IMG/VR virus record: IMGVR_UViG_3300005099_000475
Coordinates: 1-64,000 of that record
DNA from: a virus
Length of the DNA: 64,000 bases
Direction: 5' to 3' (one strand)
Made by a program: the position numbers and the translations under genes. Below the pieces are notes generated by a model. It did not search any database. It worked only from the letters and a program-made list of their open reading frames with translations, and was not told the DNA's origin. Below are positions 1 to 64,000 of this stretch, piece after piece; position 1 is the stretch's first letter; every line of letters begins with the position of its first letter.

Positions 1-144
1 TCATTTACCCCCTTTGTTTTTTCTTTTTCTCATTCTCACTTCAAAAGGATACAGGATCAAAGGTCGTTTAAGAACACGACCTTTAAAAACATAAACGCGG
101 ACAAGGGAATGTTCACTGTCTATTAGAACTTCTTTCAACCTCAT
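1..144 (-). CDS. Small basic hypothetical protein, 47 aa
   Basis: The ATG overlaps the TGA of the upstream gene in ATGA fashion, and the stop TGA is the first three bases of the window. The product ends in a strongly basic tail of alternating Arg and Lys from about residue 38. I do not recognise a family. The tight coupling to the 141-413 gene is the main reason to believe it is translated. Confidence 0.55.
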   Translation of the reverse strand: MRLKEVLIDSEHSLVRVYVFKGRVLKRPLILYPFEVRMRKRKNKGGK

Positions 145-413
145 CTTTCGACTCTCTTTAAAAATCTCCTTTTTCCAATCATTACTAACTCGATATCAAA
201 CTTTGGGAAAACATTGTTTTCCATTCGTTTAATAGTGTTGGGATTCAAACTTTGAACATTCAAATACTCAAACAAGATAGTCAGGGGCATCATGTCAATC
301 TCTCCTGCTTCTTCGTCCCATTCCCTCTTGAACCTTTCAACCTCTTCTTCATAGGGAGTTTCGTTATAACTCCCTATGAGTTTCTTTTTCTTAATGATCT
401 CTGCTAATCTCAT
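141..413 (-). CDS. Hypothetical protein, 90 aa
   Basis: The start is the ATG at 413, preceded by a GGGGGTGTT ribosome binding site. An upstream in-frame ATG at 473 would lie inside the promoter-like sequence and has no binding site. The protein is charged, with a basic N-terminus and an acidic middle; no domain is recognised. It begins a short two-gene unit with the 47-aa gene downstream, probably transcribed from the promoter at 445-473. Confidence 0.65.
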   Translation of the reverse strand: MRLAEIIKKKKLIGSYNETPYEEEVERFKREWDEEAGEIDMMPLTILFEYLNVQSLNPNTIKRMENNVFPKFDIELVMIGKRRFLKRVER

Positions 414-444
414 GGCAACACCCCCTAAGTTTTTTTCAATTCTA

Positions 445-473
445 AATCTATATCTTATCTGTATATATGTCAA
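445..473 (-). promoter_or_regulatory. Promoter for the 141-413 gene
   Basis: A perfect TTGACA (473 to 468) is followed after 17 bases by TAGATT (450 to 445), about 30 bases upstream of the start of the 90-aa gene. The -10 element is weak, so the exact start of transcription is uncertain. Confidence 0.5.
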
Positions 474-608
474 TACTTAATTTTTAATTTTTTCCATCTT
501 TTTATCAAACGAATCCATTTTTGTAGAATGCTTTATTGACCGCATCTTTATCTTTATCCGATCGACGACAAAACCTGTTTTAAACCAAAAAAATCTTCAT
601 AAATCTGC

Positions 609-636
609 TTGACATCAGCGTTTGCAGGTATATATT
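609..636 (+). promoter_or_regulatory. Plus-strand promoter of a putative small RNA
   Basis: TTGACA at 609-614, a 16-base spacer and TATATT at 631-636. It points rightwards, against the flanking minus-strand genes. No plausible gene follows before the terminator at 823-850, so it should produce an RNA of about 200 nt starting near 643. Confidence 0.65.
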
Positions 637-764
637 TATATTTAGAAGTGCAAGTTTGATATGTAAGTTACAAACAGTATTTGAAAACGAAATAAATTGA
701 AACAATTACAAAATAAGAGAGGAAAGAAATTTGAATGATTATAAAATAAAAATGAAAAACAAAT

Positions 765-836
765 AAAAGCTATATGCCAAGGGCCTGCAAGCTTTGAATA
801 AAAAGTAAAAGCTATATGCCAAGGGCCTGCAAGCTT
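765..836 (+). repeat. Two perfect 30-bp direct repeats
   Basis: Copies at 765-794 and 807-836 are identical and separated by 12 AT-rich bases. The core ATGCCA...GCAAGC reappears in degenerate form three times at 5041-5108, which is also downstream of an orphan plus-strand promoter. Confidence 0.85.
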
Positions 837-850
837 GCAGGCCCTTTTAT
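823..850 (+). terminator. Intrinsic terminator of the small RNA
   Basis: A 22-base perfect palindrome (823-844, GC-rich, with AAGCTT at the centre) is followed on the plus strand by TTTTATTTTCATTTTC. The minus strand has no U-tract after the palindrome, so it would be a weaker terminator for the operon ending at 853. Confidence 0.8.
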
Positions 851-852
851 TT

Positions 853-1146
853 TCATTTTCTTTTTCTATTCGCGATCTTGGCTGCGATCTTTTTTCCTAT
901 TTCATAAGCTTCGTTCGAATCCATGTTGGGATTCGTTTTCAACAATTTAGCCGCCTGGTAATATGTCATTACTTCAAATGGTTTGAATCCTCTTTCGACG
1001 AATCTTTTTCTCAATTCCTTGTAAACGTCGCTCGGCTTCAACAATTTTTCGATCAAATCCAATTCCGTCTCGACTTCGCGCAACAAAGCTGGATTAAAAT
1101 TATTTCTCTCCATTTTTCTTTGCAATTTCCTTTTTATCCAGCTCAT
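853..1146 (-). CDS. Basic hypothetical protein, 97 aa
   Basis: The ATG overlaps the stop of the 1143-1505 gene (ATGA). The protein is rich in Lys, Arg and predicted helix, with basic residues at both ends. No family recognised. It is the last gene of the operon that starts with the ubiquitin-like protein and ends nine bases before the small-RNA terminator palindrome. Whether it works in that pathway cannot be told from sequence. Confidence 0.7.
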   Translation of the reverse strand: MSWIKRKLQRKMERNNFNPALLREVETELDLIEKLLKPSDVYKELRKRFVERGFKPFEVMTYYQAAKLLKTNPNMDSNEAYEIGKKIAAKIANRKRK

Positions 1147-1505
1147 TTCTCGTCTCCCATCGCGCTTTTTATCTCTTCTAAAAGTTCTTCCTTTTCAACA
1201 CCGTCAAAATACCAAATTACTTCGTCCAAGAATCCGATGTTGAACCAGCTGTCCAAGTAATTCAAAAACGGATTGAAACTATCCGTATCGATTTCAATTC
1301 CTTCTTCAACTAACTTATTTACAATCATATCCATTAAGTTATACATCAGCGAGTGATAAATATCGGCTTCGTTAACATAGTCAAAAACTTCCCTATAATC
1401 TATTTTCAACACATGAGCAACATAAAACAATTGCAGCAACCTTTCCAAATCTCCATAACCGCAACCTAAAAGTTCTGTCAACAGACAATCCTTAATTTCT
1501 TCCAT
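1143..1505 (-). CDS. Acidic hypothetical protein, 120 aa
   Basis: A GGGGGTAAGAAA ribosome binding site precedes the ATG at 1505. The protein is acidic, mostly helical in appearance, with many Asp, Glu, Leu and Tyr. No domain recognised. It lies between the 90-aa gene and the 97-aa gene in the ubiquitin-like operon and overlaps the latter by 4 bases. Confidence 0.75.
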   Translation of the reverse strand: MEEIKDCLLTELLGCGYGDLERLLQLFYVAHVLKIDYREVFDYVNEADIYHSLMYNLMDMIVNKLVEEGIEIDTDSFNPFLNYLDSWFNIGFLDEVIWYFDGVEKEELLEEIKSAMGDEK

Positions 1506-1520
1506 TTTCTTACCCCCTTT

Positions 1521-1793
1521 TCAATTCATTACGTTTCCGTTCAAGCTTACGTATATCTCTTTTACTTCCTTTTCCAACGGCAGCTGGAATATTTTGACGT
1601 TGTTTTCGACGCCGTACTGACTCAGAACGCATTTGATCAGGACGTCGAACGGATCCGTGTTGGCTTTCGCGAACCTCATCACGTTCCAAAACGCGACCGC
1701 GACGCAATGTTTCATCAGGACGAGTTCGAGCAATCGTTCGGCGTATTCTTTCTCCTCTTTGCTGCAACTGAACAAAATCTCGAACAAGCTCAT
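1521..1793 (-). CDS. Hypothetical protein, 90 aa
   Basis: The chosen ATG (1793) overlaps the TGA of the zinc-protein gene and sits after a GGGGGCG binding site. An earlier in-frame start would lie deep inside that gene. The N-terminus is hydrophobic with a Cys (SLFEILFSC), followed by a helical region. No family recognised. Tight packing makes it part of the ubiquitin-like operon. Confidence 0.65.
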   Translation of the reverse strand: MSLFEILFSCSKEEKEYAERLLELVLMKHCVAVAFWNVMRFAKANTDPFDVLIKCVLSQYGVENNVKIFQLPLEKEVKEIYVSLNGNVMN

Positions 1794-2410
1794 CTTGCGC
1801 CCCCTTGGCTTTGACATTTCAGGCAAATTTTCTTTCCATCGCGCGCTTTAACGTAATGTGAGAGTTCCAATTCTCCGCACAATTCGCACTTGACGCATTT
1901 CGCTTTCGCGCACTCTTCACAAACCGGCGCGCCGTCGCACAATCGATGCTCTACCTTGTCTTTCCACATCGCTTTTACACAGGCTACGCATTCAACGCAT
2001 AACTCACCGAAACAATATTCGCAAAGGGGATCGTCGTCGGGATCGCGCTTCGCGTCTTCCCACCGGATCACTTCACCGCAATACGTGTACGTGTCGTAAA
2101 AACAATCCTCACAATAACAATAACCGTTAACCCAAAAAGTGCGGTCGTCGTCGCACCACAATACCCTATCGCATCCGTCGCAACGACAGCAATGCTCGTT
2201 ATAACAACCCTCGCAAAGCGGTTCGTCGCCGGGACCGTACCAACAATCGTCTTCGACCAATCCGCAACCGCAAACGGAACAAGAGAAATCGGGTTCACCC
2301 GCGACCCAACTCCCGCCGTTGTAAATCAAAATCCCGTCGTTTTTTATCACCACTTTGAGGTCGTCTCTCAAATCGTTCTTCCCCAATTCCATCCCGAATT
2401 TGAATCCCAT
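1790..2410 (-). CDS. Cysteine-rich multi-zinc-finger protein, 206 aa (E3 candidate)
   Basis: The start at 2410 follows GGAGGCATAAAA; the upstream in-frame ATG has no comparable site. After about 40 residues the protein becomes a chain of CxxC knuckles (CSVC, CEGC, CDGC, CEDC, CEYC, CVEC, CEEC, CELC, CLKC). Their spacing resembles tandem LIM or treble-clef zinc modules. Zinc binding is well supported by the Cys pattern. Its place directly after the JAB gene in a cassette with UBL, E1 and E2 suggests substrate recruitment or an E3-like role, but that is inference. It could equally be a structural or DNA-binding zinc protein. Confidence 0.75.
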   Translation of the reverse strand: MGFKFGMELGKNDLRDDLKVVIKNDGILIYNGGSWVAGEPDFSCSVCGCGLVEDDCWYGPGDEPLCEGCYNEHCCRCDGCDRVLWCDDDRTFWVNGYCYCEDCFYDTYTYCGEVIRWEDAKRDPDDDPLCEYCFGELCVECVACVKAMWKDKVEHRLCDGAPVCEECAKAKCVKCELCGELELSHYVKARDGKKICLKCQSQGGAR

Positions 2411-2412
2411 TT

Positions 2413-2691
2413 TTATGCCTCCGTTTCCCAACTCTTTTCCCAACTCTTAGTGTATCCTTCCCAATATTCTTCCCAACATTCTTTGCAATACCACTCGCCC
2501 GCCAAAACATGTCGGCGCCCGACGATTTGTCTACCACAACCCGCGCAAACAAAAACGTCCGTCCACCGATCGTCGTCCTCGTATTGATCGTATTTATAAC
2601 ATGAGGTTTTCTTTCGATCGATGTTTTCCAACCCAACGACCTCGACGATTTCCTTTTCCGTCGTGATCTTGACGGGAACCTTTACAAACAA
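2413..2691 (-). CDS. Zinc-finger segment, probably the displaced C-terminus of the JAB protein
   Basis: As it stands this frame starts at an ATG at 2691 with no convincing ribosome binding site. The frame is open upstream to about 2770, overlapping the end of the JAB gene, and there it reads as the missing end of a JAB domain (EGFVDGRYRLKIND, then VKVPVKI). The C-terminal half has CAGC and CKEC about 18 residues apart, a LIM-like zinc module, then a Trp/Glu-rich tail. One extra base in the GGG run at 2736-2738 would join both frames into a 246-aa JAB-zinc protein. Confidence 0.65.
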   Translation of the reverse strand: MFVKVPVKITTEKEIVEVVGLENIDRKKTSCYKYDQYEDDDRWTDVFVCAGCGRQIVGRRHVLAGEWYCKECWEEYWEGYTKSWEKSWETEA

Positions 2692-2705
2692 ATTGTCGTT
2701 AATTT

Positions 2706-3152
2706 TCAGCCGGTACCTGCCGTCGACGAACCCTTCCCTTTCAGTCCATATAGCAACGACACATCGAAGTTCGAGTTAATTGTCCTTTCGTCGTCGTTGC
2801 TGAACGAAGTCAACCCATCTGGATGCCGATGCATAATGCATCGGTATCCTTGTTGGACATACGATTCTAACCCCTCCTTGAAGTCAACCGACGCGGCAGT
2901 GCACTCCTGCTTTGGGATCACGTACTCGTCCTCGACGATTATCCTTCCGCCTTCGAAGTGGAACTTGAACAAAATCGAAAATTCGGTATCGACCTTTGCC
3001 GCCACAGAACTTACAATCGCTCCAACCCTCTCCGGAATCACCACTTCAATCTCGTCCACCACCTTCAAACCGGAATTCCAACTCCCGTTCCCTTTCTTCT
3101 TCTTTTTGATTTTTACCTTGTTATTATTTTGATTGTTCAAAAATCCTATCAT
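2706..3152 (-). CDS. JAMM/JAB-family metalloprotease (deubiquitinase-like), frame broken near its end
   Basis: JAMM proteases are zinc isopeptidases that process ubiquitin-like proteins or remove them from targets. The signature HxH-x7-S-x2-D is present exactly (HRH at 108-110, Ser118, Asp121), with a candidate catalytic Glu at 57. A GGGAGGTG site precedes the ATG. The domain stops early: after residue 140 the sequence turns into low-complexity GSSTAGTG, while the -1 frame continues a normal JAB ending. The gene follows the E2-like gene by about 20 bases. Known bacterial Bil-type operons combine JAB, UBL, E1 and E2 in the same way. Confidence 0.85.
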   Translation of the reverse strand: MIGFLNNQNNNKVKIKKKKKGNGSWNSGLKVVDEIEVVIPERVGAIVSSVAAKVDTEFSILFKFHFEGGRIIVEDEYVIPKQECTAASVDFKEGLESYVQQGYRCIMHRHPDGLTSFSNDDERTINSNFDVSLLYGLKGKGSSTAGTG

Positions 3153-3173
3153 TTTACACCTCCCTCAAATTAG

Positions 3174-3770
3174 TTATTCCCAACTCGAGCTCGTCCAATT
3201 CGTTTGGATCGGCTCGAGTTTGGTTACGTCAATCTTATCGCTGACGAATTCGAAAGCAGAATCGAGATTTACGGTTTTCAGCGACTCGACGAAATCACAA
3301 AAGTTTTTGGCATTGAATTCCAATCCCCTTTCGGCGAAATCCCCGGCGCAAACCTTTCCGTTCATGCTAACGTTTGGATGGAGGTACTCTCCGACGGCGT
3401 AGATCGCGTTCCAATCCATCCGATTGAAGGACAACGCTTCGATCTTGAACGGCGATTCGAACGGAAACCGGTAGATGCGATTTCCTTTCATAAATCTGTC
3501 GGCAACGATGTCAACTTTCGCAACAAGAGAGTCTCCTACTATATCAATATCGAACTTTGATGCGAGTTCGACAACAAAATGCAAAACGTCACAGAGTGCT
3601 TTCGCCTGCGCGGTTTCGACCTCGAATTGCATCTTTCTGATTGTGTGTATATAGCAATAATGCAATCTAATCATTTCGTCGATCAACTTGTCGACTTCGG
3701 GCGGCAAAGCGCCGTAGTATTTCTTATATCCATTCCAATACTCTCTAAACTTTTCCACAAAATTTGTCAT
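3174..3770 (-). CDS. E2-like ubiquitin-conjugating enzyme
   Basis: E2 enzymes carry the activated ubiquitin-like protein on a Cys. Residues 131-141 read HPNVSMNGKVC, which matches the eukaryotic E2 core HPN-x7-Cys with the exact spacing (His131 to Cys141) and the usual Gly before the Cys. The preceding stretch (YRFPFESPFKIEALSF, 100-115) fits the E2 strand with its proline-rich turn. The protein is 198 aa, longer than a minimal E2, with a helical N-terminal 90 residues of unknown role. The ATG overlaps the E1 stop (ATGA), so both are translationally coupled. Confidence 0.8.
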   Translation of the reverse strand: MTNFVEKFREYWNGYKKYYGALPPEVDKLIDEMIRLHYCYIHTIRKMQFEVETAQAKALCDVLHFVVELASKFDIDIVGDSLVAKVDIVADRFMKGNRIYRFPFESPFKIEALSFNRMDWNAIYAVGEYLHPNVSMNGKVCAGDFAERGLEFNAKNFCDFVESLKTVNLDSAFEFVSDKIDVTKLEPIQTNWTSSSWE

Positions 3771-4405
3771 GATCGCACCCCCAACAAATCTAAAATGTGA
3801 TTCACCGTTATCACCTTGTTTTCCTTAATGTGATATTTCGAACTTACAAGATACGACACGATCATAACAGCGATAAAAACGGGTGGGCAAACATAACTCG
3901 GTACATTGTAACGAATTTCCATTCCCGACCGCCAATGCCGACGTTCTTTGGGATTGATTTCAATCGTGATCGAATCGCCGTCATAACCCCCAACGATCGG
4001 GCTCAAATCGGTCCAATGGTCGATCGTGTCCCTGCAGTCGACAAAGACGGGTTTGTAGAACTCACTTTCAATCATTTCTTTCAAGTTATTGTCAAACTTC
4101 TGCGGATACGCAAGCACGTTCAATTTCTTTTCCCCCCTATCCAATCGGATCAGCTCCTTTAACGCGCACGCCTTGTTCAAACCTTCGAAAATTGCCAAAA
4201 ACGGCGTCCGCGCCCGATTCGAGGGGTTGACGACATCGTCGTCAACCAAAATCAAATCATAAATCGGCAATTTGGACAGGAAATATCCTACCCAACTGCC
4301 GACGCCACCGCAACCGATCACGACATAGGTTTTGGGCAAACTCCCCCAAAACCTATCAGGAATTCGAGCAAAAAACTCGTCGTGCGGATTGAATTTCATT
4401 AACAT
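3767..4405 (-). CDS. E1-like ThiF/MoeB-fold activating enzyme
   Basis: This enzyme class adenylates the C-terminus of ubiquitin-like proteins. The Rossmann motif GCGGVGS (31-37) is followed by the ThiF signature DDDVV...SNRAR (55-66). Lys78 sits where the catalytic Lys is expected, and VFVDCRD (120-126) matches the conserved Asp. A VCPP segment near 172 may hold the Cys used for thioester transfer. At 212 aa it is a single-domain E1, closer to ThiF/MoeB than to eukaryotic E1. The start follows GGAGGTGATAAATT. It lies behind the terminator at 4430-4470, so it depends on read-through. Confidence 0.88.
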   Translation of the reverse strand: MLMKFNPHDEFFARIPDRFWGSLPKTYVVIGCGGVGSWVGYFLSKLPIYDLILVDDDVVNPSNRARTPFLAIFEGLNKACALKELIRLDRGEKKLNVLAYPQKFDNNLKEMIESEFYKPVFVDCRDTIDHWTDLSPIVGGYDGDSITIEINPKERRHWRSGMEIRYNVPSYVCPPVFIAVMIVSYLVSSKYHIKENKVITVNHILDLLGVRS

Positions 4406-4429
4406 AATTTATCACCTCCACAATTTTTT

Positions 4430-4470
4430 AAAATAAAAAGGGCCCGATCGAATCAAATCGAATCGGACCC
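4430..4470 (-). terminator. Terminator between the ubiquitin-like gene and the E1 gene
   Basis: On the minus strand a 9-bp stem (GGGTCCGAT with ATCGGGCCC, one G-U pair) spans 4470 to 4440 and is followed by TTTTTATTTT. It begins 15 bases after the UBL stop and ends before the E1 ribosome binding site. No new promoter is visible between them, so E1 and later genes would be made only by read-through. Confidence 0.75.
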
Positions 4471-4484
4471 TTACTTAGGGGGTG

Positions 4485-4721
4485 TTAATAACCCCTTCCC
4501 TTTGGAGCGTTATATGTCCTTAACTCCAAGGTTGTCCCTGCAGGGACATCTTCAAAGTCTTCAGGCTCTATAAGATTGCCTTCAGAATCATACAAATCAA
4601 AAACGGCTATATTGTGCTTGCGGGCTATCTCTTTCACCTTCTCAGGTTTTCTCTCTATCTCATAGATATCCGCACCTACCCTTATCTTTACCTTATTTTC
4701 ATTTTCAACATTCCAGGACAT
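4485..4721 (-). CDS. Ubiquitin-like (beta-grasp) protein, 78 aa
   Basis: The predicted order is strand (KVKIRVGADIYEIE), helix (PEKVKEIARKH), strand (AVFDLYDSEG), and a last strand (TTLELRTY). This matches the beta-grasp fold of ubiquitin, MoaD and ThiS, and the length is typical. The tail is APKGRGY: a Gly followed by one extra residue, so trimming one residue would leave a C-terminal Gly for E1. JAB proteases do such trimming in related systems. It is the first gene of the cassette, with a GGGGG binding site before the ATG. The fold is inferred from pattern and context, not from a search. Confidence 0.75.
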   Translation of the reverse strand: MSWNVENENKVKIRVGADIYEIERKPEKVKEIARKHNIAVFDLYDSEGNLIEPEDFEDVPAGTTLELRTYNAPKGRGY

Positions 4722-4743
4722 TTTAACCCCCTTTTCTTTTTTT

Positions 4744-4794
4744 AGCCCTGCCGCTTTTTGTCTTTCACCCCCTTCCTGCGGCTGTTTTAGGGCT
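4744..4794 (-). promoter_or_regulatory. 5' leader hairpin of the ubiquitin-like gene
   Basis: The predicted transcript starts at about 4795, exactly where an 11-bp stem begins: AGCCCT and GCCGC pair with GCGGC and AGGGCT, with a 6-base bulge. The loop contains AGGAAGGGGGTG, an SD-like sequence followed by an 8-codon frame (GTG to TAA). It could protect the 5' end or form a leader peptide. Confidence 0.55.
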
Positions 4795-4801
4795 AATTAT
4801 A

Positions 4802-4829
4802 AATATATATAAATAAGGTATATAGTCAA
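4802..4829 (-). promoter_or_regulatory. Promoter of the ubiquitin-like operon
   Basis: TTGACT (4829 to 4824), a 16-base spacer and TATATT (4807 to 4802) match the other promoters in this window. It is the only good promoter seen for the genes from 4721 down to 853. Confidence 0.7.
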
Positions 4830-4917
4830 GACTGAAAGAAAAAATTTTCTTCAATAAAATCAATAAGTTATAAAAGGCTCAAAAAGAAAACTCACAAAAA
4901 GAAAAAAGAAAGAAACC

Positions 4918-4946
4918 TTGACAGAATCTGGATCCGACCCTATATT
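4918..4946 (+). promoter_or_regulatory. Second orphan plus-strand promoter
   Basis: TTGACA (4918-4923), a 17-base spacer and TATATT (4941-4946). It faces away from the ubiquitin-like operon and towards the end of the 5110-5769 gene, which is on the other strand. Confidence 0.65.
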
Positions 4947-4952
4947 TAATCT

Positions 4953-5109
4953 CAACGGATCCCGGCGGAAACCGAATCGCGGTCGCGACCACAGACCAAC
5001 CGAACCGACGACACAAACCGAATCCAATCCAATCCAATTCTTAATGCCATGGGCGCACAAGCTTTAATGCCAGAATGTTGCAAGCTTCAATGCCAGAATA
5101 TTACAAGCC
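4953..5109 (+). ncRNA. Putative small or antisense RNA with ATGCCA/CAAGC repeats
   Basis: The interval 4830-5109 holds no supportable gene. Downstream of the promoter it has a GGTCGCGACC palindrome (4982-4991), a short run of CCAAT units around 5020-5040 and three repeat units at 5041-5108. I see no terminator, so the RNA may continue as antisense into the 5110-5769 gene. Similarity of the repeats to those of the RNA at 643-850 is the best evidence that the two form a family. Confidence 0.4.
5041..5108 (+). repeat. Three tandem 22-23 bp repeats
   Basis: Units at 5041-5062, 5063-5085 and 5086-5108 share the pattern TTyAATGCCA...CAAGC. The last two differ at only three positions. The same core occurs in the perfect repeats at 765-836. 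Confidence 0.75.
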
Positions 5110-5769
5110 TCAATTCAATATTTTATCTGAAATTTCGAACAATTCGACATTTTCAATCAATTCTTCTTTATTTTCTTCGAACCAAATCAAATGATTTTCT
5201 TTTAAAAATCGAGCATAAGCAATAATTAAAGCGTATTTATTTTCCTTTTTCTTCGCGTAAAGAAATCCCAATCCGACAAAATCTCCTTCGGGATTGAATT
5301 TGCAAACTATACATTTCCCGTTTTCATAAAGCATTTTAGCAATTTTAGTCAAATTGGTTTTGCTATTAAAAATCGGATAAATAATATATTCTTTTTCAAT
5401 TAAATAATCATTAATTATAAAAATATCTTTCAAATCCATATATTCAATTAATCTTTTCGAATTTCCCAATTTAATGATTTTATTTTTTTGTTTATCCAAC
5501 AATGCTTTAAATACTTCACCATTATAAATTTTTCCTTTTTCATCTATATATTTATATTCAAATTCTTTTTCTTCATCGTCCCCTTTCACGAACAATTTTC
5601 TCCAAACCCGATTTCCTTTTTCGTCGATCCAAATTCTTTCGAATCTGGAAGCAACAATCGAATCGGTGTCGATTCGTTTATAATAAACTTCTTCTCTTAA
5701 TAGATCCCCCAAATTGAGGAAAATTCTTTTTCCACCTTGATAATTTTTCTTTTCTTTATTCTTCTTCAC
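5110..5769 (-). CDS. Possible Ku-like DNA end-binding protein, 219 aa
   Basis: The GTG start at 5769 follows GGAGGTAAACA. I do not recognise the family with certainty. The C-terminal half (MDLKDIF, then a strand EYIIYP, then KIAKMLYENGKCIVCKF and a following strand with YALIIAYA) resembles the core of bacterial Ku, where a DLxEI segment is followed by YYLxP and LxxxGKVAIAKF. A DNA ligase lies three genes downstream in the same direction, as in Ku/LigD end-joining pairs. The N-terminal third is charged and unassigned. Confidence 0.4.
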   Translation of the reverse strand: MKKNKEKKNYQGGKRIFLNLGDLLREEVYYKRIDTDSIVASRFERIWIDEKGNRVWRKLFVKGDDEEKEFEYKYIDEKGKIYNGEVFKALLDKQKNKIIKLGNSKRLIEYMDLKDIFIINDYLIEKEYIIYPIFNSKTNLTKIAKMLYENGKCIVCKFNPEGDFVGLGFLYAKKKENKYALIIAYARFLKENHLIWFEENKEELIENVELFEISDKILN

Positions 5770-5785
5770 TGTTTACCTCCATTTT

Positions 5786-5977
5786 TTAATTATTCTTTTC
5801 ATAAATAATCATCACTGGATAAGATGTGATAATAGTTTTGATTTCAACCTTGCTCTTGTCAAAAAATTTGATTTTCCAAATAGAGAAGTTCTCATCAACA
5901 AAATCGATATCGACTGAATCGAAATCTTCCCCTCTCCAATATGGGATTCCATTTATTTCAATGTACTTTATCTTCAT
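5786..5977 (-). CDS. Hypothetical protein, 63 aa
   Basis: The ATG overlaps the TGA of the upstream gene (ATGA), after a GAGGAGGAACAG site. It looks like a small beta-rich protein with acidic patches. No family recognised. Confidence 0.65.
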   Translation of the reverse strand: MKIKYIEINGIPYWRGEDFDSVDIDFVDENFSIWKIKFFDKSKVEIKTIITSYPVMIIYEKNN

Positions 5978-6216
5978 TCCTGTTCCTCCTCAATGTCAAA
6001 TACCCAATTCTCAAAATCATCTTCACAAATAGATGAAACAAGGTCCCAAATCTCGTTCATTTCTTCTCTATCCAATCCGCATTCGGGACAACCCAATCCA
6101 TAAACGATTGCCGCGGCTTCCTTCCCACTTAAATTCCTATTGCATCCGTATAAAGCATCAATTAAATCCAAAGAATTCCATCCTTTTCCACAGACCTTAC
6201 AAAAAATAAATCCCAT
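5974..6216 (-). CDS. Small zinc-ribbon-like protein, 80 aa
   Basis: A GGAGGTGTAAAA site precedes the ATG. CKVC near residue 6 and CPEC near residue 43 form a likely zinc ribbon, followed by a very acidic C-terminus. Function unknown; it belongs to the unit between the promoter at 6471-6498 and the Ku-like gene. Confidence 0.7.
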   Translation of the reverse strand: MGFIFCKVCGKGWNSLDLIDALYGCNRNLSGKEAAAIVYGLGCPECGLDREEMNEIWDLVSSICEDDFENWVFDIEEEQE

Positions 6217-6218
6217 TT

Positions 6219-6443
6219 TTACACCTCCATAATATCAAACAAAACTTTGAGCATTTTTTCATAATCTTCTATTTTCGACAAATCCCCTTCGTAATACCAT
6301 CCCCAAACGTTCGGGTATTTCGTCCTGATTTCCACATATTGAACATCTGGATAGAAATTAAAGGCGATCTTTTTTCCCTTCATGTTTGCTTCCAAAACCA
6401 ATCTGAATAGATTTTTCAATCTTTCTTTTGTAATGTAATTCAT
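6219..6443 (-). CDS. Hypothetical protein, 74 aa
   Basis: A GGGGGTGCGG site precedes the ATG, and a consensus promoter lies 28 bases upstream. Mixed charged and aromatic residues (NVWGWYYEG) with no recognised domain. Confidence 0.7.
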   Translation of the reverse strand: MNYITKERLKNLFRLVLEANMKGKKIAFNFYPDVQYVEIRTKYPNVWGWYYEGDLSKIEDYEKMLKVLFDIMEV

Positions 6444-6466
6444 TCCGCACCCCCAAATCTTCTAAT

Positions 6467-7081
6467 TTACATTATAATCTTTTTCTTCTCTTTGTCAACC
6501 CAAATTCCGTAAACGCCTTTTCTGAAATTGTGGTCCCTGTCGATCGTTTTCACTTTTATCCATCTTTTGTTTCTTCCTTCCGTCCACATAGCGTTGTAAT
6601 TACGAATGACCAACCCTTCGTAATTCCGTTCTATTATCCACTCAAAAATCAATTTCTCTATTTCTTTCCAATTATCGCAAACCCAAAACGGGATGGCGAA
6701 TTCTTTATGTTTATTAAGAAATTCTACTGTTCGTTCAAAATCGGCGTCCAAAATTCCGAACAATTTAATGTTTAAGTTATCATCCGATTTGTTTCTTAAC
6801 AAATTATGAAAATCTTCTTTATTCCTTCCTTCACCGTAATGTAACTCGCCGAGATAGATTCCTTCCGGCAATGTTTCCAACCGGTTCAAAGCGGGAAAAT
6901 CGAATCTATACCTGCCGTATTTCGCCTTGTTTACACAACAAACCGAATCGTTCTTTCTTATGATGTAACACAATTCTCCATCTAACTTGACGGAAACTAA
7001 GCATGGAAATCTTATGTCTTTCCTACTTCCCCTAAATTTGCATTCAGGCAAATCGTAATCCTTCTTCAAATATGTTATCAT
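6467..7081 (-). CDS. Minimal ATP-dependent DNA ligase
   Basis: DNA ligases seal nicks after forming a Lys-AMP intermediate. The nucleotidyltransferase motifs are visible in order: motif I VKLDGE (Lys32), motif III GELHYG, motif IV YEGLVIR and motif V WIKVK. At 204 aa the protein ends soon after motif V, so it is an adenylation core with little or no OB-fold domain. The start follows AAGGGGGTGTCGGG. It may act in replication or, with the possible Ku-like protein, in end joining. Confidence 0.85.
   Translation of the reverse strand: MITYLKKDYDLPECKFRGSRKDIRFPCLVSVKLDGELCYIIRKNDSVCCVNKAKYGRYRFDFPALNRLETLPEGIYLGELHYGEGRNKEDFHNLLRNKSDDNLNIKLFGILDADFERTVEFLNKHKEFAIPFWVCDNWKEIEKLIFEWIIERNYEGLVIRNYNAMWTEGRNKRWIKVKTIDRDHNFRKGVYGIWVDKEKKKIIM
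6471..6498 (-). promoter_or_regulatory. Consensus promoter inside the 3' end of the ligase gene
   Basis: TTGACA (6498 to 6493), a 16-base spacer and TATAAT (6476 to 6471): a full match to the sigma-70 consensus. It gives a leader of about 20 bases to the 74-aa gene and drives the genes down to 5110. Confidence 0.75.
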
Positions 7082-7093
7082 CCCGACACCCCC

Positions 7094-7121
7094 TTGACAA
7101 AATCTCTTTCCTTATTAAATT
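7094..7121 (+). promoter_or_regulatory. Promoter of the SNF2-type helicase gene
   Basis: TTGACA (7094-7099), a 16-base spacer and TAAATT (7116-7121) lie 37 bases upstream of the start codon. On the opposite strand TTGATT and TATAAA in the same 60 bases could serve the ligase gene, but the spacing there is poor. Confidence 0.55.
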
Positions 7122-7157
7122 TATATCCAAAATGAATTGAAATCAAGGGGGTGCAAA

Positions 7158-8846
7158 TTGAATTTAAATCTCTTCAAATTACTTTCCGAATCAAATCGAA
7201 AAAATCAGGCTAAGCCAGAAACCATCAAGGGGCTCGTTTGGGAGGCCGAATATAATTTGGAAACGTTCAATTTCAAATTCAAAGGTCACGAAGAAATCTT
7301 TAAAAGATGTGTAGAATTATGTAAGCAATATCCGAGAGGATTCTATCTAAAAGAAGACAAGAAATGGTGTCTTCATTTTCCCATTTATCGATTGGAAAAA
7401 GAAAAAATGAAAGAAATTTGTCGATTATTACAAAATCCGGAAATTCTGAAAAATAACCTCGAAAAAAATGTTCAAAAACTAATTCTTTCTCAACATGATT
7501 ATACTGCGGATTCTTACCCGATTTCCTTCGAACATAAACTTTTCGATTTTCAAAAAGAAGCGATAAATTTTATCTATAACAACTGCGGAAAAGCTCTTTT
7601 GGCCATGACCATGGGAACAGGAAAAACGATCGTCGCATTGGGTTACATAGACAAAGTGGGATTCGACAGAATATTGATAGTTTGTCCGGCTTCGCTGAAA
7701 ATTCATTGGCAAAGGCACATCGAAAGTTGGTTAAAAGAAAAATCTTTCATCGTAAATTCGGGAAAAGACGAAATTCCCGACGAAAGGTTCGTTATCGTAA
7801 ATTACGACTTATTAGTCAAATTGGAAGAACGGCTCAAAGAATACAAACCCGAATTGATTGTATTCGACGAAATTCATTTTATCAAAAACCAAAATGCCAA
7901 ACGTTCGCAAGCGGCAAAAAACATCTCCATCTATTCTCGATTCAAAATCGGACTTACCGGAACTCCAATTTTGAATAGACCTACCGAAATCTGGAATCCC
8001 ATAAAAACCTTGGACGCGAACTTGCTTCCCGGATTTTGGACATTCGCGAGACGATACACATATATCCAACAAACAAGATGGGGAGTTCAATTCATAGGGG
8101 CGAAGAATCTGGACGAATTGAGAGAATTCTTAAAAAAGACGATCGTTTACAGAAAAACATTAGAAGAAATTAGTGAATTCGAACTTCCACCGTTCAAACG
8201 GATTTTGGTTCCGATCCCGAAAACGAAAGCGATGCGAATGTTAGATGAATCTTTACTGAAATCCGTTATAAAAGGCAGATGGACAAGAGAAAAATTTTCG
8301 AAAGTCATGACTTCATTGTCCGAATTCAGGCAGAAAGCATTGGAAATAAAACTGCCGTTCGCGCTGGAATTTGTCGAATCGCTGCTGGAAAACGAAGATA
8401 GAATAGTCATATTTCTATGGCACAAAAAAGCGGTCGAGGCATTGAAGCAATTTTGCAACAAACGTTCGATTCCTTATTCTATCCTGATCGGCGAAACCCC
8501 AATTAAAGCGAGACAAAAAGAAGTCGACAAGTTTCAAAACGGAGAAAGCAAAGTTTTTATCGGAAACATAATCGCTGCCGGAGTTGGACTTCAACTTACG
8601 GCCGCTTCAACGGCGGTCTTTTTGGAAGTGGATTGGGTCCCGGGAAATCTCATCCAAGCGGAAAAAAGACTTCATAGAATCGGAACGAGAAAATTCGTGA
8701 AATTTTACTATTTGGTTTTAGAAGGAACGATAGAGGAAAGGATGATAAAACTTCTAAACAAAAAAGCAGAAATCGCCCACGAAATTTTGGATAAAGATAA
8801 TTTAGGGGATTATGTGAACCTGTTTAAAGAATTACTGGAAGTTTAA
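7158..8846 (+). CDS. SNF2-family helicase/translocase, 562 aa
   Basis: SNF2 enzymes move on duplex DNA; short ones such as SMARCAL1 remodel forks. Walker A (TMGTGKT, Lys156), the DEIH box (237-240), LTGTP and a C-terminal helicase domain ending in AEKRLHRIGT are all present. Residues 25-110 form an unassigned N-terminal domain. The TTG at 7158 is chosen because AAGGGGGTG lies just before it; an in-frame TTG at 7137 would place that site inside the gene. It is an isolated plus-strand gene between two minus-strand blocks. Likely role: recombination or fork repair. Confidence 0.88.
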   Translation: MNLNLFKLLSESNRKNQAKPETIKGLVWEAEYNLETFNFKFKGHEEIFKRCVELCKQYPRGFYLKEDKKWCLHFPIYRLEKEKMKEICRLLQNPEILKNNLEKNVQKLILSQHDYTADSYPISFEHKLFDFQKEAINFIYNNCGKALLAMTMGTGKTIVALGYIDKVGFDRILIVCPASLKIHWQRHIESWLKEKSFIVNSGKDEIPDERFVIVNYDLLVKLEERLKEYKPELIVFDEIHFIKNQNAKRSQAAKNISIYSRFKIGLTGTPILNRPTEIWNPIKTLDANLLPGFWTFARRYTYIQQTRWGVQFIGAKNLDELREFLKKTIVYRKTLEEISEFELPPFKRILVPIPKTKAMRMLDESLLKSVIKGRWTREKFSKVMTSLSEFRQKALEIKLPFALEFVESLLENEDRIVIFLWHKKAVEALKQFCNKRSIPYSILIGETPIKARQKEVDKFQNGESKVFIGNIIAAGVGLQLTAASTAVFLEVDWVPGNLIQAEKRLHRIGTRKFVKFYYLVLEGTIEERMIKLLNKKAEIAHEILDKDNLGDYVNLFKELLEV

Positions 8847-8909
8847 CCTAATTATAAGTGATCCTCCTAAAACCTATTTAGTAATCTATTCTCTTTTCCA
8901 AGAATTCTT

Positions 8910-9818
8910 TTACTTCCAATAAATCTTATCTTTTCTTATTTCCATTATTCCTATATCCTCAAAAATCGGACAAATTCGAAATATTCTGGGGGAAATTTTG
9001 TATCCCCAATACCATTCAGGACCGTTAGCTTTATCATAAAATTCCTTTGAATTATCAAATCCAAAATCTTTGATTATCTTTTCGTCCACGATTCTCTTCC
9101 AATACTCATAATCATTAGAACGAGCTAAATAAATGTATTTTTCAGCCGGATGGGAAAGAAAGCTAAATGCTTTAATGCCAGCGAATGCCAAGCTATTGGT
9201 CGCAGCTTCCGAACAAAATTCTCTTTTCTTATCTATATCCTTATGTTTCTTAAAAATGTCCAAAAAAGGACCTAAAACAAACCAAACCAAACCAGCCAAA
9301 GAATAAGCTTCTTTTCCTTTTCTTTGCTTCCAATATAAATCTATTTTTTCCTTGGTTTCCTTGGGAACTTTAAGTAATTTTAAATATACTCTTGTATTGA
9401 TATAATTTTCAAAAATATTTTCTTTTTTAACTTTTGGCCAAGTAGCAGAAATCATATTTCCAACCGATGTACAATCTTTCCTACTTAAATGTTTATTTAC
9501 CTTTAATTCATCTATTAATTCTGATAATCCTTCCGGATTCAACGAATAACCGACATGAGTCGCCCTTCCCCATGTTCGCAACTGGATCAATAACTGTAAT
9601 GGCATGAATCTTTTTATGCCCAAAGGTTCAAAAACCAAATAAATCACTTCGGTTTTATGAATTTCATCCGATTTATCTCTGACATTCGTTTTGCTTTTTA
9701 GCGGTGTTGAATGTAAAATTTCCCAACACTCTTTGCATAAATAACCATAATAAGGGGACCATTTCAAATCCTTGGTTATCAAACCGCAGCAATAACATTC
9801 ATCGTTTCTCCTAACCAT
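8910..9818 (-). CDS. Putative permuted NlpC/P60-like cysteine peptidase with N-terminal zinc finger, 302 aa
   Basis: The N-terminus has CYCC and CKEC (residues 8-31), a zinc finger. Further on, ATHVGYS supplies a His and EFCSEAATNSL a Cys, in the order seen in circularly permuted papain-like proteins (YiiX type: His first, Cys later, then a helical segment). The assignment rests on these two motifs only. It overlaps the M15 peptidase gene upstream by 8 bases, so both may act on the cell wall, or this one on lipids or host proteins. Confidence 0.45.
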   Translation of the reverse strand: MVRRNDECYCCGLITKDLKWSPYYGYLCKECWEILHSTPLKSKTNVRDKSDEIHKTEVIYLVFEPLGIKRFMPLQLLIQLRTWGRATHVGYSLNPEGLSELIDELKVNKHLSRKDCTSVGNMISATWPKVKKENIFENYINTRVYLKLLKVPKETKEKIDLYWKQRKGKEAYSLAGLVWFVLGPFLDIFKKHKDIDKKREFCSEAATNSLAFAGIKAFSFLSHPAEKYIYLARSNDYEYWKRIVDEKIIKDFGFDNSKEFYDKANGPEWYWGYKISPRIFRICPIFEDIGIMEIRKDKIYWK

Positions 9819-10254
9819 AACGACCTCCTCTTGAATCTTTTTCTCTCAAATAATCCAATACTTGTTGCAATCCAACATATTTTCCGTTCAACATGCCCCA
9901 TCTCGCCCGATAGCCACGAACATCCAAATGGAAGCCAGGATGATTCCACTGTGGATAAACCCCCAAACCGACGAATTCGTCGACCTGTAATCCGGCTAAG
10001 AGTTCCAAAGTTTTTATTACTTGAATAAAAAACGATTCATTGGTTGCGATGTGAAAGTCGACAGCCATTCCTTTGTAATGAAAAGAGTGCTGGACGTGCT
10101 TTCCCTGAGTCCCGCAATGTATTACAAACGGCGCTTGCCATAAGTCTCTTAAATTGTCCAAAAGCAAAAGCAAAGTTCCGTTTATCCTCCAGTATTCCCC
10201 CCAGTTTTCGTCCGGGGAAAAATATCGTAATCTATCCCATATTTTCCTCATCAA
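9811..10254 (-). CDS. Peptidase M15-like cell wall hydrolase, 147 aa
   Basis: M15 peptidases are zinc enzymes that cut peptidoglycan cross-bridges. The motifs HSFHYKGMAVDFHI (His and Asp) and HPGFHLDVRG (Asp/His pair) are in the right order and spacing for the small single-domain type. No signal peptide is seen, so it would need a holin. Start: ATG ATG at 10254, overlapping the AAA+ gene stop. Candidate endolysin, although it sits in the replication block instead of beside the late lysis genes. Confidence 0.75.
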   Translation of the reverse strand: MMRKIWDRLRYFSPDENWGEYWRINGTLLLLLDNLRDLWQAPFVIHCGTQGKHVQHSFHYKGMAVDFHIATNESFFIQVIKTLELLAGLQVDEFVGLGVYPQWNHPGFHLDVRGYRARWGMLNGKYVGLQQVLDYLREKDSRGGRYG

Positions 10255-11339
10255 TTAAATCCCAATTTTTTGACTTTTCTTTCTATCGGATCATTTTGAA
10301 GATAACTTATTATCTCGGATATGCGCCATTCATCTTTAAACGATAGACGACAATCGCTTCCAGAAAATTTTTTCGCAAATTCGTTTGCCTCATTCGACGT
10401 AAGTTTTCTGAATTCCAAATAATCGAATGTTCTTCCGCTCCTTAAGATATCTTGATCTATTTCTATCTTCGACGAATTGAAGGTGAACAAAAACTTGGTT
10501 TCTTTGGACGAAAACGAATCTATGAAATATTTTAAATTCCTTGCGAAATCCCTTACCCAATCATCACTGTGGTTCTTCTTTATTGAAACATCCAAATCGT
10601 CGAAAATCACCAAAAACGGAGTTTTTTGCATCAGCTCTTCAAACCAAAATTCCGAAGTCGCCGCGACATCCAAATCTTTCACGAACAGGACGTCTCCTTT
10701 CACCTTCTCGACAAACAAGTCTGCCAATTTCCACGCAAAAAACGTTTTGCCAGTTCCCGGAACGCCGTAAACGAACAAACAAGGCGAATTTGAACTAAAG
10801 AATTTTTCGGCATATTCTTCGGTATCAATGTAAGGAAGTTCTATATAGTTGGATACATCCTTCATGGGAAACGCGACGGTTCTGATGAAATCATCGAAGA
10901 AGACAAAATATACGATTTTGTCTTGTGTCTTTTTAAGAAAATCATCCAAGGTGTTCTTCATCAGTTCGTAAAAATTCTTAAATTCTTTGAGGTCGTTCGT
11001 CCAAAAACAAAGGCCTATTTCGGAATGTCTCGCCCTTACGTAAAAGACCGAATTCGAATATTCCCCAAACAACCACCATTCGTTGCTTTTTATTACGCAG
11101 GTTTTGTACATGTAAGGTTTCAAGTCCCGTAAGATCTTATCGAATATCTTTATATTCAACTCTTTAACCTGAAATGACCTGCGAATCGAATGGATAAAAT
11201 CCGATTCGAATAACGCGTCCATCAAGTTGACGGCAAAGGGAATCTGAATGAAATCTTCGATTCGATAAAGATAATGAATGGGGTCGGCCAAACTAAAAGA
11301 AGTGTTGTCTCTTATTATGGACTTTAAAGTCTTGCTCAT
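10251..11339 (-). CDS. AAA+ ATPase, 362 aa
   Basis: The start ATG overlaps the dUTPase TGA (ATGA) after GGGGAG. The N-terminal about 180 residues are unassigned. Then follow Walker A (GVPGTGKTF), Walker B (LVIFDDLD) and an RSGR segment as the arginine finger region, as in Bcs1/FtsH-type AAA proteins. A role in replication, helicase loading or protein remodelling is possible; no specific partner is visible. Confidence 0.8.
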   Translation of the reverse strand: MSKTLKSIIRDNTSFSLADPIHYLYRIEDFIQIPFAVNLMDALFESDFIHSIRRSFQVKELNIKIFDKILRDLKPYMYKTCVIKSNEWWLFGEYSNSVFYVRARHSEIGLCFWTNDLKEFKNFYELMKNTLDDFLKKTQDKIVYFVFFDDFIRTVAFPMKDVSNYIELPYIDTEEYAEKFFSSNSPCLFVYGVPGTGKTFFAWKLADLFVEKVKGDVLFVKDLDVAATSEFWFEELMQKTPFLVIFDDLDVSIKKNHSDDWVRDFARNLKYFIDSFSSKETKFLFTFNSSKIEIDQDILRSGRTFDYLEFRKLTSNEANEFAKKFSGSDCRLSFKDEWRISEIISYLQNDPIERKVKKLGFN

Positions 11340-11896
11340 CTCCCCGAACTTCCAAAACCTTTGTTTCCTCTTACGGACTTCAAAATTTTTTCCCAATTGT
11401 TAAATTCGTCCGCGTTAAGAAGATATCTAATTTCCACATTCAATATCAGTCTTGGTAATGAAAATTTAAAATACGGCACCAATACCAACTGAGCGATTCT
11501 TTCTCCCTTGCTGAAATTTGTCTTTACCTTTACGTCATTATATAAACAATCGTAAAGATAGTGAAAAACAATTTTGATTTCTCCTCGATATGACGGATCG
11601 ACGGTTCCGGGCGAATTAACAATCGTAAAACCTTCCAACGCCAAACCGGAGCGGGGTCGAATCTCGGCATGAATTCCCAAAAAAGGAGAAATAAACAGTT
11701 TGACTCCAGTCGAAATCAATTTCGTTTCCCCCATTCTAATCGAAAAATCAAAAGCCGACTTCAGATCGAAACCCGCATCATCATAATTTCCAAATTCAGG
11801 CAAAAGCTCCTCTTCTTGAGCGCAAAAAATCACCGCATTATCAAAAGAATATCCCAAAGATTTATGAATCTCCTCTAACGATTTGAAAACTCGCAT
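11336..11896 (-). CDS. dut: dUTPase
   Basis: It hydrolyses dUTP to dUMP, keeping uracil out of DNA and feeding dTMP synthesis. All five trimeric dUTPase motifs are present: DAGFDLKS, RPRSGLAL, GTVDPSYRGEI, KGERIAQLVL and the C-terminal GFGSSGR. The ATG at 11896 follows AAAGGAGGAATT. At 186 aa it is slightly longer than usual because of an N-terminal extension of about 40 residues. The UDG domain on the phage polymerase suggests a shared strategy against uracil. Confidence 0.95.
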   Translation of the reverse strand: MRVFKSLEEIHKSLGYSFDNAVIFCAQEEELLPEFGNYDDAGFDLKSAFDFSIRMGETKLISTGVKLFISPFLGIHAEIRPRSGLALEGFTIVNSPGTVDPSYRGEIKIVFHYLYDCLYNDVKVKTNFSKGERIAQLVLVPYFKFSLPRLILNVEIRYLLNADEFNNWEKILKSVRGNKGFGSSGR

Positions 11897-11909
11897 AATT
11901 CCTCCTTTT

Positions 11910-12233
11910 TTATTTTTTCCGAACAAAATCCCACAAGGTACTTGTTATCTTTTCACGCAAAGCGCCAACGAATTTGTCTGCTTCCTTGGTTGTAACAAAC
12001 ACATAAAATCCACCAACCAAGGAAAGACGATAACACAAAAAAACTCGTGGGTTCTGTAATAATGCTTCAATGATTTCCTCGTTTTCCGATCCCCCACCAG
12101 TAGCAAAAACCCACACTCCATCCTTGTTCCCACACAAATGCTCCCACGTCCAACACTTCTGGGCAAGACTCAAAGCTTTTTGAGGCTCAGCTCTTCTCAA
12201 AAAAGCAAATAAAGCAGTATTTTCTTGCTTCAT
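11910..12233 (-). CDS. Hypothetical protein, 107 aa
   Basis: A GGGTGTAAATA site precedes the ATG. The sequence has a helix with Cys and Trp residues, then a beta-rich region with GGFYVFVTT. No family recognised. Lies 13 bases before the dUTPase start. Confidence 0.7.
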   Translation of the reverse strand: MKQENTALFAFLRRAEPQKALSLAQKCWTWEHLCGNKDGVWVFATGGGSENEEIIEALLQNPRVFLCYRLSLVGGFYVFVTTKEADKFVGALREKITSTLWDFVRKK

Positions 12234-12247
12234 TATTTACACCCAAT

Positions 12248-12577
12248 TTATGCTTTCTCTTCCCCCACAGTTTTTACTTCAACCTGCCAACCCAAATACT
12301 TCAACAACTTTCCGACCACTCTTATGAATTTCGGATTTAATCTTGGAAAGTGAAACCAGATTCCTTTTTCCGTTTTTCCGATTAGATATCCCATTTCCCT
12401 TAATTCATAACAAGTCATGTGATCAATTTCAACATTTTTCAACCATAAAGTTGAACACCATAATGGATGAGTTTTCTTGAAATCATTTATTCCAAAAGTT
12501 TCCATTATCGTCCCCGTCGCCAACAAAACTCCCTCCAAATCTTCCAAAAATTCATCAATCTGTCGTCTTTTCTCCAT
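12248..12577 (-). CDS. Hypothetical protein, 109 aa
   Basis: The ATG at 12577 overlaps the end of the zinc-ribbon gene at 12555-12719, which suggests coupling. The C-terminal half (WFHFPRLNPKFIRVVGKLLKYL) may be a small DNA-binding fold, but I cannot assign it. Confidence 0.65.
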   Translation of the reverse strand: MEKRRQIDEFLEDLEGVLLATGTIMETFGINDFKKTHPLWCSTLWLKNVEIDHMTCYELREMGYLIGKTEKGIWFHFPRLNPKFIRVVGKLLKYLGWQVEVKTVGEEKA

Positions 12578-12719
12578 TCACCACAAAACAAACATTAACG
12601 CTTTTGCAAAACGGACAAACAATGATTCGAATTTCTTGCTTAGGAATAGTTCTAATCTCAAAAAGTTTATTGCAGTCTTTGCATCTATAAATTTTATAGT
12701 TCTTCCAATAATTCATCAT
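12555..12719 (-). CDS. Zinc-ribbon microprotein, 53-54 aa
   Basis: This small frame starts at ATG ATG (12719/12716) shortly after the stop-proximal part of the HTH gene and ends inside the start of the next gene. It has CKDC near residue 12 and CPFC near residue 34, the standard zinc-ribbon spacing, and an AGGGAACG site. It overlaps both neighbours by about 25 bases, as other genes here do. Confidence 0.65.
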   Translation of the reverse strand: MMNYWKNYKIYRCKDCNKLFEIRTIPKQEIRIIVCPFCKSVNVCFVVNGEKTTD

Positions 12720-13152
12720 CGTTCCCTATTAACTTTCTAAGTTTTTTGTCGAACAAGTATTCTTCAAACAATTCTTTGTTGCTTCGCGCCAAAAGAAGCA
12801 AAACCATTCCGTCTCCCTTAAGAGCATCCTCGATTACGACATTTTTTAAAATGTTCGCCACTTTATTGTAAGGAAGTCCAACCATTCTCGCCAGTTCGGA
12901 TTTGGTTTTTCCTCCCAAAAAATGGGAGACCGCCAAGGCCTGTTTCAATAAGGTCTTCCTCAAACCTTCAGCCGACGGGAGTCTCAGAAGAAACTTCTCT
13001 TCCGATTGGACCAAAGTAACGAGCTTCAAGGCGTTCTCCATTCCTATCAATTGGGCCAATTGAAAGAAAGACAAATCGACGGTTTTGTAAGACGCGACCG
13101 TCTTCTTCGGTTTGCTGATCAGTTCCTCTATTACTTCCCTCATTTCTCCCAT
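12694..13152 (-). CDS. Putative helix-turn-helix protein, 152 aa
   Basis: Residues around 92-118 (SHFLGGKTKSELARMVGL, then PYNKVANIL) fit a helix-turn-helix. The start at 13152 follows GAGGTTCTT; an ATG nine bases later overlaps the upstream TGA and is an alternative. Flanking helices are Leu-rich. It may be a regulator or a replication accessory factor; no closer family recognised. Confidence 0.6.
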   Translation of the reverse strand: MGEMREVIEELISKPKKTVASYKTVDLSFFQLAQLIGMENALKLVTLVQSEEKFLLRLPSAEGLRKTLLKQALAVSHFLGGKTKSELARMVGLPYNKVANILKNVVIEDALKGDGMVLLLLARSNKELFEEYLFDKKLRKLIGNDDELLEEL

Positions 13153-13397
13153 AAGAACCTCGTTATTCTTCTCCTCACGATATCGACGCTTTTTCTCAAT
13201 CCAACAGGAACTCTCAGATAAACGTCGACCAAAGTATCAACCCCGAACTCTCTTTTCAACCACATTATGTCCTCTTTCGAAAACGCAAAGTTGTGCAATC
13301 CCAAATCCAAAAAATCCTCAAGCTTCATTTTATCATAATCCATTCCTTGTAAATACAAATAATTTCTCAACCAATCTTTATAGCTTTTTCTACCCAT
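13140..13397 (-). CDS. Hypothetical protein, 85 aa
   Basis: Helical, charged protein with a basic C-terminus. It overlaps the nuclease gene upstream by 31 bases and the HTH gene downstream by 13. The binding site before the ATG is weak, so translation probably depends on coupling. Confidence 0.6.
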   Translation of the reverse strand: MGRKSYKDWLRNYLYLQGMDYDKMKLEDFLDLGLHNFAFSKEDIMWLKREFGVDTLVDVYLRVPVGLRKSVDIVRRRITRFLWEK

Positions 13398-13732
13398 TCC
13401 AAGAAATCCTCAAAAGGAAGCAAAACATAAGTCGGACTTCGATTCCTCTTCATGACCAATAACCACTTGCCAAAACCATACCTTTTGGCCGATTCTTCGG
13501 TAATTCTAATCCATTTGGGAATCTCCCACTTTTCCTGATTTTTGCATTCGATATAAACCGGAAATTTCCGTTTTGCTTCCCCGATCAAAACGACATCGGA
13601 ACCGGATTGACTCATAGGACGCGATTGAACCAATTCGTCTTTGCCTGCAGGAAGCTTCAAAACTTTGGCCAACGCCTGTTCGACGTGTTGTTGCAATCTT
13701 CTTCCTTTCGCCTTTTTGCTTGAAGTCTTCAT
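13367..13732 (-). CDS. PD-(D/E)XK nuclease, resolvase-like, about 121 aa
   Basis: The core GSDVVLIG...FPVYIECKNQ gives the Asp and the ExK of a PD-(D/E)XK nuclease. The small size and basic N-terminus resemble Holliday junction resolvases of the Hjc type. Two starts are possible: the ATG at 13732 overlapping the upstream TGA, or a TTG at 13762 after GAGGAG. It probably resolves branched DNA made by the RecA, Rad50/Mre11 and SNF2 proteins of this phage. Confidence 0.7.
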   Translation of the reverse strand: MKTSSKKAKGRRLQQHVEQALAKVLKLPAGKDELVQSRPMSQSGSDVVLIGEAKRKFPVYIECKNQEKWEIPKWIRITEESAKRYGFGKWLLVMKRNRSPTYVLLPFEDFLEWVEKAIKIG

Positions 13733-13941
13733 AGAAGAAAAACCTGACGACAAAATGGACAATACTCCTCTTTTCTTCCGTTTTCTAAAGTTATTCCCAC
13801 TTTCTTAACCTCTTTCTTGCACCAAGGACAATAACAAACGAAAGTTCCGTCGTCCCTTTTCGCTATCTCAGCGAAACCTATTCCGTCTATTATTGATTCG
13901 AATTCGTCAAAATGACCGTCGTGATAATAGATTCTTTCCAT
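13729..13941 (-). CDS. Zinc-ribbon protein, 70 aa
   Basis: CPWC (residues 38-41) and CPFC (61-64) form a zinc ribbon. The ATG follows AAGGAGGAAAAA. The stop overlaps the start of the nuclease gene (ATGA), so it may be its cofactor. Confidence 0.7.
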   Translation of the reverse strand: MERIYYHDGHFDEFESIIDGIGFAEIAKRDDGTFVCYCPWCKKEVKKVGITLENGRKEEYCPFCRQVFLL

Positions 13942-13951
13942 TTTTTCCTCC

Positions 13952-14758
13952 TTATTCTTTTGTTCTCATATACATTGCCAATTCCTTAGCTTTCTTTTCC
14001 TCCCTTAGCTTGTCGCACTGCTCGGGAGTGTAATCGGGGTTGTACAGAAATTGATAACAAACCGAATCCAACCAATCATAGATTCTAAAGGCGGGAATAA
14101 AATATCCCATATGAGTCACCGCCGAACCGCCGAATCCGATAAAAACGACAGAAATTCGAGACGGAATTCCCAAAAATTTCCATGTTCCGTTTTCATTAAC
14201 GTAAACTCCGCCTCCCGAATTACCAAATACAGATGGAGCAGACGACAACCAGAACTCATAGTTGTCTATTTCTATCTGAATTCCGTTAAGGTTGCCGAAC
14301 GTAACGACGGGTTTTTCTCCCAACGCAGCTCCACAACAACAAAGCGGAACGAGCAATGGAACGTTTTTGGCTTCTTCGTGCGGATAAAGTTTTGCAGTAT
14401 TATACTGAATATTATCCCTAACTTTTAGGAGAGCTATATCCTGTTCCTTACTATAAGCGATAATATCCGCCAAAACGGAAGTAGAGGCGATATATCTTCC
14501 AGTATCATCGTATCTTCCTACATTCAATTCAACTGGCGAAGTAAAATCCCTCTTCACGTCTTTCTTAATTATATTATCCCATACCTGCTTGTACTCAATA
14601 TTCTTCTCGATTACGTGATGATTAGTAAGGACATAAGTTTGGCCATCTTTAGAGTAAATTATCGTTCCGGAACCAATCGCATCCTTGGCGAGAATCCTAA
14701 CACTTGGCTTCAAAACCTCGTCCAAAACTTTTCTTCTCAAACTTTCGCTTAAAATCAT
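13952..14758 (-). CDS. Trypsin-like serine protease, 268 aa
   Basis: The catalytic triad of the chymotrypsin fold is visible: TNHHV (His), QDIALLK (Asp) and GNSGGG (Ser) in the usual order, preceded by GSGTIIY. No signal peptide is seen, so it should act inside the cell. The ATG at 14758 follows GGAGGTGGAA. A consensus promoter inside the end of nrdD gives it a 16-base leader, so it can be expressed independently. Its substrate is unknown; host proteins or phage precursors are both possible. Confidence 0.88.
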   Translation of the reverse strand: MILSESLRRKVLDEVLKPSVRILAKDAIGSGTIIYSKDGQTYVLTNHHVIEKNIEYKQVWDNIIKKDVKRDFTSPVELNVGRYDDTGRYIASTSVLADIIAYSKEQDIALLKVRDNIQYNTAKLYPHEEAKNVPLLVPLCCCGAALGEKPVVTFGNLNGIQIEIDNYEFWLSSAPSVFGNSGGGVYVNENGTWKFLGIPSRISVVFIGFGGSAVTHMGYFIPAFRIYDWLDSVCYQFLYNPDYTPEQCDKLREEKKAKELAMYMRTKE

Positions 14759-14780
14759 TTCCACCTCCTTTTTTTCACTT

Positions 14781-14808
14781 ATTATAAACCATTTTCAATT
14801 TTTGTCAA
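14781..14808 (-). promoter_or_regulatory. Consensus promoter of the serine protease gene
   Basis: TTGACA (14808 to 14803), a 16-base spacer and TATAAT (14786 to 14781), overlapping the last codons and stop of nrdD. Transcription should start near 14774. Confidence 0.8.
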
Positions 14809-16716
14809 GACCCTAATGCGAAATTCTTCCTTTTTCCCCACGTTAAATCTTTCGATCGGTCTCAAATAACCTATCACCCTCGTCATTTTTGTCACCTCGC
14901 TTGAGCAATTCGGACAATGATCCCTCAAATCGGGATCCACATAAGCGCCGCAATTGCGACAATAAGAAATTATCCTCGTCAAAGTGAAATAAGGGATTCG
15001 AGTCGAAGTCATCAATTTGATAAAACTCCAAAATGCCTTCTCATCCATCTCTTCGTTCGAATAAACATGGACGACACTTCCGCCATTTGCCACGGGGATC
15101 AAAACTTCAGAAATCCTTATCAAATCATAAAGGTTTCCTTGTTTATCCGCAGGAGGAAGAACGGAATTGGAATAAAAAGGGGCTTCCTCCCCCGAAGTAT
15201 AAATATCGGGGAAAAATTTTTTGTCCAACATAGCCAAACGGTAAGAACATCCTTCCGCAGGGACATATTCCAAATTCATCAACAAACCTTGTTCTTTTTG
15301 AAATTCTTGGATTCTGTCGAATATGTACGAAACAATTCGGTATGCCGGATGGGATTCATCTTCCACATCTAAAACCCCGTCTTCAAATCCCAGATTTATA
15401 AGACATTCATGAAGACCGACAATTCCAAATGTCAGAAAATAAGTTTCGAAATTTGGACGATCGTAAATATCGGTCAAGGGAGTCAATCCCATTTTTCTGT
15501 ATTTTATGATATTTTCTCTTCTTACCAATAAAGCCTTTTTGGCCAATTCCAACATGGAATCAAGAATTTCATAAAAGTTTTCCCATTTATCTCCTTTCAA
15601 TTTGTTCGCTACATATCCATAGCGAGGAAGATTCAAAGTGACTACCGACAAACTGCCTGTATTATCGCCCGCTCCGAATTGCCCTCCAATTTTCATCTGA
15701 ACTTCGTGAGTGTCATTGAATAACCTACAACAACTGCTTCTGATTTGATTCGGAAGGATTCGTTTATTCTTTGCCATTACACCGTTGATACAATTTTGGA
15801 AATAAAAAAGTCCCAATTCGACGGAAGCACGGGCTATCAAACTTTTTAGTTCTTCCGATATTTCAGAATCAAATGATGGGCTAAGAGTTATCGTTACAAG
15901 GGGAAAAGTAAACGGTTGACCTTTCCCATCACCTTTCAGCATCACTTCGATAAACTTTCTGTTAAACAAATCGACTTCTTTTTGTAGTTCGCCATATTTG
16001 TAACTGAGTTGCTTGCCACCAACAACGCAATATTCGTTCTTCAAATCGGAATTTTTCAGCGAAAGCTCAAGCATAACATTGGAAAATATCGCCTGACCGC
16101 CGGAACGATTCGAATAATTAAGATGAAAAATCAACTCCTGAACACATTGTTCGGTATATCTTTCAATGAATTTCCAACTCTGTTCCTCGGACAAACCTAA
16201 CAACTCTTTGTAATACAACCTGTCCTCGCGAATGAAAGGAGCGCAAAGAACGTCAAGACTGTTGACCGCTGTCGCCCCTGCCACTTCATGGGACAAAATG
16301 GTAAAATAATTGATCAACTGATTTATCAACGAAGACAAATGCTTTGCAGGCTTTGCGGCTATTCTCGTGTTCGGATGCATCCCTTTGGCTATCAATTGTC
16401 TCAAACCCACAGCGGCGCAGTATCTAATCATTCCGTGTCCAATCATTCCTAAGTCGTGCAAATGAAACCAACCGGTTCTGTGGGCAAAACTGATACTTTT
16501 AGGTAACTTTTCCAAACCGATTTCGGCAACTGCCAAAGAAGCGAGGTGGTGCCTCAACGCATCATAAGTGTTTTCGATGTTGCTGTTCTCCCTCGTTCTC
16601 CAATCGGAGCCTTCCAAATAAGCTTCAAATTCCTCGAGATTTCTTTTTCTGAACGAGGTCACAGCGTTTCGCTTATCCTCAGGCGTCAAGGCGAAAAGCT
16701 CGGAAAGTCTCATCAT
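14782..16716 (-). CDS. nrdD: Anaerobic ribonucleoside-triphosphate reductase
   Basis: It reduces ribonucleotides with a glycyl radical and is active only without oxygen. The C-terminus has the zinc site CRNC...CPNC and the radical loop RVIGYLRP. Cysteines at the active site region (RSSCCRLF) are present. At 644 aa it lacks the long N-terminal ATP-cone of many bacterial NrdD, so allosteric control may be reduced. Start: ATG ATG after GGAGGTGA; the second ATG (16713) has the better spacing. NrdG follows upstream in the same operon. Confidence 0.93.
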   Translation of the reverse strand: MMRLSELFALTPEDKRNAVTSFRKRNLEEFEAYLEGSDWRTRENSNIENTYDALRHHLASLAVAEIGLEKLPKSISFAHRTGWFHLHDLGMIGHGMIRYCAAVGLRQLIAKGMHPNTRIAAKPAKHLSSLINQLINYFTILSHEVAGATAVNSLDVLCAPFIREDRLYYKELLGLSEEQSWKFIERYTEQCVQELIFHLNYSNRSGGQAIFSNVMLELSLKNSDLKNEYCVVGGKQLSYKYGELQKEVDLFNRKFIEVMLKGDGKGQPFTFPLVTITLSPSFDSEISEELKSLIARASVELGLFYFQNCINGVMAKNKRILPNQIRSSCCRLFNDTHEVQMKIGGQFGAGDNTGSLSVVTLNLPRYGYVANKLKGDKWENFYEILDSMLELAKKALLVRRENIIKYRKMGLTPLTDIYDRPNFETYFLTFGIVGLHECLINLGFEDGVLDVEDESHPAYRIVSYIFDRIQEFQKEQGLLMNLEYVPAEGCSYRLAMLDKKFFPDIYTSGEEAPFYSNSVLPPADKQGNLYDLIRISEVLIPVANGGSVVHVYSNEEMDEKAFWSFIKLMTSTRIPYFTLTRIISYCRNCGAYVDPDLRDHCPNCSSEVTKMTRVIGYLRPIERFNVGKKEEFRIRVLTKIENGL

Positions 16717-16728
16717 TCACCTCCTAAA

Positions 16729-17361
16729 TCAATCATTATCCCTTACATTTAAAGGTTCTAATTTCATACCTTTCGGACAAAATGGACAATCGGTTTCGAT
16801 ATACTCAGCGAATTCCAACTCGGGAATTTCCCTCTTCATCTCCCTCACTATATCTTCATTAAAGACTGGTTTATAAACGATGCATCTTAAAGTATATCTT
16901 GGAAATTTCCTTACTATTTTTAAGGACTTTCTAATCTCCTTTAAACAATCTTTTCCAGTCACAAAGTAATAATAATCACCAAAGAAAGGAGCTTTGATGT
17001 CTAATTGAATATGGACATTGTCCTTAAATCTCAACAATTGTCCCAAAATATTTGGATTAGTTCCATTTGTTTCTATTTTTACCTTAAAACCATGTTTCGT
17101 CAAAAATCCTATAAATTGAACAATGTCAGGTTGAATGGTCGGCTCCCCTCCGGTAATAGCCAAACATTTGGTCTTCGAATTGATTATTTTACTGACAATT
17201 TTATCCAAAGAGGTTTTCATCTCTTCAGGAAGTTCTCCGGTCGCGAGTTTCCAATTAAAACAATAAATGCATCTCAAATTACATCCGATCGTATATAAAA
17301 CCAATGATGGTTCGTTTTCCCATTCAATAAATGAATAATCCAAATAGTTAACCACCAACAT
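16729..17361 (-). CDS. nrdG: Anaerobic ribonucleotide reductase activase, radical SAM
   Basis: Uses a 4Fe-4S cluster and S-adenosylmethionine to form the glycyl radical on NrdD. CNLRCIYC is the radical SAM CxxxCxxC motif, followed by TGGEPT. The ATG at 17361 follows GGAGGATTTTT and overlaps the end of the Rad50-like gene; an upstream in-frame start would lie further inside that gene. It has an extra CPFC near the C-terminus, possibly a second metal site. Confidence 0.9.
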   Translation of the reverse strand: MLVVNYLDYSFIEWENEPSLVLYTIGCNLRCIYCFNWKLATGELPEEMKTSLDKIVSKIINSKTKCLAITGGEPTIQPDIVQFIGFLTKHGFKVKIETNGTNPNILGQLLRFKDNVHIQLDIKAPFFGDYYYFVTGKDCLKEIRKSLKIVRKFPRYTLRCIVYKPVFNEDIVREMKREIPELEFAEYIETDCPFCPKGMKLEPLNVRDND

Positions 17362-19207
17362 AAAAATCCTCCAAAACAGTTTTCCCGTTAGACTTAACCA
17401 AGCAGATCCGATTAGCAAACTTTTCGCTAAAATCTTGGGAATGCGAAATCACAAAAATTTGTTTCCCTTTTTCGGTGAAGTCGAGCAACAAATTAGCAAA
17501 CAATTCCTGTTTCGTTTTGTCAAGACCTTTCAAAGGTTCGTCAAGAACCAACAAATTGTATTTTTTTCCGACTTTTAATTGAAGCAAATCCGATGTTGCG
17601 AAAGCGCAAGCCAAACGAACCAACTGTTTTTCGCCCGCGCTCAATTCCTTGAAGCTCAAATTGTCAAAAAGCAATTCTATTTTTTCCAAATTGGATTTGC
17701 TTTTTTCGGTAACAAATCTCAATTCATAAGGAAAATCAAGCCGACTAAGATAGTCGTTTACCAAAAAAGAAAAATCGTCCAAAAACTTTTCAAACAATCT
17801 AACATGAATGGTTTTGAATCCCGTAGCCCAAAAATCGTAACATTCTTTCGCATCCATCAAAACTTCTTCTTCCTCTTCAAGTTTGACAACTTTCAATTTG
17901 TAACTCCGAATTTTCTTTTCTCTTTCCAAGTTCTGTTTTTCGAATGGATTATCAGCATTTTCATATTCTTCAAGTTGCTCATTTATCATATCAAGCTGTT
18001 TCCGCCACTGTTCCACATTCCAATTCAAATCTTCTACTTTCTTTTTCAACTCTCTTTTCAAAGACTTCAGCGAAAGACTTTTTTCCAATTCCTTCTCGTA
18101 TTCTTCCCTTGTTTTCTCCATCCGACCGCCCAAAGAATTTTGTTCTTCTTGCAGCCGCTCAAACTTTCGTTTTAATTCATCAAATTTGTCGTCCAGTTCT
18201 TTCTTAGTTCGCCTTAACGGACCCAAAACCTTCTCGATAACGATATCGTCTACCGGACGCTTACAAGTGATACAGTAACCCTCTTTAAACGAATCCATTT
18301 CATTCTGAATTCTTTTAATGTTTTCCGCGATGACATTCAAATCGGAGTGAGCCTTTTGCAATTCGGAAGTCACTTTATCATATCTTCTTCTATACTCGTC
18401 AAGTTTTTTCTTTAAAGAATTAAGGCGGTTCGTCTTGCTTTCTTCTTCTCTTTCGGCAATTCGTTTTTTCAACTCGTCCAATTTTTTGGCCTCCAAATCT
18501 ATCTGAGAAAGAATCATCTTTTTTTGCTCTTTCAAACTTCTAATCCGCTCTGCTCTTTTTTGTTCAAATTCTTCTATTTTTGGCAACAAATCTATATCTT
18601 CTATTTCTTTTAAAGAACCCAAAATGAAAGTTTTGTTTTCCCTTACGGCTTGGAGTTTCCTTTCGGTCTTTTTGGAATTGTCCGAAGCTTTCTTCGAACC
18701 GGACAAAAATACATTCAAACCAAAAAGTTCGGTTAGAGTTTGGATCCTTTCGTAAGGCATTTGATCAACAAAGGATTCCCAATCCTCGGTAACGAAAACA
18801 GATTTGGAAAAATTCTTCGGCGTCATTCCGACGAATTGTTGCAAAAATTTCTGAGCGTCTTTAAATGTGTCAAAATTTAATGTTTCGCCGTTCAATTGAA
18901 TCTTCATTTGACGAGGCTCTTTCACCAAATCGCAAATTTTTCCGTCCAAAGAGAATTTTAATTTGATTTTGGGAGAAAATTTTCCTTCTCTATACAAAGA
19001 TTCGATTGATGATTTCCAAATAGATTGGTTGAACAACGAATAAAAAATCGCCCCCATCAATGAAGTTTTACCGCTTCCGTTGGAACAAACATTGGGAACA
19101 TCAAGATTTTTCCCAGTTATTACATAAACATTTCCCTCATCGGGAAATTCAAGTTCCACTCTCTCTATTGATCTAAAATTCTCTACACAAAGACTTAAAA
19201 TCTTCAT
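17348..19207 (-). CDS. Rad50/SbcC-like recombination ATPase (T4 gp46 type), 619 aa
   Basis: Works with the Mre11-like nuclease to open DNA ends for recombination. Walker A is NGSGKTS near residue 44. A long coiled coil is broken by the zinc hook CITC near the middle, followed by the ABC signature LSAGEKQ and Walker B LLVLDEPLKGLD. The size is close to phage gp46 and much shorter than bacterial SbcC. It begins right after the nuclease gene stop (GGAG then TTGTAG then ATG). Confidence 0.93.
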   Translation of the reverse strand: MKILSLCVENFRSIERVELEFPDEGNVYVITGKNLDVPNVCSNGSGKTSLMGAIFYSLFNQSIWKSSIESLYREGKFSPKIKLKFSLDGKICDLVKEPRQMKIQLNGETLNFDTFKDAQKFLQQFVGMTPKNFSKSVFVTEDWESFVDQMPYERIQTLTELFGLNVFLSGSKKASDNSKKTERKLQAVRENKTFILGSLKEIEDIDLLPKIEEFEQKRAERIRSLKEQKKMILSQIDLEAKKLDELKKRIAEREEESKTNRLNSLKKKLDEYRRRYDKVTSELQKAHSDLNVIAENIKRIQNEMDSFKEGYCITCKRPVDDIVIEKVLGPLRRTKKELDDKFDELKRKFERLQEEQNSLGGRMEKTREEYEKELEKSLSLKSLKRELKKKVEDLNWNVEQWRKQLDMINEQLEEYENADNPFEKQNLEREKKIRSYKLKVVKLEEEEEVLMDAKECYDFWATGFKTIHVRLFEKFLDDFSFLVNDYLSRLDFPYELRFVTEKSKSNLEKIELLFDNLSFKELSAGEKQLVRLACAFATSDLLQLKVGKKYNLLVLDEPLKGLDKTKQELFANLLLDFTEKGKQIFVISHSQDFSEKFANRICLVKSNGKTVLEDFYVGG

Positions 19208-20203
19208 CTACAACTCCAATAACTTCTTAGCCGTCCTAAAGTAATATTCTTTTTTGGAAACTCCCATTTCATCTAAATAATCCTTAAGAATGTTATCAAT
19301 CTCTTTTACATCAAAGACTTCGAAATTGTTCTGAACCTTTCCCGTTTTCATGTTTTCTACATACTTTACCGACAGTGTTTGAACATAATCATAGTTCGAA
19401 CAAACTTTCTTTATTCTTTCTTTCGAAAAGTTTCTCTTTACCTTAACCAAAAGATGAGTTTTCTCATGCCATCTCGCTATACGATCAAGATGCAACATTA
19501 AATCTTCCTCAGAATCAGCTTCGATGGAAACATATCGAATGAAATCTTTGTATTCAACGAATTCGATTTCAGAATTCAAATCTTTCAGTTTGATGATTCC
19601 TCTCTTCTTTCTTTTGGAATTCTCGTCCGCGTCTCTGAAATCCCTCGGTAAAGGCATTCCTACGCTAATGAATTCACAATTCTTAAAGTAGTTTTTGACG
19701 CGAGCAAAAGTATGGTAATGTCCAGCGAAAATTCTATTAAACCCAAAGAAATGTCTCAATTCCAAATCCGTTCCGTAAGGGAAGATCTCTTTAACGAATT
19801 GATGAATAAAGAGATATTTCTTTTTCGGCAACTTCTCCAAAGTTTTAAGAAATTCCGATTCCTCCATAAAAGGAACGAAAATCCTTTCTTCTTCTATTAA
19901 GACATCCTCAACAAACAAGACACCTTCGAATCCGTTCAAGAACCTCAAAGATGGATTATTTCTGTCAACATAATCGTGATTTCCCATCAAAACATAAAAT
20001 CTAACGTTTGTATGCAAATTGCTTACAAAATCTACAAACAAATTCTTTATTTTATTAGGAATTCTGTCCTTCTTTTCAAATACGTCACCCAAACAAATGA
20101 GTTCGGAACAATCATTCACTTGTCGCAAGAGCCAATCCAATAGCTTTTCGTTTTCCTCGAAATTCTTTTCGTCCAAATGTAGATCCGAGAATATCGCTAT
20201 CAC
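19208..20203 (-). CDS. Mre11/SbcD-like nuclease (T4 gp47 type), 331 aa
   Basis: Calcineurin-type phosphoesterase motifs are complete: FSDLHLD, LGDVFEKKD, GNHDYVD, a His in FIHQF and AGHYHT. The start is a GTG at 20203 with GGAGG nine bases before it. It pairs with the Rad50-like gene directly downstream; together they form the end-processing complex. The C-terminal third probably holds the capping and Rad50-binding regions. Confidence 0.92.
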   Translation of the reverse strand: MIAIFSDLHLDEKNFEENEKLLDWLLRQVNDCSELICLGDVFEKKDRIPNKIKNLFVDFVSNLHTNVRFYVLMGNHDYVDRNNPSLRFLNGFEGVLFVEDVLIEEERIFVPFMEESEFLKTLEKLPKKKYLFIHQFVKEIFPYGTDLELRHFFGFNRIFAGHYHTFARVKNYFKNCEFISVGMPLPRDFRDADENSKRKKRGIIKLKDLNSEIEFVEYKDFIRYVSIEADSEEDLMLHLDRIARWHEKTHLLVKVKRNFSKERIKKVCSNYDYVQTLSVKYVENMKTGKVQNNFEVFDVKEIDNILKDYLDEMGVSKKEYYFRTAKKLLEL

Positions 20204-20247
20204 GACTTAAAACCTCCACTCAAATACTTTAAATTTTTCTTTCTTCT

Positions 20248-21411
20248 TCACTCTGTTGGTGTGTAAATGTTGTGTTCATCAGTTTTTAACTTTACTGGAT
20301 CTTCAAGATAAATGTTTGTTTCTCTGTTGAATCCGTGCCTTTCATCAAAATAAATTATCTTCTGAGAAGGAACATTCGATAACATCAGCCTGTTAATGGA
20401 CAAATCGGTCCCACCAACCATTGTCCCGTTAACGAAGTAAAAATCACCGACATTGATCGGTTGATGGAAATGCCCAAAAATGGCGTAATGAATAGGCAAG
20501 TCGTAAAGGGAACTCAATCTTCTCACAACCCTTTCCAACCCGTAAAAGGGGATTCCGCTCCAACTCTTAACTGCGTTACCGTGCGCCATGTAAATGTTAA
20601 ATCTTCCAGCCTTGAAAATCAACGACGGACCTTTGGAAATAAAAACTTTGACATTTTCTTGGTGTTCCAAACTCAACTTCAAAATCTTGTAAAAGACGTA
20701 ATCCCAATTGGACTTCGGGTGGGAATATTTATGAACTCTTCCGTGATTACCAAAAACGCAAAAAACTTCCACTTCTTCGAACAACCGAGCCATGGAAAAT
20801 ACAAACCTTATTTCTTCCCTTATCCCTTCGAATATTTGTTCAACAACTGGTAAATCAATCGAAAACGGCTGAGACGGATATACTCCACATTCGTTTTCGA
20901 TTATGTCCCCCAAATAAAGAATTTTCGCTTTCCGCAATGAAAGAAATTTTCTGTCCTCTTCCCAAAAGGAATAGATTTTCGCGATCAATCTGTTCAATCT
21001 TTTTTTGTATTCGTCGAAATCATATTTCGAAATTCCTTGAACAAAATCGGGATTGACCACCAACCCAATATGCGAATCGCCTCTAAGGATGAACATCTGC
21101 AAATCGGTCTTCGCGACATCGAGCTTAGGAATAGGAACCTTAAAACCTTTAAACTTTTGCCGAACGATTTTTTCGGCAATTTCGGCAATAATCCGACTTT
21201 TCTGTTTTTCCGTTTCCAATCGCTTCTTTAAAGAAGCAAGTTCGGAAATTAAATGTTTACAATCATTTTCCTCAACTAAACCGAACATTCGAAGGTATTT
21301 TCTTACGGTTTTTCTCGTAGTATTCAGTTCCTTAGCTAATGATCTAATCGAACCAACCTTCGAATATTCTTCTTTCCACCAATTTGGATCTTCTGGAAAC
21401 TTCTTCGTCAT
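20248..21411 (-). CDS. Calcineurin-like phosphoesterase with N-terminal helix-turn-helix, 387 aa
   Basis: The first 50 residues (SIRSLAKELNTTRKTVRKYL) form a helix-turn-helix, followed by a coiled coil. From about residue 108 the phosphoesterase motifs appear: RGDSHIG, LGDIIEN, GNHGR, MAHGN and GHFHQP. It is distinct from the Mre11-like protein and lacks a Rad50 partner of its own. It may be a DNA-bound phosphatase or nuclease. The ATG overlaps the downstream end of the preceding gene by 4 bases. Confidence 0.8.
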   Translation of the reverse strand: MTKKFPEDPNWWKEEYSKVGSIRSLAKELNTTRKTVRKYLRMFGLVEENDCKHLISELASLKKRLETEKQKSRIIAEIAEKIVRQKFKGFKVPIPKLDVAKTDLQMFILRGDSHIGLVVNPDFVQGISKYDFDEYKKRLNRLIAKIYSFWEEDRKFLSLRKAKILYLGDIIENECGVYPSQPFSIDLPVVEQIFEGIREEIRFVFSMARLFEEVEVFCVFGNHGRVHKYSHPKSNWDYVFYKILKLSLEHQENVKVFISKGPSLIFKAGRFNIYMAHGNAVKSWSGIPFYGLERVVRRLSSLYDLPIHYAIFGHFHQPINVGDFYFVNGTMVGGTDLSINRLMLSNVPSQKIIYFDERHGFNRETNIYLEDPVKLKTDEHNIYTPTE

Positions 21412-21743
21412 TTCAATAAGTCCTCAAGTTCCCCGGCGGTTTTTCGTAAACCTGCCGTAAGCTCCCAATAAAACCATCTGTATGCCGTCAAGTTTATTCC
21501 TTTTTTCTCGTAAAGGGACACGAGAAATTCGAGTTTCGCCAAATCAATTAAAACGGACAACAATTTTTCATTTTCAAAATCGCCTCGGATAAAGTAGGAT
21601 CGTAGGATTTTATGCAAACGGCACAATTCATTGGTGAGTTGCGTTCGTCTCTCGGGCGCCAATTCTTCGGAAAAAGGGTAACTTTTAATGGCACACACAA
21701 CATTCGTTCCAACGAGCTTCTGAGTAAACGCTTCGATTTTCAT
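21408..21743 (-). CDS. Hypothetical helical protein, 111 aa
   Basis: The ATG at 21743 follows AGAGGAACGAA and overlaps the TGA of the zinc microprotein gene. The protein is helical with a short WFYWEL motif. No family recognised. Confidence 0.65.
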   Translation of the reverse strand: MKIEAFTQKLVGTNVVCAIKSYPFSEELAPERRTQLTNELCRLHKILRSYFIRGDFENEKLLSVLIDLAKLEFLVSLYEKKGINLTAYRWFYWELTAGLRKTAGELEDLLK

Positions 21744-21877
21744 TTCGTTCCTCTTGACTTTCGTTTTCTCCAAAAACATTCGGCGCAAACATAATTGTCA
21801 ATTTCCTTATCGTAAAAATATGAAGGGGAATCGCAAAAAGCGCAATAACCCCGCCTCGACTCCGAATCGTCAATCAA
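21740..21877 (-). CDS. Zinc-finger microprotein, 45 aa
   Basis: CAFC (residues 12-15) and CAEC (31-34) sit at zinc-ribbon spacing, and the C-terminus is basic. The frame begins with a TTG at 21877 overlapping the previous stop and ends in a TGA overlapping the next ATG. Both overlaps are the junction style used across this operon, which is the main support; no strong binding site is seen. Confidence 0.5.
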   Translation of the reverse strand: MIDDSESRRGYCAFCDSPSYFYDKEIDNYVCAECFWRKRKSRGTK

Positions 21878-22059
21878 AATGATTTCTTGATTTCTCCCAC
21901 CTTCGTGAAATTCTCATTCAACACCGAAACTTTCAATTGAAAGTCAAAAAAGGCTCGATCCAAACCGACCCTCTTGAACTCGTCGTCGATCAAACGATCG
22001 ACTTTTTCGGCAAGGCCATCGAGAAATTCTTTTTCTTCCCTAAGCAATTGATTTGACAT
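21874..22059 (-). CDS. Hypothetical protein, 61 aa
   Basis: The ATG at 22059 lies inside the last codons of the polymerase gene after TTGGGGTG. It is a charged helical protein; no family recognised. Confidence 0.6.
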   Translation of the reverse strand: MSNQLLREEKEFLDGLAEKVDRLIDDEFKRVGLDRAFFDFQLKVSVLNENFTKVGEIKKSF

Positions 22060-24391
22060 CACCCCAATACCTCCCAATTTTTATTTCCACATTTAAAGGA
22101 ATCTTTTTCGTCCACTCGAAAGGTATGTCTAACATTGACATTTTCACATCCTCTATTCCTTTTTCAATTTTGTCGATCTCGCAATAAACGGCTATCTCAT
22201 CATGCACCATCAGAGGAATCCAGTAACCCATTTTGTAAAGTTTTATCCAGGCCATTTGGGTACAATTCACCGCGGAAGATTGAATCGGAAAATTGATTAT
22301 CTCGTTCCAGTTCATCGGACCGTATCTCCTTCTTCCGTCGAGAGATTCAACATAGCCTCGTTTCTCGTAAAGAGAAAACAACATTTTCTGCCACTGTTTC
22401 ACTCCTTTATACATATCCAAAAGTTCCTTTCGAAATCTTTCCGCCTTTTCTTGCGGAATTCCCAAATTGAAAGAAACGGTTTTGGCTCCGGCACCATAAA
22501 ACACCGGAAAAACGAAGCCGTTCTTCGTTTTGCTTCGCATTTCTTCGGCTTTGTCTTTGCCAAAGATTCTTTCGGACCATTCCAAATGAATGTCATGCCC
22601 ATCCCAAATGTGTTTCAATAACAGTTCGTCTTCGGACGCAGCCCCCAAAACCATCACTTCGAGCTGTTTGTAATCAGCATCTATTATCAAATGTCCTTCC
22701 GGGGCCATTATTAGATTTCTCATTTCCTTGAATTTCCTTTTGGGAAAATTTTGGACATTGGGAGAAGACGACGACAACCTCGCGGTCCTCGTTCCCAACA
22801 AGTTGTAATTCGTATGGAACTTTCCGTCCGGATAAAGACATTCCTTGCTTCCTTTGACATAAGTGGACAACATTTTGTTGATTCTTCTCAACTCCAAAAG
22901 CTTTTTACAAATCCAAACTTTGTCGGAAAGTTCCTTCAAAACCTCTTCGTCCAAAGACTTCTGATTTTTCGAAGTTCTCTTGGGCCAATTGGGAACGTCG
23001 AAATATCTTTCGATGAATGCGATAACTTGCTGAGGAGAGTTGATATTAAAAAAATGCTTCGCCGCTTCCCTCAACGATTTCGAATCCCCTTTCTCGATTC
23101 CGAGCAAAACCTTTACCGAAGAAAGATACGAACTTCCGCACAAATCGACGAATTCCGATTGGAATTCTTTCACCTGTTCGTTCTCATAAATCGAATCTAT
23201 CAATTTTTTGGCTTCGTTCCTCAATTCCATTTCCTTCTTTTCCAAAAAATCTGTATTGACCACAATTCCTTTGATTTGCGAATTGACGACTGCGGAAGGC
23301 AGTTCGACAAAATAATCATGATAATTCTTCCACAAATTCGAACCTGAATACAGCTTTTCCCAATAGTTGTACAACCGCAAAGTGAAAATCGCGTCCTTGG
23401 CGTTGTGGACCAAAAGCTCAGACTCCGTAAAGTCCTTCTTTTTCCAATCGACTTTATAATATGGTTCACCTAAATAAGCCCACGCAAGAAAATCGAGAGA
23501 ATGAAATCCATGATTGGTTTTCAAAAAATGCGAAATCATCATCGTGTCCCTGTAATTTCTGACTTCGGAACATTCGAAATAAACCTTTGCCCATTCGATT
23601 TCGAAAGAAGCGTTGTGAAATATCTTTTCGACGGAAGAATCTTCAAACAATCGCTTTATCTTTCCCTTCACCTCGGCCAACAAAACGAAAGATTTCGGCA
23701 TGGGAAAAACCATAACATCTTTCTCATCCAAAGCAATCGCAATCGAAATCACCTTCCCGCCTAAATAAGGTCTCGTTTCATCTGTCTCCAAATCCAAAGC
23801 GATCCGTTTTCCTTTGATATTTAGATTCTCCAAGATTTCTTCTTCCTTCAAAATTTTTATTCTCGGTTTGCTGTATTTCGGGATTTCTTTCTTAACTAAC
23901 GCTTTCGCCAACCCGATCGCCCTTCTAAAGAATATATCATAATTTTTGTTTCTCAAAACGAACGCAGGATGATAAGCCGGAACTAACCACCTTCCATTGA
24001 AAGGAATAAAATATCCTTGGGCTTTCGAAAAATCGTTTCTCTGGGTTAATGCCTTATACGCCGTTTCTCCGCAAGTGATAATCACTTTAGGACTTCTTAA
24101 ATTGATATCTTCCAAAACATGATGTTTGCAGACTTCGACCACTTCGTCGGGAATTTCGCTTCTCGGCGGAAAATAACAATTGACGGCGTTCCAAAATCTG
24201 CAAAATTGAACCATGTCATTCAAACACTTCTTCAAAAGATTGCCGGACGGCCCAACGAACGGTTTTCCTCTTTTCACTTCTTCGTCCCCGGGGCACATCC
24301 CGACGACATAAATCAAAGGCTTTTCCGCTCCTGAAGCCTTTACGATTTTTTTATCGCCAATCGGACAATTCTCGCATCTTTCGCTTAGCAT
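22040..24391 (-). CDS. Uracil-DNA glycosylase / family A DNA polymerase fusion, 783 aa
   Basis: Residues 1 to about 160 resemble the Fe-S uracil-DNA glycosylases of family 4: CENCPI, GMCPGDEE...GKPFVG, a Cys near 108 and YHPA. The usual GExPG motif reads GMCPG, so the catalytic Glu is missing. Residues 190-380 hold a 3'-5' exonuclease (ALDLETDE, HNASFEIEW, NAKDAI). The rest is a Pol I polymerase with DADYKQLE (motif A), KNGFVFPVFYG (motif B) and VHDEI (motif C). It is presumably the replicative polymerase. The start follows GGGAGAAAATTA. Confidence 0.92.
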   Translation of the reverse strand: MLSERCENCPIGDKKIVKASGAEKPLIYVVGMCPGDEEVKRGKPFVGPSGNLLKKCLNDMVQFCRFWNAVNCYFPPRSEIPDEVVEVCKHHVLEDINLRSPKVIITCGETAYKALTQRNDFSKAQGYFIPFNGRWLVPAYHPAFVLRNKNYDIFFRRAIGLAKALVKKEIPKYSKPRIKILKEEEILENLNIKGKRIALDLETDETRPYLGGKVISIAIALDEKDVMVFPMPKSFVLLAEVKGKIKRLFEDSSVEKIFHNASFEIEWAKVYFECSEVRNYRDTMMISHFLKTNHGFHSLDFLAWAYLGEPYYKVDWKKKDFTESELLVHNAKDAIFTLRLYNYWEKLYSGSNLWKNYHDYFVELPSAVVNSQIKGIVVNTDFLEKKEMELRNEAKKLIDSIYENEQVKEFQSEFVDLCGSSYLSSVKVLLGIEKGDSKSLREAAKHFFNINSPQQVIAFIERYFDVPNWPKRTSKNQKSLDEEVLKELSDKVWICKKLLELRRINKMLSTYVKGSKECLYPDGKFHTNYNLLGTRTARLSSSSPNVQNFPKRKFKEMRNLIMAPEGHLIIDADYKQLEVMVLGAASEDELLLKHIWDGHDIHLEWSERIFGKDKAEEMRSKTKNGFVFPVFYGAGAKTVSFNLGIPQEKAERFRKELLDMYKGVKQWQKMLFSLYEKRGYVESLDGRRRYGPMNWNEIINFPIQSSAVNCTQMAWIKLYKMGYWIPLMVHDEIAVYCEIDKIEKGIEDVKMSMLDIPFEWTKKIPLNVEIKIGRYWGDVKSIA

Positions 24392-24566
24392 TAATTTTCT
24401 CCCATTTCTTTTTTATGCGCAATTCCTTTCTTCGGCGTTTCTGGGACGGTTTTTCATACCAACGCTTCCTACGCCATTCCATCAAAATGCCGTCTTTTTT
24501 GACTTTCTTCTTAAATTTCTTCAAAGCTTTATCGAAATCCCCATTAACTTTAACTTCTATTCCCAT
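24351..24566 (-). CDS. rpsU: Phage-encoded ribosomal protein bS21
   Basis: bS21 is a small subunit protein that helps start translation near the mRNA binding cleft. The sequence has the family pattern: KVNGDFDKALKKFKKK, then DGILMEWRRKRWYEKPSQKR and a long basic tail. Length (71 aa) is normal. The ATG at 24566 follows GAGGCATTTT; upstream in-frame starts lie inside the neighbouring gene. It overlaps the polymerase start by 41 bases. It could bias host ribosomes towards phage messages. Confidence 0.9.
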   Translation of the reverse strand: MGIEVKVNGDFDKALKKFKKKVKKDGILMEWRRKRWYEKPSQKRRRKELRIKKKWEKINAKRKMRELSDWR

Positions 24567-24822
24567 AAAATGCCTCAAACATTTTCTCCGCGAATGTCCT
24601 CGATTTTTCTTTCTTGACCAAAAAATTGAAATGCGAACGGAGCAACGCCTCAACTTGATTCAATGGGATGGGAGTCGGAGCTTTGGTTGCCAAAACGACG
24701 AAAGCTTCATTCCGCAAATCCTCATATTCGAATTGAGGCAAATGGGGCAAAAACCGTTTCACAACCTTATCAATCACCAATTCAACTCCCGCGTCTTCAT
24801 GAAACCAAAATGTTTTTTCCAT
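24550..24822 (-). CDS. Hypothetical protein, 90 aa, faint sigma-region-2 resemblance
   Basis: The pattern FEYEDLRNEAFVVLATKA recalls the start of sigma factor region 2 (YEDLxQEG), but the DNA melting part is absent and the protein is too short for a working sigma factor. First gene after the promoter at 24850-24878, just upstream of the bS21 gene. Confidence 0.55.
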   Translation of the reverse strand: MEKTFWFHEDAGVELVIDKVVKRFLPHLPQFEYEDLRNEAFVVLATKAPTPIPLNQVEALLRSHFNFLVKKEKSRTFAEKMFEAFYGNRS

Positions 24823-24825
24823 TCT

Positions 24826-25750
24826 TCATCTCGCCTTCTCCAAATTCCAAATATAGGACACAATTTTATTTTTGTCAAGAGGAGAAAGTTCGGATGGATC
24901 AATTTTCTCCGGCAATTCCATAATTTCAGTTTCAACGAAGGAATTGAGAAAAGAAGCCACTTTATTGGACGAATACTTTTCTCCGCCATCAAACATCAAA
25001 TAAAGTTTTGAAGGTCTTTTACTCAAAATTTTCAATACTTGAGTTTCTGTTATCTCTTTACCAAATAAAGCAACGGTTGGATAAGGATAAAATCTGAGAC
25101 AATCAAAAATTCCTTCGACGATTAAAACTTTATCCCCAAGCTTTATACCATCTATATTGTAAACGAGTTTTTTCAAAGGTTCAACAGAATCTTCGTTTCT
25201 CAAGTTCAAATAACGAGGCTCAACGTTCTTCAGAAAAGCCCTACCTACCAGACTTTTAACTATTCCGCCTTCCCTTATGGGGAATATTATTCTTCCGAAC
25301 CATTGACCCCACGTCGAAAAATAAATATCATTCCACAATTTCTCGGGGACGTTTCTCTTTCTTAAGTAATTTCTCGCCAATTTAGCCAAATCGGAATCTT
25401 TCAAAACACAAAAAGTGTCCGGAGGAAATTTAACATACTCTTTGCCGTTTGTTTCTCTTTTTTCTCTTTTCTTGGAATACGTGGAATAACCATATTTATA
25501 AGCTATTCTTTTTGCTTCTTTTATATCAACATTGCACAGAATTTTTATCAAATCGGGGAACGAACCCGAAGAATCACATACCCAACAATGGAAATAACCA
25601 TAGTCGAGATGAATTCCGCAATGGAACGCAATGGAAACGCTCTTCGCCACAAAAAGGGCAACAAATGTTTACATCATTCCTACCAACATTTTTTCCCTTT
25701 TCCCTATACGAAATATTATGATCCTCCAAGAATTTACGAACTTCCAACAC
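24826..25750 (-). CDS. dnaG: DnaG-like primase with Toprim domain, frame broken by a 10-bp tandem duplication
   Basis: Makes RNA primers for replication. From a GTG at 25750 the frame gives a typical phage primase start, with a zinc-ribbon half (VNICCPFCGEERFHC). An exact 10-bp tandem repeat at 25617-25636 then shifts the frame. Removing one copy restores RFHCGIHLDYGYFHCWVC, a complete zinc ribbon. The longer part (24826-25650) then carries a Toprim domain (VLIVEGIFDCLR, YLMFDGG). Without correction the protein would lack half of its zinc ribbon. It is probably paired with the DnaB-like helicase at 26930-28372. Confidence 0.8.
24850..24878 (-). promoter_or_regulatory. Promoter inside the 3' end of the primase gene
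   Basis: TTGACA (24878 to 24873), a 17-base spacer and TATATT (24855 to 24850). It would start transcription near 24843 and drive the 90-aa gene, bS21 and the polymerase. Confidence 0.7.
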
Positions 25751-25764
25751 CCCGCTTCAAACTC

Positions 25765-26181
25765 CTAATTACTCTTTAAATAGACATTTTTTTCATCCTT
25801 TCTTGTCTTTTCCAAAATTTCGGCAAGTTTTTGGTTAAGAACCATAAGAGATTTATCCAACGACTTCAAAGCTTCTTTCCCTTCTGACTTGGCGATGTCG
25901 GCTCCGTACTTAAAGAATGCAGTGGTAAGAATAATTTTTCGAGTCGGGCAGAACACGAAAGCCGAAAGGAAAAACAAAAAAGAAATTATCAACCATCGCA
26001 TTCTCTTAATGTGCTTGCGCCAAAACCATCTCTTTTGTCTTCCGCTCCAATTGCCATCAACGATCATCAAAGCAATCGCGAGATAAGCGGCGAAAGAACA
26101 AATCGAAAGGGCGGCGAAAAAGAAAAGAGTTCCTTCGATTTTGTCACTTATGGCCATGAAATACGCCCCTAACCACGACAT
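25765..26181 (-). CDS. Membrane protein with C-terminal coiled coil, 138 aa
   Basis: Two hydrophobic segments (about residues 19-43 and 65-90) are followed by a charged helical tail (SEGKEALKSLDKSL and on). The ATG at 26181 follows GAGGAGGAATATT. It could be a holin or another membrane factor; the M15 peptidase is encoded elsewhere, so this is only a possibility. Confidence 0.7.
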   Translation of the reverse strand: MSWLGAYFMAISDKIEGTLFFFAALSICSFAAYLAIALMIVDGNWSGRQKRWFWRKHIKRMRWLIISFLFFLSAFVFCPTRKIILTTAFFKYGADIAKSEGKEALKSLDKSLMVLNQKLAEILEKTRKDEKNVYLKSN

Positions 26182-26693
26182 AATATTCCTCCTCGTAAAT
26201 GGTTTATCAAATCCCAATAATTTCTGTAATAAGGATATTCGTTCCAAGGCCGCGAAATCGGAAGGAAAAACGGATTATTCAATGGCATGTTCGGATGGTC
26301 GTCGATCAGAAACGCGTCACACAATGAATCCAACAATTCGATTTTGTCTTTTTGATCGCCAACTAAAATCAAATCTCGAGATTTGGCCAAGAACCCGTGC
26401 TTCTTCAACCAATCAATGTGAACTTTCCAACTATTAGGATGTTGGCAAGTGCAATAAAACACTTTTCCTAATTTCGACAATGAGTCCACAAAATAATTCG
26501 CGTAAGGATAAGGCAAAGCCTTTTCGAAAACTTCTGGAAGGTTTATCCAATAAGAAATGGGCACACCAAACAATTCGGCATTCCATTCATCGATGAAATC
26601 GTCGTCTCGCGGAGAATAAATCGCGCCGTTATAAAGATATATTCCCGAAACCAAGTTTCTTATCACTCCATCTAAATCTACCAAAAATATCAT
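26169..26693 (-). CDS. HAD-family phosphatase, 5'(3')-deoxyribonucleotidase-like, 174 aa
   Basis: The N-terminal FLVDLDGVIRN is HAD motif I (DxDG), and LIDDHP near residue 138 fits the late acidic motif. Size and layout match 5'(3')-deoxyribonucleotidases, which trim nucleotide pools. The ATG at 26693 follows GGAGTAGAAAG. Confidence 0.75.
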   Translation of the reverse strand: MIFLVDLDGVIRNLVSGIYLYNGAIYSPRDDDFIDEWNAELFGVPISYWINLPEVFEKALPYPYANYFVDSLSKLGKVFYCTCQHPNSWKVHIDWLKKHGFLAKSRDLILVGDQKDKIELLDSLCDAFLIDDHPNMPLNNPFFLPISRPWNEYPYYRNYWDLINHLRGGILCRG

Positions 26694-26697
26694 CTTT

Positions 26698-26952
26698 CTA
26701 CTCCAAATCGTCCAAATAATCACTCCTCAAAACAAGTCGTTTTTTCAAATCCTTTTCCGTCGGCGGTTCCAGAGTTTTATCGTTCAGTCTAAAATCCGGA
26801 TACAAACTTCTCAACTTCCAATAACATTCCCTTACGATCCCGGGAGCATAGGTAGGTCTGCCGTGAGCGTAACGCGCACTCATCCAAAAAATTCGTTTTA
26901 TTATGTCGTACAAAATTTTTTCTTTTTCTTCAGAACTCGGGGATTTCCTCAT
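26698..26952 (-). CDS. Hypothetical protein, 84 aa
   Basis: The ATG at 26952 is 6 bases after GGAGG, which lies in the last codons of the helicase gene. The middle has aromatic and basic residues (RIFWMSARYAHGRP). No family recognised. Confidence 0.65.
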   Translation of the reverse strand: MRKSPSSEEKEKILYDIIKRIFWMSARYAHGRPTYAPGIVRECYWKLRSLYPDFRLNDKTLEPPTEKDLKKRLVLRSDYLDDLE

Positions 26953-28372
26953 TTCCATCCTCCTTTCTCAATTTCATATCTAAAAATGAATAAATTTTAT
27001 CTAAAACTAACCTCTTGGTCGTTTCCGGAATGCAAGGAATCGGTTCATCGGGAGACATTTCCCTTCCGGAAATCAGAAATTGACCAATCGAATAATTTTG
27101 TCTTAAGACAAATTTTTTGAGTTTTTCTCCTATTCTATTACGGACAATCATCAACCTCGCGATTTTCAACTCGTTTTCCAAGGGCGTTTGGGAAATGCTT
27201 ATTCCAACATCGGCTCTTTGCATTTTCGAAATGTCTTCCGCCGTTTCCTTGCCAGTTACCCATAATTTGCCTTCCGCGCTTCTGTTTGCTTGCGAAACTA
27301 CAACAACGGCAATCTTATATTTCAAAGCGATGAGTTTCAATTGTTTGTAAATCTCGATAGATTCCAAACGAGGTTCAGAAAACCTCTTGTCGGCCGACAT
27401 CAAATCTGGCGTATCGATCAACAACATATCAGGATAATATTTATACCTAATTTTAAATTCTTCAAGTAGCGAACGGATTCCCGAAGGAGTTAGTCTGTCG
27501 GCGGTTCCGTCATAAATCAAAGCGTCCCCGAATCCTTTACAGAACTGCAAAAGTTTCTTTATCTCGTCTCGTTTATCAAAAATCGAATTCGGAATAAAAG
27601 ATTCGACATCGGAAAAATCTTCGGTCAGAACATAAGTTTCTTTTTGTCCGTTTAGGGAAACTCCCGCCAAAGACATGTAAAATCTCGTCGCTATTTCCTT
27701 TTTAGTCATTTCAAGAGTAATAAATAAAGGAATGACGCCTTGCAACAACGCTTCCCGAAAAAGATAAATCAACGCCCATGTTTTTCCCGTCGAATAAAGA
27801 CCCAACCATACCCACAAACTTCCTCTTCTCAAATGGGCGTATTTGTCTAAATCCGAAAAACCTGTGGTCATCAGGAACTCGGAATCAGAAACTTCTTTTC
27901 GAAACACTTCTTCGAAAAAAGCCTCATCCAATACGGATTCGATTTTACCTTCATACCTAAAAACCTTTTCGATGGAAGTTTCGAAAATTTTTTGAATCCG
28001 ATTTACGTCTTCGTTCTTCAACGCTTCCTGAGCTTGCAATATCGCGGAAGAAAAAACTTGTCGCTTCACGAAATCATCCAAACGATCAAGAACATAATCC
28101 TTAGAAACATCCAAACCTTTCAATCTATCCAAGTACTGCTCCAACAACGAAACACTTTCATCGGACTCAGTCTCCTTCCACCTGAGCTGCAAATCGTCAA
28201 ACGAACATCTTCCGTACTTCAACTTGAATGAACAAATATCGCACGCGATCTTTTTCTTAAATTTGTCAAAAAATACGTCGTCCAAAGGAACCCTTTTCGA
28301 CACAAAATCCGTAAATTCCGAACTTCTCAACATCAAAGCCAAAACAGCGTCTTGCAAATCAAGCATTTTCAT
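26930..28372 (-). CDS. dnaB: DnaB-like replicative helicase, 480 aa
   Basis: An N-terminal helical domain (1-160) precedes a RecA-type core with Walker A GLYSTGKT, FITLEMTKKE, Walker B LLIDTPD and VVVSQANR. The Walker A differs from the common GxxxxGKT only in its first half. Its neighbours are the primase and polymerase genes. The ATG overlaps the methyltransferase TGA (ATGA). Confidence 0.88.
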   Translation of the reverse strand: MKMLDLQDAVLALMLRSSEFTDFVSKRVPLDDVFFDKFKKKIACDICSFKLKYGRCSFDDLQLRWKETESDESVSLLEQYLDRLKGLDVSKDYVLDRLDDFVKRQVFSSAILQAQEALKNEDVNRIQKIFETSIEKVFRYEGKIESVLDEAFFEEVFRKEVSDSEFLMTTGFSDLDKYAHLRRGSLWVWLGLYSTGKTWALIYLFREALLQGVIPLFITLEMTKKEIATRFYMSLAGVSLNGQKETYVLTEDFSDVESFIPNSIFDKRDEIKKLLQFCKGFGDALIYDGTADRLTPSGIRSLLEEFKIRYKYYPDMLLIDTPDLMSADKRFSEPRLESIEIYKQLKLIALKYKIAVVVVSQANRSAEGKLWVTGKETAEDISKMQRADVGISISQTPLENELKIARLMIVRNRIGEKLKKFVLRQNYSIGQFLISGREMSPDEPIPCIPETTKRLVLDKIYSFLDMKLRKEDGNEEIPEF

Positions 28373-28884
28373 TCCGATCCTGTATTGCCATCAAGTCGCA
28401 TGAAAAATTCCTTTGTGATTCTTTCTTTAGCCAATTTACAGTAATTTTTGTCTATTTCTGTTCCTATTCCTTTTCTATTCAACAAAGCACAGGCGATTAA
28501 AGTACTTCCACTTCCCAAAAATGGGTCTAAGACAGTATCGCCAACAAAACTTAAAAGTTTAATGCATCTCTTTGGAAGTTCTATTGGAAAGGGAGCAGGA
28601 TGTCTAACCTTTTTCTTACTTTCGCCAGAAAATGTCCATAAACCATTAGTCCATTCCATGAATTCTTCCCTTGTTATATCACTTTTATCATTTTTTATTT
28701 TTCGCCATTTTTCTTTATAGAAAATGACAATGGCTTCCACAGGAGCAATTACATAAGGTGTCCGTGCACTGAGCCATGAACCCCAGGCAGTTCTTCTTGA
28801 TATATTGCCTTCATTCCATATTATTGTTGAAAAATACTTCCAGCCTACTTCTTTAGCAATATTGACTATATTCCGCATAAACAC
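28369..28884 (-). CDS. DNA methyltransferase, C-terminal part (frame-shifted)
   Basis: Carries the SAM-binding motif DPFLGSGST and the rest of the catalytic fold of a beta-type N4-cytosine or N6-adenine methyltransferase. Its start (a GTG) has no ribosome binding site. Its N-terminal half lies in the neighbouring frame at 28853-29182. Removing one A from the AAAA run at 28901-28904 joins both into one protein of about 270 aa. Confidence 0.8.
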   Translation of the reverse strand: MFMRNIVNIAKEVGWKYFSTIIWNEGNISRRTAWGSWLSARTPYVIAPVEAIVIFYKEKWRKIKNDKSDITREEFMEWTNGLWTFSGESKKKVRHPAPFPIELPKRCIKLLSFVGDTVLDPFLGSGSTLIACALLNRKGIGTEIDKNYCKLAKERITKEFFMRLDGNTGSE

Positions 28885-29182
28885 TTTGAAATCCTGCCTC
28901 TTTTCTCCCTTTGCTTTTATCTAAAGGTATATTAAGGCACATTCTTCCATCTATTTTCATCAATGAGTATGCTTTCTTTAGCCATTTTTCAGTAAACTCA
29001 AGGTATTTTTCATAGGGAATATCGTCCCGAAAAGAGTTATAGTGAATATCTACATTATATGGAGGAGAAGTTACAATCAGATCAATCGAGTTCTCTTCAA
29101 TTAAGCTTGTTGTTAAAAAATCATCATAAATTATTTTAATATTCCCTTCTTTTGTTTCAAAGAATATTTTTTCCTTTTCCAT
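28853..29182 (-). CDS. DNA methyltransferase, N-terminal part (frame-shifted)
   Basis: Contains the catalytic TSPPYN motif and the target strand of an N4/N6 methyltransferase. The order (SPPY first, FxGxG later) is the beta class. After residue 92 the frame drifts into unrelated sequence and stops, while the +1 frame continues correctly. It may protect phage DNA from host restriction; no restriction enzyme gene is seen beside it. Confidence 0.8.
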   Translation of the reverse strand: MEKEKIFFETKEGNIKIIYDDFLTTSLIEENSIDLIVTSPPYNVDIHYNSFRDDIPYEKYLEFTEKWLKKAYSLMKIDGRMCLNIPLDKSKGRKEAGFQSVYAEYSQYC

Positions 29183-29213
29183 TTAGTTCATTCTCCATTC
29201 ACACTTCCGTCCT

Positions 29214-30095
29214 TTAATATCCCGTGTCGAACATCGCTCCATACCAAGAATAACATTTCGCCAACATCAAACTGAGACCATTCATCAAATTGTCGAATAA
29301 AATTTTTCCGTCGAATTCCATTCCGTTCCAAGCTACATAAAGCTTAATATGCTTATAACCTTGAGACAGAATTTGGGCTTCATTGTTCAAATAGGCGTCG
29401 GCCTTCAATCGAACGGGGGAGATCCACTGGTGGATAAATCTAAAAATCAAAGCGGCCCAAAAAATCTCGTCCTTGGAAATTTCCGTTTCTTCTTCGTCCA
29501 AAGAAAAAATTATCAATTCCTTTACTTTTTCTCGGGCTTCGGAAGTTGAAACGACTCTTTTTGTCAACCAATATTCGTATTTCAAAGCAAGATTCCTATT
29601 CAACGCGTATCTAAAGCTCGTTATCGTCGGGTCAGAACCTTTCTTGGAAGAATCCAAAAAGAAGAAATGGGTGATTTCTTTCAAATAGTCAAGAGGATAC
29701 AACTCCAAAGCCAGTTTCATTACCTTTCTCGAAAGAGCAGTCGGTTTTCCTTCCGAAACGACATATTTTTTCTTGATTTCAAACCAATAATTTTCGTATT
29801 CCTCGAATTCTTCCCGGCCGAAGCTTCGTTTGAATCTTCTATCCACCAAAGGATGTCCTTTCAAACCGCCATAATCGTCGAACTCACCTTTCGGTTCGAA
29901 AAAATTTTTCATTATGTATTCGTAATCCCGCAAGAAAGCCTCGTTGCCGGTTTTGTCAGAATACCATTTCGCCGCTTTGTAACTTTCGCGACAAAAGTTA
30001 TAGAGAATTTCCTTGTTTTCATCACCGCGCCTTTCGGGGAAGGAAAATTCGCCGTTGTATTTTTCGTAAAGCTTTTTCAGTCTATCGTCGACCAT
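29214..30095 (-). CDS. Hypothetical protein, 293 aa
   Basis: Helical protein rich in aromatic residues, with no recognised domain. A strong promoter ends 11 bases before the ATG at 30095, giving a leader of about 4 bases; the alternative ATG at 30104 would leave none. It has no ribosome binding site. It is divergent from the 706-aa protein gene and may be co-regulated with it. Confidence 0.7.
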   Translation of the reverse strand: MVDDRLKKLYEKYNGEFSFPERRGDENKEILYNFCRESYKAAKWYSDKTGNEAFLRDYEYIMKNFFEPKGEFDDYGGLKGHPLVDRRFKRSFGREEFEEYENYWFEIKKKYVVSEGKPTALSRKVMKLALELYPLDYLKEITHFFFLDSSKKGSDPTITSFRYALNRNLALKYEYWLTKRVVSTSEAREKVKELIIFSLDEEETEISKDEIFWAALIFRFIHQWISPVRLKADAYLNNEAQILSQGYKHIKLYVAWNGMEFDGKILFDNLMNGLSLMLAKCYSWYGAMFDTGY

Positions 30096-30105
30096 CTCGT
30101 TCATC

Positions 30106-30133
30106 AATATATCCATCCAAAAAATTTTGTCAA
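30106..30133 (-). promoter_or_regulatory. Divergent promoter, leftward arm
   Basis: TTGACA (30133 to 30128), a 16-base spacer and TATATT (30111 to 30106). The predicted start near 30099 leaves almost no leader before the ATG at 30095. The -35 boxes of this and the rightward promoter are only 6 bases apart. Confidence 0.75.
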
Positions 30134-30139
30134 TACCCC

Positions 30140-30167
30140 TTGACAAAAAATTTTAAAACGTTATATT
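30140..30167 (+). promoter_or_regulatory. Divergent promoter, rightward arm
   Basis: TTGACA (30140-30145), a 16-base spacer and TATATT (30162-30167). The predicted start near 30174 leaves about 5 bases before the ATG at 30179, so the message is nearly leaderless. Confidence 0.75.
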
Positions 30168-30178
30168 GTTTTTCCAGG

Positions 30179-32299
30179 ATGACGACAGATTGGAGCGACG
30201 TTAGCAAATTCGAATTCAGGGAAGTAAGGTTCCTGAACGAGAGGAGAAAGTGCGTTTCTGTTAAACTCTCCCCGAAAGTCCATTACAGAAAGCGTTTTTC
30301 CAAACTTCCGAAAAGACCGAAAAATTCCTCCGTTTTGGTTTTGCCCAATCCGGTTTATAACAAATGGCAAGAATGGGTTTTCGACAAATTCTCGAGAAAG
30401 GAAGAATTCTTACGAGAAAACAATCTAAAAGACATATTAACGAAGGATGAAGAAAGGGTAGCAAAGTTCGAAGTCCTGACTCTTGACATAGATTATCCCT
30501 TCAATCGTTTATACAAAAGAGACAAATCAGGCAAGTCCCTATTGGAATTCTTCGAAGAAATCTTCGAAGACTCGATGGAAATTTTCGAAACCGCTTCGGG
30601 CAGAATCAGAATCTACGTCCACGTCGAACCGGACGAATGGATGGACGTCAATTTCAAACTGATGTCGTTCGACTACGAACCCAAATACATATTTTTCCTT
30701 TTGTGCAAGAATTTGCTGCACTATTTAAATCAAAAAATTAAGAAAAGATACAAAATAGAAATGGACAAGTCTTTCCTTACCAACCTAAACCATCCCGTGT
30801 TTCTCGAAGAGTTCCCCATACCATTGAAAAACGGTAAAAAATCCCGACTTTACAAAAGCCATAAGGGAAAAATTAAGCTTTCCAAGCTGCTTAACAAGTT
30901 TCCTCCCTTTCACAATCTCATTATTTCTTTTTACAAAAAGAATATAAACTTATTAAATTCTCTATTAAGTATCGATTATAGTTTAAAGGATATAATTAGT
31001 GGTAAGTTATACAAAAAATTAAAAAAACATTCCTTCCAAGATTGGAAACTGTTTCCTAAAAAGGAAGATGATAAAACGAATACTAAATATAATAGAAAAA
31101 GAAATAGAATAGGAGAATATGAAATAATATATAGGAATATTTTAACGGAGTTAAAAAATAATGAAGACGATTGGTGGTCTTATGTTTCGAAACCGGCGGA
31201 CAAAGAATTACAAACCAATTACCGACTTTCCTTTCTTTTTGGAGAACTCGAAAAGGTTTACGGAAAAAGAATCGCCAAGGCTTTGTTTTACGGCGTCGTG
31301 ATTCCCAAGTTGTTTACATTCCTTTCTTCCACTTCGAAGTATAAACTGACATATTCAAGCAAACAACCACGGAACGAGAAAAGATGGAATAGGGTTATTA
31401 GGCCGATAGTGAAGACCTTGATTTTGGTTGCAGGAATTTCCAATCCGATAATTGTGGGAGCTTTGTTGGCTCGGTATACTTATGACGTTCTTCCCAAAGA
31501 AAATCTTGACGATGAGGTTGCTTTCGTATTGGACGAAGTGGAGAGAATGTCGGATGAAGAAAAACTGGAATATTTGATGAACAACAAACATTTCGCCAAA
31601 ATTCTTCAGCCCGACAAGAAAACCTATTTCTTTGATTTTCTTAAATTGCTTTCGATTTACGAGAGGACGGACAGAAGGGAATTCACGTTTGAAGAATTGA
31701 GAAATTCATTGGATTTATCCAAATCCTGCTTTTCCAAATTTATCGTTTATTTATGTAAAATGGAAGAAATAGGATTTTTACAGTTTGAGATAAAGAGAAA
31801 CGGAAAATACAAAACGATTTATTTTTCAAAACTCCCTTCTCCCGAAACGGTAATTTACTTCGACTGGACCGGAGCGAAAGCTCGAACGTTTTGTGGATTG
31901 AAATATAACGCTTTCAGACGTTTGGAAGCTTTGGAAAATCCCGACGAAAAACTGTTGGCGGACAAGATAAAAGAATTCGATCTGAAAATAGATAGGGTGG
32001 CCACAAACATAACCGCGTTCGTCGTGAAAAAACTACAAAAGGAGAAGAAGATATCGATCGGAACGACGCAACAATTTTGGTTGAAACAAGGACTAACCAG
32101 AATAATTCTCAAAGCGAGAAAAACCAAAAGGCTCGGGGCCACTTCTTTAGCCTTCATTTTGGAACACCTTAGTTCTTTCTTGGAGGTTGTTGTGGGATTT
32201 TTAGGTTTAAGATTGTTCAAAAAAACTTCCGGGCGGATCGAGAAAGGATGCGGATTCGAGGGAACGAATTTTTTGACTTTTTCTCGTTCTCCCCCTTGA
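30179..32299 (+). CDS. Large protein of unknown function, 706 aa, with winged-helix-like C-terminal region
   Basis: The ATG at 30179 is chosen because the upstream in-frame codons lie inside the promoter. The N-terminal quarter has LTLDIDYPFN followed about 40 residues later by ASGRIRIYVHV. This faintly recalls the DxD and SxR/H motifs of archaeo-eukaryotic primases, but it is far from proven. Residues 480-560 alternate helix and strand like a winged helix (FEELRNSLDLSKSCFSKFIV). It opens the plus-strand block with gp32-like and RecA genes, so a role in initiating replication or recombination is possible. The middle third is more AT-rich than its flanks. Confidence 0.75.
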   Translation: MTTDWSDVSKFEFREVRFLNERRKCVSVKLSPKVHYRKRFSKLPKRPKNSSVLVLPNPVYNKWQEWVFDKFSRKEEFLRENNLKDILTKDEERVAKFEVLTLDIDYPFNRLYKRDKSGKSLLEFFEEIFEDSMEIFETASGRIRIYVHVEPDEWMDVNFKLMSFDYEPKYIFFLLCKNLLHYLNQKIKKRYKIEMDKSFLTNLNHPVFLEEFPIPLKNGKKSRLYKSHKGKIKLSKLLNKFPPFHNLIISFYKKNINLLNSLLSIDYSLKDIISGKLYKKLKKHSFQDWKLFPKKEDDKTNTKYNRKRNRIGEYEIIYRNILTELKNNEDDWWSYVSKPADKELQTNYRLSFLFGELEKVYGKRIAKALFYGVVIPKLFTFLSSTSKYKLTYSSKQPRNEKRWNRVIRPIVKTLILVAGISNPIIVGALLARYTYDVLPKENLDDEVAFVLDEVERMSDEEKLEYLMNNKHFAKILQPDKKTYFFDFLKLLSIYERTDRREFTFEELRNSLDLSKSCFSKFIVYLCKMEEIGFLQFEIKRNGKYKTIYFSKLPSPETVIYFDWTGAKARTFCGLKYNAFRRLEALENPDEKLLADKIKEFDLKIDRVATNITAFVVKKLQKEKKISIGTTQQFWLKQGLTRIILKARKTKRLGATSLAFILEHLSSFLEVVVGFLGLRLFKKTSGRIEKGCGFEGTNFLTFSRSPP

Positions 32300-32323
32300 C
32301 AAATGAAATTTACGATTTATAAT
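32296..32323 (+). promoter_or_regulatory. Perfect consensus promoter before the DUF3310 gene
   Basis: TTGACA (32296-32301), a 16-base spacer and TATAAT (32318-32323). Transcription should start at about 32330, one base before the ATG at 32331, so the first gene would be read from a leaderless mRNA. Confidence 0.85.
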
Positions 32324-32330
32324 TTAAGCC

Positions 32331-32546
32331 ATGAGTGCGTTGGGCAAACAAGTAGGAGGCAAGCATTACAAAGAGTTTGAAATTCAACCGATCGAATTTA
32401 TCATGAAAAACAATATCGGATTTTGCGAAGGAAACATTATCAAATATGTTTGCCGTCACAGGGTTAAAGACGGAATAAAAGATTTAAGAAAAGCGAAACA
32501 TTATTTGGAATTGTTGGCGGAATTTTATTACAAGGAGGAATTGTAA
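32331..32546 (+). CDS. DUF3310 family protein, 71 aa
   Basis: The pattern HYKEFEIQPIEFI...GNIIKYVCRHRVKDGIKDLRKAKHYL, seen in segments, is the DUF3310 signature common in phage replication regions (sometimes labelled nucleotide kinase-like). Function is not established. It starts directly at the predicted transcription start. Confidence 0.85.
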   Translation: MSALGKQVGGKHYKEFEIQPIEFIMKNNIGFCEGNIIKYVCRHRVKDGIKDLRKAKHYLELLAEFYYKEEL

Positions 32547-32729
32547 ATGATAAATAAACCAATAAGTAAGCCACGACGCAAGAAGAACTTTCGGAAGTAT
32601 CGGATTTGCCCTTGCTGTGGGAAGAAAATTTCTTTGGCCGAGTTTCGAGACGAATTGTCGAGATTGGAATTTACAATCTCTGGTTTGTGCCAAAAATGCC
32701 AAGACGAAGTTTTTGGGGAGGATAAATAA
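32547..32729 (+). CDS. Zinc-finger protein, 60 aa
   Basis: Basic N-terminus, then CPCC (22-25) and CQKC (48-51) as a zinc ribbon. The ATG directly follows the DUF3310 stop and has AAGGAGG in the end of that gene. Confidence 0.75.
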   Translation: MINKPISKPRRKKNFRKYRICPCCGKKISLAEFRDELSRLEFTISGLCQKCQDEVFGEDK

Positions 32730-32948
32730 ATGGTTTTACGCGTTCTTCTTACTTTTCTTTTTGCGATTGGCGTCGTTCTCTTTTTTGCTTGGACGTTCGA
32801 TTTCTTTCTGTTTTTATATTATAAGAGGAAACTCGAATATGAGGAGAGGTTGATGAAGTCGAAATTGGTTTACGAAATGGGAAAGGACGAAATGACGAAA
32901 AAAGCTCTGACAAAATTATTCGGCGAGGTGAAGGATGAAGTTCAATGA
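32730..32948 (+). CDS. Single-pass membrane protein, 72 aa
   Basis: A hydrophobic segment covers residues 4-29, followed by a basic then charged helical tail in the cytoplasm. GGGGAGGATAAATA precedes the ATG. Possible membrane anchor; no family recognised. Confidence 0.7.
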   Translation: MVLRVLLTFLFAIGVVLFFAWTFDFFLFLYYKRKLEYEERLMKSKLVYEMGKDEMTKKALTKLFGEVKDEVQ

Positions 32949-33423
32949 CGAAGTTATAAGGAAAATTCTCGAAGTAGATAAATTAAATCTCGATAGCATT
33001 TGTGAAACTCAACCGTCATTGTTTTATGAATTGACTAAAAAATTGCCTGATTTATGGTTGAAACAAGCAACTTTAAAGTCTAAGCTATCAGAAATTAAAT
33101 CTGATTTATATATTGAATATAAAAAGAATTCAGAGAAGGTTACCGAAAAGAATCTCGAAGCTTTGATTTTCAGTGATGAAAGATATAAACAAGCAGAAAA
33201 AGAATACTTAGAAGCAAGAGCAGAATATTTACAAGCGGATCTATTGAAAGAAGCAATGCTTCAAAGGAAAGATTCAATTAAAATTCTTGCGGACTTGTAC
33301 GCTTCTGAATATTTCTCCATTTACGCCCCCGAGGCTGTCAAACAGCAGTCAGAAAAAGCTAAATCAAAATATCTTGATAAATTAGGGGAGGAAATAAAGA
33401 ACAAATTTGGAGGTGAAAGATGA
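32935..33423 (+). CDS. Coiled-coil protein, 162 aa
   Basis: Mostly helical with heptad-like charge patterns (residues 40-110). It overlaps the membrane protein gene and the gp32-like gene, so it may be a partner of the ssDNA-binding protein, but no family is recognised. Confidence 0.7.
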   Translation: MKFNDEVIRKILEVDKLNLDSICETQPSLFYELTKKLPDLWLKQATLKSKLSEIKSDLYIEYKKNSEKVTEKNLEALIFSDERYKQAEKEYLEARAEYLQADLLKEAMLQRKDSIKILADLYASEYFSIYAPEAVKQQSEKAKSKYLDKLGEEIKNKFGGER

Positions 33424-34301
33424 TAAAAGACAAATTCAAGAGGGATTTGACTTTTGAGGACCTCGAAAGGTCTCAAGAAGAACTTTCCGGCTCGAGAGGG
33501 GATTGGATAATCAAAAGGGATGTAAGACTTTTCACTCCCGAAAACGGGGAAAATTGCATCAGGATTCTGCCTTTCTTCAACGACGATCCGTTTGCAAACA
33601 CCGCATTGGGGGCGAATATCCATTTGCACAGATTTCCTACTGGAGATTCTTATGTTTGTTTGTTGGAAACGAAGAAGAACAGAATTCCGTTGGGGGTTTG
33701 TCCCATTTGCGAAGCGAGGAACGATTTCCCGGACGACGTGAGAAAAACCGCTGTCCCCGGTAGAACCCTTTTGATGTGGATTCTTAATCAAAAGAAACCA
33801 GAAGACGGCGTAATGTTGTGGACCTGTCCTCCGAAAAGAGTTGGTCAAGAGATACTAAAAAGAATGAGAAACAGAAGAACTGGAGAACCAATTAACATTC
33901 TTGATCCCGATACGGGAAGAAATGTTTATTTCGAAAAATCCGGTTCTGGCCTTCAAACGGAGTATTTCGCCGTAGAAATCGACACGGAAGTGAGTCCCGT
34001 AAGCGATGAAGTCCTCAAGGAGGTAAAATATTTCGAAGAGGTTTTGGAAATTAAATCCGAAGAATTTTTGAGAAAGGTTGTAAGAAGTTTCCTCGGCGGT
34101 TTTTCTGTAGAGGAATCGGATGAATATGTTCCAGAGGAAATCAAGGCGATCGAAGAAGAAGCGGAAAAGACTGCGGAAGTAATCCCGCCTGCAAAGGTGG
34201 AAGACAGAATTAATGTTTGCTTCGGACATTACGGAACTTATTCGGAATGCGCGAATTGTCCGCTCGCCAAACTTTGCCAGGGTAAAACCGAAGGATGGTA
34301 A
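33420..34301 (+). CDS. gp32-like single-stranded DNA-binding protein, 293 aa
   Basis: The central region (CIRILPFF, IHLHRF, YVCLLETKK, LGVCPICEARN) follows the T4 gp32-type OB fold with its zinc-binding Cys and His residues. A flexible acidic stretch follows residue 230, and the C-terminus has a second Cys cluster (CANCPLAKLC). ATG after TTTGGAGGTGAAAG. It should coat ssDNA for RecA and the polymerase. Confidence 0.85.
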   Translation: MIKDKFKRDLTFEDLERSQEELSGSRGDWIIKRDVRLFTPENGENCIRILPFFNDDPFANTALGANIHLHRFPTGDSYVCLLETKKNRIPLGVCPICEARNDFPDDVRKTAVPGRTLLMWILNQKKPEDGVMLWTCPPKRVGQEILKRMRNRRTGEPINILDPDTGRNVYFEKSGSGLQTEYFAVEIDTEVSPVSDEVLKEVKYFEEVLEIKSEEFLRKVVRSFLGGFSVEESDEYVPEEIKAIEEEAEKTAEVIPPAKVEDRINVCFGHYGTYSECANCPLAKLCQGKTEGW

Positions 34302-34531
34302 GATCATGGAAAATGAAAACAAATGTAAAATGGGGTCCTAAGAAAATGCCGAAAAAGAAAAAGAAGAGAGAAACCAATAAACAGAAAATAATCAAAACTG
34401 TTAAAAAGTTGGGAAGAGTCGTTGAGTCGTTGTCGGTCCCATTAAACCTGTTCAAATTCACAAGGACAAATCCAAATATGACCGAAACAAGGAAAAGGAA
34501 AAGACAAGGAAAGAAATCGAGGAGGCTTTAA
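34295..34531 (+). CDS. Very basic small protein, up to 78 aa
   Basis: More than a third of the residues are Lys or Arg, with no acidic domain, suggesting nucleic acid binding. The start is uncertain: the ATG at 34295 overlaps the gp32-like stop, while later ATGs lack good sites. Confidence 0.5.
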   Translation: MVRSWKMKTNVKWGPKKMPKKKKKRETNKQKIIKTVKKLGRVVESLSVPLNLFKFTRTNPNMTETRKRKRQGKKSRRL

Positions 34532-34648
34532 ATGAAAAATAGTAAATCCTTTTCAGAATCGCACACAATCGATTTTCTTCGCTTCGGACAATCCATAACA
34601 TTTGTGAGATCGAAAAATCCCGAAATTGGACCATTTTTGAAGGACTGA
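34532..34648 (+). CDS. Small protein, 38 aa
   Basis: GAGGAGGCTTTAA precedes the ATG at 34532, directly after the stop of the basic protein. The product ends at a TGA at 34646. Function unknown; the strong binding site is the main support. Confidence 0.5.
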   Translation: MKNSKSFSESHTIDFLRFGQSITFVRSKNPEIGPFLKD

Positions 34649-34658
34649 GGAGGAAAGA

Positions 34659-34817
34659 ATGATAGATTTTTTGCTTGCTTTGGGTTTACATAAATGTGTA
34701 GAAGGTGAGGAAATCTCCAACCGAATGCAACAAACTTATAAAGCGATGATAGATGGAAGGTGTTATATGGCCAGTTTAACGCACAAGGAAAATAAGGACG
34801 AAACTGAGGTGGTGTAA
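34659..34817 (+). CDS. Small protein, 52 aa
   Basis: GAGGAGGAAAGA precedes the ATG. The stop overlaps the RecA start (TAATG). It has a hydrophobic N-terminus and two Cys; no family recognised. Confidence 0.6.
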   Translation: MIDFLLALGLHKCVEGEEISNRMQQTYKAMIDGRCYMASLTHKENKDETEVV

Positions 34818-35845
34818 TGATGTGTAAAATATGGATTCCGTCGGGTTCGACAATGTTGAACCTTGCCTTGACGGGCAGATACGATCGGGCGTTCGAGGCC
34901 GGAAGAATTTACAATATTATTGGCGACAAAGCGGTGGGCAAGACTCTTCTCGCGATGGAAACTTTGACGTGTGCTTATTATACATTGAAAGATTTGGAGT
35001 TGAAACTCGTATATGACGATGCCGAAACAGCGTTCAACCATGAACACGCGAAAGCTCTCGGATGTCCGATGAACAAAATCGAGTTGATTTCGTCCGATTC
35101 CGTCGAGGATTTCTTCTATAACATCTGCGAAACCATGTCTTCGTTAAAGAACGAACAAGCTTTGATTTATGTTCTCGATTCTCTTGATGCTTTGACTACT
35201 GAGGAAGAAAAGAAAATAGACATTACCGATGGAACTTATGGAACTCAGAAAGCTAAGAAAATGTCCGAAATTTTCAGAAGAATCTTACAAATGGTGGAAA
35301 AAACGAATACCATCCTCATTATTATTTCCCAAATAAGGGAAAATATCGGAACGATGTTTGGGAGAAAGTGGAAGCGTTCCGGCGGAAAAGCCCTTGACTT
35401 TTATGCTTCGAGCATTATAATATTGTCAGAGCTTGGAAAGATAAAGAAAAATGTGGGAGGGTTCGAAAGGGTGATCGGAATTGATGTTGGAGTTCAGATT
35501 GAAAAAAATAAACAATGGAAACCTTATCGCAGTTGCGCTTTTCCTATTGTCTTCAATTACGGAATAGACGACACGACTTCTTGTGTCAACTTTCTTATCG
35601 AAGTCAAAAGAATAAATGAGAGCAAAGGTTGGATTGAAATAGAAGGGCAAGACAAAAAAATGAGGAAGGAAGCCTATGTGAAATGGTTGGAAGAAAATAA
35701 CAAAGTAGAAGAAATAAGAAAGATGTGTCAGGAGGAATGGGATAAAATTGAAAATACGGTAGACTTCGATAGATTACCTAAATGGACAACGAAACACATC
35801 CCCCTCACCCCCTCCTCGAAGGGAGGACAGAATGGCACCCCCTAA
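34817..35845 (+). CDS. recA: RecA-family recombinase, 342 aa
   Basis: Walker A GDKAVGKTL, Walker B YVLDSLDAL and the L1/L2 region IIISQIRENIG with KRSGGKALDFYAS mark a RecA/UvsX-type strand-exchange protein. Two ATGs (34817 and 34820) are possible after GAGGTGGTG. The last 15 residues (PLTPSSKGGQ and on) look like a palindromic DNA element read as protein, not a natural RecA tail, so the ancestral stop may have been earlier. Confidence 0.9.
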   Translation: MMCKIWIPSGSTMLNLALTGRYDRAFEAGRIYNIIGDKAVGKTLLAMETLTCAYYTLKDLELKLVYDDAETAFNHEHAKALGCPMNKIELISSDSVEDFFYNICETMSSLKNEQALIYVLDSLDALTTEEEKKIDITDGTYGTQKAKKMSEIFRRILQMVEKTNTILIIISQIRENIGTMFGRKWKRSGGKALDFYASSIIILSELGKIKKNVGGFERVIGIDVGVQIEKNKQWKPYRSCAFPIVFNYGIDDTTSCVNFLIEVKRINESKGWIEIEGQDKKMRKEAYVKWLEENNKVEEIRKMCQEEWDKIENTVDFDRLPKWTTKHIPLTPSSKGGQNGTP

Positions 35846-35880
35846 GTTTGACAAATCGAACATTCTGTCCTCCCTTTCTC
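35821..35880 (+). terminator. Long-stem hairpin at the end of recA
   Basis: GGGAGGACAGAATG (35821-35834) pairs perfectly with its complement at 35861-35874 over a 26-base loop, followed by TTTCTC. A second, shorter hairpin (CCTCC with GGGAGG, around the TCGAA at 35816-35820) uses the same GGGAGG, so the two exclude each other. The first arm codes for the RecA tail. Confidence 0.6.
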
Positions 35881-35923
35881 CCAGAATGTTATAAAAAATT
35901 TGAGGAGTGGTTAGGAGAGAAAA

Positions 35924-36070
35924 ATGAACATACATACACATAAGGTTAATTACAGAAGGAACGAGCTTGGTAGGGTGGAGGTTTGCGGACATCATAGACG
36001 AATCATAAACTTTCTGAAAGCGATCAACAATACGGTTTGTTGGGAGATGAGGCTTTCAGATAGGAGATAG
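35924..36070 (+). CDS. Possible 48-aa protein in the decayed region
   Basis: TTAGGAGAGAAAA precedes the ATG at 35924. The product is basic with CGHHRR and one Trp. It begins on the duplicated fragment, so the binding site may simply be inherited from the repeat. Weak support. Confidence 0.3.
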   Translation: MNIHTHKVNYRRNELGRVEVCGHHRRIINFLKAINNTVCWEMRLSDRR

Positions 36071-36176
36071 AGCAAATCGGGTTCTTTTTGTGGGAGGTAA
36101 TAGAAAGAGGATTGATTGATGCAATCCTCGAGAGGATAGAAAAGTTAGAAGAAAAGCATGAAGAGGAGATGAAGAG

Positions 36177-36257
36177 ATGAGAGACGTGATTTGGACAAAG
36201 ATAAGGGTATGCGGGCCTTTGGCTAAGTGCTGCGGGCTCTGTAGAGACCTTGTGTTA
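36177..36257 (+). CDS. Possible 26-aa Cys-rich peptide
   Basis: The ATG overlaps a TGA (ATGA) after GAGGAGATGAAG. It has four Cys in 26 residues (CGPLAKCCGLC). It may be the decayed first half of the duplicated zinc protein. Confidence 0.2.
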
Positions 36258-36325
36258 TGATGGATCCCAACCTTTTATGAAGAATTTTGGAAATGGTTAG
36301 GAAAGAAAAATGAACATATACACAG

Positions 36326-36808
36326 ATGGAATACTTTAGTCCTCTCTACATAAAAATGTGCATTACTTGTGATCCACTGCAATTTGAGAAATGGCAAGGA
36401 GGTTTTGGGGTGGGAGATTATATTTGGAATGGCAAACAAGTTATCTTACTTGCATGGGAATTTATACCAGTTAAAGCATATTATGGACGTGGCTACCATG
36501 AAATATTGGTTGCCATGATGGAAGAGCCAAGTCTGAGATTAGAAACTTCGCTTCCTGATAAAACTGTTTCGATCCGGCAAGGAGGGTATGTTTTTAAAAA
36601 GCTGCAAAATCCAAAATGGATCCCAACTTTATGGCAATTAGTCTCAATGCTGCGTAATCTGGAAGGAACTCCTTGGAGAAAGGTAAGCCTTGCAGAAGTT
36701 AACCACACCACTTTGTTAGAAGAATACTGCCATTACAAGTATGGGCTGGTTTACTCTTCTGCTAATGGTAAATGGATAAGAGAAAACTCAATAGGAGGGG
36801 AAAAATGA
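36326..36808 (+). CDS. Hypothetical protein, 160 aa
   Basis: A globular-looking protein with mixed strands and helices and several Trp. No binding site precedes the ATG at 36326; a second ATG at 36356 is an alternative. The stop lies just past the start of the next gene. No family recognised. Confidence 0.6.
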   Translation: MEYFSPLYIKMCITCDPLQFEKWQGGFGVGDYIWNGKQVILLAWEFIPVKAYYGRGYHEILVAMMEEPSLRLETSLPDKTVSIRQGGYVFKKLQNPKWIPTLWQLVSMLRNLEGTPWRKVSLAEVNHTTLLEEYCHYKYGLVYSSANGKWIRENSIGGEK

Positions 36809-37074
36809 CTTGTTCAAGATGTGGTAGAAAGATTACCTATATGGGCAAAGATGTAGAAGGCTTCGATTTGTTTGATTGTTTCTACGCTGAAGTAATACAA
36901 AAGCAAGATGTAGAGATTAAGGCAAGGTTGGAGTGGAATGGATTTTTGGTAAAGGTTTCACGGCAGCCCGATCCGTTTGAAACTGAGTATTTTATGCTTT
37001 GCCCAACATGTTATGAAGAATTTTGGAAATGGTTAGGAGAGAAAAATGAAGGAGAATTTCAGGAGGCTGGATAA
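36805..37074 (+). CDS. Zinc-binding protein, 89 aa (intact copy)
   Basis: CSRC at residues 3-6 and CPTC near residue 71 form a split zinc site around a small beta domain. The ATG follows AGGAGGGGAAAA. Partial copies of its 3' end occur at 35886 and 36273. Function unknown. Confidence 0.75.
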   Translation: MTCSRCGRKITYMGKDVEGFDLFDCFYAEVIQKQDVEIKARLEWNGFLVKVSRQPDPFETEYFMLCPTCYEEFWKWLGEKNEGEFQEAG

Positions 37075-37883
37075 TGTGGAAAGCAACCAATGAAGAATAT
37101 CCTGTTCTTTCTCTCTTTCTCAAAGAGAAGAAAGAAAATAAAGATATTGAAAATCTTTTTAAATCCAAAAATCTTAATACTGAAACACTGAACTGTACAG
37201 AAATTGATGTAGAAGCTTTACTTACTTTAGCCCATAACGCTTCTTTATTGGAAATAGATGTTCCTCGACTTTTAGATTCAGCTCTTAAAGCTGAAAGAAT
37301 CGAACCTGAAAACGATTATAACGATTTATTTCATGTAATCATGTTCTTTCTTATGGACGCGATAATTCGAACTATACAACTTCAGTTTGAACGGGACGTT
37401 TTGATGGAAAATCCTTACTTCTTTTATAACGAAACGGTTTTTGGAAATAGTTTGGACAAATTTATTTGGAACAAGTATCCAGACAAAAAAACGCTTGTTT
37501 TGGAATTTGAAAGATTTTCCGATCGTATGCCGGTTTGGCAAGTCAAGAAAGTAAGCAGAGAAATAGAAGATACGACAGATTGGTCGGACGAAATAAAAAA
37601 CTTCGTAAACTCGTTTCTCAATAAATTTAGGGATAAAAATAGAGAGCATACGAACGAAGAAATTGTTAACCAACTTGGCTTCGACAAGGATTACTATGTT
37701 CATTGGCTTGATGTGAGATGCGATAAAGTTTTTAAAAGTCCTTATTCTAACAGCTATTTGGCGATCATATTGAATGCGGATTGTAGATGTCTTAAACTCA
37801 AAAAATTTATAGAAATCTTATGTAATGCTGAAGGATGGAAGGTTTTTGTTCGTCCTTGGTTGGGAAGGCACTATATATTTTGA
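37074..37883 (+). CDS. Hypothetical protein, 269 aa
   Basis: The ATG overlaps the upstream TAA (TAATG) after CAGGAGGCTGG. Acidic and helical N-terminus, then a longer mixed region with several Cys near the end (DCRCLKL). No family recognised. Confidence 0.7.
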   Translation: MWKATNEEYPVLSLFLKEKKENKDIENLFKSKNLNTETLNCTEIDVEALLTLAHNASLLEIDVPRLLDSALKAERIEPENDYNDLFHVIMFFLMDAIIRTIQLQFERDVLMENPYFFYNETVFGNSLDKFIWNKYPDKKTLVLEFERFSDRMPVWQVKKVSREIEDTTDWSDEIKNFVNSFLNKFRDKNREHTNEEIVNQLGFDKDYYVHWLDVRCDKVFKSPYSNSYLAIILNADCRCLKLKKFIEILCNAEGWKVFVRPWLGRHYIF

Positions 37884-38174
37884 ATGAATTTTTTGGTTGA
37901 AATCTTTCGGGAAATAATACTATTAATGGCGTTTTTTGGACTTATAATCACAGTATTTGGTCCTATCGCTTTTCTGTATTCCTACGCAAATAACGAAATA
38001 AGCGGAGCGAAAGCGATCATTTACTATCTGCTTTCCTCTTTGGGTCTGATAAGTCTGACTTTGTTGATCGATCACCAAATATTTTTGAAGCTTTTTACGT
38101 TTGCGATCGCCTTTGTCGGCCTTCTGCTTATATGTTTTGTTATAATTGCGATATGGTTGGATAAAATAGTCTAA
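37884..38174 (+). CDS. Membrane protein with three hydrophobic segments, 96 aa
   Basis: Hydrophobic stretches at about residues 10-33, 44-62 and 69-92. It follows the 269-aa gene without a gap and ends the plus-strand block. Could be a holin by size and topology, but no motif supports this. Confidence 0.65.
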   Translation: MNFLVEIFREIILLMAFFGLIITVFGPIAFLYSYANNEISGAKAIIYYLLSSLGLISLTLLIDHQIFLKLFTFAIAFVGLLLICFVIIAIWLDKIV

Positions 38175-38191
38175 TCAACTTGAAATTTGAA

Positions 38192-38905
38192 TCACTTTTT
38201 TCGCCAATCGTAAAAGATGTGACTCCGCCATTTGTTATTTTCCAATTTTTCCGTCCATCTTTCCAACCTTTCTTTTTTGTCACTAATGGGTTTAATCCTT
38301 TTGAAGAATTCTTCGTAAGAAATTTTGTCAAAGTACGGAATTAAGCTTGTCAGAGAGACGTTATAAATTTTGACTTCCCTTTCCCATTTGAACGGTTCAT
38401 AATCTCTTCTCGCGTTTTCCGGTCGAAATTGGCTTATTCTGCCAACTCCTCTGTGTTCGATCTTTCCTTGATAGAAATGGGTGAAGTATCTTCCGTTTTC
38501 GGTCTTTCCCTTATAGTTGTAGTCATAGCCTAAAAGATAAATTTCATCCCCCGGCTCCGAACAAAAAATTGCCAAAGAAAGGGCGAACATTCCCGAATAT
38601 CTCGGCGAATAAACCCCTTCGACCAGATTTCTTCTATATGTTCCATGAATCCCGACGATCGAAATGGTATTATCCAGATATTCGACATTGTCGAAATGAC
38701 GACAAATAATCAATGGAATGGATTTTATTTCTTTTTTGTTTCTTTCGTAAAATGGTCGATCGACGCAAACCAAAATGCTGCAATCGAAGAACTTGTAAGC
38801 GTAATTTATCCCGACGTTGAACGTGGATTTAAGTTTTTCCTGAAGACCCAAAAGGATTCCTTCTTTGATTGAGGAGCCGCCGCCTATTATGATCGTTTGG
38901 TTCAT
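38192..38905 (-). CDS. Rossmann-type protein related to DUF115 sugar-linked enzymes, 237 aa
   Basis: Starts with TIIIGGGSSI, a nucleotide-binding glycine loop, and has LLGYDYN and SPRYSG motifs as in DUF115/sialyltransferase-like proteins linked to surface sugars. The gene at 39477-40106 has the same architecture (FIIGGGPSI, NLVGIDL). It lies in a group with a glycosyltransferase and a methyltransferase. Assignment rests on the fold pattern only. Confidence 0.5.
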   Translation of the reverse strand: MNQTIIIGGGSSIKEGILLGLQEKLKSTFNVGINYAYKFFDCSILVCVDRPFYERNKKEIKSIPLIICRHFDNVEYLDNTISIVGIHGTYRRNLVEGVYSPRYSGMFALSLAIFCSEPGDEIYLLGYDYNYKGKTENGRYFTHFYQGKIEHRGVGRISQFRPENARRDYEPFKWEREVKIYNVSLTSLIPYFDKISYEEFFKRIKPISDKKERLERWTEKLENNKWRSHIFYDWRKK

Positions 38906-39489
38906 TTTTTTACTTTTCGGCTCAATTGATGATGAACAATGATCGGTTTCTTAATAAAACTGGGAATTCTTCCGTCTCTTTTTACAATTACAATATATTC
39001 GATTGGAATTTCTAATATGGACAAATCATGCATAGATTCAATTACTTGTTGCAAATATCTTTGATCCCAATTGTCTTCTTTTGTGCATAAATTCTTCCAT
39101 TTCCTTAAAATCTCAAAAGCTTTTTCGGTCGGATCAAATAGTAGAGTTCCCGACAACAATTCTTTTTTGTTTCCCGGTTTTCCTCTCCAATACAAATACC
39201 AGTCAAGATAATGAAACCCTATATCAAACTTTCCGGCCTTAAAGAACAAAGAGGGAAAATCGACGACTTCCGCGTCGACGTCGAGAAAGACTATCCTTCG
39301 ATTGTATTTCTCCAACGCGGTAAAAATTATCGCCGGCTTGATCGAAACGTTTTTAATCCACGAGCCTTTGTCTTCCACCGCGTAGGCCTCATAGGGCAGA
39401 TCGAATCGCTTCATCGAAGGTTCGAAAACCTCGAAAAACTGTTCTTCGTATATTGAGTTTTTGGTGTAGTATGTAATTATTCTAAGCAT
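38902..39489 (-). CDS. Putative GT-A glycosyltransferase, 195 aa
   Basis: RIVFLDVDAEVVD holds the DxD motif that binds the sugar-nucleotide metal ion; HYLDWYLYWRG and LLSGTLLFDP fit GT-A enzymes. The ATG at 39489 overlaps the end of the upstream gene. The acceptor is unknown: virion protein, host surface sugar or modified DNA base are all possible. Confidence 0.6.
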   Translation of the reverse strand: MLRIITYYTKNSIYEEQFFEVFEPSMKRFDLPYEAYAVEDKGSWIKNVSIKPAIIFTALEKYNRRIVFLDVDAEVVDFPSLFFKAGKFDIGFHYLDWYLYWRGKPGNKKELLSGTLLFDPTEKAFEILRKWKNLCTKEDNWDQRYLQQVIESMHDLSILEIPIEYIVIVKRDGRIPSFIKKPIIVHHQLSRKVKK

Positions 39490-40106
39490 TTGTACGGAAT
39501 AAATTTGTTCAGATGGCTGATCGGCGAAAGGGAATATATCTTCACATGAGGAAATTTTTCTTTTGTTTCGATGAGAGCCTTTTCCCATTTTTGATAATAG
39601 AAATTTAGTTTCTTTTCAAAACGCTTCTGAGATTCACCGTATCCGCCATGGAAATGAGTTTTGTCGCGAACCGTCTTCAGATCTATTCCCACGAGATTAA
39701 TTTCCTCAAAATTCAACAGCAACACCAATTGAAGGGCTGCCAAGGCGGAATTGTACCCATGTCTGAATTCTTCGAACGAGGTGCCAATTCCATCACCTTT
39801 TCTTGATTTAATTATGACGTCGAATTCTCGATTCAAATCTTCGTAACGGATGCCGTGTTTGGGATCGTGCCAGATCCCGTCATCCAAACGCAACAAATCT
39901 GAACAGACAACGAAAAATTTTTGGCAACGAACTTTCGTCATATCGATTTTCTTCAATACTGTGTAGTCGATTGTAAAAAAGAGTTTGGGGTTGGGAACAT
40001 AGAATACGGACTTGTTGATGGCAATTGTAAATTCGTCGGACAATCTTTGAAGAAGGGAAGATTCAATCGACGGTCCTCCACCTATTATGAAGCAGCGACG
40101 AATCAT
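39477..40106 (-). CDS. Rossmann-type DUF115-like protein, second copy, 209 aa
   Basis: Begins with CFIIGGGPSIESS, then AINKS and INLVGIDLKT. Same plan as the 38192-38905 product but diverged. It overlaps the methyltransferase gene upstream (ATGA). Confidence 0.5.
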   Translation of the reverse strand: MIRRCFIIGGGPSIESSLLQRLSDEFTIAINKSVFYVPNPKLFFTIDYTVLKKIDMTKVRCQKFFVVCSDLLRLDDGIWHDPKHGIRYEDLNREFDVIIKSRKGDGIGTSFEEFRHGYNSALAALQLVLLLNFEEINLVGIDLKTVRDKTHFHGGYGESQKRFEKKLNFYYQKWEKALIETKEKFPHVKIYSLSPISHLNKFIPYKCLE

Positions 40107-40660
40107 CTGTCGAAAATTGCCAAGGCGATTTTTCCCCGCCTTTCTTCGAAAAGCTTCAGTTCGGATGGATTACGACTTTCAATTTCTTCTAACCGCCAAA
40201 CGCAACGGTGTTTGTCGTATTCATTCTCGTAAGGAACATAATTGTTCAACCAACCTTCCCCGAGCGGGACACTCATTATGAAACATTTTCGGGATCTTTT
40301 CAGACATTCGTCAAAAAGCTCAAGCGAGCATTTTTTATCCAAGTGTTCCAAAATGTCAGTTGCTATTACTAAATCATAACATCCCAAAGTCTTGATGGTT
40401 CGCCATGCATCACCAATTACGATTTCATCGTAAAAAACTTTTGTCCATTCCAATTCAGAAAAGGGATGGTAAGCGTCTAACCCAACTATTTTCACCTTCC
40501 ATTCGATTTTAGATATTCGACCTTCCCAAGTTTCGAGGTATTCGCGGCATAAATAGCCCCATTTTCCGTAGCCGAATCCCACATCCAATACGGTTTTTGG
40601 TTTGATCGTCAAAATTTTTTCGACGATGGGCGTTATTAATTTCGGGGAAGATGATGGCAT
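40103..40660 (-). CDS. Class I SAM-dependent methyltransferase, 185 aa
   Basis: VLDVGFGYGKWG is the SAM-binding motif I, IVGLDAYHP the acidic loop, and LVIATDILEHL motif IV. This profile is typical of small-molecule or sugar methyltransferases, not DNA methylases. It heads the glycosyl group and is separated from the protease by the hairpin array. Confidence 0.75.
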   Translation of the reverse strand: MPSSSPKLITPIVEKILTIKPKTVLDVGFGYGKWGYLCREYLETWEGRISKIEWKVKIVGLDAYHPFSELEWTKVFYDEIVIGDAWRTIKTLGCYDLVIATDILEHLDKKCSLELFDECLKRSRKCFIMSVPLGEGWLNNYVPYENEYDKHRCVWRLEEIESRNPSELKLFEERRGKIALAIFDR

Positions 40661-40673
40661 TTTTCAAACGAAG

Positions 40674-40795
40674 CGGAAGGTCGACGAAAAATTCGACCTT
40701 CCGGGGTCAATAATCTCGGCCTTGGCGCGACAAGGCCGAGGCGATGATAACTGGAACCGTCTCCGGTTCCGAATGCTCCTTCCGCCGTTGGCGGA
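40674..40795. other. Array of four consecutive perfect hairpins
   Basis: Stems: 11 bp (40674-40684 with 40693-40703), 10 bp (40715-40724 with 40731-40740), 7 bp (40753-40759 with 40764-40770) and 6 bp (40781-40786 with 40790-40795). All are perfect with loops of 3-8 bases, and the stretch is GC-rich against its surroundings. None has a U-tract. It fills the 155-base gap between the protease and methyltransferase genes. Confidence 0.8.
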
Positions 40796-40815
40796 CGAGT
40801 CTCCGAATATGGGAT

Positions 40816-41827
40816 TCAAACTTCTTTCCACGAAATTTCAAGTTCCTCGAAGACATTCACTATTTTGTTGACCAAAGTGACTTTGTCGTTTCCGGCGAAA
40901 AGCAGTCCTACGATATTGAGATTTCCGTCCACAACGCACGAACCGGAATCGCCGGGCTGGGAAAACGGCTTGTTGCCAATGTTTTCTATCAAAATTTGGT
41001 CTTCAAAATAAGCCCATTCTTTTCCTTCTTTATCCATTCCGACCCAACCTTCATAATCCAGAACTTTTATCTTGCCTTCGGTGACTTGCGTGGTTCTGCC
41101 CGACTTCAACACCTTCATTCCCAATTGCGGTTCGTAATTGATGCCTCTTGGTGTTCCCAAATCTGCCAACGTGGCATCCCATATGTCGGGAAACAATCTC
41201 GCAATAGCGCAATCCACTTTGTTGAAATCCTCTTTTTCCTTCTTCGGAATCCGTTCGGGCCTGAAACGGAATCTGAACCTGCTTCCGCACAAATGCGCGA
41301 GAATATTGAGAAACTTGACTATGGCGTCGGAAACTTTACACTTCGCGATTTTGATGGGAACATATCGCCAAAGAATTCCCACTTTGTCGTTTTCGACCGT
41401 TCCTTTATCGTAGGGACCAGGTTGCAAGATTGGGTCTCCTTGTTTACCTTTGTTGACATTTGCCAAAACGTGGTTGTTGGAGCAAAGAACAAATTCCTTT
41501 AATTTCGGTTCATAAGCCATAAACCCGGCTGTTCCCGCCGTGATATCTTTGTGGCCTATTGAAACCCCCATTGGGAAGGGGCGATGTCTTTTAGTTCTGT
41601 CTAAAAAATGAAGAAAAACATCTCCGACCTCCATCACGTCTACGGGCTTTCCCGCGATTTCTTTGGGAATCACATGTCTTTTTTTCAATTCGTTTAGGGG
41701 AAGTTTCTTTCTTACCGTTACGACAATTCCCTCACCGACTTCCTTTCCGGTTTCTGGTCATTATTCCCCAACCGAAACCGTTGACGTTCGGTTTTCTGTG
41801 AAGGGCTTTTCTTATTTTGTCCTTCAT
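40816..41827 (-). CDS. Trypsin-like serine protease, second copy, N-terminus frame-shifted
   Basis: The catalytic triad is visible as SNNHV (His), VDCAIARL (Asp) and QPGDSGSC (Ser). An SD (AGAGGGAACAAG) and ATG at 41827 begin a 31-codon frame (NVNGFGWGI...). The +1 frame then continues as GKEVGEGIVVTVRKKLP, the usual lead-in to this protease type. Loss of one base near 41751-41757 joins them; without it, translation would need the TTG at 41688. It lies downstream of the fibre genes, so maturation of virion or adhesion proteins is a possible role. Confidence 0.85.
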
Positions 41828-41849
41828 CTTGTTCCCTCTATCTCTTAAT

Positions 41850-42011
41850 TCACAAATGCTCCTTTACCGATAATGTTTTTATTTCACCATAGCCCTTAAA
41901 ACTGGGCATTTCTATGTAAGCTTGAAGACACCAAACTCCGGCTTGGTCAATATCCCCCGATTGGGTGATGTAATAAATCCTATGGTTGTTGTTCATATCC
42001 TCCCATGTCAT
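41850..42011 (-). CDS. Small beta-rich protein, 53 aa
   Basis: The ATG at 42011 follows a GGAGGATTGAGTCGGG region. The pattern HRIYYITQSGDIDQAGVW followed by LQAYIE resembles a small immunoglobulin-like virion domain often encoded near tail fibre genes. It lies between the fibre-like protein and the protease. Confidence 0.65.
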   Translation of the reverse strand: MTWEDMNNNHRIYYITQSGDIDQAGVWCLQAYIEMPSFKGYGEIKTLSVKEHL

Positions 42012-42036
42012 CCCGACTCAATCCTCCAGAAGAAAA

Positions 42037-42777
42037 TTAGCCGGTTACGATCTGACCGCCTAAGTCAGTACAGTGATTCTGCGAGCTACCCTGAACGTGC
42101 ACCGAACCTGTGTCCCTAATTTTGCCAAATACGTTCGCCTCCAATCCATGATATGGTTTGGAAGAGTCTGATTCGGAATCGCTTACTGTAATGTAGGCGT
42201 TATGGTAAGCAGAAACAGCCACGACTGCGTATCTAAAGTAACACTGCACAACATGGAAAAACGAAGGACCTGCTACAAACACAGCCCTCCCATGATTGGC
42301 GTCGCTGAAGTCGAAAGAGCAATATTCAACCCAACCGTAACCTGCACACATCCATGAGAAGAACGAGGCATAACGCCATGGGTTCGTTAGAGAGTATCTG
42401 TTAAAACGAATATACTTGACATATATGCCCACCACATTACTAAGTATATGAAGAATATAATTAGGCGTGTCTCCTGACACTTGAAACACGACATTCTTCG
42501 ACAACTGCCTCGTGTTGTCGGAGGCATTCCCAAAAATTTCTATTTTCCCCCCACCCTCAAACCCAATGATGTTGAGCGCTTCGTCAACGGTGTATGTACC
42601 ATCTGCAAATTGAAGAGTGACAGTAACATCGTGAGGAATGTACTTACCTAACCTTTCAATCCTTTTGTTTATCTCGGAGAAGGACATCGAACTATTGAAT
42701 TCTAAAGTTGTAGAAGACTCTATGATGTTTACGGCTTTTTTCTTTGGCGTAATTATTAAAGGTACTTGAAGACTCAT
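42037..42777 (-). CDS. Parallel beta-helix tail spike or fibre protein, 246 aa
   Basis: Residues 90-230 show short repeating strands (VVFQVSGD, IYVKYIRFNR, VEYCSFDFSD, AYITVSDSES), as in pectin-lyase-like right-handed beta helices. The ATG overlaps the previous stop (TAATG). Likely a receptor-binding or depolymerase part; no catalytic residues assigned. Confidence 0.7.
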   Translation of the reverse strand: MSLQVPLIITPKKKAVNIIESSTTLEFNSSMSFSEINKRIERLGKYIPHDVTVTLQFADGTYTVDEALNIIGFEGGGKIEIFGNASDNTRQLSKNVVFQVSGDTPNYILHILSNVVGIYVKYIRFNRYSLTNPWRYASFFSWMCAGYGWVEYCSFDFSDANHGRAVFVAGPSFFHVVQCYFRYAVVAVSAYHNAYITVSDSESDSSKPYHGLEANVFGKIRDTGSVHVQGSSQNHCTDLGGQIVTG

Positions 42778-43394
42778 TATACAGCTCCTATGTAAACTTT
42801 TACGTCTCCGTCGGAAGGAGCAGAAGTTAATCTGATCTTGCAAGTTTTGGCTCCAACTTCGTTGCCCACGACAAAAATCTCTCCAGAATACCTTGAACCG
42901 TCCGATATACCAGGGTTTGGAACAGACACCTCTTCTGTCCATCCTATTTCAGTTCCATTGGCATCCAAGAACAAAATTCTTGCGTTCACGGAAGCAGATG
43001 AATCTGAATAAGAAATCTTAGCGATTATTCTGCCTTTTCCCTCAATAGTAACAGCAGATGATTGAGCATAATCTCTACAAGTCCATTCGACGGTTCCATC
43101 TGTGACTGTTTGTCCTGGAGTTGTCGGCCAGGTAGGTTCGTCTGTCCCAGTGGTTCCGGCGGTGGTGCATTCGTAATAGTATCCGTTAGATGTAGTGGGT
43201 AGAACCCAATCACCAACACTTTTTGCAGTTGATGCGGCCCATTCCGGAATATCCAAAGTTTCCGATGAAGGTAAGGTCAACAAACCAGCGGCGGGAACCG
43301 CAGTCTGATGGTATAAAGTGTTTGACCCTTCCGTTACTTCTCTCGCCCCGACCTTTTTGGCTGTTCCTTCATTAACTGTAACGTAATCGGCCAT
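42777..43394 (-). CDS. Tail fibre/adhesin protein with carbohydrate-binding-like module, 205 aa
   Basis: Residues 52-110 (EWAASTAKSVGDWVLP, then NGYYYECTTAGTTG and PTWPTTPGQTV) match the chitin-binding-like modules common in phage fibres. The C-terminal part is beta-rich and ends with the overlap to the next gene. Confidence 0.75.
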   Translation of the reverse strand: MADYVTVNEGTAKKVGAREVTEGSNTLYHQTAVPAAGLLTLPSSETLDIPEWAASTAKSVGDWVLPTTSNGYYYECTTAGTTGTDEPTWPTTPGQTVTDGTVEWTCRDYAQSSAVTIEGKGRIIAKISYSDSSASVNARILFLDANGTEIGWTEEVSVPNPGISDGSRYSGEIFVVGNEVGAKTCKIRLTSAPSDGDVKVYIGAV

Positions 43395-43403
43395 CTATCG
43401 CTC

Positions 43404-43829
43404 CTACAAAATTCTGATTCTTATATTTCTAATCCTTAATTTTGCTCCATCTTGAGCTGTTTTATTTTCGCCAAAATCTATATATCCTATTATTGGTTGT
43501 TCAGATAAAGAATCATCATACAAAATCGCTCCCGGAGTCGGGCCGATGTTTCCTCCGGAAGCAGTCCATTCGACGTCGTCGTAAGAAACCTCCGCTCGAT
43601 CGTTAGAATCGTCTTCAGTCACGGTCGCTCCGGTTAAGGCTTGTCCTCCCGAAGTGTAACCGTTGCCTTCCGCCAATTCGTCTGACGAAACGTCCGCCCA
43701 AGTTTCGTGGTTGTCTTTGTCGAACGTGAAACCCGACGCCATAAGGGCACATTTTATAGTATCGTTGTCCAGATCGATATCGCCTTTTTCGAGAAGGTAT
43801 TTAAAGTGGTTGGAAAGTTCTGTTGCCAT
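43404..43829 (-). CDS. Virion-associated protein, 141 aa
   Basis: The start (ELSNHFKYLLEKGDIDL) and the repeats of ADVSSDELAEGNGYTSGG fit a small phage structural family found beside tail fibre genes. GGAGGAGAACA precedes the ATG. Exact position in the virion is unknown. Confidence 0.7.
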   Translation of the reverse strand: MATELSNHFKYLLEKGDIDLDNDTIKCALMASGFTFDKDNHETWADVSSDELAEGNGYTSGGQALTGATVTEDDSNDRAEVSYDDVEWTASGGNIGPTPGAILYDDSLSEQPIIGYIDFGENKTAQDGAKLRIRNIRIRIL

Positions 43830-43937
43830 TGTTCTCCTCCATCACATTTACCATCTAAACAAGAAAAAGGGAAAATTTGTCGATTTTTCATTCCTTTCTC
43901 ATTTTCCAATCGCCGAAATCAATACTTTTTCTATAAA

Positions 43938-44192
43938 TTAAGGCGAAGGTATCGCTTTGAGTATTTTCCTTCCGCCTTCGGCGACTCCGGCTTTTACCGT
44001 TTTTTCCATGACGACGCCAGTTGCCGTTCCGATCCCGAATCCCAAAGCTGATTCGAAGGCCGCCTTTTTGACTGAATTTTGGCTGAGCCCATGAACCGCT
44101 CCCGCTGTGGCTCCGACCAATCCCAAAGTGGCGGGCGGAGAAGCACAAGCGAAAAGAAACGGCACCGCCAAAACAAACAACAATTTTTTCAT
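43938..44192 (-). CDS. Lipoprotein, 84 aa (outer spanin candidate)
   Basis: An N-terminal signal (KKLLFVLAVPFLFAC) ends in an LFAC-type lipobox, so Cys16 would be lipidated. The rest is rich in Gly and Ala with glycine-zipper-like runs. ATG after AAAGGAGAAAAAA, overlapping the previous stop. The membrane protein with coiled coil two genes upstream could be its inner-membrane partner. Confidence 0.7.
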   Translation of the reverse strand: MKKLLFVLAVPFLFACASPPATLGLVGATAGAVHGLSQNSVKKAAFESALGFGIGTATGVVMEKTVKAGVAEGGRKILKAIPSP

Positions 44193-44377
44193 TTTTTTCT
44201 CCTTTCCCAAAGAAGATAGCACAACGCGGCGATTTTTTGAGGACATTCTTCTTCGAAATTCAACCAGTAATACAATATCATGGTTTTCAAAATTTCTTCG
44301 TTCAAGGAAGCTAAATAAAATACTTCCTCGTCCAACCATTTTTCCACCAAGCCGAAAAAGATGTCCCTCGGATTCAT
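44189..44377 (-). CDS. Hypothetical protein, 62 aa
   Basis: Overlaps both neighbours by ATGA junctions. Acidic and hydrophobic helices with many Trp and Leu. No family recognised. Confidence 0.65.
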   Translation of the reverse strand: MNPRDIFFGLVEKWLDEEVFYLASLNEEILKTMILYYWLNFEEECPQKIAALCYLLWERRKK

Positions 44378-44625
44378 TCAACAATTATTTTCCCGTTTTC
44401 AGAATGCTTATGGTGAAACGCGACTTGCCGAACTTCGCCGATTTTTTTGCAAATGACTTCCCGATTCTCTTCACACCTGTCGACAGAAACGCAATTTTTG
44501 GCGAATTCGTCTAATTTCTGTTCTATTCGATCCAGACGTCGCGAGAGCATTCCGATCATGAATGCGACGAACGCCCAAAGAAGCCCAACGATTACCCCGA
44601 TGGGAATTATCGCTTGAGAATGCAT
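44374..44625 (-). CDS. Membrane-anchored coiled-coil protein, 83 aa (inner spanin or holin candidate)
   Basis: A transmembrane helix (residues 6-28) is followed by a coiled coil (RRLDRIEQKLDEF) and two Cys. GAGGAGAAGAAAAA precedes the ATG. Placement two genes before the lipoprotein fits a spanin pair. Confidence 0.65.
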   Translation of the reverse strand: MHSQAIIPIGVIVGLLWAFVAFMIGMLSRRLDRIEQKLDEFAKNCVSVDRCEENREVICKKIGEVRQVAFHHKHSENGKIIVE

Positions 44626-44637
44626 TTTTTCTTCTCC

Positions 44638-44916
44638 TCATTTGATTCCTTTTTCAATCTCAGCCTCAATTTCAGCATTTCTCTCCTTCGCCGTTTTGAG
44701 CCGCAGCGGTTTTATAATTTCCCGCTTCTTTTCAGGTGTCAGCCTCCGTGGGTTATACTCTGTGTACTCTTCAACAATCCTATCCATCACCTGACGGGCC
44801 TTGTTCCTGAGGAGATTCTCAACCCATTCGGCAATGTCTACCATGTCCGTCAAAAGGGCTTTTTCCTCCTCGTTGGTGAGGGTAAAGGATTTTGAGCCTA
44901 TGGTGATGGTAAGCAT
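44638..44916 (-). CDS. Hypothetical protein, 92 aa
   Basis: AAGGAGGTGGATTT precedes the ATG. Short beta start, then charged helices. Recurs in phages near fibre genes by my impression, but I cannot name the family. Confidence 0.65.
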   Translation of the reverse strand: MLTITIGSKSFTLTNEEEKALLTDMVDIAEWVENLLRNKARQVMDRIVEEYTEYNPRRLTPEKKREIIKPLRLKTAKERNAEIEAEIEKGIK

Positions 44917-44928
44917 AAATCCACCTCC

Positions 44929-45624
44929 TTATGCTATTTTGGCAATACTAAAATATGTCCTCGTTGAGCCATTAACAATATTACAATCGGCTTCTGGATG
45001 GACATAAAACTCCAGGTAGTCCCCTGCTGAAAGGTGAATTACAAATGTCAAGACCACACTTTGCCAGCTTGGATCAGCGGAGTTTAAGAAGGAGTCTCTA
45101 TATGTAGTTCCATTCTTTTGACATATAACATACACGTTATATGACGAAGGAAGAGAACTCACGGTCACGTTAGTACTTACAAGATACAGTCCATCCTCTG
45201 TAGCTGTAAACCTATGCCCAGTAGTATCAAACTCATTATGCGGATCTGAACCACTTTCTACACTGTCAAAAGGAATTTTAACAGTATTGCCTGCAGTAAC
45301 TGAAAAGTAGCTTCCTCCATTATCCATCCACCCTACTACCCAACTCTGTCTTGGCAACTTCACAATCCCCGAAGTTGCCACAGAGAGCCATTTGTTGCCT
45401 GACATGTAGGCGTCAATAGCACTGGAAGTGCTAAGAGGAAGCATGTCGGGGTTGTGGGCTTCGTTGCCATGAGTGGCAGGTGTAGGTTTAACTTCCACCC
45501 AAGAAGTACCGTTGTCATAATAAAGCTTTCCAGTATCAGTAGCGTAGAAATATCTATCCTTCGTCCCAGCGGCGGGCCTGTTGGCCTCTGTGTCTGCCGT
45601 GACCCGGGCGACCCCTAACGTCAA
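44929..45624 (-). CDS. Tail fibre, C-terminal part (frame-shifted), C1q-like
   Basis: Begins with RVTADTEANRPAAGTKDRYF, a widespread fibre linker, and ends in a C1q/TNF-like beta domain (FTATEDGLYLVS, GDYLEFYVHP). It has no start of its own; it continues the 45554-45895 frame if one A is dropped from the plus-strand AAAA at 45623-45626. Confidence 0.8.
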   Translation of the reverse strand: MTLGVARVTADTEANRPAAGTKDRYFYATDTGKLYYDNGTSWVEVKPTPATHGNEAHNPDMLPLSTSSAIDAYMSGNKWLSVATSGIVKLPRQSWVVGWMDNGGSYFSVTAGNTVKIPFDSVESGSDPHNEFDTTGHRFTATEDGLYLVSTNVTVSSLPSSYNVYVICQKNGTTYRDSFLNSADPSWQSVVLTFVIHLSAGDYLEFYVHPEADCNIVNGSTRTYFSIAKIA

Positions 45625-45895
45625 AATCTTTGGCTTCCCAAACAGAACTTCCTTTCACCAAAATTTGTGTTTCAGTCGCGGACGGCAAAACCTGTTCCAA
45701 AGTCTTAGCAACCCATTTGCCTTGGGAATCATCAAACTGTATTAAAACCTTGTCGGGAAGCGCGTCGACATCCCACAAATCTTGATGTTTGGCCAAATAG
45801 TCGTTCAATTTTTGCATGTTGGCGGAATGGACGGCGTTCCATCCCGCCTGTCCGTAATCGGTGGTTTCGAGCTGCGTCGGATTCAAAACGCTCAT
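45554..45895 (-). CDS. Tail fibre, N-terminal part (frame-shifted)
   Basis: GGAGACGAAAA precedes the ATG at 45895. The first 90 residues form a typical fibre base (YGQAGWNAVHSANMQKLND); the last 25 are the wrong frame. Joined to the downstream part it would give a fibre of about 321 aa attached to the J-like protein encoded just upstream. Confidence 0.75.
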   Translation of the reverse strand: MSVLNPTQLETTDYGQAGWNAVHSANMQKLNDYLAKHQDLWDVDALPDKVLIQFDDSQGKWVAKTLEQVLPSATETQILVKGSSVWEAKDFDVRGRPGHGRHRGQQARRWDEG

Positions 45896-45907
45896 TTTTC
45901 GTCTCCT

Positions 45908-48232
45908 TTAACTTGTTATATATTTTCCGTCTGAAGTTCCCACGTCCAATGTGGCCCAATCCGACAGATAAACGTCCCTTTTGTGTCTTACGTAAAATGT
46001 AAACGCATTAGCGTTATTTATCGTTATTTGAGTGTCGGTTGTAGTTGTTTCAGAACCATCAGCATTTATCTTATATATAAACTCCCCTTCGACTACAAAG
46101 GGCCAAGAATCTGTGTACGAATCCGGGTCTCTATATCCAGCTCCGTCGTATTCTTTGGTAATTGGCCACCAAGTGATAGTAACGGAATCACCGTTTCTCT
46201 CGGCTTCAATTCTCGTAGGCGGGTAAGGTTTTCGCGCCTTGTTTTGTGGGGTTACTTCTATTGCTATTGCTTGAGACAAATCCCCACTTTTGTCGTTGTA
46301 TATTGGAACGACTTTGACCCAAAATGTTGATTGGGTGTCTATCTCCAAGATATTGTCGTCCAAATCCGCTACGAATATTGTGGAACCGGAAACGTGAGTC
46401 GTTTTCTCGGTCCAAAGAATTCCCCTGATGACCCCTTTGATTCTGTAAGAGGAAGACCCTTCAGGGGTGTGGGTTTGGAATCCCATCAATTCGCTACCGA
46501 CGGAAACGATTCTGCTCGAAGCGAACAATTCGGCTCTTGACAGATCGTCGAATTCTTCGTTGTCTTTATAAGGAGTATAAAGAATTCCGATGTCGTCGTC
46601 CACTTCATAAGTGTTTGCTGGATATTGTTCGTCCAAGGTTCCGGCTTGAGCGAAAGTGGTGAATGTTCCGACGGAAGAATACGAACTTCCGTCGAACGAG
46701 ACATAGACTTCAAACCCTTGTTCGAATCCCGTTTCTTGGGAAACCAGAATCGCGTAAGCGGACGTGTATTCGTATTCTTTGGTATAAGGCAGCTCCACAA
46801 CCTTGATTTTTTGGAACGGCTGAAGCTCCACGATTCCGTCTTGACCGGAAGTTGGATCCCCTAATACGTAACTTTCGTCGAACAGTTTCTCCGAAAACTG
46901 AATGAGTTCGAGCCTCAATTCGTTCTTGTCTATGTTGGATTCTCGAATCGACGTTATCCTGAAATCACCGTCTATTCCGAAATCCGAATTTTTGATCGTT
47001 ATCACATCCCCGACTTCGTACTTCGCGTATTTCAATGGGACGACGCATTGGACTTGGGCTCTCGGATAAGAAAACCTCTTCATGTGATCGTAAAGACGTT
47101 GGAACGCTATGGTTCTATCCGTAAACGCCGTTAAGTCGAGGGATACTTGTTTGTGTTCCCCGGTCATTCGCATATTAGCAGGATTTCGGGCGACTATTGT
47201 CCTTACCGTATAATCGTGGTCTTTATCCACAAAGTTGGCTCTAAAATCGTTCGGCATGTCAACCCAAGAAGGTTTTGTGTACGAAAAAGATTTGAAATCG
47301 TCTTCGATCGTTCCCGAGGGGGTATCTTCTTTCTTGAATATTTTAATTTTTATTTTTCCTTCTTCGTTATAGGTTAAAATTGAATCGACATAAGAAAGGA
47401 CTCGCCTCAAAAATTGATCCGCTCTTTCGGTCCTTGACAAAACAATGTTGAGTCCCCAATTTTTGGAAGCATAATAGTTGGCGGCGGATTGAAAAGATGC
47501 CATGTCGAGATTTCCTTCTTGAATTTCGAGGTGATTTACCAATATGTCGTAAACTATGGCGGCGGGATTCGTCCCGGTTGAAAGAGTATGATTGCTAATT
47601 GGCATCGAAGTATCGTCGAATTCCCTTCTTACGATAAAGTAAAAAGTAGGAATGACTGTAACATTCAATCCGAGATACAATTTCTTGAAGAATATATGAG
47701 CGACACCGGGAATCGCATTTGCGTATTCGCCGGGCTGAGTCGGATAAACGGACGTTGTTCCGTCGTTAAACTTATAATAGTTGCAATGGATTCCTGCCAA
47801 TCCATCATCTATCTTTTTGTCGGATTTGTAGACACCTAAAATGGAGACTTTGCCCATGCAAAGGGCTTCCCAAACGTCAAGATAATATTTATATCCGACG
47901 GTAACTTTCTTCTTCTTTTTGCCTGCTTTTATTTTTTTCTTCTTCTTTTTGGTTTTGAAATTACCGAACCAAATGATATTTCCCGGGATTTTTACAGTTC
48001 CGTAAACGATTGGAACAGGAGCCCCTTCGTTGGCCGTTGTGAAAGTAACGTCGGAAAGGGAAGCTGGCTTTACGTCGGACTTCCCAACGGACGGCGAAGT
48101 CGGAAAGATGAGAGACATCAGCATAGAACCCAAAGTGAAGCCCAATTGGATGGCCAAAGCCGAACCTCCAAACAAGGCTCCGCCCACAAAACCGCCAATT
48201 ACTCCACCTACTAATGGTAATACTACCGCCAT
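45908..48232 (-). CDS. Tail tip / host-specificity protein (lambda gpJ-like), 774 aa
   Basis: A glycine-rich hydrophobic start, then the J-like core with VPIVYGTVKIPGNIIWFGNF, DILVNHL, DQFLRRVLSYVDSILTY and C-terminal fibronectin-like domains. A lysine-only loop (KKKKKKIKAGKKKKK) is inserted near residue 105. It overlaps the NlpC/P60 gene by 10 bases, the usual order in siphovirus tails. Confidence 0.85.
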   Translation of the reverse strand: MAVVLPLVGGVIGGFVGGALFGGSALAIQLGFTLGSMLMSLIFPTSPSVGKSDVKPASLSDVTFTTANEGAPVPIVYGTVKIPGNIIWFGNFKTKKKKKKIKAGKKKKKVTVGYKYYLDVWEALCMGKVSILGVYKSDKKIDDGLAGIHCNYYKFNDGTTSVYPTQPGEYANAIPGVAHIFFKKLYLGLNVTVIPTFYFIVRREFDDTSMPISNHTLSTGTNPAAIVYDILVNHLEIQEGNLDMASFQSAANYYASKNWGLNIVLSRTERADQFLRRVLSYVDSILTYNEEGKIKIKIFKKEDTPSGTIEDDFKSFSYTKPSWVDMPNDFRANFVDKDHDYTVRTIVARNPANMRMTGEHKQVSLDLTAFTDRTIAFQRLYDHMKRFSYPRAQVQCVVPLKYAKYEVGDVITIKNSDFGIDGDFRITSIRESNIDKNELRLELIQFSEKLFDESYVLGDPTSGQDGIVELQPFQKIKVVELPYTKEYEYTSAYAILVSQETGFEQGFEVYVSFDGSSYSSVGTFTTFAQAGTLDEQYPANTYEVDDDIGILYTPYKDNEEFDDLSRAELFASSRIVSVGSELMGFQTHTPEGSSSYRIKGVIRGILWTEKTTHVSGSTIFVADLDDNILEIDTQSTFWVKVVPIYNDKSGDLSQAIAIEVTPQNKARKPYPPTRIEAERNGDSVTITWWPITKEYDGAGYRDPDSYTDSWPFVVEGEFIYKINADGSETTTTDTQITINNANAFTFYVRHKRDVYLSDWATLDVGTSDGKYITS

Positions 48233-48690
48233 ACTATCCTATAACCGAATTGGAATTTTGATCGAAAGAATGGTTCGAATTCCATTGGTTCTATTTCTCT
48301 TCCTCTTATTGCTTGCCACAAACAACCTTCGAACCAAATTGCCAAATGATTTATAGGAACGCTTCTTATTCTGAAGCATAATATGTCACCGTCAAGAAAA
48401 TCAGATTCGATTGTATCAAGCAAAAGACCTTTTTTCAATTTAATCTCATTTATGTAGCTGATTATCTTTTCTTCTTTTGTATGTAAAAACCAATCTTCAC
48501 CGTAAAACGGATATTCGGGGGCGGATTCAACAACTCCTAATTCGTCAAATACGTTAAGAACGAATAGACAACAATCTACTCCTCTTTTCTTTACGGCAGT
48601 TCTGTGTCTAAAAGGAGTCCCTTCCCAAGATTTTAGAACTTTTTTTAACTTTCTTTTATTTTCTTCGTTATCGAAGTAATTAGTCTTCAT
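48223..48690 (-). CDS. NlpC/P60-family tail assembly peptidase, 155 aa
   Basis: GVDCCLFVLNV holds the catalytic Cys, INHLAIW the His. Such proteins sit at the tail tip and help open peptidoglycan on infection. The ATG at 48690 overlaps the upstream stop. Unlike lambda gpK it has no JAB domain fused. Confidence 0.8.
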   Translation of the reverse strand: MKTNYFDNEENKRKLKKVLKSWEGTPFRHRTAVKKRGVDCCLFVLNVFDELGVVESAPEYPFYGEDWFLHTKEEKIISYINEIKLKKGLLLDTIESDFLDGDILCFRIRSVPINHLAIWFEGCLWQAIRGREIEPMEFEPFFRSKFQFGYRIVWR

Positions 48691-49486
48691 GCGACACTTC
48701 GAATCCCCAAATGGCCGGATTCCTCGTTGGAATGTACGGAAATCCGGTAAAATTGGAAAAATTGTTGAACTTGTTTTTGCAAGTCGACGGATTCTTGTCG
48801 CAGCCGGGATAAACGAACACTTGCTTTCCGTCCACCGATTCGTCGAACATAACTTGCAAGTAAATCGTGTCGCCAACATGATCGGTAATCAATCTGTATT
48901 CGTTCATATACTGAACGTATCCACCGGTAAAATAATCGTCCGAAAAATCGGCAAAAACCGAACTTGTCAACTTTCCATCCCTGTTGTCTGTTACCGTAAC
49001 TGTTTGAACGAAAGACGAAGCGGAAAGTCTACATCTTTTGTCAAACAGTTGGTTGTTGCAATAAACTTGATACATAAATGGCGGAATTTGAAATTTGAAC
49101 CTTGCTGAAACCGGAACCGCCCTCAAAACCACCATATAATTGGAGGAACCAATGGCCGTGGTCTGTCCCGCAAACACGACCCTATAATCGCCGGAATCAA
49201 GAAAGTATCTATATATCTTAATGTCTACCTTCGGTAAAGTATAAGAAGCCAAAAGTTTTATTAAGGTTTCGTTCGCCGTTATCTGAATATCGAGATTTCC
49301 TTCTTCGTGTATCTTTCTGCTTATTTCCGAACGGGTTATGGGTGTTGATTCGTAGATATTTAGTTGAAATTCTACATTTTCTGGATACGAAGTCAGTCTT
49401 ATTATATCTCCAGTAGGAAAGGTAAATTCGTACAACTCAGCGAACGGTAAAACCTCGGTTTTCGCTATTTCGTCGTTATAAGACAT
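48680..49486 (-). CDS. Tail tip protein of the DUF2163/BR0599 type, 268 aa
   Basis: The C-terminus VYPGCDKNPSTCKNKF followed by NNFSNFTGFPYIP is the Cys-containing signature of this tail family, known from gene transfer agents and siphoviruses. It lies between the next two tail proteins in the standard order. Confidence 0.85.
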   Translation of the reverse strand: MSYNDEIAKTEVLPFAELYEFTFPTGDIIRLTSYPENVEFQLNIYESTPITRSEISRKIHEEGNLDIQITANETLIKLLASYTLPKVDIKIYRYFLDSGDYRVVFAGQTTAIGSSNYMVVLRAVPVSARFKFQIPPFMYQVYCNNQLFDKRCRLSASSFVQTVTVTDNRDGKLTSSVFADFSDDYFTGGYVQYMNEYRLITDHVGDTIYLQVMFDESVDGKQVFVYPGCDKNPSTCKNKFNNFSNFTGFPYIPTRNPAIWGFEVSHED

Positions 49487-50100
49487 TAACCGACCTCCGA
49501 GTATTCGGTTACTAATTCTTCCAACGAAGTTTCCGTTCTAAACATTCCGTTTTGGATTGTGAAACTTATCGAAGGTTCGGCGAATCTCGCTAAAATCGCT
49601 CTTCCGCAAACGGCAACATCGGAAGGATAAATGGTAGAAGGAAAAGTGGTCGTTGTGTTTATAATTTCGTGGTCGGTTCCATAATCTACCGACTGAACCT
49701 TTCTTATATACATGTCGCCATTTTTAGTCAGGATAAAAATTCTGGCTGATGTAGCCACATATCTGAAGTTGGTGTCATAAGTCTTGATTGTGGAAGAATC
49801 GGCGTAAATGGGTTCCTTAAGGTCAAATTCGTGAATCCACGTCGGAAACCAAAATCTTTTAAATGCGATTTTGACGTTATCGACAAAATCTAAGAATTCA
49901 TATAATGACTGTATATCAAAAAATTCCCAAGAAACCCTATAAATCTTTTTGGCGATTTCAGTCAATTTTTCAATCCTATAAGCTCCACCAAAGAAATGTA
50001 TAATTCGCTGGTCATTCAGTGGGAAAGATGGTAGAATAACACTTTTTGGACGAATATCCAAAATTGTTGTGACCGAACCTAAACCTTCATAAGACGTCAT
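49486..50100 (-). CDS. Minor tail protein, 204 aa (DUF2460-like position)
   Basis: Located where distal tail or baseplate proteins are found, just before the DUF2163-type protein. Beta-rich with SWEFFDIQSLYEFLDF and FWFPTWIHEF. Assignment by position and general resemblance. Confidence 0.65.
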   Translation of the reverse strand: MTSYEGLGSVTTILDIRPKSVILPSFPLNDQRIIHFFGGAYRIEKLTEIAKKIYRVSWEFFDIQSLYEFLDFVDNVKIAFKRFWFPTWIHEFDLKEPIYADSSTIKTYDTNFRYVATSARIFILTKNGDMYIRKVQSVDYGTDHEIINTTTTFPSTIYPSDVAVCGRAILARFAEPSISFTIQNGMFRTETSLEELVTEYSEVG

Positions 50101-51344
50101 TGTTTGGTTTCCTCAATTTCGTATTCGACCCTTAAAATTTTTGGATGTGTCCTTGTCGAAGAATAAGAAGTCAAATATCCTATAATGCATGGATAAATTT
50201 TAGTGTATTCCTTTGGAAAGTCGCCTTTGACTGAATAAGCTAAATCGATTCTTTTGTTTGCGTAATCTATTGAAGAAATTTCCTTTACTTCGGCTTCATT
50301 AGTCGGTTCGTTCACTATTGCTATAAAATCGCTCTTCTTCAGATTGAAGTAGTAACTGATATCCTCGTTCACGTAAATGGTGGAAAGATTTTGTAAATTG
50401 TCGGCAGTCGGGGTCATTTTTTCGTAAGGAACGATTACCGCAAAAACTCTTCCAATTCCATATTCGATATCGTGGAAGAATTTTTCTTTTCCGACCGGAA
50501 CATCCACCCTAATTCTCAAATTCCTTTTGAGGAAATATGCACCCAAACGTCTTTGTTGCTTCAATTTATCAGTTGTTATTTGAACAACAGGATAATTATA
50601 TGTTATCGTGCAGGATGGTTCGTCGCCGAACAAACAAGCTCCCTTTATAATCTGAATTACTCTCTTACCTCTTATGTAGAGATATTTGTCTATCGGATTG
50701 AATGTAAATTGAAAATATCCATTAATGACGGGTCGTCCCTTCAGCGGAATTGTCACGGTAAAACTCAATTCCTTCGTCGGAAGCATATCTTCATTGCTGT
50801 AAACGGGAGAAATGCTCTCGTCGGGAAGATTATGTTTGGACATCGAAACCAAGGTCACGGTGTCCATCTTGGCGTTCCAGACGTGAACGGCGTAAGTCTT
50901 TTCCTCGGTTATGAGACCGGCGTCGATCAACGTGGGGACGAGCCATATTTGATTGTAATATAAGTCGAATACGCCGTAAACGTCGGCAAAATCTCTGTCG
51001 GGACCTTCCAACGGATCAAACAAGCTTGTCGAAGGTCTTTCGACGGCGTCGGCGTAAAGATTTGGATCGGCGACAACAGGAGAAGTTTCCCTGCAAAGTG
51101 ACAGAATTTCTCTATAAATGCAGTCAGAATCGAACGGATATTCAGCCTTCTCCGGTTCTAAAGCACTTCCCACAATAAGATGATGACATGTTCCCATAAG
51201 TTTGGAAAAAAGAACAAACGGAAGGGGATCTACAATAACATCTACCGCAATGTTCCCCGATAGTTGGGAAGTCGCTTCCAATGGTTCAGCGTATATATCT
51301 ATATCATTAACTTCATATTGTTGAAATAAAACCGGAATTCCCAT
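50097..51344 (-). CDS. Putative minor tail protein, 415 aa
   Basis: Beta-rich protein of unknown family in the tail operon. Overlaps the next gene by 4 bases. Nothing in the sequence shows an enzymatic role. Confidence 0.6.
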   Translation of the reverse strand: MGIPVLFQQYEVNDIDIYAEPLEATSQLSGNIAVDVIVDPLPFVLFSKLMGTCHHLIVGSALEPEKAEYPFDSDCIYREILSLCRETSPVVADPNLYADAVERPSTSLFDPLEGPDRDFADVYGVFDLYYNQIWLVPTLIDAGLITEEKTYAVHVWNAKMDTVTLVSMSKHNLPDESISPVYSNEDMLPTKELSFTVTIPLKGRPVINGYFQFTFNPIDKYLYIRGKRVIQIIKGACLFGDEPSCTITYNYPVVQITTDKLKQQRRLGAYFLKRNLRIRVDVPVGKEKFFHDIEYGIGRVFAVIVPYEKMTPTADNLQNLSTIYVNEDISYYFNLKKSDFIAIVNEPTNEAEVKEISSIDYANKRIDLAYSVKGDFPKEYTKIYPCIIGYLTSYSSTRTHPKILRVEYEIEETKQ

Positions 51345-51345
51345 C

Positions 51346-52260
51346 TTAATTTACTTCAATTGCCAAACCGTAAGAACAACCGTAAACCAACAAAGGAAAC
51401 ATTCTGAATTTCCTCGAACCGATGGTCGCTTCCTCGGCGGGCCGGTAATAAGGATGATGGACGGAAGCGAACCAAGGAAATTCGCCTATCGGATAGACGA
51501 ATTCGTCCGTCCCCGTAGAACGAAAAACTGTGAGGATCGGTTTGACCAAAATCGCTCTCGAGCAGAAATTGTTCCATCTTGGGATAGTTTGGTAGGGGAC
51601 TGAAGCGTAGGCCGGTTCGACATTGGACAAACTCGTGTACTTGAATTGCTTATCTTCCCAATAGTAAGCCAAGGAAATATGCGCCCCAGTGTAAGAATAT
51701 TTTTTGTCGTCCGTTTCGAACCAAAGTCCTTCGAATTGGTTCGAATTCAGATGCAGCAACCCGTGATGTCCAATTTCATACTCTGCCCCACTGGAACTCG
51801 CGTTTGTTCGGTTCCTCCCGAGCGCGATGCTATAAATTTTGCCGTCGCTTTCTCCTTGGTCTTCGGGTTGCAAAACGTCGGAAACCACGAAATTGCCTTC
51901 GGTTTCGGCGTCATCGTAGGAATCAATCGACCCAAACGCAATGAGCGGAAACAGTCGTTTGTTTACATTAAATTCCGAAATCATCGTCGTCGTGTCGTAA
52001 ATACAAACAGCATGTTGGTTGGCAAAAACATATTGGTTGTTGCACGGCAACAGGAGCCAATAACGGTCGCCGTGAGGTTTGTCCTGCAACGGTGAGTAGA
52101 AGCAAGCCTCCCCAGCGCCATATTCTTTGTATTTGTAAATGTAATTCCATCTTCCCGGCTGATTCAACCAATCCTGGTTTTCGTCGAATCCGGTGTTAGC
52201 TGACACGACTATATGATAAAATCCGGTTGAACCCAAATCCTCAATCAGTTTCAACAAAAA
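51346..52260 (-). CDS. Putative tail protein, C-terminal part (frame-shifted)
   Basis: From about 52260 this frame continues the 52251-52436 gene if one base is added to the plus-strand AAAAA run at 52256-52260. The joined protein (about 363 aa) has the same style as the 392-aa tail protein upstream: many aromatic residues and short strands. No family recognised. Confidence 0.65.
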   Translation of the reverse strand, partial: FLLKLIEDLGSTGFYHIVVSANTGFDENQDWLNQPGRWNYIYKYKEYGAGEACFYSPLQDKPHGDRYWLLLPCNNQYVFANQHAVCIYDTTTMISEFNVNKRLFPLIAFGSIDSYDDAETEGNFVVSDVLQPEDQGESDGKIYSIALGRNRTNASSSGAEYEIGHHGLLHLNSNQFEGLWFETDDKKYSYTGAHISLAYYWEDKQFKYTSLSNVEPAYASVPYQTIPRWNNFCSRAILVKPILTVFRSTGTDEFVYPIGEFPWFASVHHPYYRPAEEATIGSRKFRMFPLLVYGCSYGLAIEVN

Positions 52261-52436
52261 TACAAATTTTGAGACCCGTTTCCGGTTGAATGTAAATACA
52301 ATTCCCCGGAACTCGTAATTGTATCCTTGTCTATTGTCCAGCCAGCATTTTGAGCTGCTGTTTTCAAATTGCCCAAAAACTCTTGCGCGGAGGAAACATT
52401 CGACCAACTGTTGAAATTAAATTTGTGCGAAGGCAT
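52251..52436 (-). CDS. Putative tail protein, N-terminal part (frame-shifted)
   Basis: The ATG at 52436 starts PSHKFNFNSWSNVSSAQEFL, and the frame runs through TGNGSQNLYF before hitting a stop caused by the short T-run. It is followed directly by the larger part. Confidence 0.65.
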   Translation of the reverse strand: MPSHKFNFNSWSNVSSAQEFLGNLKTAAQNAGWTIDKDTITSSGELYLHSTGNGSQNLYFC

Positions 52437-52439
52437 TGA

Positions 52440-53618
52440 TCATTCCTCCTTCACGGCGAACCAGTACCACCAATCTGTCCTGAAAACATCCGGGAACACT
52501 ATGTAAGTTTCCCCGTTTCTGACCAACTGATCTTCCGGATTGAAATCGGCACACGGAGCCCAATATACCCCGTCTAATTGACCGTAGACTTCCTTGGTGT
52601 TCTCGTCCTGAAGATACAAAGGAAATAAACCGACAGCTTGTCCAGAGGGATAATGGTGTTGTTTGGTGTAATAGGTATAACATTGCATCGGCAAGATAAG
52701 CAACTCGGCGCGAGTCTTGAAACTGTTGTCATAAGAACAAACAAAAGCCCATCCGTTGTTATAAGCATTTTCACAGCCATCAAAGGAGGCTTGAAAATCG
52801 GGAATTCCCGGACAGAAAATGTGTCTGTAATCATCAGTGGAATTGTGTTCGATCATGTAATCCGAATTCCAATCTGTTCGTCCATAGCCGTCGGCGATCA
52901 CACACAATGGATAAGGATATTCGTGCGGTAAAGCGAAACGCCAAAACGCTCCGGCGTAAACGGCGGAATAATAAGTTTGTGACAAGGTCACAACTATTAT
53001 TCTTTGTTTGTTCGAAAATATCCAAAATGCCATATTCGAATTCCAAAACGGAAGAAACGCCAAAGTGGAATTGTTTCCATAAGGATTGCCGAAAGTCGTA
53101 TCGAACCAAGACATATCCTCATCGAAATGTTTGTACACTTTGACCAAAAATCCCGCCTCAACACCATCAGATTTGATCAACATGAAAATTCCGACATAGA
53201 TTTTTTCGTCCTCATTGGGTCCATTGTTGAAAAGAACACATCTTGTTCTTTTGAACTTGTAAGTGAAATCAACAGTATCGTCTATGTTTAAAGAACCGCC
53301 GCTGAGGGCCTTAAACCATCCTCTGTTTACATCAAGTTCATAATCCACGCCTTGGGTCAAAGAATTCCCACTTTTGGTCGCGGAAAAATCAAAAGTGTTG
53401 GCCGTCGGAAGTTCGAGCCATGTGTCAAGGGCTGTAATCGTTAAGCTTCCAGAATGGGAATAATAATCGACGCCACCTTCCAAGCCGACCTCATTAACAA
53501 TTATCTGCCAATCTTTTCCCGGAGTTCCCGGTTCTTCGGTAACGAATCTAATGAATTTCGTCCAAAGTTCCCTCGCCCCCAAAGTGGTGGAAGCGAACAA
53601 TTTTCCGCTGTACGCCAT
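52440..53618 (-). CDS. Putative tail protein, 392 aa
   Basis: Starts right after the tape measure gene. Beta-rich with many Trp and Tyr; the first 110 residues contain two short Ser/Gly-rich domains. No family recognised; structural role inferred from position. Confidence 0.6.
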   Translation of the reverse strand: MAYSGKLFASTTLGARELWTKFIRFVTEEPGTPGKDWQIIVNEVGLEGGVDYYSHSGSLTITALDTWLELPTANTFDFSATKSGNSLTQGVDYELDVNRGWFKALSGGSLNIDDTVDFTYKFKRTRCVLFNNGPNEDEKIYVGIFMLIKSDGVEAGFLVKVYKHFDEDMSWFDTTFGNPYGNNSTLAFLPFWNSNMAFWIFSNKQRIIVVTLSQTYYSAVYAGAFWRFALPHEYPYPLCVIADGYGRTDWNSDYMIEHNSTDDYRHIFCPGIPDFQASFDGCENAYNNGWAFVCSYDNSFKTRAELLILPMQCYTYYTKQHHYPSGQAVGLFPLYLQDENTKEVYGQLDGVYWAPCADFNPEDQLVRNGETYIVFPDVFRTDWWYWFAVKEE

Positions 53619-53619
53619 T

Positions 53620-56346
53620 TTATGTCTCCAAAATCAGCTGTCTTACGGTTTTCGCGTTATTCCCGATATGGTTTATAATGATTTGTTCGCCAGCAGAACT
53701 TGCCAAGGCTCTTGCCAAGGTTTCTTCGTCGATAACGTTGATTTGAGTCAAGTTAACTTGCACTTTCTCTTTTCCTTTTATTTCAAGAGGAATTTTACCT
53801 TTCTTTAATGGAATAACGGCTTCGGGACCACCCTCGCCGAGAAAACCGAATGTCGGTTTGTTTACTAAACCTCCGTATTGGAATCTTTTTATTGGATAGA
53901 ACGTTCCGGGTAAAATACCGCCTTCCGCCTTGCCGAAAATCTTTCCTATCAAACCCGTAAACCAACCGCCGAAACCGCCGGCCCCGAATATTTTTGTACT
54001 CAAGGTTTGAGCCAAAAGTCTTGCCATTTGCTTCTGGATTATTTCGACAATTCTCCCCAACAAGTCTTCAAAACTTTCCAACTTGCCCCTCATCACGTCG
54101 AAGAAGAAGTCGGAAAAAGCTTGTTGCATTTGTTGCGCGGCAGTTCTCGCGGCGGCAGTTACATCTGAAAAAGTAGAATTGGCTTGATTATAAAGTTCTT
54201 CGAACCGTTTCTTAAAAGCATCCAATTTATCAGGTGGAAGAAAGTCTTTGATTGTATCCAAAAGATTCTGCCAGCTTTGTCTTGTCATTTCGAGCTGCCG
54301 TCTTCCCTCAAAACCAAAGGCTCCTTGCTTTATTCGAATTTCAAATTTATCAAGAAAATTCTTCGCTCTTCTGGTATAACTTTCAATTTTTTTCTCTTGT
54401 GAAGCTATCAGATTGGGAAGGAAATCAAGATAACGTTTATATTCATCCGGTTTCAAAACCTCCTTAAGAATTGAAAGTAATTTTTGTATTCTTTTTCTAT
54501 AATCGGCAATAGTTTCTTCGTCAACGAAACCTTTTCTGAAGTGGTTTCGAATCTCCTCCATTAAAGCTTTAAGCTGAGGAATATATTTTTCTCTTAATGG
54601 TTTGACAACAGTTAATTCTCTTATCTGTTCTTGCAAATATTTAATGACTTCTGGAATTTCACTTCTAATTCGTTTAAATTCTGGCAACAGCTTCACTTTT
54701 ATTCCCAAGGCCATCCTTTTTAAATCTTTTGAACCCTTAGCTTCTGCTATTCTAAGCAAAGTATGATACTTTTCGGTCCAATCCTTTGTTAATTGTTCCA
54801 ATTGATCATAATAATCTTGATAAGTTTTTATTTGTTCTCGGTAAACTTCTTCAGGATGAATTTTAGAATAAATCCTTTCTATTTCAGGAGCAATTTGAGT
54901 ATCAACTAATCTTTTGACTTTTCTTGCTTTCTCAGCCAAATCAGAAATGTAATCAGTCCAACTTTTATCTAAATATTCTTTGCCTTTTTCGATACCTTTC
55001 TTAACTAAAGAAACAAACCAATCAAGAACATCTTCTCCCGAAATTTGTTCTTTAAATTGCTCGTTTGTTTTTATTATTCCAGAGAGTAATTCATTGTAAG
55101 CTTCGAACCTTTCTTTAAATGGAATTTCAGGAATTTTGGTTAATAAATGTTTACCAATTGCATAAGGAGCAGTAATACCTAATAATCCTAAACCCATAAC
55201 TGGATGCCCAGAAAATAGAAGGAAAAGTCCTGCAATTGATGTCAAAACAGATTTGCTCGGAATAGGTTTTATCAATAAATTATAAATTTTGTTTATCAAA
55301 GAAGAAACTATTTTTAATCCTTTGATTGTTGTGTCAATATAAGTTGTTAAATCTTTTAGGAAAGTCTTCACAGTTTCTTGAAGTTGCTTTCCTTTTTCTG
55401 TTAATCTTCCAGTAAATCTCCCAGTTAACTTATCTACTTCAACAAATTGAGCTATAAAATCTTTAATTGCTTGAATCCAGTATTTGTAAAACGGTTCAAA
55501 TGCAGGTCTCAAAACGAATTCTGTAACTGACCTTAATGTAGTCTTCAATCCTTGCCAAGTATTAAGCATTTCCTTACCACCAAGGACAAATCCAGGAAGC
55601 AAATCAGAAAGATGTAGCCATAACTCTCCTTGTTGTGCCCACAGTCTAATCTGCTCTTTTAATTCTGGATTAGTTTGAACAATTAAACGATACAATTCGG
55701 AATATTGAGTTCCAACACCAGTCATCATAGCACGAACTTCTTGCATAAGTTGGAGATTAACTCTTTGCCCTCGAGTTAAAATTGCAATTGCGTTAGCTAA
55801 AGCAACGACGCCTTCTCTTGCTTTTTTAGAAGTTAAATCTAATCGTTGTCCATAAACTGCCATAATCTCATATAATCTTGTTACTTGCTGAGTCGTAAGG
55901 GGAGTTTCAGCCGAAATTAACAACAGTTGTTTATATAACTCTCCAGCTCTTTCTTTCGCTCTTTGATAATAAGCTTCAATTTCTTCTCTCGGCAAGAATG
56001 CCGCAACTTGAGTCGTCTTCAAAGCGGCGATTTCAATTAGAGTCATCCGATACCGATCCACCATTTCCACCATGCCACGAATGCCGTCTGAAACAGCTCG
56101 AATAATTCGCATGAATCCACGATAGACTATTTCAGCTCTTACTACGGTCCAAACCAACTTTTTAAAGGTAGATTCAGCGGGACGTCCATGAGTTGCAACA
56201 TTCTTAAGTTGCTTACTCAATTCTTCCATACTTTGAGCGGTTCTTTTAGAGTAATCAGTTAGCTGCTGAATGTGTTGATTAAAGTCTTCAAGGACTCTTG
56301 TATATTTATCTACGGCTTCTATTATGATCCTAAGCCTTTCTTCCAT
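53620..56346 (-). CDS. Tape measure protein, 908 aa
   Basis: The longest gene of the tail operon. It begins with a coiled coil (EAVDKYTRVLEDFNQHIQQL), has the tape-measure N-terminal pattern with YRGFMRIIRAVSDGIRGM, a hydrophobic stretch near residues 365-395, long helices, and a C-terminal Gly-rich domain with GGLVNKPTFGFLGEGGPEAV. Length sets tail length: about 135 nm if the usual 0.15 nm per residue applies. Immediately follows the chaperone genes. Confidence 0.9.
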   Translation of the reverse strand: MEERLRIIIEAVDKYTRVLEDFNQHIQQLTDYSKRTAQSMEELSKQLKNVATHGRPAESTFKKLVWTVVRAEIVYRGFMRIIRAVSDGIRGMVEMVDRYRMTLIEIAALKTTQVAAFLPREEIEAYYQRAKERAGELYKQLLLISAETPLTTQQVTRLYEIMAVYGQRLDLTSKKAREGVVALANAIAILTRGQRVNLQLMQEVRAMMTGVGTQYSELYRLIVQTNPELKEQIRLWAQQGELWLHLSDLLPGFVLGGKEMLNTWQGLKTTLRSVTEFVLRPAFEPFYKYWIQAIKDFIAQFVEVDKLTGRFTGRLTEKGKQLQETVKTFLKDLTTYIDTTIKGLKIVSSLINKIYNLLIKPIPSKSVLTSIAGLFLLFSGHPVMGLGLLGITAPYAIGKHLLTKIPEIPFKERFEAYNELLSGIIKTNEQFKEQISGEDVLDWFVSLVKKGIEKGKEYLDKSWTDYISDLAEKARKVKRLVDTQIAPEIERIYSKIHPEEVYREQIKTYQDYYDQLEQLTKDWTEKYHTLLRIAEAKGSKDLKRMALGIKVKLLPEFKRIRSEIPEVIKYLQEQIRELTVVKPLREKYIPQLKALMEEIRNHFRKGFVDEETIADYRKRIQKLLSILKEVLKPDEYKRYLDFLPNLIASQEKKIESYTRRAKNFLDKFEIRIKQGAFGFEGRRQLEMTRQSWQNLLDTIKDFLPPDKLDAFKKRFEELYNQANSTFSDVTAAARTAAQQMQQAFSDFFFDVMRGKLESFEDLLGRIVEIIQKQMARLLAQTLSTKIFGAGGFGGWFTGLIGKIFGKAEGGILPGTFYPIKRFQYGGLVNKPTFGFLGEGGPEAVIPLKKGKIPLEIKGKEKVQVNLTQINVIDEETLARALASSAGEQIIINHIGNNAKTVRQLILET

Positions 56347-56347
56347 T

Positions 56348-56698
56348 TTACAATGTCTCTAAGAATTTTCTTTCCTCTTTACCGTAAAATCCCATTTCAC
56401 TATGGAGAACGTTCAGACATTCGCAAATCAAATTTGGCATTTCCAAGTATCCCAAATTTGCGTAAGGTGGGATCCCACAATCGAAAGCTTTTTTCAATTC
56501 AAAGAATATCAATAAATGTTGATGTTGAATTATATATCCTAAAGGGCAAACGTCAAAATTTTCTTCCGGCAAATAAATCGTTCCCTCGACCCAGTCGGAC
56601 TTGTCGATAAATGGACAATGTCGAACTTTTTTTGCTTCTTCATTGCAGTTTCTACAATCAAATTTCTTAGGTAATTCTTTTTCATATAATTTCGCCAT
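56348..56698 (-). CDS. Tail assembly chaperone, gpT-like part, 116 aa
   Basis: Located between tail tube and tape measure, where lambda gpG/gpGT sit. Contains CRNC, a second Cys pair and an LKKAFDCGIPP segment. It can be read from its own ATG (TAATG overlap, weak AGGA site) or as a -1 frameshift extension of the 112-aa protein. Confidence 0.7.
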   Translation of the reverse strand: MAKLYEKELPKKFDCRNCNEEAKKVRHCPFIDKSDWVEGTIYLPEENFDVCPLGYIIQHQHLLIFFELKKAFDCGIPPYANLGYLEMPNLICECLNVLHSEMGFYGKEERKFLETL

Positions 56699-57036
56699 TA
56701 TCCTGAGCGGTCTGAAAAATTTTTTTCCGCCGCTTTCCCGATTCCAGAAAGGTTCAAAATTGTGTCGAGAATTTCAAAATAAACATCCGCGGAACTTTCT
56801 TTTACCGCTTGTCTTGCAATGTCGTCCTTAATAGCACATTCTAACAAATAATTTTCCCATGCGAGAAGTTTGTCTTCCGCTACTGGATTACCTGATTTAA
56901 TTTGAGAATCGATTTCGCTCGCCCATCTCATCGCTTTTTGCGCTTCTTCTCTCGTCAGACCTCTGATCTTGAATCTTAAATTTCTGTCCGCGAAATATAC
57001 TTCTTCTTCCGTTATGGTTTTTTGGAATTCCAACAT
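56698..57036 (-). CDS. Tail assembly chaperone, gpG-like, 112 aa
   Basis: Helical protein with REEAQKAMRWASEID and LLAWENYLLE, the usual style of gpG. Near its end the codons GAA AAA AAT form a slippery A_AAA_AAT, and the -1 frame opens directly into the next gene. Confidence 0.75.
   Translation of the reverse strand: MLEFQKTITEEEVYFADRNLRFKIRGLTREEAQKAMRWASEIDSQIKSGNPVAEDKLLAWENYLLECAIKDDIARQAVKESSADVYFEILDTILNLSGIGKAAEKNFSDRSG
56719..56725 (-). promoter_or_regulatory. Probable -1 ribosomal frameshift site
   Basis: The heptamer A_AAA_AAT is in the correct phase (X_XXY_YYZ). The zero frame stops about 25 bases later, while the -1 frame has no stop before the gpT-like gene. A homopolymer error in the seven-A run cannot be excluded. 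Confidence 0.65.
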
Positions 57037-57054
57037 AATCGACTCCTTTCAAAT

Positions 57055-57079
57055 GGGAGGGCTTAGAGTCAGCCCTCCC
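57055..57079 (-). terminator. Hairpin after the tail tube gene
   Basis: GGGAGGGC and GCCCTCCC form an 8-bp perfect stem with a 9-base loop 12 bases after the tail tube stop. No U-tract follows on the minus strand, so it may stabilise the message end or reduce read-through only partly. Confidence 0.6.
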
Positions 57080-57090
57080 TGGAGTTTTCA

Positions 57091-58080
57091 TTATTCGAAT
57101 TTAATTTCGATTTCGTCGTTGCCCGAATCTTCAGTAAGCTTAACGGGCAACTCGTAAGTGGCGATGCCGTCGCGATCGCCATAAACATAATCTGTCAATT
57201 GCACCTTGGGCGCGGTTATCGTTATTTTGTTTCCCGAATCGGAGCCAACGGGCCCGATAACCATCTGAGCGGTCGTTCCGTTCTTAAACTTCTGCCAGAA
57301 ATTGTAATCATTCAAAAGAACCGCTTCCGGGTCAATGGTTCCAGTTATCTCTCGACTTGTAATCATTGTGCCTTTTAGACCGTCTGCCTCGGAGGCACAT
57401 TTTCTTAAAGCTACCGTATTCCCCCCATCTATCGTCACGTGAGTGATGCAAAATCCCGTTTCGCCGTCGAAGTTGAATGTGGCGTTCTGAAACACGAGCG
57501 GAAGAGTGGTGTCGTAAGTAAGAGAAGGCATATTAACCACCGTCGGATCGGAATGAAGTTTCCCGGTAAAGGTGAACGTGACTTTCATGAAGTCACCCAC
57601 TGCCAAGTCCATCGAATAAGTTCCGCAAGCCCCGCAAATGACGTACTTGTGAACGTCTGTGCCCGCCGCCGCGAAATAGACTTCGAAAGCTATCGACTTG
57701 GCGTCGTCGCCCACCAAACCGGAATTCGGGGTATATTTGTAAGCCGTGATCGGGGTTCCGGAACCGGAATCCACGGCCGTTTTCGTATAATTGCAGGCTT
57801 CGAACAACCTTCCGATTCTCGGTTCGGCCACGTCGTCGCCGCTCATTCCTGAACCCCTCAATTCGCAAGTGAATTCGAGCACGCAATGGACATTCGCAAC
57901 TACGTCGGTCAGAGCTCCTATTGTCGGTCTCAAAGTGTCCCTCGTGACTCTCGAAGATGGAAAAGTCAACCTTGCGTCAGAAACCAAAATCGCGTCGGTG
58001 GAATTGTCAAAAGTGGGGGGAGTTCCGTAAGTCTCTTCCAATTTCGCGAGTATTCCGACTTTCCGACTGAGACGAGGCAT
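57091..58080 (-). CDS. Major tail tube protein, 329 aa
   Basis: Starts LSRKVGILAKLEETYGTPP and contains the regular beta-barrel pattern of siphovirus tail tube proteins, with SRVTRDTLRPTIG and a conserved EFTCELRGSG segment. The gene follows GGAGGGAAACAA and is directly upstream of the chaperone genes. Confidence 0.85.
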   Translation of the reverse strand: MPRLSRKVGILAKLEETYGTPPTFDNSTDAILVSDARLTFPSSRVTRDTLRPTIGALTDVVANVHCVLEFTCELRGSGMSGDDVAEPRIGRLFEACNYTKTAVDSGSGTPITAYKYTPNSGLVGDDAKSIAFEVYFAAAGTDVHKYVICGACGTYSMDLAVGDFMKVTFTFTGKLHSDPTVVNMPSLTYDTTLPLVFQNATFNFDGETGFCITHVTIDGGNTVALRKCASEADGLKGTMITSREITGTIDPEAVLLNDYNFWQKFKNGTTAQMVIGPVGSDSGNKITITAPKVQLTDYVYGDRDGIATYELPVKLTEDSGNDEIEIKFE

Positions 58081-58091
58081 TTGTTTCCCTC

Positions 58092-58529
58092 CTATCTATT
58101 CAATTCCAATCTACTGTAAACCGTGGCCACGCTTACGTCGCACATGGCGTAAGGGGCCAGCCATCCTTCGTCCGTTTCTACGGAATCTATATATATCGGC
58201 AAAATTACATTCCCTCCCAAAAACAGATCTTCTTCGAGTAAACGGGTTATCGAATCTATCACTTTATTTAGGTCCGAACTGACATGCTCTTCGTCATAAA
58301 CAACGACCCTAAGTATTACATTAAAATGGTGTAATACTCTTTTTCCTTCATAAGTTCTTCTTTCCGTTCCGTCGACGACGTGAATCGCCGGCAACTCGAA
58401 CGGTTCGTACAAATCGTACGGTTTGTATTGTCTCGTGGAAGTCCTTATCGTAATCGGGTAACCGTTGTCTTCGGTTATTTCCAAAACTTTGTCCTTCAAA
58501 TAATTAAGTATGTTTTCCCTTTCTTCCAT
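58092..58529 (-). CDS. Tail terminator-like protein, 145 aa
   Basis: Position between the gp10-like protein and the tail tube, and the alternating helix and strand pattern (LPAIHVVDGTER, HFNVILRVVVYDEE), fit tail terminator or minor tail proteins. No decisive motif. Confidence 0.65.
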   Translation of the reverse strand: MEERENILNYLKDKVLEITEDNGYPITIRTSTRQYKPYDLYEPFELPAIHVVDGTERRTYEGKRVLHHFNVILRVVVYDEEHVSSDLNKVIDSITRLLEEDLFLGGNVILPIYIDSVETDEGWLAPYAMCDVSVATVYSRLELNR

Positions 58530-59085
58530 AATTTATAACTTTCCTTGCGAAACCTTTGAAAGAATTCATTATTTTTCTTTTTCTTTTCCTAATAGCAGTA
58601 GAAGCGTATTTGCGAGCCGGCATTCTGACTTGGGTCTTCAAAACATAAAGTGGAATGTTTCCTTGTCTCAAAAATAGAACATTTCCTGCGCGATAGAACA
58701 ATCTGGGATTAAGTCTCGGAGATGGATAATTGTTCAGTGGAATTCCGGTTGGCAAAGGAACGGTAAGAAACTTTTTACTTTTCGGTCTGATTGTTCCGCC
58801 AGCTTCGTGAATTGCCGCGTAATCAGCGGAAGACGAAATCTTAGCATACATTCGCTTTTGAGTCACATAAACTCTTTTCTTAAACGAACGAGCCAACTTA
58901 CCTGTATAAAAATAGTTGTATCCGTGTTTAGTTGTGTTTCTTAAATCAGTCTTTATTCTGTCGATAATCGCTTTATGTAAAATGTTCGAAGCTCTCCTTA
59001 AATCCTGACGAATAATGTCTTTTGCAATCTGGGAATCTATATATCTCAATTCAGTCGGAATCTCTAATTTAATTTGGTAAGGCAT
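58504..59085 (-). CDS. HK97 gp10-like neck protein, 193 aa
   Basis: Contains YYTGKLARSFKKRVYV-like and YAAIHEAGGTIRPKS motifs typical of gp10/minor head proteins. Overlaps both neighbours by 17-26 bases. Confidence 0.8.
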   Translation of the reverse strand: MPYQIKLEIPTELRYIDSQIAKDIIRQDLRRASNILHKAIIDRIKTDLRNTTKHGYNYFYTGKLARSFKKRVYVTQKRMYAKISSSADYAAIHEAGGTIRPKSKKFLTVPLPTGIPLNNYPSPRLNPRLFYRAGNVLFLRQGNIPLYVLKTQVRMPARKYASTAIRKRKRKIMNSFKGFARKVINYGRKGKHT

Positions 59086-59644
59086 ATCTGGTCAATACCA
59101 ATTTATGTTGGGGTAAAAGGTCGTTTTCCCTAAAAATCACGCTTCCGCCTTGAACATTTCGGGAAACGACATCTAATTCCTTTTTCTTTATCCTGTCGTA
59201 TTTGACAAGAACCATTTCAATGGCGACCTGTTTCAAATCTTTCGGAACATTCTCCGATTCCCAGCCAGCTTCATAATCGACTTTCACACAATACGGCTTT
59301 GAAGGAAAATTTCCACTTTCATAAATGACTATACCCTTCTCCAAATTCACGAAATAATCGTCGGAATCGATCAAAGTAGACGAATCAAACTCTCGTGAGG
59401 TGTCGATCCACAAATTGTTTATTTGGACTATCGGAATGTGTTTCAGAAAAATCATATTCCCGCCGTAGGTTTCGGGATATTCGACGTAGTTCGCTTTCAC
59501 GAATTTCCGATTGCAATAAGTTTCGATCATTGAACAAACAGAGGAAATCAACGATTCGATAAGGTTCTGATCATCAGTACCGATTTTAGCAGGATCTTCG
59601 GTCAATTGGTATTTAACTTCGTCGAACGTTATAAAATTCGCCAT
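59069..59644 (-). CDS. Head-tail connector (gp6-like), 191 aa
   Basis: Opens with an adaptor helix set (DQNLIESLISSVCSMIETYCNRKF) followed by a beta region with VDYEAGW and a C-terminal helix (LKQVAIEMVLVKYDRIKK), matching HK97 gp6-like connectors. Located after the capsid gene as expected. Confidence 0.85.
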   Translation of the reverse strand: MANFITFDEVKYQLTEDPAKIGTDDQNLIESLISSVCSMIETYCNRKFVKANYVEYPETYGGNMIFLKHIPIVQINNLWIDTSREFDSSTLIDSDDYFVNLEKGIVIYESGNFPSKPYCVKVDYEAGWESENVPKDLKQVAIEMVLVKYDRIKKKELDVVSRNVQGGSVIFRENDLLPQHKLVLTRYALPN

Positions 59645-59646
59645 CT

Positions 59647-59865
59647 TTACGTTTTCTTAAACGTAATACTTTTCGGAATTTTTTTGGTTTCTATTTTTTC
59701 ACTCAGATTTTTCTCTTTGGTTTCTGCCACTTTTTTAAACCATTTGGGAAAGGTATTCAGAAGATATTCGGCGTCTTCGGGTTTCAAATCTAAAACATCA
59801 CCTTTCCGACAAGTTATCCCTCTGTCTACATTGGTGTAATAATCCGTCAAACACTCAACTTTCAT
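59647..59865 (-). CDS. Small head-associated protein, 72 aa
   Basis: Short beta-hairpin (GITCRKGDVLDLKPEDAEYLL) then a basic tail. Similar small genes often lie between capsid and connector genes. No firm assignment. Confidence 0.65.
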   Translation of the reverse strand: MKVECLTDYYTNVDRGITCRKGDVLDLKPEDAEYLLNTFPKWFKKVAETKEKNLSEKIETKKIPKSITFKKT

Positions 59866-59878
59866 GTTTTTCTCCTTG

Positions 59879-59907
59879 GAGAGGGAGGGTCTTAAACCCT
59901 CCCTCTC
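59879..59907. terminator. Hairpin after the major capsid gene
   Basis: A 12-bp perfect stem (59879-59890 with 59896-59907) lies 9 bases after the capsid stop. On the minus strand no U-tract follows; on the plus strand AGTTTATTTTT follows. It could attenuate transcription or protect capsid mRNA. Confidence 0.6.
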
Positions 59908-59916
59908 AGTTTATTT

Positions 59917-61254
59917 TTACGGCTTTATGTTGTAAACCAATGCGAGGACCTCTTTGTCTTCAAACGGGGAACCGAAAGCCATTCTGGTAGTGGCGACTAC
60001 GATCTGCTGATCGGTCTCGATGTCGGCACCGGTCTTGATGGTGAGTTCCCTTCTGTTCCCCAGGTAGAACATTCCTTTGTGAACGATAATCAAAAGGGTT
60101 CTGTCCTGATTTGCTCCAGAGCTGTCGTCATAAACTCCGCTTTCGTTGAGGTCCTCCCTTACGTATTCGGATACGATGATTGGAGATCCGGCAAGTTTTC
60201 CAAGCTCGCCATTCAAGATGGTGGCAGAAGATCCATACTTATCGACAGTGGTTACAACCCTATTTCCGGAGGCATCTTTCAGATCGATGAGGTTTTTGAG
60301 ATAACAAGTGATGGAAGTGACATAAACAAGATCATCGGGATTGAGGCCATACTTCTTCATTTTGGCCCTGGCTTCGACCACTTCTCCCCAAGTGAGGGCA
60401 TTCCCTCCACCATCCACTTTGCAGGCGGAGAGACAAAGTTTCCTATATCCGTTCCAAGCCTTCCTTGCATCATTGCTGGAAGTGACGTTGGCATCCATGT
60501 GATTTGCAGCAGTGTCGCCGTTGATGATGGCGTCTTCGATTGCAGAAGCCACGGCCTCGACGATTTTCTTCCTCACAACATTGATTATGGGAACGATTGA
60601 ATCTTCATTCAATTCCTCACTGAACCTGACCCTTGTGGCGAGCTTTTTGGCCGAAAGAGTGAATGCTCCAGTAGAAGGGGAAGTAGCAGGAATCTTGTCG
60701 CTTGCTTGACCAGTATCGGATTGGGATTCAGGAACCAAATAAGCTTTCGCGTCGGCATAAGTGATGGGGAACTTGTACACAGAATCGGGCATAGGTATTA
60801 TCTCGTGTATGGCAGCCACTTTCAAAGCGGCTTTGATTTCCTCGAACATTCTGGGGGAATAACCGACAGGAACGAAATCGCCGCCATGTCCAGCCGCTTC
60901 GTAAAGGGCTTTCATTTCCTCCGGATAAAAGTCCTTGTAATACTGGTAAAGCTTCGTCTCGTTGGGATTCACATTGAGAATTTGGCTGCAAAGAACGAGA
61001 TTGTCATTTATCTCCTGAATCCTGTCTTCGAATTCGTCGATCGCCTTTCTTTTTAGGATGTTGGGGTGAACAATCTTGGTATCACTCTGTGGAAGTGTCT
61101 TTCTCTCGGCTTCGAGTTTCTCGAGTTTGGACTGAATTTCCTGAATTGCCTTTTCGAGAACTTCCTGCTTCTCGCTTGAAGAATCAGCTTTCTCCTTCAA
61201 AGCGGTAATGGCATCGTGAAGTTCTTTCTTAAGTTCTTCCAAACTGTGACCCAT
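59917..61254 (-). CDS. Major capsid protein, HK97 fold, 445 aa
   Basis: An N-terminal coiled coil (about 1-100) acts as a scaffold-like delta domain, probably removed by the protease. The rest follows the HK97 pattern: EIIPMPDSVYKFP, the insertion with LVPESQ, AVASAIEDAIINGDT, SPIIVSEY and a final beta domain. Upstream gene is the prohead protease. Confidence 0.92.
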   Translation of the reverse strand: MGHSLEELKKELHDAITALKEKADSSSEKQEVLEKAIQEIQSKLEKLEAERKTLPQSDTKIVHPNILKRKAIDEFEDRIQEINDNLVLCSQILNVNPNETKLYQYYKDFYPEEMKALYEAAGHGGDFVPVGYSPRMFEEIKAALKVAAIHEIIPMPDSVYKFPITYADAKAYLVPESQSDTGQASDKIPATSPSTGAFTLSAKKLATRVRFSEELNEDSIVPIINVVRKKIVEAVASAIEDAIINGDTAANHMDANVTSSNDARKAWNGYRKLCLSACKVDGGGNALTWGEVVEARAKMKKYGLNPDDLVYVTSITCYLKNLIDLKDASGNRVVTTVDKYGSSATILNGELGKLAGSPIIVSEYVREDLNESGVYDDSSGANQDRTLLIIVHKGMFYLGNRRELTIKTGADIETDQQIVVATTRMAFGSPFEDKEVLALVYNIKP

Positions 61255-61266
61255 TTTCTTTCCTCC

Positions 61267-62406
61267 TTAAGACTTGACTATTTCGATTAGTTCTTTGAGG
61301 AAGCTCTTTACTTCCTCTTCGGACTCGGCCTCTTTATCCTTCTGAGACCGGAATTCGGAAATTGTTTTTTCAATGGACTCAATTTTGCTGAAATATTCGT
61401 TCAGTTTTTTCTGCATTTCAGCAAACTTCTCATTCCAAAGCTCGATGTCGTTGTCCATCAATTCGATCAGCTCAAATGGGAAGAATGTTTCGTCTTTGCG
61501 ATTCCAAGGGGCCTCCTCGCCCATTTTTCTGTAATAAATCTCGACTTTCTTCATCACGCCCGGTCTGTCTTTTTCGGGAATTTTGACTCCTCTTCTCCCA
61601 CCTTGAAGAACAACCGCAACTGCGAAAATAGCTCTTGGAATGGCGTACACTTTCCCGTTAATTACATCGCAGAAAAGAAGTTTATATGAGGTAAACTGAT
61701 CCGGCGCATTTTCGTCATACCAGAAATGGACGCTTTGATATTTTTTCCAATCCATCTTATCCGGATCACCGGAACCATCGCTCGAAGCCCACTTCCGAAT
61801 TCTCGCATCGGCAGCGCGATCATCCCATGATCGACGCCTGTCGGCCAACGGCCAAGTGGTTTTTCCAGAAACTTTTTTCTCCTCCATGTTTTGTTCCTCC
61901 TCGGTCAAAGGCTTCACAGCAATCGATTTTCCGTCGAATTCAAAGACGGCTTCCTGACAAGCGGGAACGTCAACCAAAGAAACTTCGAGCAAATCAAGAT
62001 TTTTTATTATTCTTATTTCCTTGTCATCCTTGTCTTCGTATTCGGTTTCCAACGGAATGAAACCAATCGAGAAAAACCTGAGGACGTCCTCTTTTACCAT
62101 TCGACGAGCTTTATCCGCCTCGTCGAATCCTTTAGCTATCGATGCTTCGACCCAAACTCCATCTGATTGAATTTCAAGGGTCTCAAGACGCCCAATAGGA
62201 AACGAATGATTCAATCTCAAAGAAGGAGCGAGTTTCGGATTTTCCCTAAATCTTTTCACCGATTCGAGAAAAGCGGTCGGAAGAACGATATCGTTTACCC
62301 TGTCGACAATCGCTTTCGAAGCCCAGCCCTTAACAATAAATTTGTCTCCCCTTTCTTCATAAGATTTAACTTCGTACGATTTAAGCAGTCCTTTTTTCTT
62401 TTCCAT
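61267..62406 (-). CDS. HK97-family prohead protease with C-terminal extension, 379 aa
   Basis: Residues 10-175 have the protease pattern: GDKFIVKGWASKAIVDRVND, LRLNHSFPIGRL and FFSIGFIP followed by LLEVSLVDVPA. His in LNH and Ser in FSIGF are the likely catalytic residues. A second domain (about 200-290, WDDRAADARIRKW) and a C-terminal helical tail follow, which are not part of the basic protease. The ATG at 62406 overlaps the end of the upstream gene in another frame, after GGAGTCG. Confidence 0.88.
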   Translation of the reverse strand: MEKKKGLLKSYEVKSYEERGDKFIVKGWASKAIVDRVNDIVLPTAFLESVKRFRENPKLAPSLRLNHSFPIGRLETLEIQSDGVWVEASIAKGFDEADKARRMVKEDVLRFFSIGFIPLETEYEDKDDKEIRIIKNLDLLEVSLVDVPACQEAVFEFDGKSIAVKPLTEEEQNMEEKKVSGKTTWPLADRRRSWDDRAADARIRKWASSDGSGDPDKMDWKKYQSVHFWYDENAPDQFTSYKLLFCDVINGKVYAIPRAIFAVAVVLQGGRRGVKIPEKDRPGVMKKVEIYYRKMGEEAPWNRKDETFFPFELIELMDNDIELWNEKFAEMQKKLNEYFSKIESIEKTISEFRSQKDKEAESEEEVKSFLKELIEIVKS

Positions 62407-63145
62407 TAGACGACTCCTTAACGGCAAAAATCACCGTTTTGCCCGCAAAAACATAATCTTTCGCTTCGACTTTTGGCAAAAGCTCAAAAGGCTTGTTTTG
62501 AGGAACAATTAACAAGCCGTAACTTCCCCAACAAACGAATTGCATTCTTTGTCCTTGATGAAAGACGTCCCCTTCGCGACAAAAATCCAGCAAGGCGTCG
62601 ACGTCTTTGTCGGCGACCGAAACCACAACGACATCCAATCCGTTCAAAAAGTCATATATTTCATAAATCTTCGTCTCGTTCCGATAAGCGAATTTGAAAC
62701 TGTCCGCTTCGATCTTATTTTTCAGAAGTCCCGCTTCAGCAGCTATCATAGAATCGTTGGCCGTGAGAAGAGATGGAAGCCAATCTATTCTTCTTAAATA
62801 TCCAGTAACTGGAAACCGCCCCAAATGAACCGAAAAAGCAGTAAGAAAGATTCCGCAAACATAACATTTACATTGAAGTTCTCTATCGAGAATTTCATTT
62901 ATAGTGTATTTTCCACCCTTAACATCGAACATATCTTCTGTCGGGTCATAAAGTCCAATGTGAGTTACAATTCCATCAAAAGGAGCGTATATCCAATTAG
63001 GTTTTTGATAAGCGACCCTAATTGGCATTCGATTAAACCAAACTTCAACGAATTCTCTTGTGGAAACAGAATTCAGCTTCTTAAAATCTTCAGTTTTCTT
63101 CCACTCAGATATAGTTAAAGGTTCCCAAAAGTTTTTACTTACCAT
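62381..63145 (-). CDS. Phosphatidylserine decarboxylase-like protein, 254 aa
   Basis: The short-type PSD pattern is visible in order: APFDGIV (54-60), KGGKYTINEIL (77-86), SVHLGRFPVTG (105-115, matching DVHVNRAPVSG), YRNETKIYEI, and FHQGQRMQFVCWGS (195-208, matching GQRxGMIRFGS). PSD proteins cut themselves between Gly and Ser; Gly207-Ser208 is intact. The Asp of DVH is Ser here, so the chemistry may be altered or lost. It lies between the intein-bearing gene and the prohead protease, where portal genes normally are. Unknown role: lipid modification or a self-cleaving virion protein. Confidence 0.65.
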   Translation of the reverse strand: MVSKNFWEPLTISEWKKTEDFKKLNSVSTREFVEVWFNRMPIRVAYQKPNWIYAPFDGIVTHIGLYDPTEDMFDVKGGKYTINEILDRELQCKCYVCGIFLTAFSVHLGRFPVTGYLRRIDWLPSLLTANDSMIAAEAGLLKNKIEADSFKFAYRNETKIYEIYDFLNGLDVVVVSVADKDVDALLDFCREGDVFHQGQRMQFVCWGSYGLLIVPQNKPFELLPKVEAKDYVFAGKTVIFAVKESSNGKEKRTA

Positions 63146-64000
63146 ATTTAGACCATTCCTTCATTGGGAGTCTATCTATATAGTTCAGTCTCGATGCCAC
63201 GCAGCTCAACGCAGCCCCGAATAAATAGAACTGAGAAACATCAAATAAAATTAAATCATATCCGTTTTCGGCAGAAATTTCTTCAAGAACATCAATCTTT
63301 TTTCTCTCTATTTTCCACTCTTCAGAATTAGGCTCAAACAATTCTATATAAGTTCCAGCTAAAATCTTATAACCTACTGGTATATTGTTTGTTATACAAA
63401 ACTCGCCTAACGCAGCATCTTCTATAGGAATTATCTCAGCAAATCTTTCAAGTTCTTTAAGAGCTTTTTTATCTGCGGAAGGAATAACCACCATTACTTT
63501 GGTGGGGGAAATGGGACAAAATATGGTGTCCCCGTGATAAGAATTTGAACTGATGCAAACACACCCATTCCTTCGAACTACTAACAAATGATATTTGGGA
63601 ACAGAAACATCATAAAATTCTTCATTAGATACTCTCTCAACTTCGAGATTCTCCCTAACACAACCAGTGCAGTAAGTTTTGTTATAATCAATATCAACTA
63701 CATATTCCTCAAGGTTTCCTAAATAGTTTATACTATTAATTCTAAATACTTTTCTTACTTTGGAACGAAGTCCACATTTGACACATAGTTCCTGAACATC
63801 ATCTGCTAATTGTTTTGAACAAGTATAATAAGTCATTGTGTAACAGTTATACTCTTTTTTCCTTCGATAATCGAACTTCCTTATTCTCTTATCACCATCA
63901 CCTTTAACCAAAATCTCAACAAACTCCCTTATAGTCTCTGAAGATGATAGCTTAATGAATAAAGGAACTCTCTTCGAACGTGAAGTTTTACCACAATTCG
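63135..64000 (-). CDS. Intein-containing gene, C-terminal part, cut by the window edge
   Basis: The frame is open from the right edge of the window (64000). From 64000 to about 63543 it reads as an intein: a LAGLIDADG-type block (EILVKGDGD, then YTMTYYTCSKQLADDVQELCVKCGL), then the C-terminal blocks FYDVSVPKYHLLVVRRNG and CISSN, with Ser as the first residue of the C-extein. The usual penultimate His is Ser. The C-extein (63542-63135) is not recognised. By position the host gene could be the portal or terminase, but nothing in the visible part proves it. Confidence 0.75.
   Translation of the reverse strand, partial: NCGKTSRSKRVPLFIKLSSSETIREFVEILVKGDGDKRIRKFDYRRKKEYNCYTMTYYTCSKQLADDVQELCVKCGLRSKVRKVFRINSINYLGNLEEYVVDIDYNKTYCTGCVRENLEVERVSNEEFYDVSVPKYHLLVVRRNGCVCISSNSYHGDTIFCPISPTKVMVVIPSADKKALKELERFAEIIPIEDAALGEFCITNNIPVGYKILAGTYIELFEPNSEEWKIERKKIDVLEEISAENGYDLILFDVSQFYLFGAALSCVASRLNYIDRLPMKEWSKYGK

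Follow-up and report, generated by a model that had tools for sequence, protein, structure and literature searches.

A phage-encoded gene cassette predicted to carry out ubiquitin-like conjugation and deconjugation in a caudovirus contig

A caudovirus contig of 70 kb, of which a stretch of 64,000 nucleotides (the window) was analysed, carries on its minus strand a cassette of genes for a ubiquitin-like protein (UBL) of 78 aa, a compact E1, an E2 with an HPN-x7-Cys motif, a JAMM/JAB isopeptidase and a protein with 28 cysteines. The motif sets that an earlier note on this DNA had ascribed to the UBL, E1, E2 and JAB were all found again in their places on this strand. HMMs built solely from other phages recovered the E1, JAB and E2 from the 784 ORFs of the window, each far above the next ORF, and missed the UBL. 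In bacteria, ubiquitin-like conjugation has mainly been known as an anti-phage defence; here the whole predicted pathway is owned by the phage.

The UBL gene (4485..4721, minus strand, as are all features below) encodes a protein whose C-terminal end is PKGRGY, with Gly77 followed by Tyr78. Its AlphaFold model (pLDDT 74) is a single beta-grasp domain with the element order bbab-b, and Foldseek matched it mostly to ubiquitin-like folds, the bacterial Ubl structures 8tyz and 8tyx among them, so that structure prediction bears out the beta-grasp fold proposed from the letters. No sequence family in Pfam or NCBIfam was matched. Across the phage sets the UBLs carry a glycine at or near the terminus, with the ends RG-Y, RG, AG, EG-AL, TG-AA and SG-AAC; the UBL candidate of locus L044 is without a clear near-terminal Gly.

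The E1 (3767..4405, 212 aa) has the ThiF fold assigned to it earlier, an assignment upheld by the Pfam profile search (PF00899, E 8.5e-9), and was found by the relatives' HMM at 4.4e-36. Its residues include GxGGxG (GCGGVGS), D55/D57, N63-x2-R66 (DDDVV..SNRAR), K78, D126 and C173, the last of which is missing from some relatives (L040, L025). In PADLOC it was convincingly matched by E1-E2 models alone, at the ATP-binding core, and single-protein scans of viral and genome collections with the E1 gave no relatives. In the E1 tree, in which branches are long, the window E1 falls outside the PRTRC clade and inside a phage-only clade (support 98/96), together with the E1s of L024, L025/L027, L038/L039, L040, L041/L044 and L043. 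These companions belong to JAB/E1/E2/UBL sets of uncultured, mostly large phages, and two E1s of the clade had almost no match among isolate-phage records.

The E2 (3174..3770, 198 aa; relatives' HMM 6.8e-8, next ORF 0.91) carries H131-P132-N133-x7-C141-x-G followed by NLDSAF, and so has the catalytic Cys with HPN that marks a UBC/E2 protein. The HPN-x7-C string occurs once in the six frames of the window, as against 0.03 in shuffled ORFs. Every match of the E2 profile in the PDB was a ubiquitin E2, at E 0.3 and above, and the top 15 Foldseek matches were all E2s, although weak ones (best E 0.043, TM about 0.25-0.34), which is suggestive of a UBC fold. Most of the PDB profile matches were to eukaryotic UBE2D, which shares the HPN-x7-C spacing with the window E2 and is otherwise dissimilar in sequence (E 0.3 or worse). 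Neither a single-protein scan of the viral collection nor a pair-alignment search of the viral and genome collections returned E2 relatives, and a DNA pattern for HPN-V-x3-G-K/R-C-x-G had no match. The E2 also bears on whether the UBL, E1 and JAB might instead serve thiolation or the making of a cofactor, in the manner of ThiS/MoaD-ThiF. ThiF and ThiS share the E1 and UBL folds and the candidate catalytic Cys of the E1 is not conserved across the clade, both of which would suit such sulfur-carrier chemistry; however, a dedicated HPN-x7-Cys E2 is present in the window set and in relatives, no rhodanese or sulfur-metabolism gene was noticed adjoining the cassette, and we regard this explanation as very unlikely.

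The 5' part of the JAB gene (2706..3152; relatives' HMM 1.9e-28, Prok-JAB 0.024) contains the motif HRHP..F-S-x2-D, and the active-site residues of a JAMM metalloprotease (E57, H108, H110, S118 and D121) are invariant in alignment A14. A comparison of the JAB profiles A14 and A1 was discounted because A1 includes the window sequence. The reading frame stops 13 residues past SLLYG. An ORF in the -1 frame (2413..2745), for which the first start codon in the ORF list is a TTG within the strand, ends in a CxxC-x16-CxxC zinc ribbon like the ends of the L040 and L043 JAB proteins, which have the ribbon within one frame, and is probably the remainder of the protein; joining the two parts did not raise the HMM score. 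The JAB gene thus appears to be split by a one-base frameshift, a change that was overlooked in the earlier note. An assembly indel is likely, because the window contains at least one further gene, that of an MTase, that is likewise split across frames. The frame change could also mean that a genuine pathway is in decay in the window phage, a reading we consider quite unlikely, since the split MTase gene points to sequence error and the E1, E2 and downstream genes are intact.

The stop codon of the JAB 3' part lies 2 nt ahead of the ATG of the Cys-rich protein gene (1790..2410), which encodes 206 aa with 28 Cys and nine CxxC motifs, a candidate E3-like or adaptor partner. Fusion of an E2 to Cys-rich repeats was seen in L031 only and suggests a partner role for the Cys-rich protein, perhaps an E3-like one; the L031 locus is more distant, with its E1 in another clade, and BLASTP of the Cys-rich protein against this fusion was not significant (E 0.10). 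Three further genes follow, for proteins of 90 aa (1521..1793), 120 aa (1143..1505) and 97 aa (853..1146) with no assigned family; family searches gave no convincing match for the first two and only sub-threshold matches for the third.

One promoter and 4-base overlaps had been proposed earlier, and this holds in part. ATGA overlaps occur at three junctions only, E1/E2, Cys-rich/90-aa and 120-aa/97-aa, whereas the E2-JAB junction, for example, is a 21-nt gap. Upstream of the UBL lies a promoter-like site (TTGACT-16-TATATT, 4802..4829), a consensus match only, at 10 of 12 positions; the region holds 25 such sites against 18 in shuffles, a small excess. The UBL 5' leader contains a hairpin (AGCCCU..AGGGCU with GCCGC..GCGGC, 4741..4797; dG -18.4, z -2.7) that matched no Rfam family. 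Between UBL and E1 there is an intrinsic-terminator-like hairpin with a T-run (4431..4472; dG -22.6, z -3.7), with the letters AAGGGTCCGATTC..CGGGCCCTTTTTATTTT, and the cassette is therefore not one simple operon. About 30 nt separate this hairpin from the E1 start, which leaves no room for a promoter there.

The window set is not unique: comparable phage-encoded sets are found in several lineages. The order is UBL-E2-E1-JAB in L024, L025 and L027 and E2-E1-JAB in L040 and L043; L031 has UBL, E2, JAB and E1 together, and L038/L039 and L044 have E2, E1 and JAB with a UBL candidate. Catalytic residues are conserved in alignments A11, A13 and A14. The JAB signature HRHPxGx3FSx2Dx3IN is common to the window and L036-L041, L043 and L044, and the E2s of L039, L040, L043 and L044 resemble that of the window in HPN..C-x-G..N-x-D-S-[AS]-Y, whereas the relatives' E2 and JAB proteins are mostly larger, their E1s are only ~30% identical to the window E1 and their UBLs can barely be aligned with its UBL. 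That the set stays together in these phages agrees with the earlier proposal that the full UBL, E1, E2, JAB and Cys-rich set belongs to the phage as one functional unit. No close phage relative of the window was found, its DNA polymerase matches being at ~26%.

Among known systems, Bil (BilABCD) likewise holds UBL, E1, E2 and JAB in one locus. Its membership features are tandem UBLs in BilA, a CEHH motif in the BilB E2 (E at +6, H at +8 and H at +13 from the Cys) and two adenylation modules, one inactive and one active, with a Cys domain in BilD (PMC11354881). The window set is phage-encoded, in contrast to the bacterial Bil, and has a single 78-aa UBL domain, an E2 with E at +6, G at +8, A at +13 and HPN instead, and a 212-aa E1 of a single module, so that the Bil likeness drawn earlier does not extend to membership. 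PRTRC (operon type 6d of Iyer 2006), which occurs on plasmids and in some phages and is nearly complete in Burkholderia phage BgVeeders33, shares with the window a small UBL, separate E1, E2 and JAB genes and the E2 core P-x-N-x7-C-x-G (hhalign P 0.0025, 19 columns). The PRTRC E2 is without the His of HPN (PMC1779556), its alignment retaining N, C and G, whereas the window E2 has HPN; of the PRTRC NCBIfam models only PRTRC_ThiF matched the window (E 0.095, 12 bits against a cut-off of 144.75), and ParB and the PRTRC E/F partners had no match there. Bil and PRTRC identity were both rejected on the absence of these membership features and, for PRTRC, also on the place of the E1 in the tree. Bub differs in its JAB-E1 fusion (BubCD), the two genes being separate in the window; along the single chain of BubCD 9ea4 both profiles match, the JAB profile at E 0.59 only. 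In crAss001, too, a single phage cluster (gp76-gp79) brings together UBL-like, E2-like, ThiF and JAB proteins; its E1 is in another clade, and its UBL and E2 were assigned by eye from motifs only.

Bil is reported to conjugate UBLs so as to interfere with phage assembly (title of Hor 2024, as cited in PMC13373217). A phage could use its own set to imitate or sabotage a Bil-like or CBASS-type conjugation system in its host, for instance by capping the enzymes or stripping the tag from virions, and a JAB and a UBL would suit this purpose. A competitor would, however, need less than a complete E1-E2-UBL set, the components show no close likeness to Bil and fail its motif tests, and such counter-defence seems unlikely. 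The cassette could also serve tail assembly, as a unit resembling the TAPI/TAPK pairs of UBL and JAB in phages (row 5 of Iyer 2006); UBL and JAB are known from phage tail clusters (PMC1779556). This is nevertheless extremely improbable here: row 5 is without E1 or E2, the tail genes of the window lie at ~42-62 kb, ~40 kb from the cassette, and include a free-standing NlpC-like protein, no UBL having been noticed among them, and several relatives adjoin replication or recombination genes.

We are fairly confident that the cassette is a phage-encoded pathway of ubiquitin-like conjugation and deconjugation, and its predicted activity during infection is the best reading of the genes. The JAB would trim the terminal Tyr of the UBL, exposing ...KGRG, and the E1 would adenylate the terminal glycine at its GxGGxG/D/N-R/K/D site, the residues of which are present. 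The UBL may then pass to Cys141 of the E2, possibly directly from the adenylate, because the C-terminal Cys of the E1 is not kept in all relatives, and the eukaryote-like HPN E2 would attach it to amino groups of target proteins, to which the adjacent Cys-rich zinc protein would probably guide it. The JAB, probably with its zinc ribbon, would remove the UBL again, while the terminator 3' of the UBL gene may keep the tag more abundant than the enzymes. The pathway most likely serves, while the phage infects, to alter host or replication proteins. More broadly, we tentatively propose, at somewhat less than even odds, that complete ubiquitin-like pathways with HPN-type E2s and E3-like Cys-rich partners form a lineage confined to phages. 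In the infected cell they would tag proteins of the host or of phage replication, and they would constitute a ubiquitin system that viruses operate in bacteria and that did not originate from Bil, CBASS or PRTRC. The cassette raises the questions of what phage tagging targets, whether the link between E2 and zinc protein forms an E3-like step, and where non-eukaryotic HPN-type E2s came from. The open-access literature yielded no paper on sets of E1, E2, UBL and JAB encoded by phages, an absence that is weak evidence. Genes of this type also call for caution over the annotation as thiamine biosynthesis that is found in several phage records.

The virus, judged by its genes, is a tailed phage, since PHROGs matches in the window include a head protein, head protease, tape measure, tail proteins, DNA polymerase A, a DnaB-like helicase and SbcC, and portal-like and terminase-like proteins are legible past the window end (the source IMG/VR virus record is 70,273 bp, of which the window covers 64 kb). 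Separately, an open frame at 63135-64000, running on to position 5186 of locus L002, carries an intein-like insert (CYDSKTEILTLDGW ... VCISSNS) between the portal-like and head-protease genes.

The cassette lies on the minus strand at the left end of the window, with UBL at 4721-4485, E1 at 4405-3767, E2 at 3770-3174 and JAB at 3152-2706. In Pfam, E1 alone passes the cut-off (ThiF, 8.5e-9), JAB has a weak Prok-JAB match (0.024), and family searches with E2 and UBL gave no convincing match. HMMs were therefore built from phage relatives alone, with the window sequence left out, and run against all 784 stop-to-stop ORFs of at least 40 aa in the window. E1 was recovered at 4.4e-36 (runner-up ORF 1.3) and JAB at 1.9e-28 (runner-up 0.79), values that depend partly on how the relatives were gathered because the window E1 or a motif of the window JAB served to find some of them. 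E2 was recovered at 6.8e-8 (runner-up 0.91), which is independent of that collection, as no relative came from an E2 search; UBL was missed among the 784 ORFs. HPN-x7-C occurs once across the six frames of the window, against 0.03 in shuffled ORFs.

The beta-grasp fold claimed for UBL is borne out by its AlphaFold model (pLDDT 74; strand-strand-helix-strand-strand, then a free tail), whose Foldseek matches in the PDB are mostly ubiquitin-like folds, including 8tyz and 8tyx, which are bacterial Ubl entries. For E2, the core of the model is predicted with confidence (pLDDT ~90 at residues 81-110, at least 80 to ~170), and its best 15 PDB matches are all ubiquitin-conjugating enzymes, at weak values (E 0.043 and up, TM ~0.25-0.34). 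An E2-family profile run against 177,635 PDB sequences matched only E2/UBC proteins up to E 1 (best E 0.3).

Searching with the window E1 and PRTRC-type E1s found phage loci (L024, L025/L026, L027) in the order UBL-E2-E1-JAB. When the JAB motif HRHPxGx3FSx2Dx3IN was searched as a DNA pattern, nine loci came up, on contigs of about 64 to 242 kb; eight of them encode a JAB of this type without a break. Where flanks were readable, E1 adjoins L038-L041, L043 and L044, an HPN-type E2 lies near JAB in L039, L040, L043 and L044, and UBL candidates lie near L038 and L044; SbcD- or SbcC-like genes lie downstream in L040, L041, L043 and L044. Maximum-likelihood phylogeny places the window E1 with seven of these phage E1s (support 98/96), separate from 14 PRTRC-type and 4 crAss-type E1s, its exact place within the phage clade being unsure given long branches. 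Against 50,697 phage records, the L043 E1 had no matches and the L025 E1 had two, both partial. The L040 contig also carries, at 8339-9742, a further E1 (190 aa), a UBL-like protein (84 aa, ending TGAA) and an E2 (203 aa, HPN-x8-C), and the L024 contig, which bears a UBL set, has a Type-P5 twister ribozyme at 143-201.

The earlier note's comparison with Bil does not hold as membership, as the cassette lacks three defining features (two-UBL BilA, E2 CEHH motif, two-module E1). PRTRC was likewise rejected on three features (NCBIfam models, E1 clade, E2 without the HPN His), Bub because it joins genes that are separate here, and the phage tail UBL-JAB unit because the cassette lies elsewhere. Phage-encoded UBL pathways in general are not confined to this window, because PRTRC-like or crAss-type components exist in other phages, where most annotations call them hypothetical or thiamine proteins; what is new is the compact clade with an HPN-type E2. 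The isolate Burkholderia phage BgVeeders33 (L009) carries PRTRC C, B and A, ThiF-like genes and one more unassigned gene.

The conserved JAB sequence reaches SLLYG, with a stop 13 residues further; the -1 frame resumes with EGFVDGRYRLKINDNLFVKVPVKI and a CxxC-x16-CxxC ribbon, terminating 2 nt ahead of the next start codon. In L040 and L043 the JAB is one unbroken frame with a similar terminal ribbon. The -1 frame thus probably carries the remainder of JAB, to 2413, a join that is probable and not proven because the joined parts gave no higher HMM score. Programmed frameshift or decay could also account for the split, but assembly indels are favoured, because a DNA methyltransferase (29182-28369, minus; PF01555 1-65 and 61-221 in two frames) is likewise split, as apparently is a tail protein (44929-45895, minus; two overlapping frames near 45.6 kb).

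Two nucleotides past the JAB tail, a protein with 28 Cys has its own gene (2410-1790, minus), followed by three small unassigned genes down to 853 (minus). In L031 the E2 (YVHPVVSEGKLCLGD), adjoining UBL, JAB and E1, runs on into Cys-rich CxxC repeats as a single polypeptide. That one phage fuses the two and another has them as neighbours suggests joint action of E2 and the Cys-rich protein, an architectural argument only, as direct similarity between the window protein and the L031 fusion is not significant and the L031 E1 sits in another clade.

The E1 nucleotide site, E2 HPN and Cys141, the JAMM set and the UBL near-terminal Gly are all present. JAB would trim UBL Tyr78, E1 would adenylate Gly77, E2 would take UBL and join it to lysines, and JAB could reverse the tagging. 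The PRTRC cysteine corresponds in alignment to E1 C173, which is another residue in L040 and L025, so UBL may pass straight from the adenylate to E2. Because the relatives' neighbours encode a sliding clamp, clamp loader, SbcCD, topoisomerase and helicase, replication or recombination proteins are a reasonable first guess as putative substrates, although such neighbours may merely flag an early gene region.

As to the single promoter proposed for the unit, a candidate site (TTGACT-16-TATATT) lies upstream of UBL, whose leader forms a hairpin, but a strong terminator-like hairpin lies 3' of UBL, between it and E1. Only ~30 nt are left from there to E1, too few for a promoter directly before it; read-through would then yield abundant UBL and less enzyme. 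At 753-836 and 5023-5103 there are two 42-nt direct repeats (AAAAGCTATATGCCAAGGGCCTGCAAGCTT) and, at the opposite side of the gene block, diverged copies of them.
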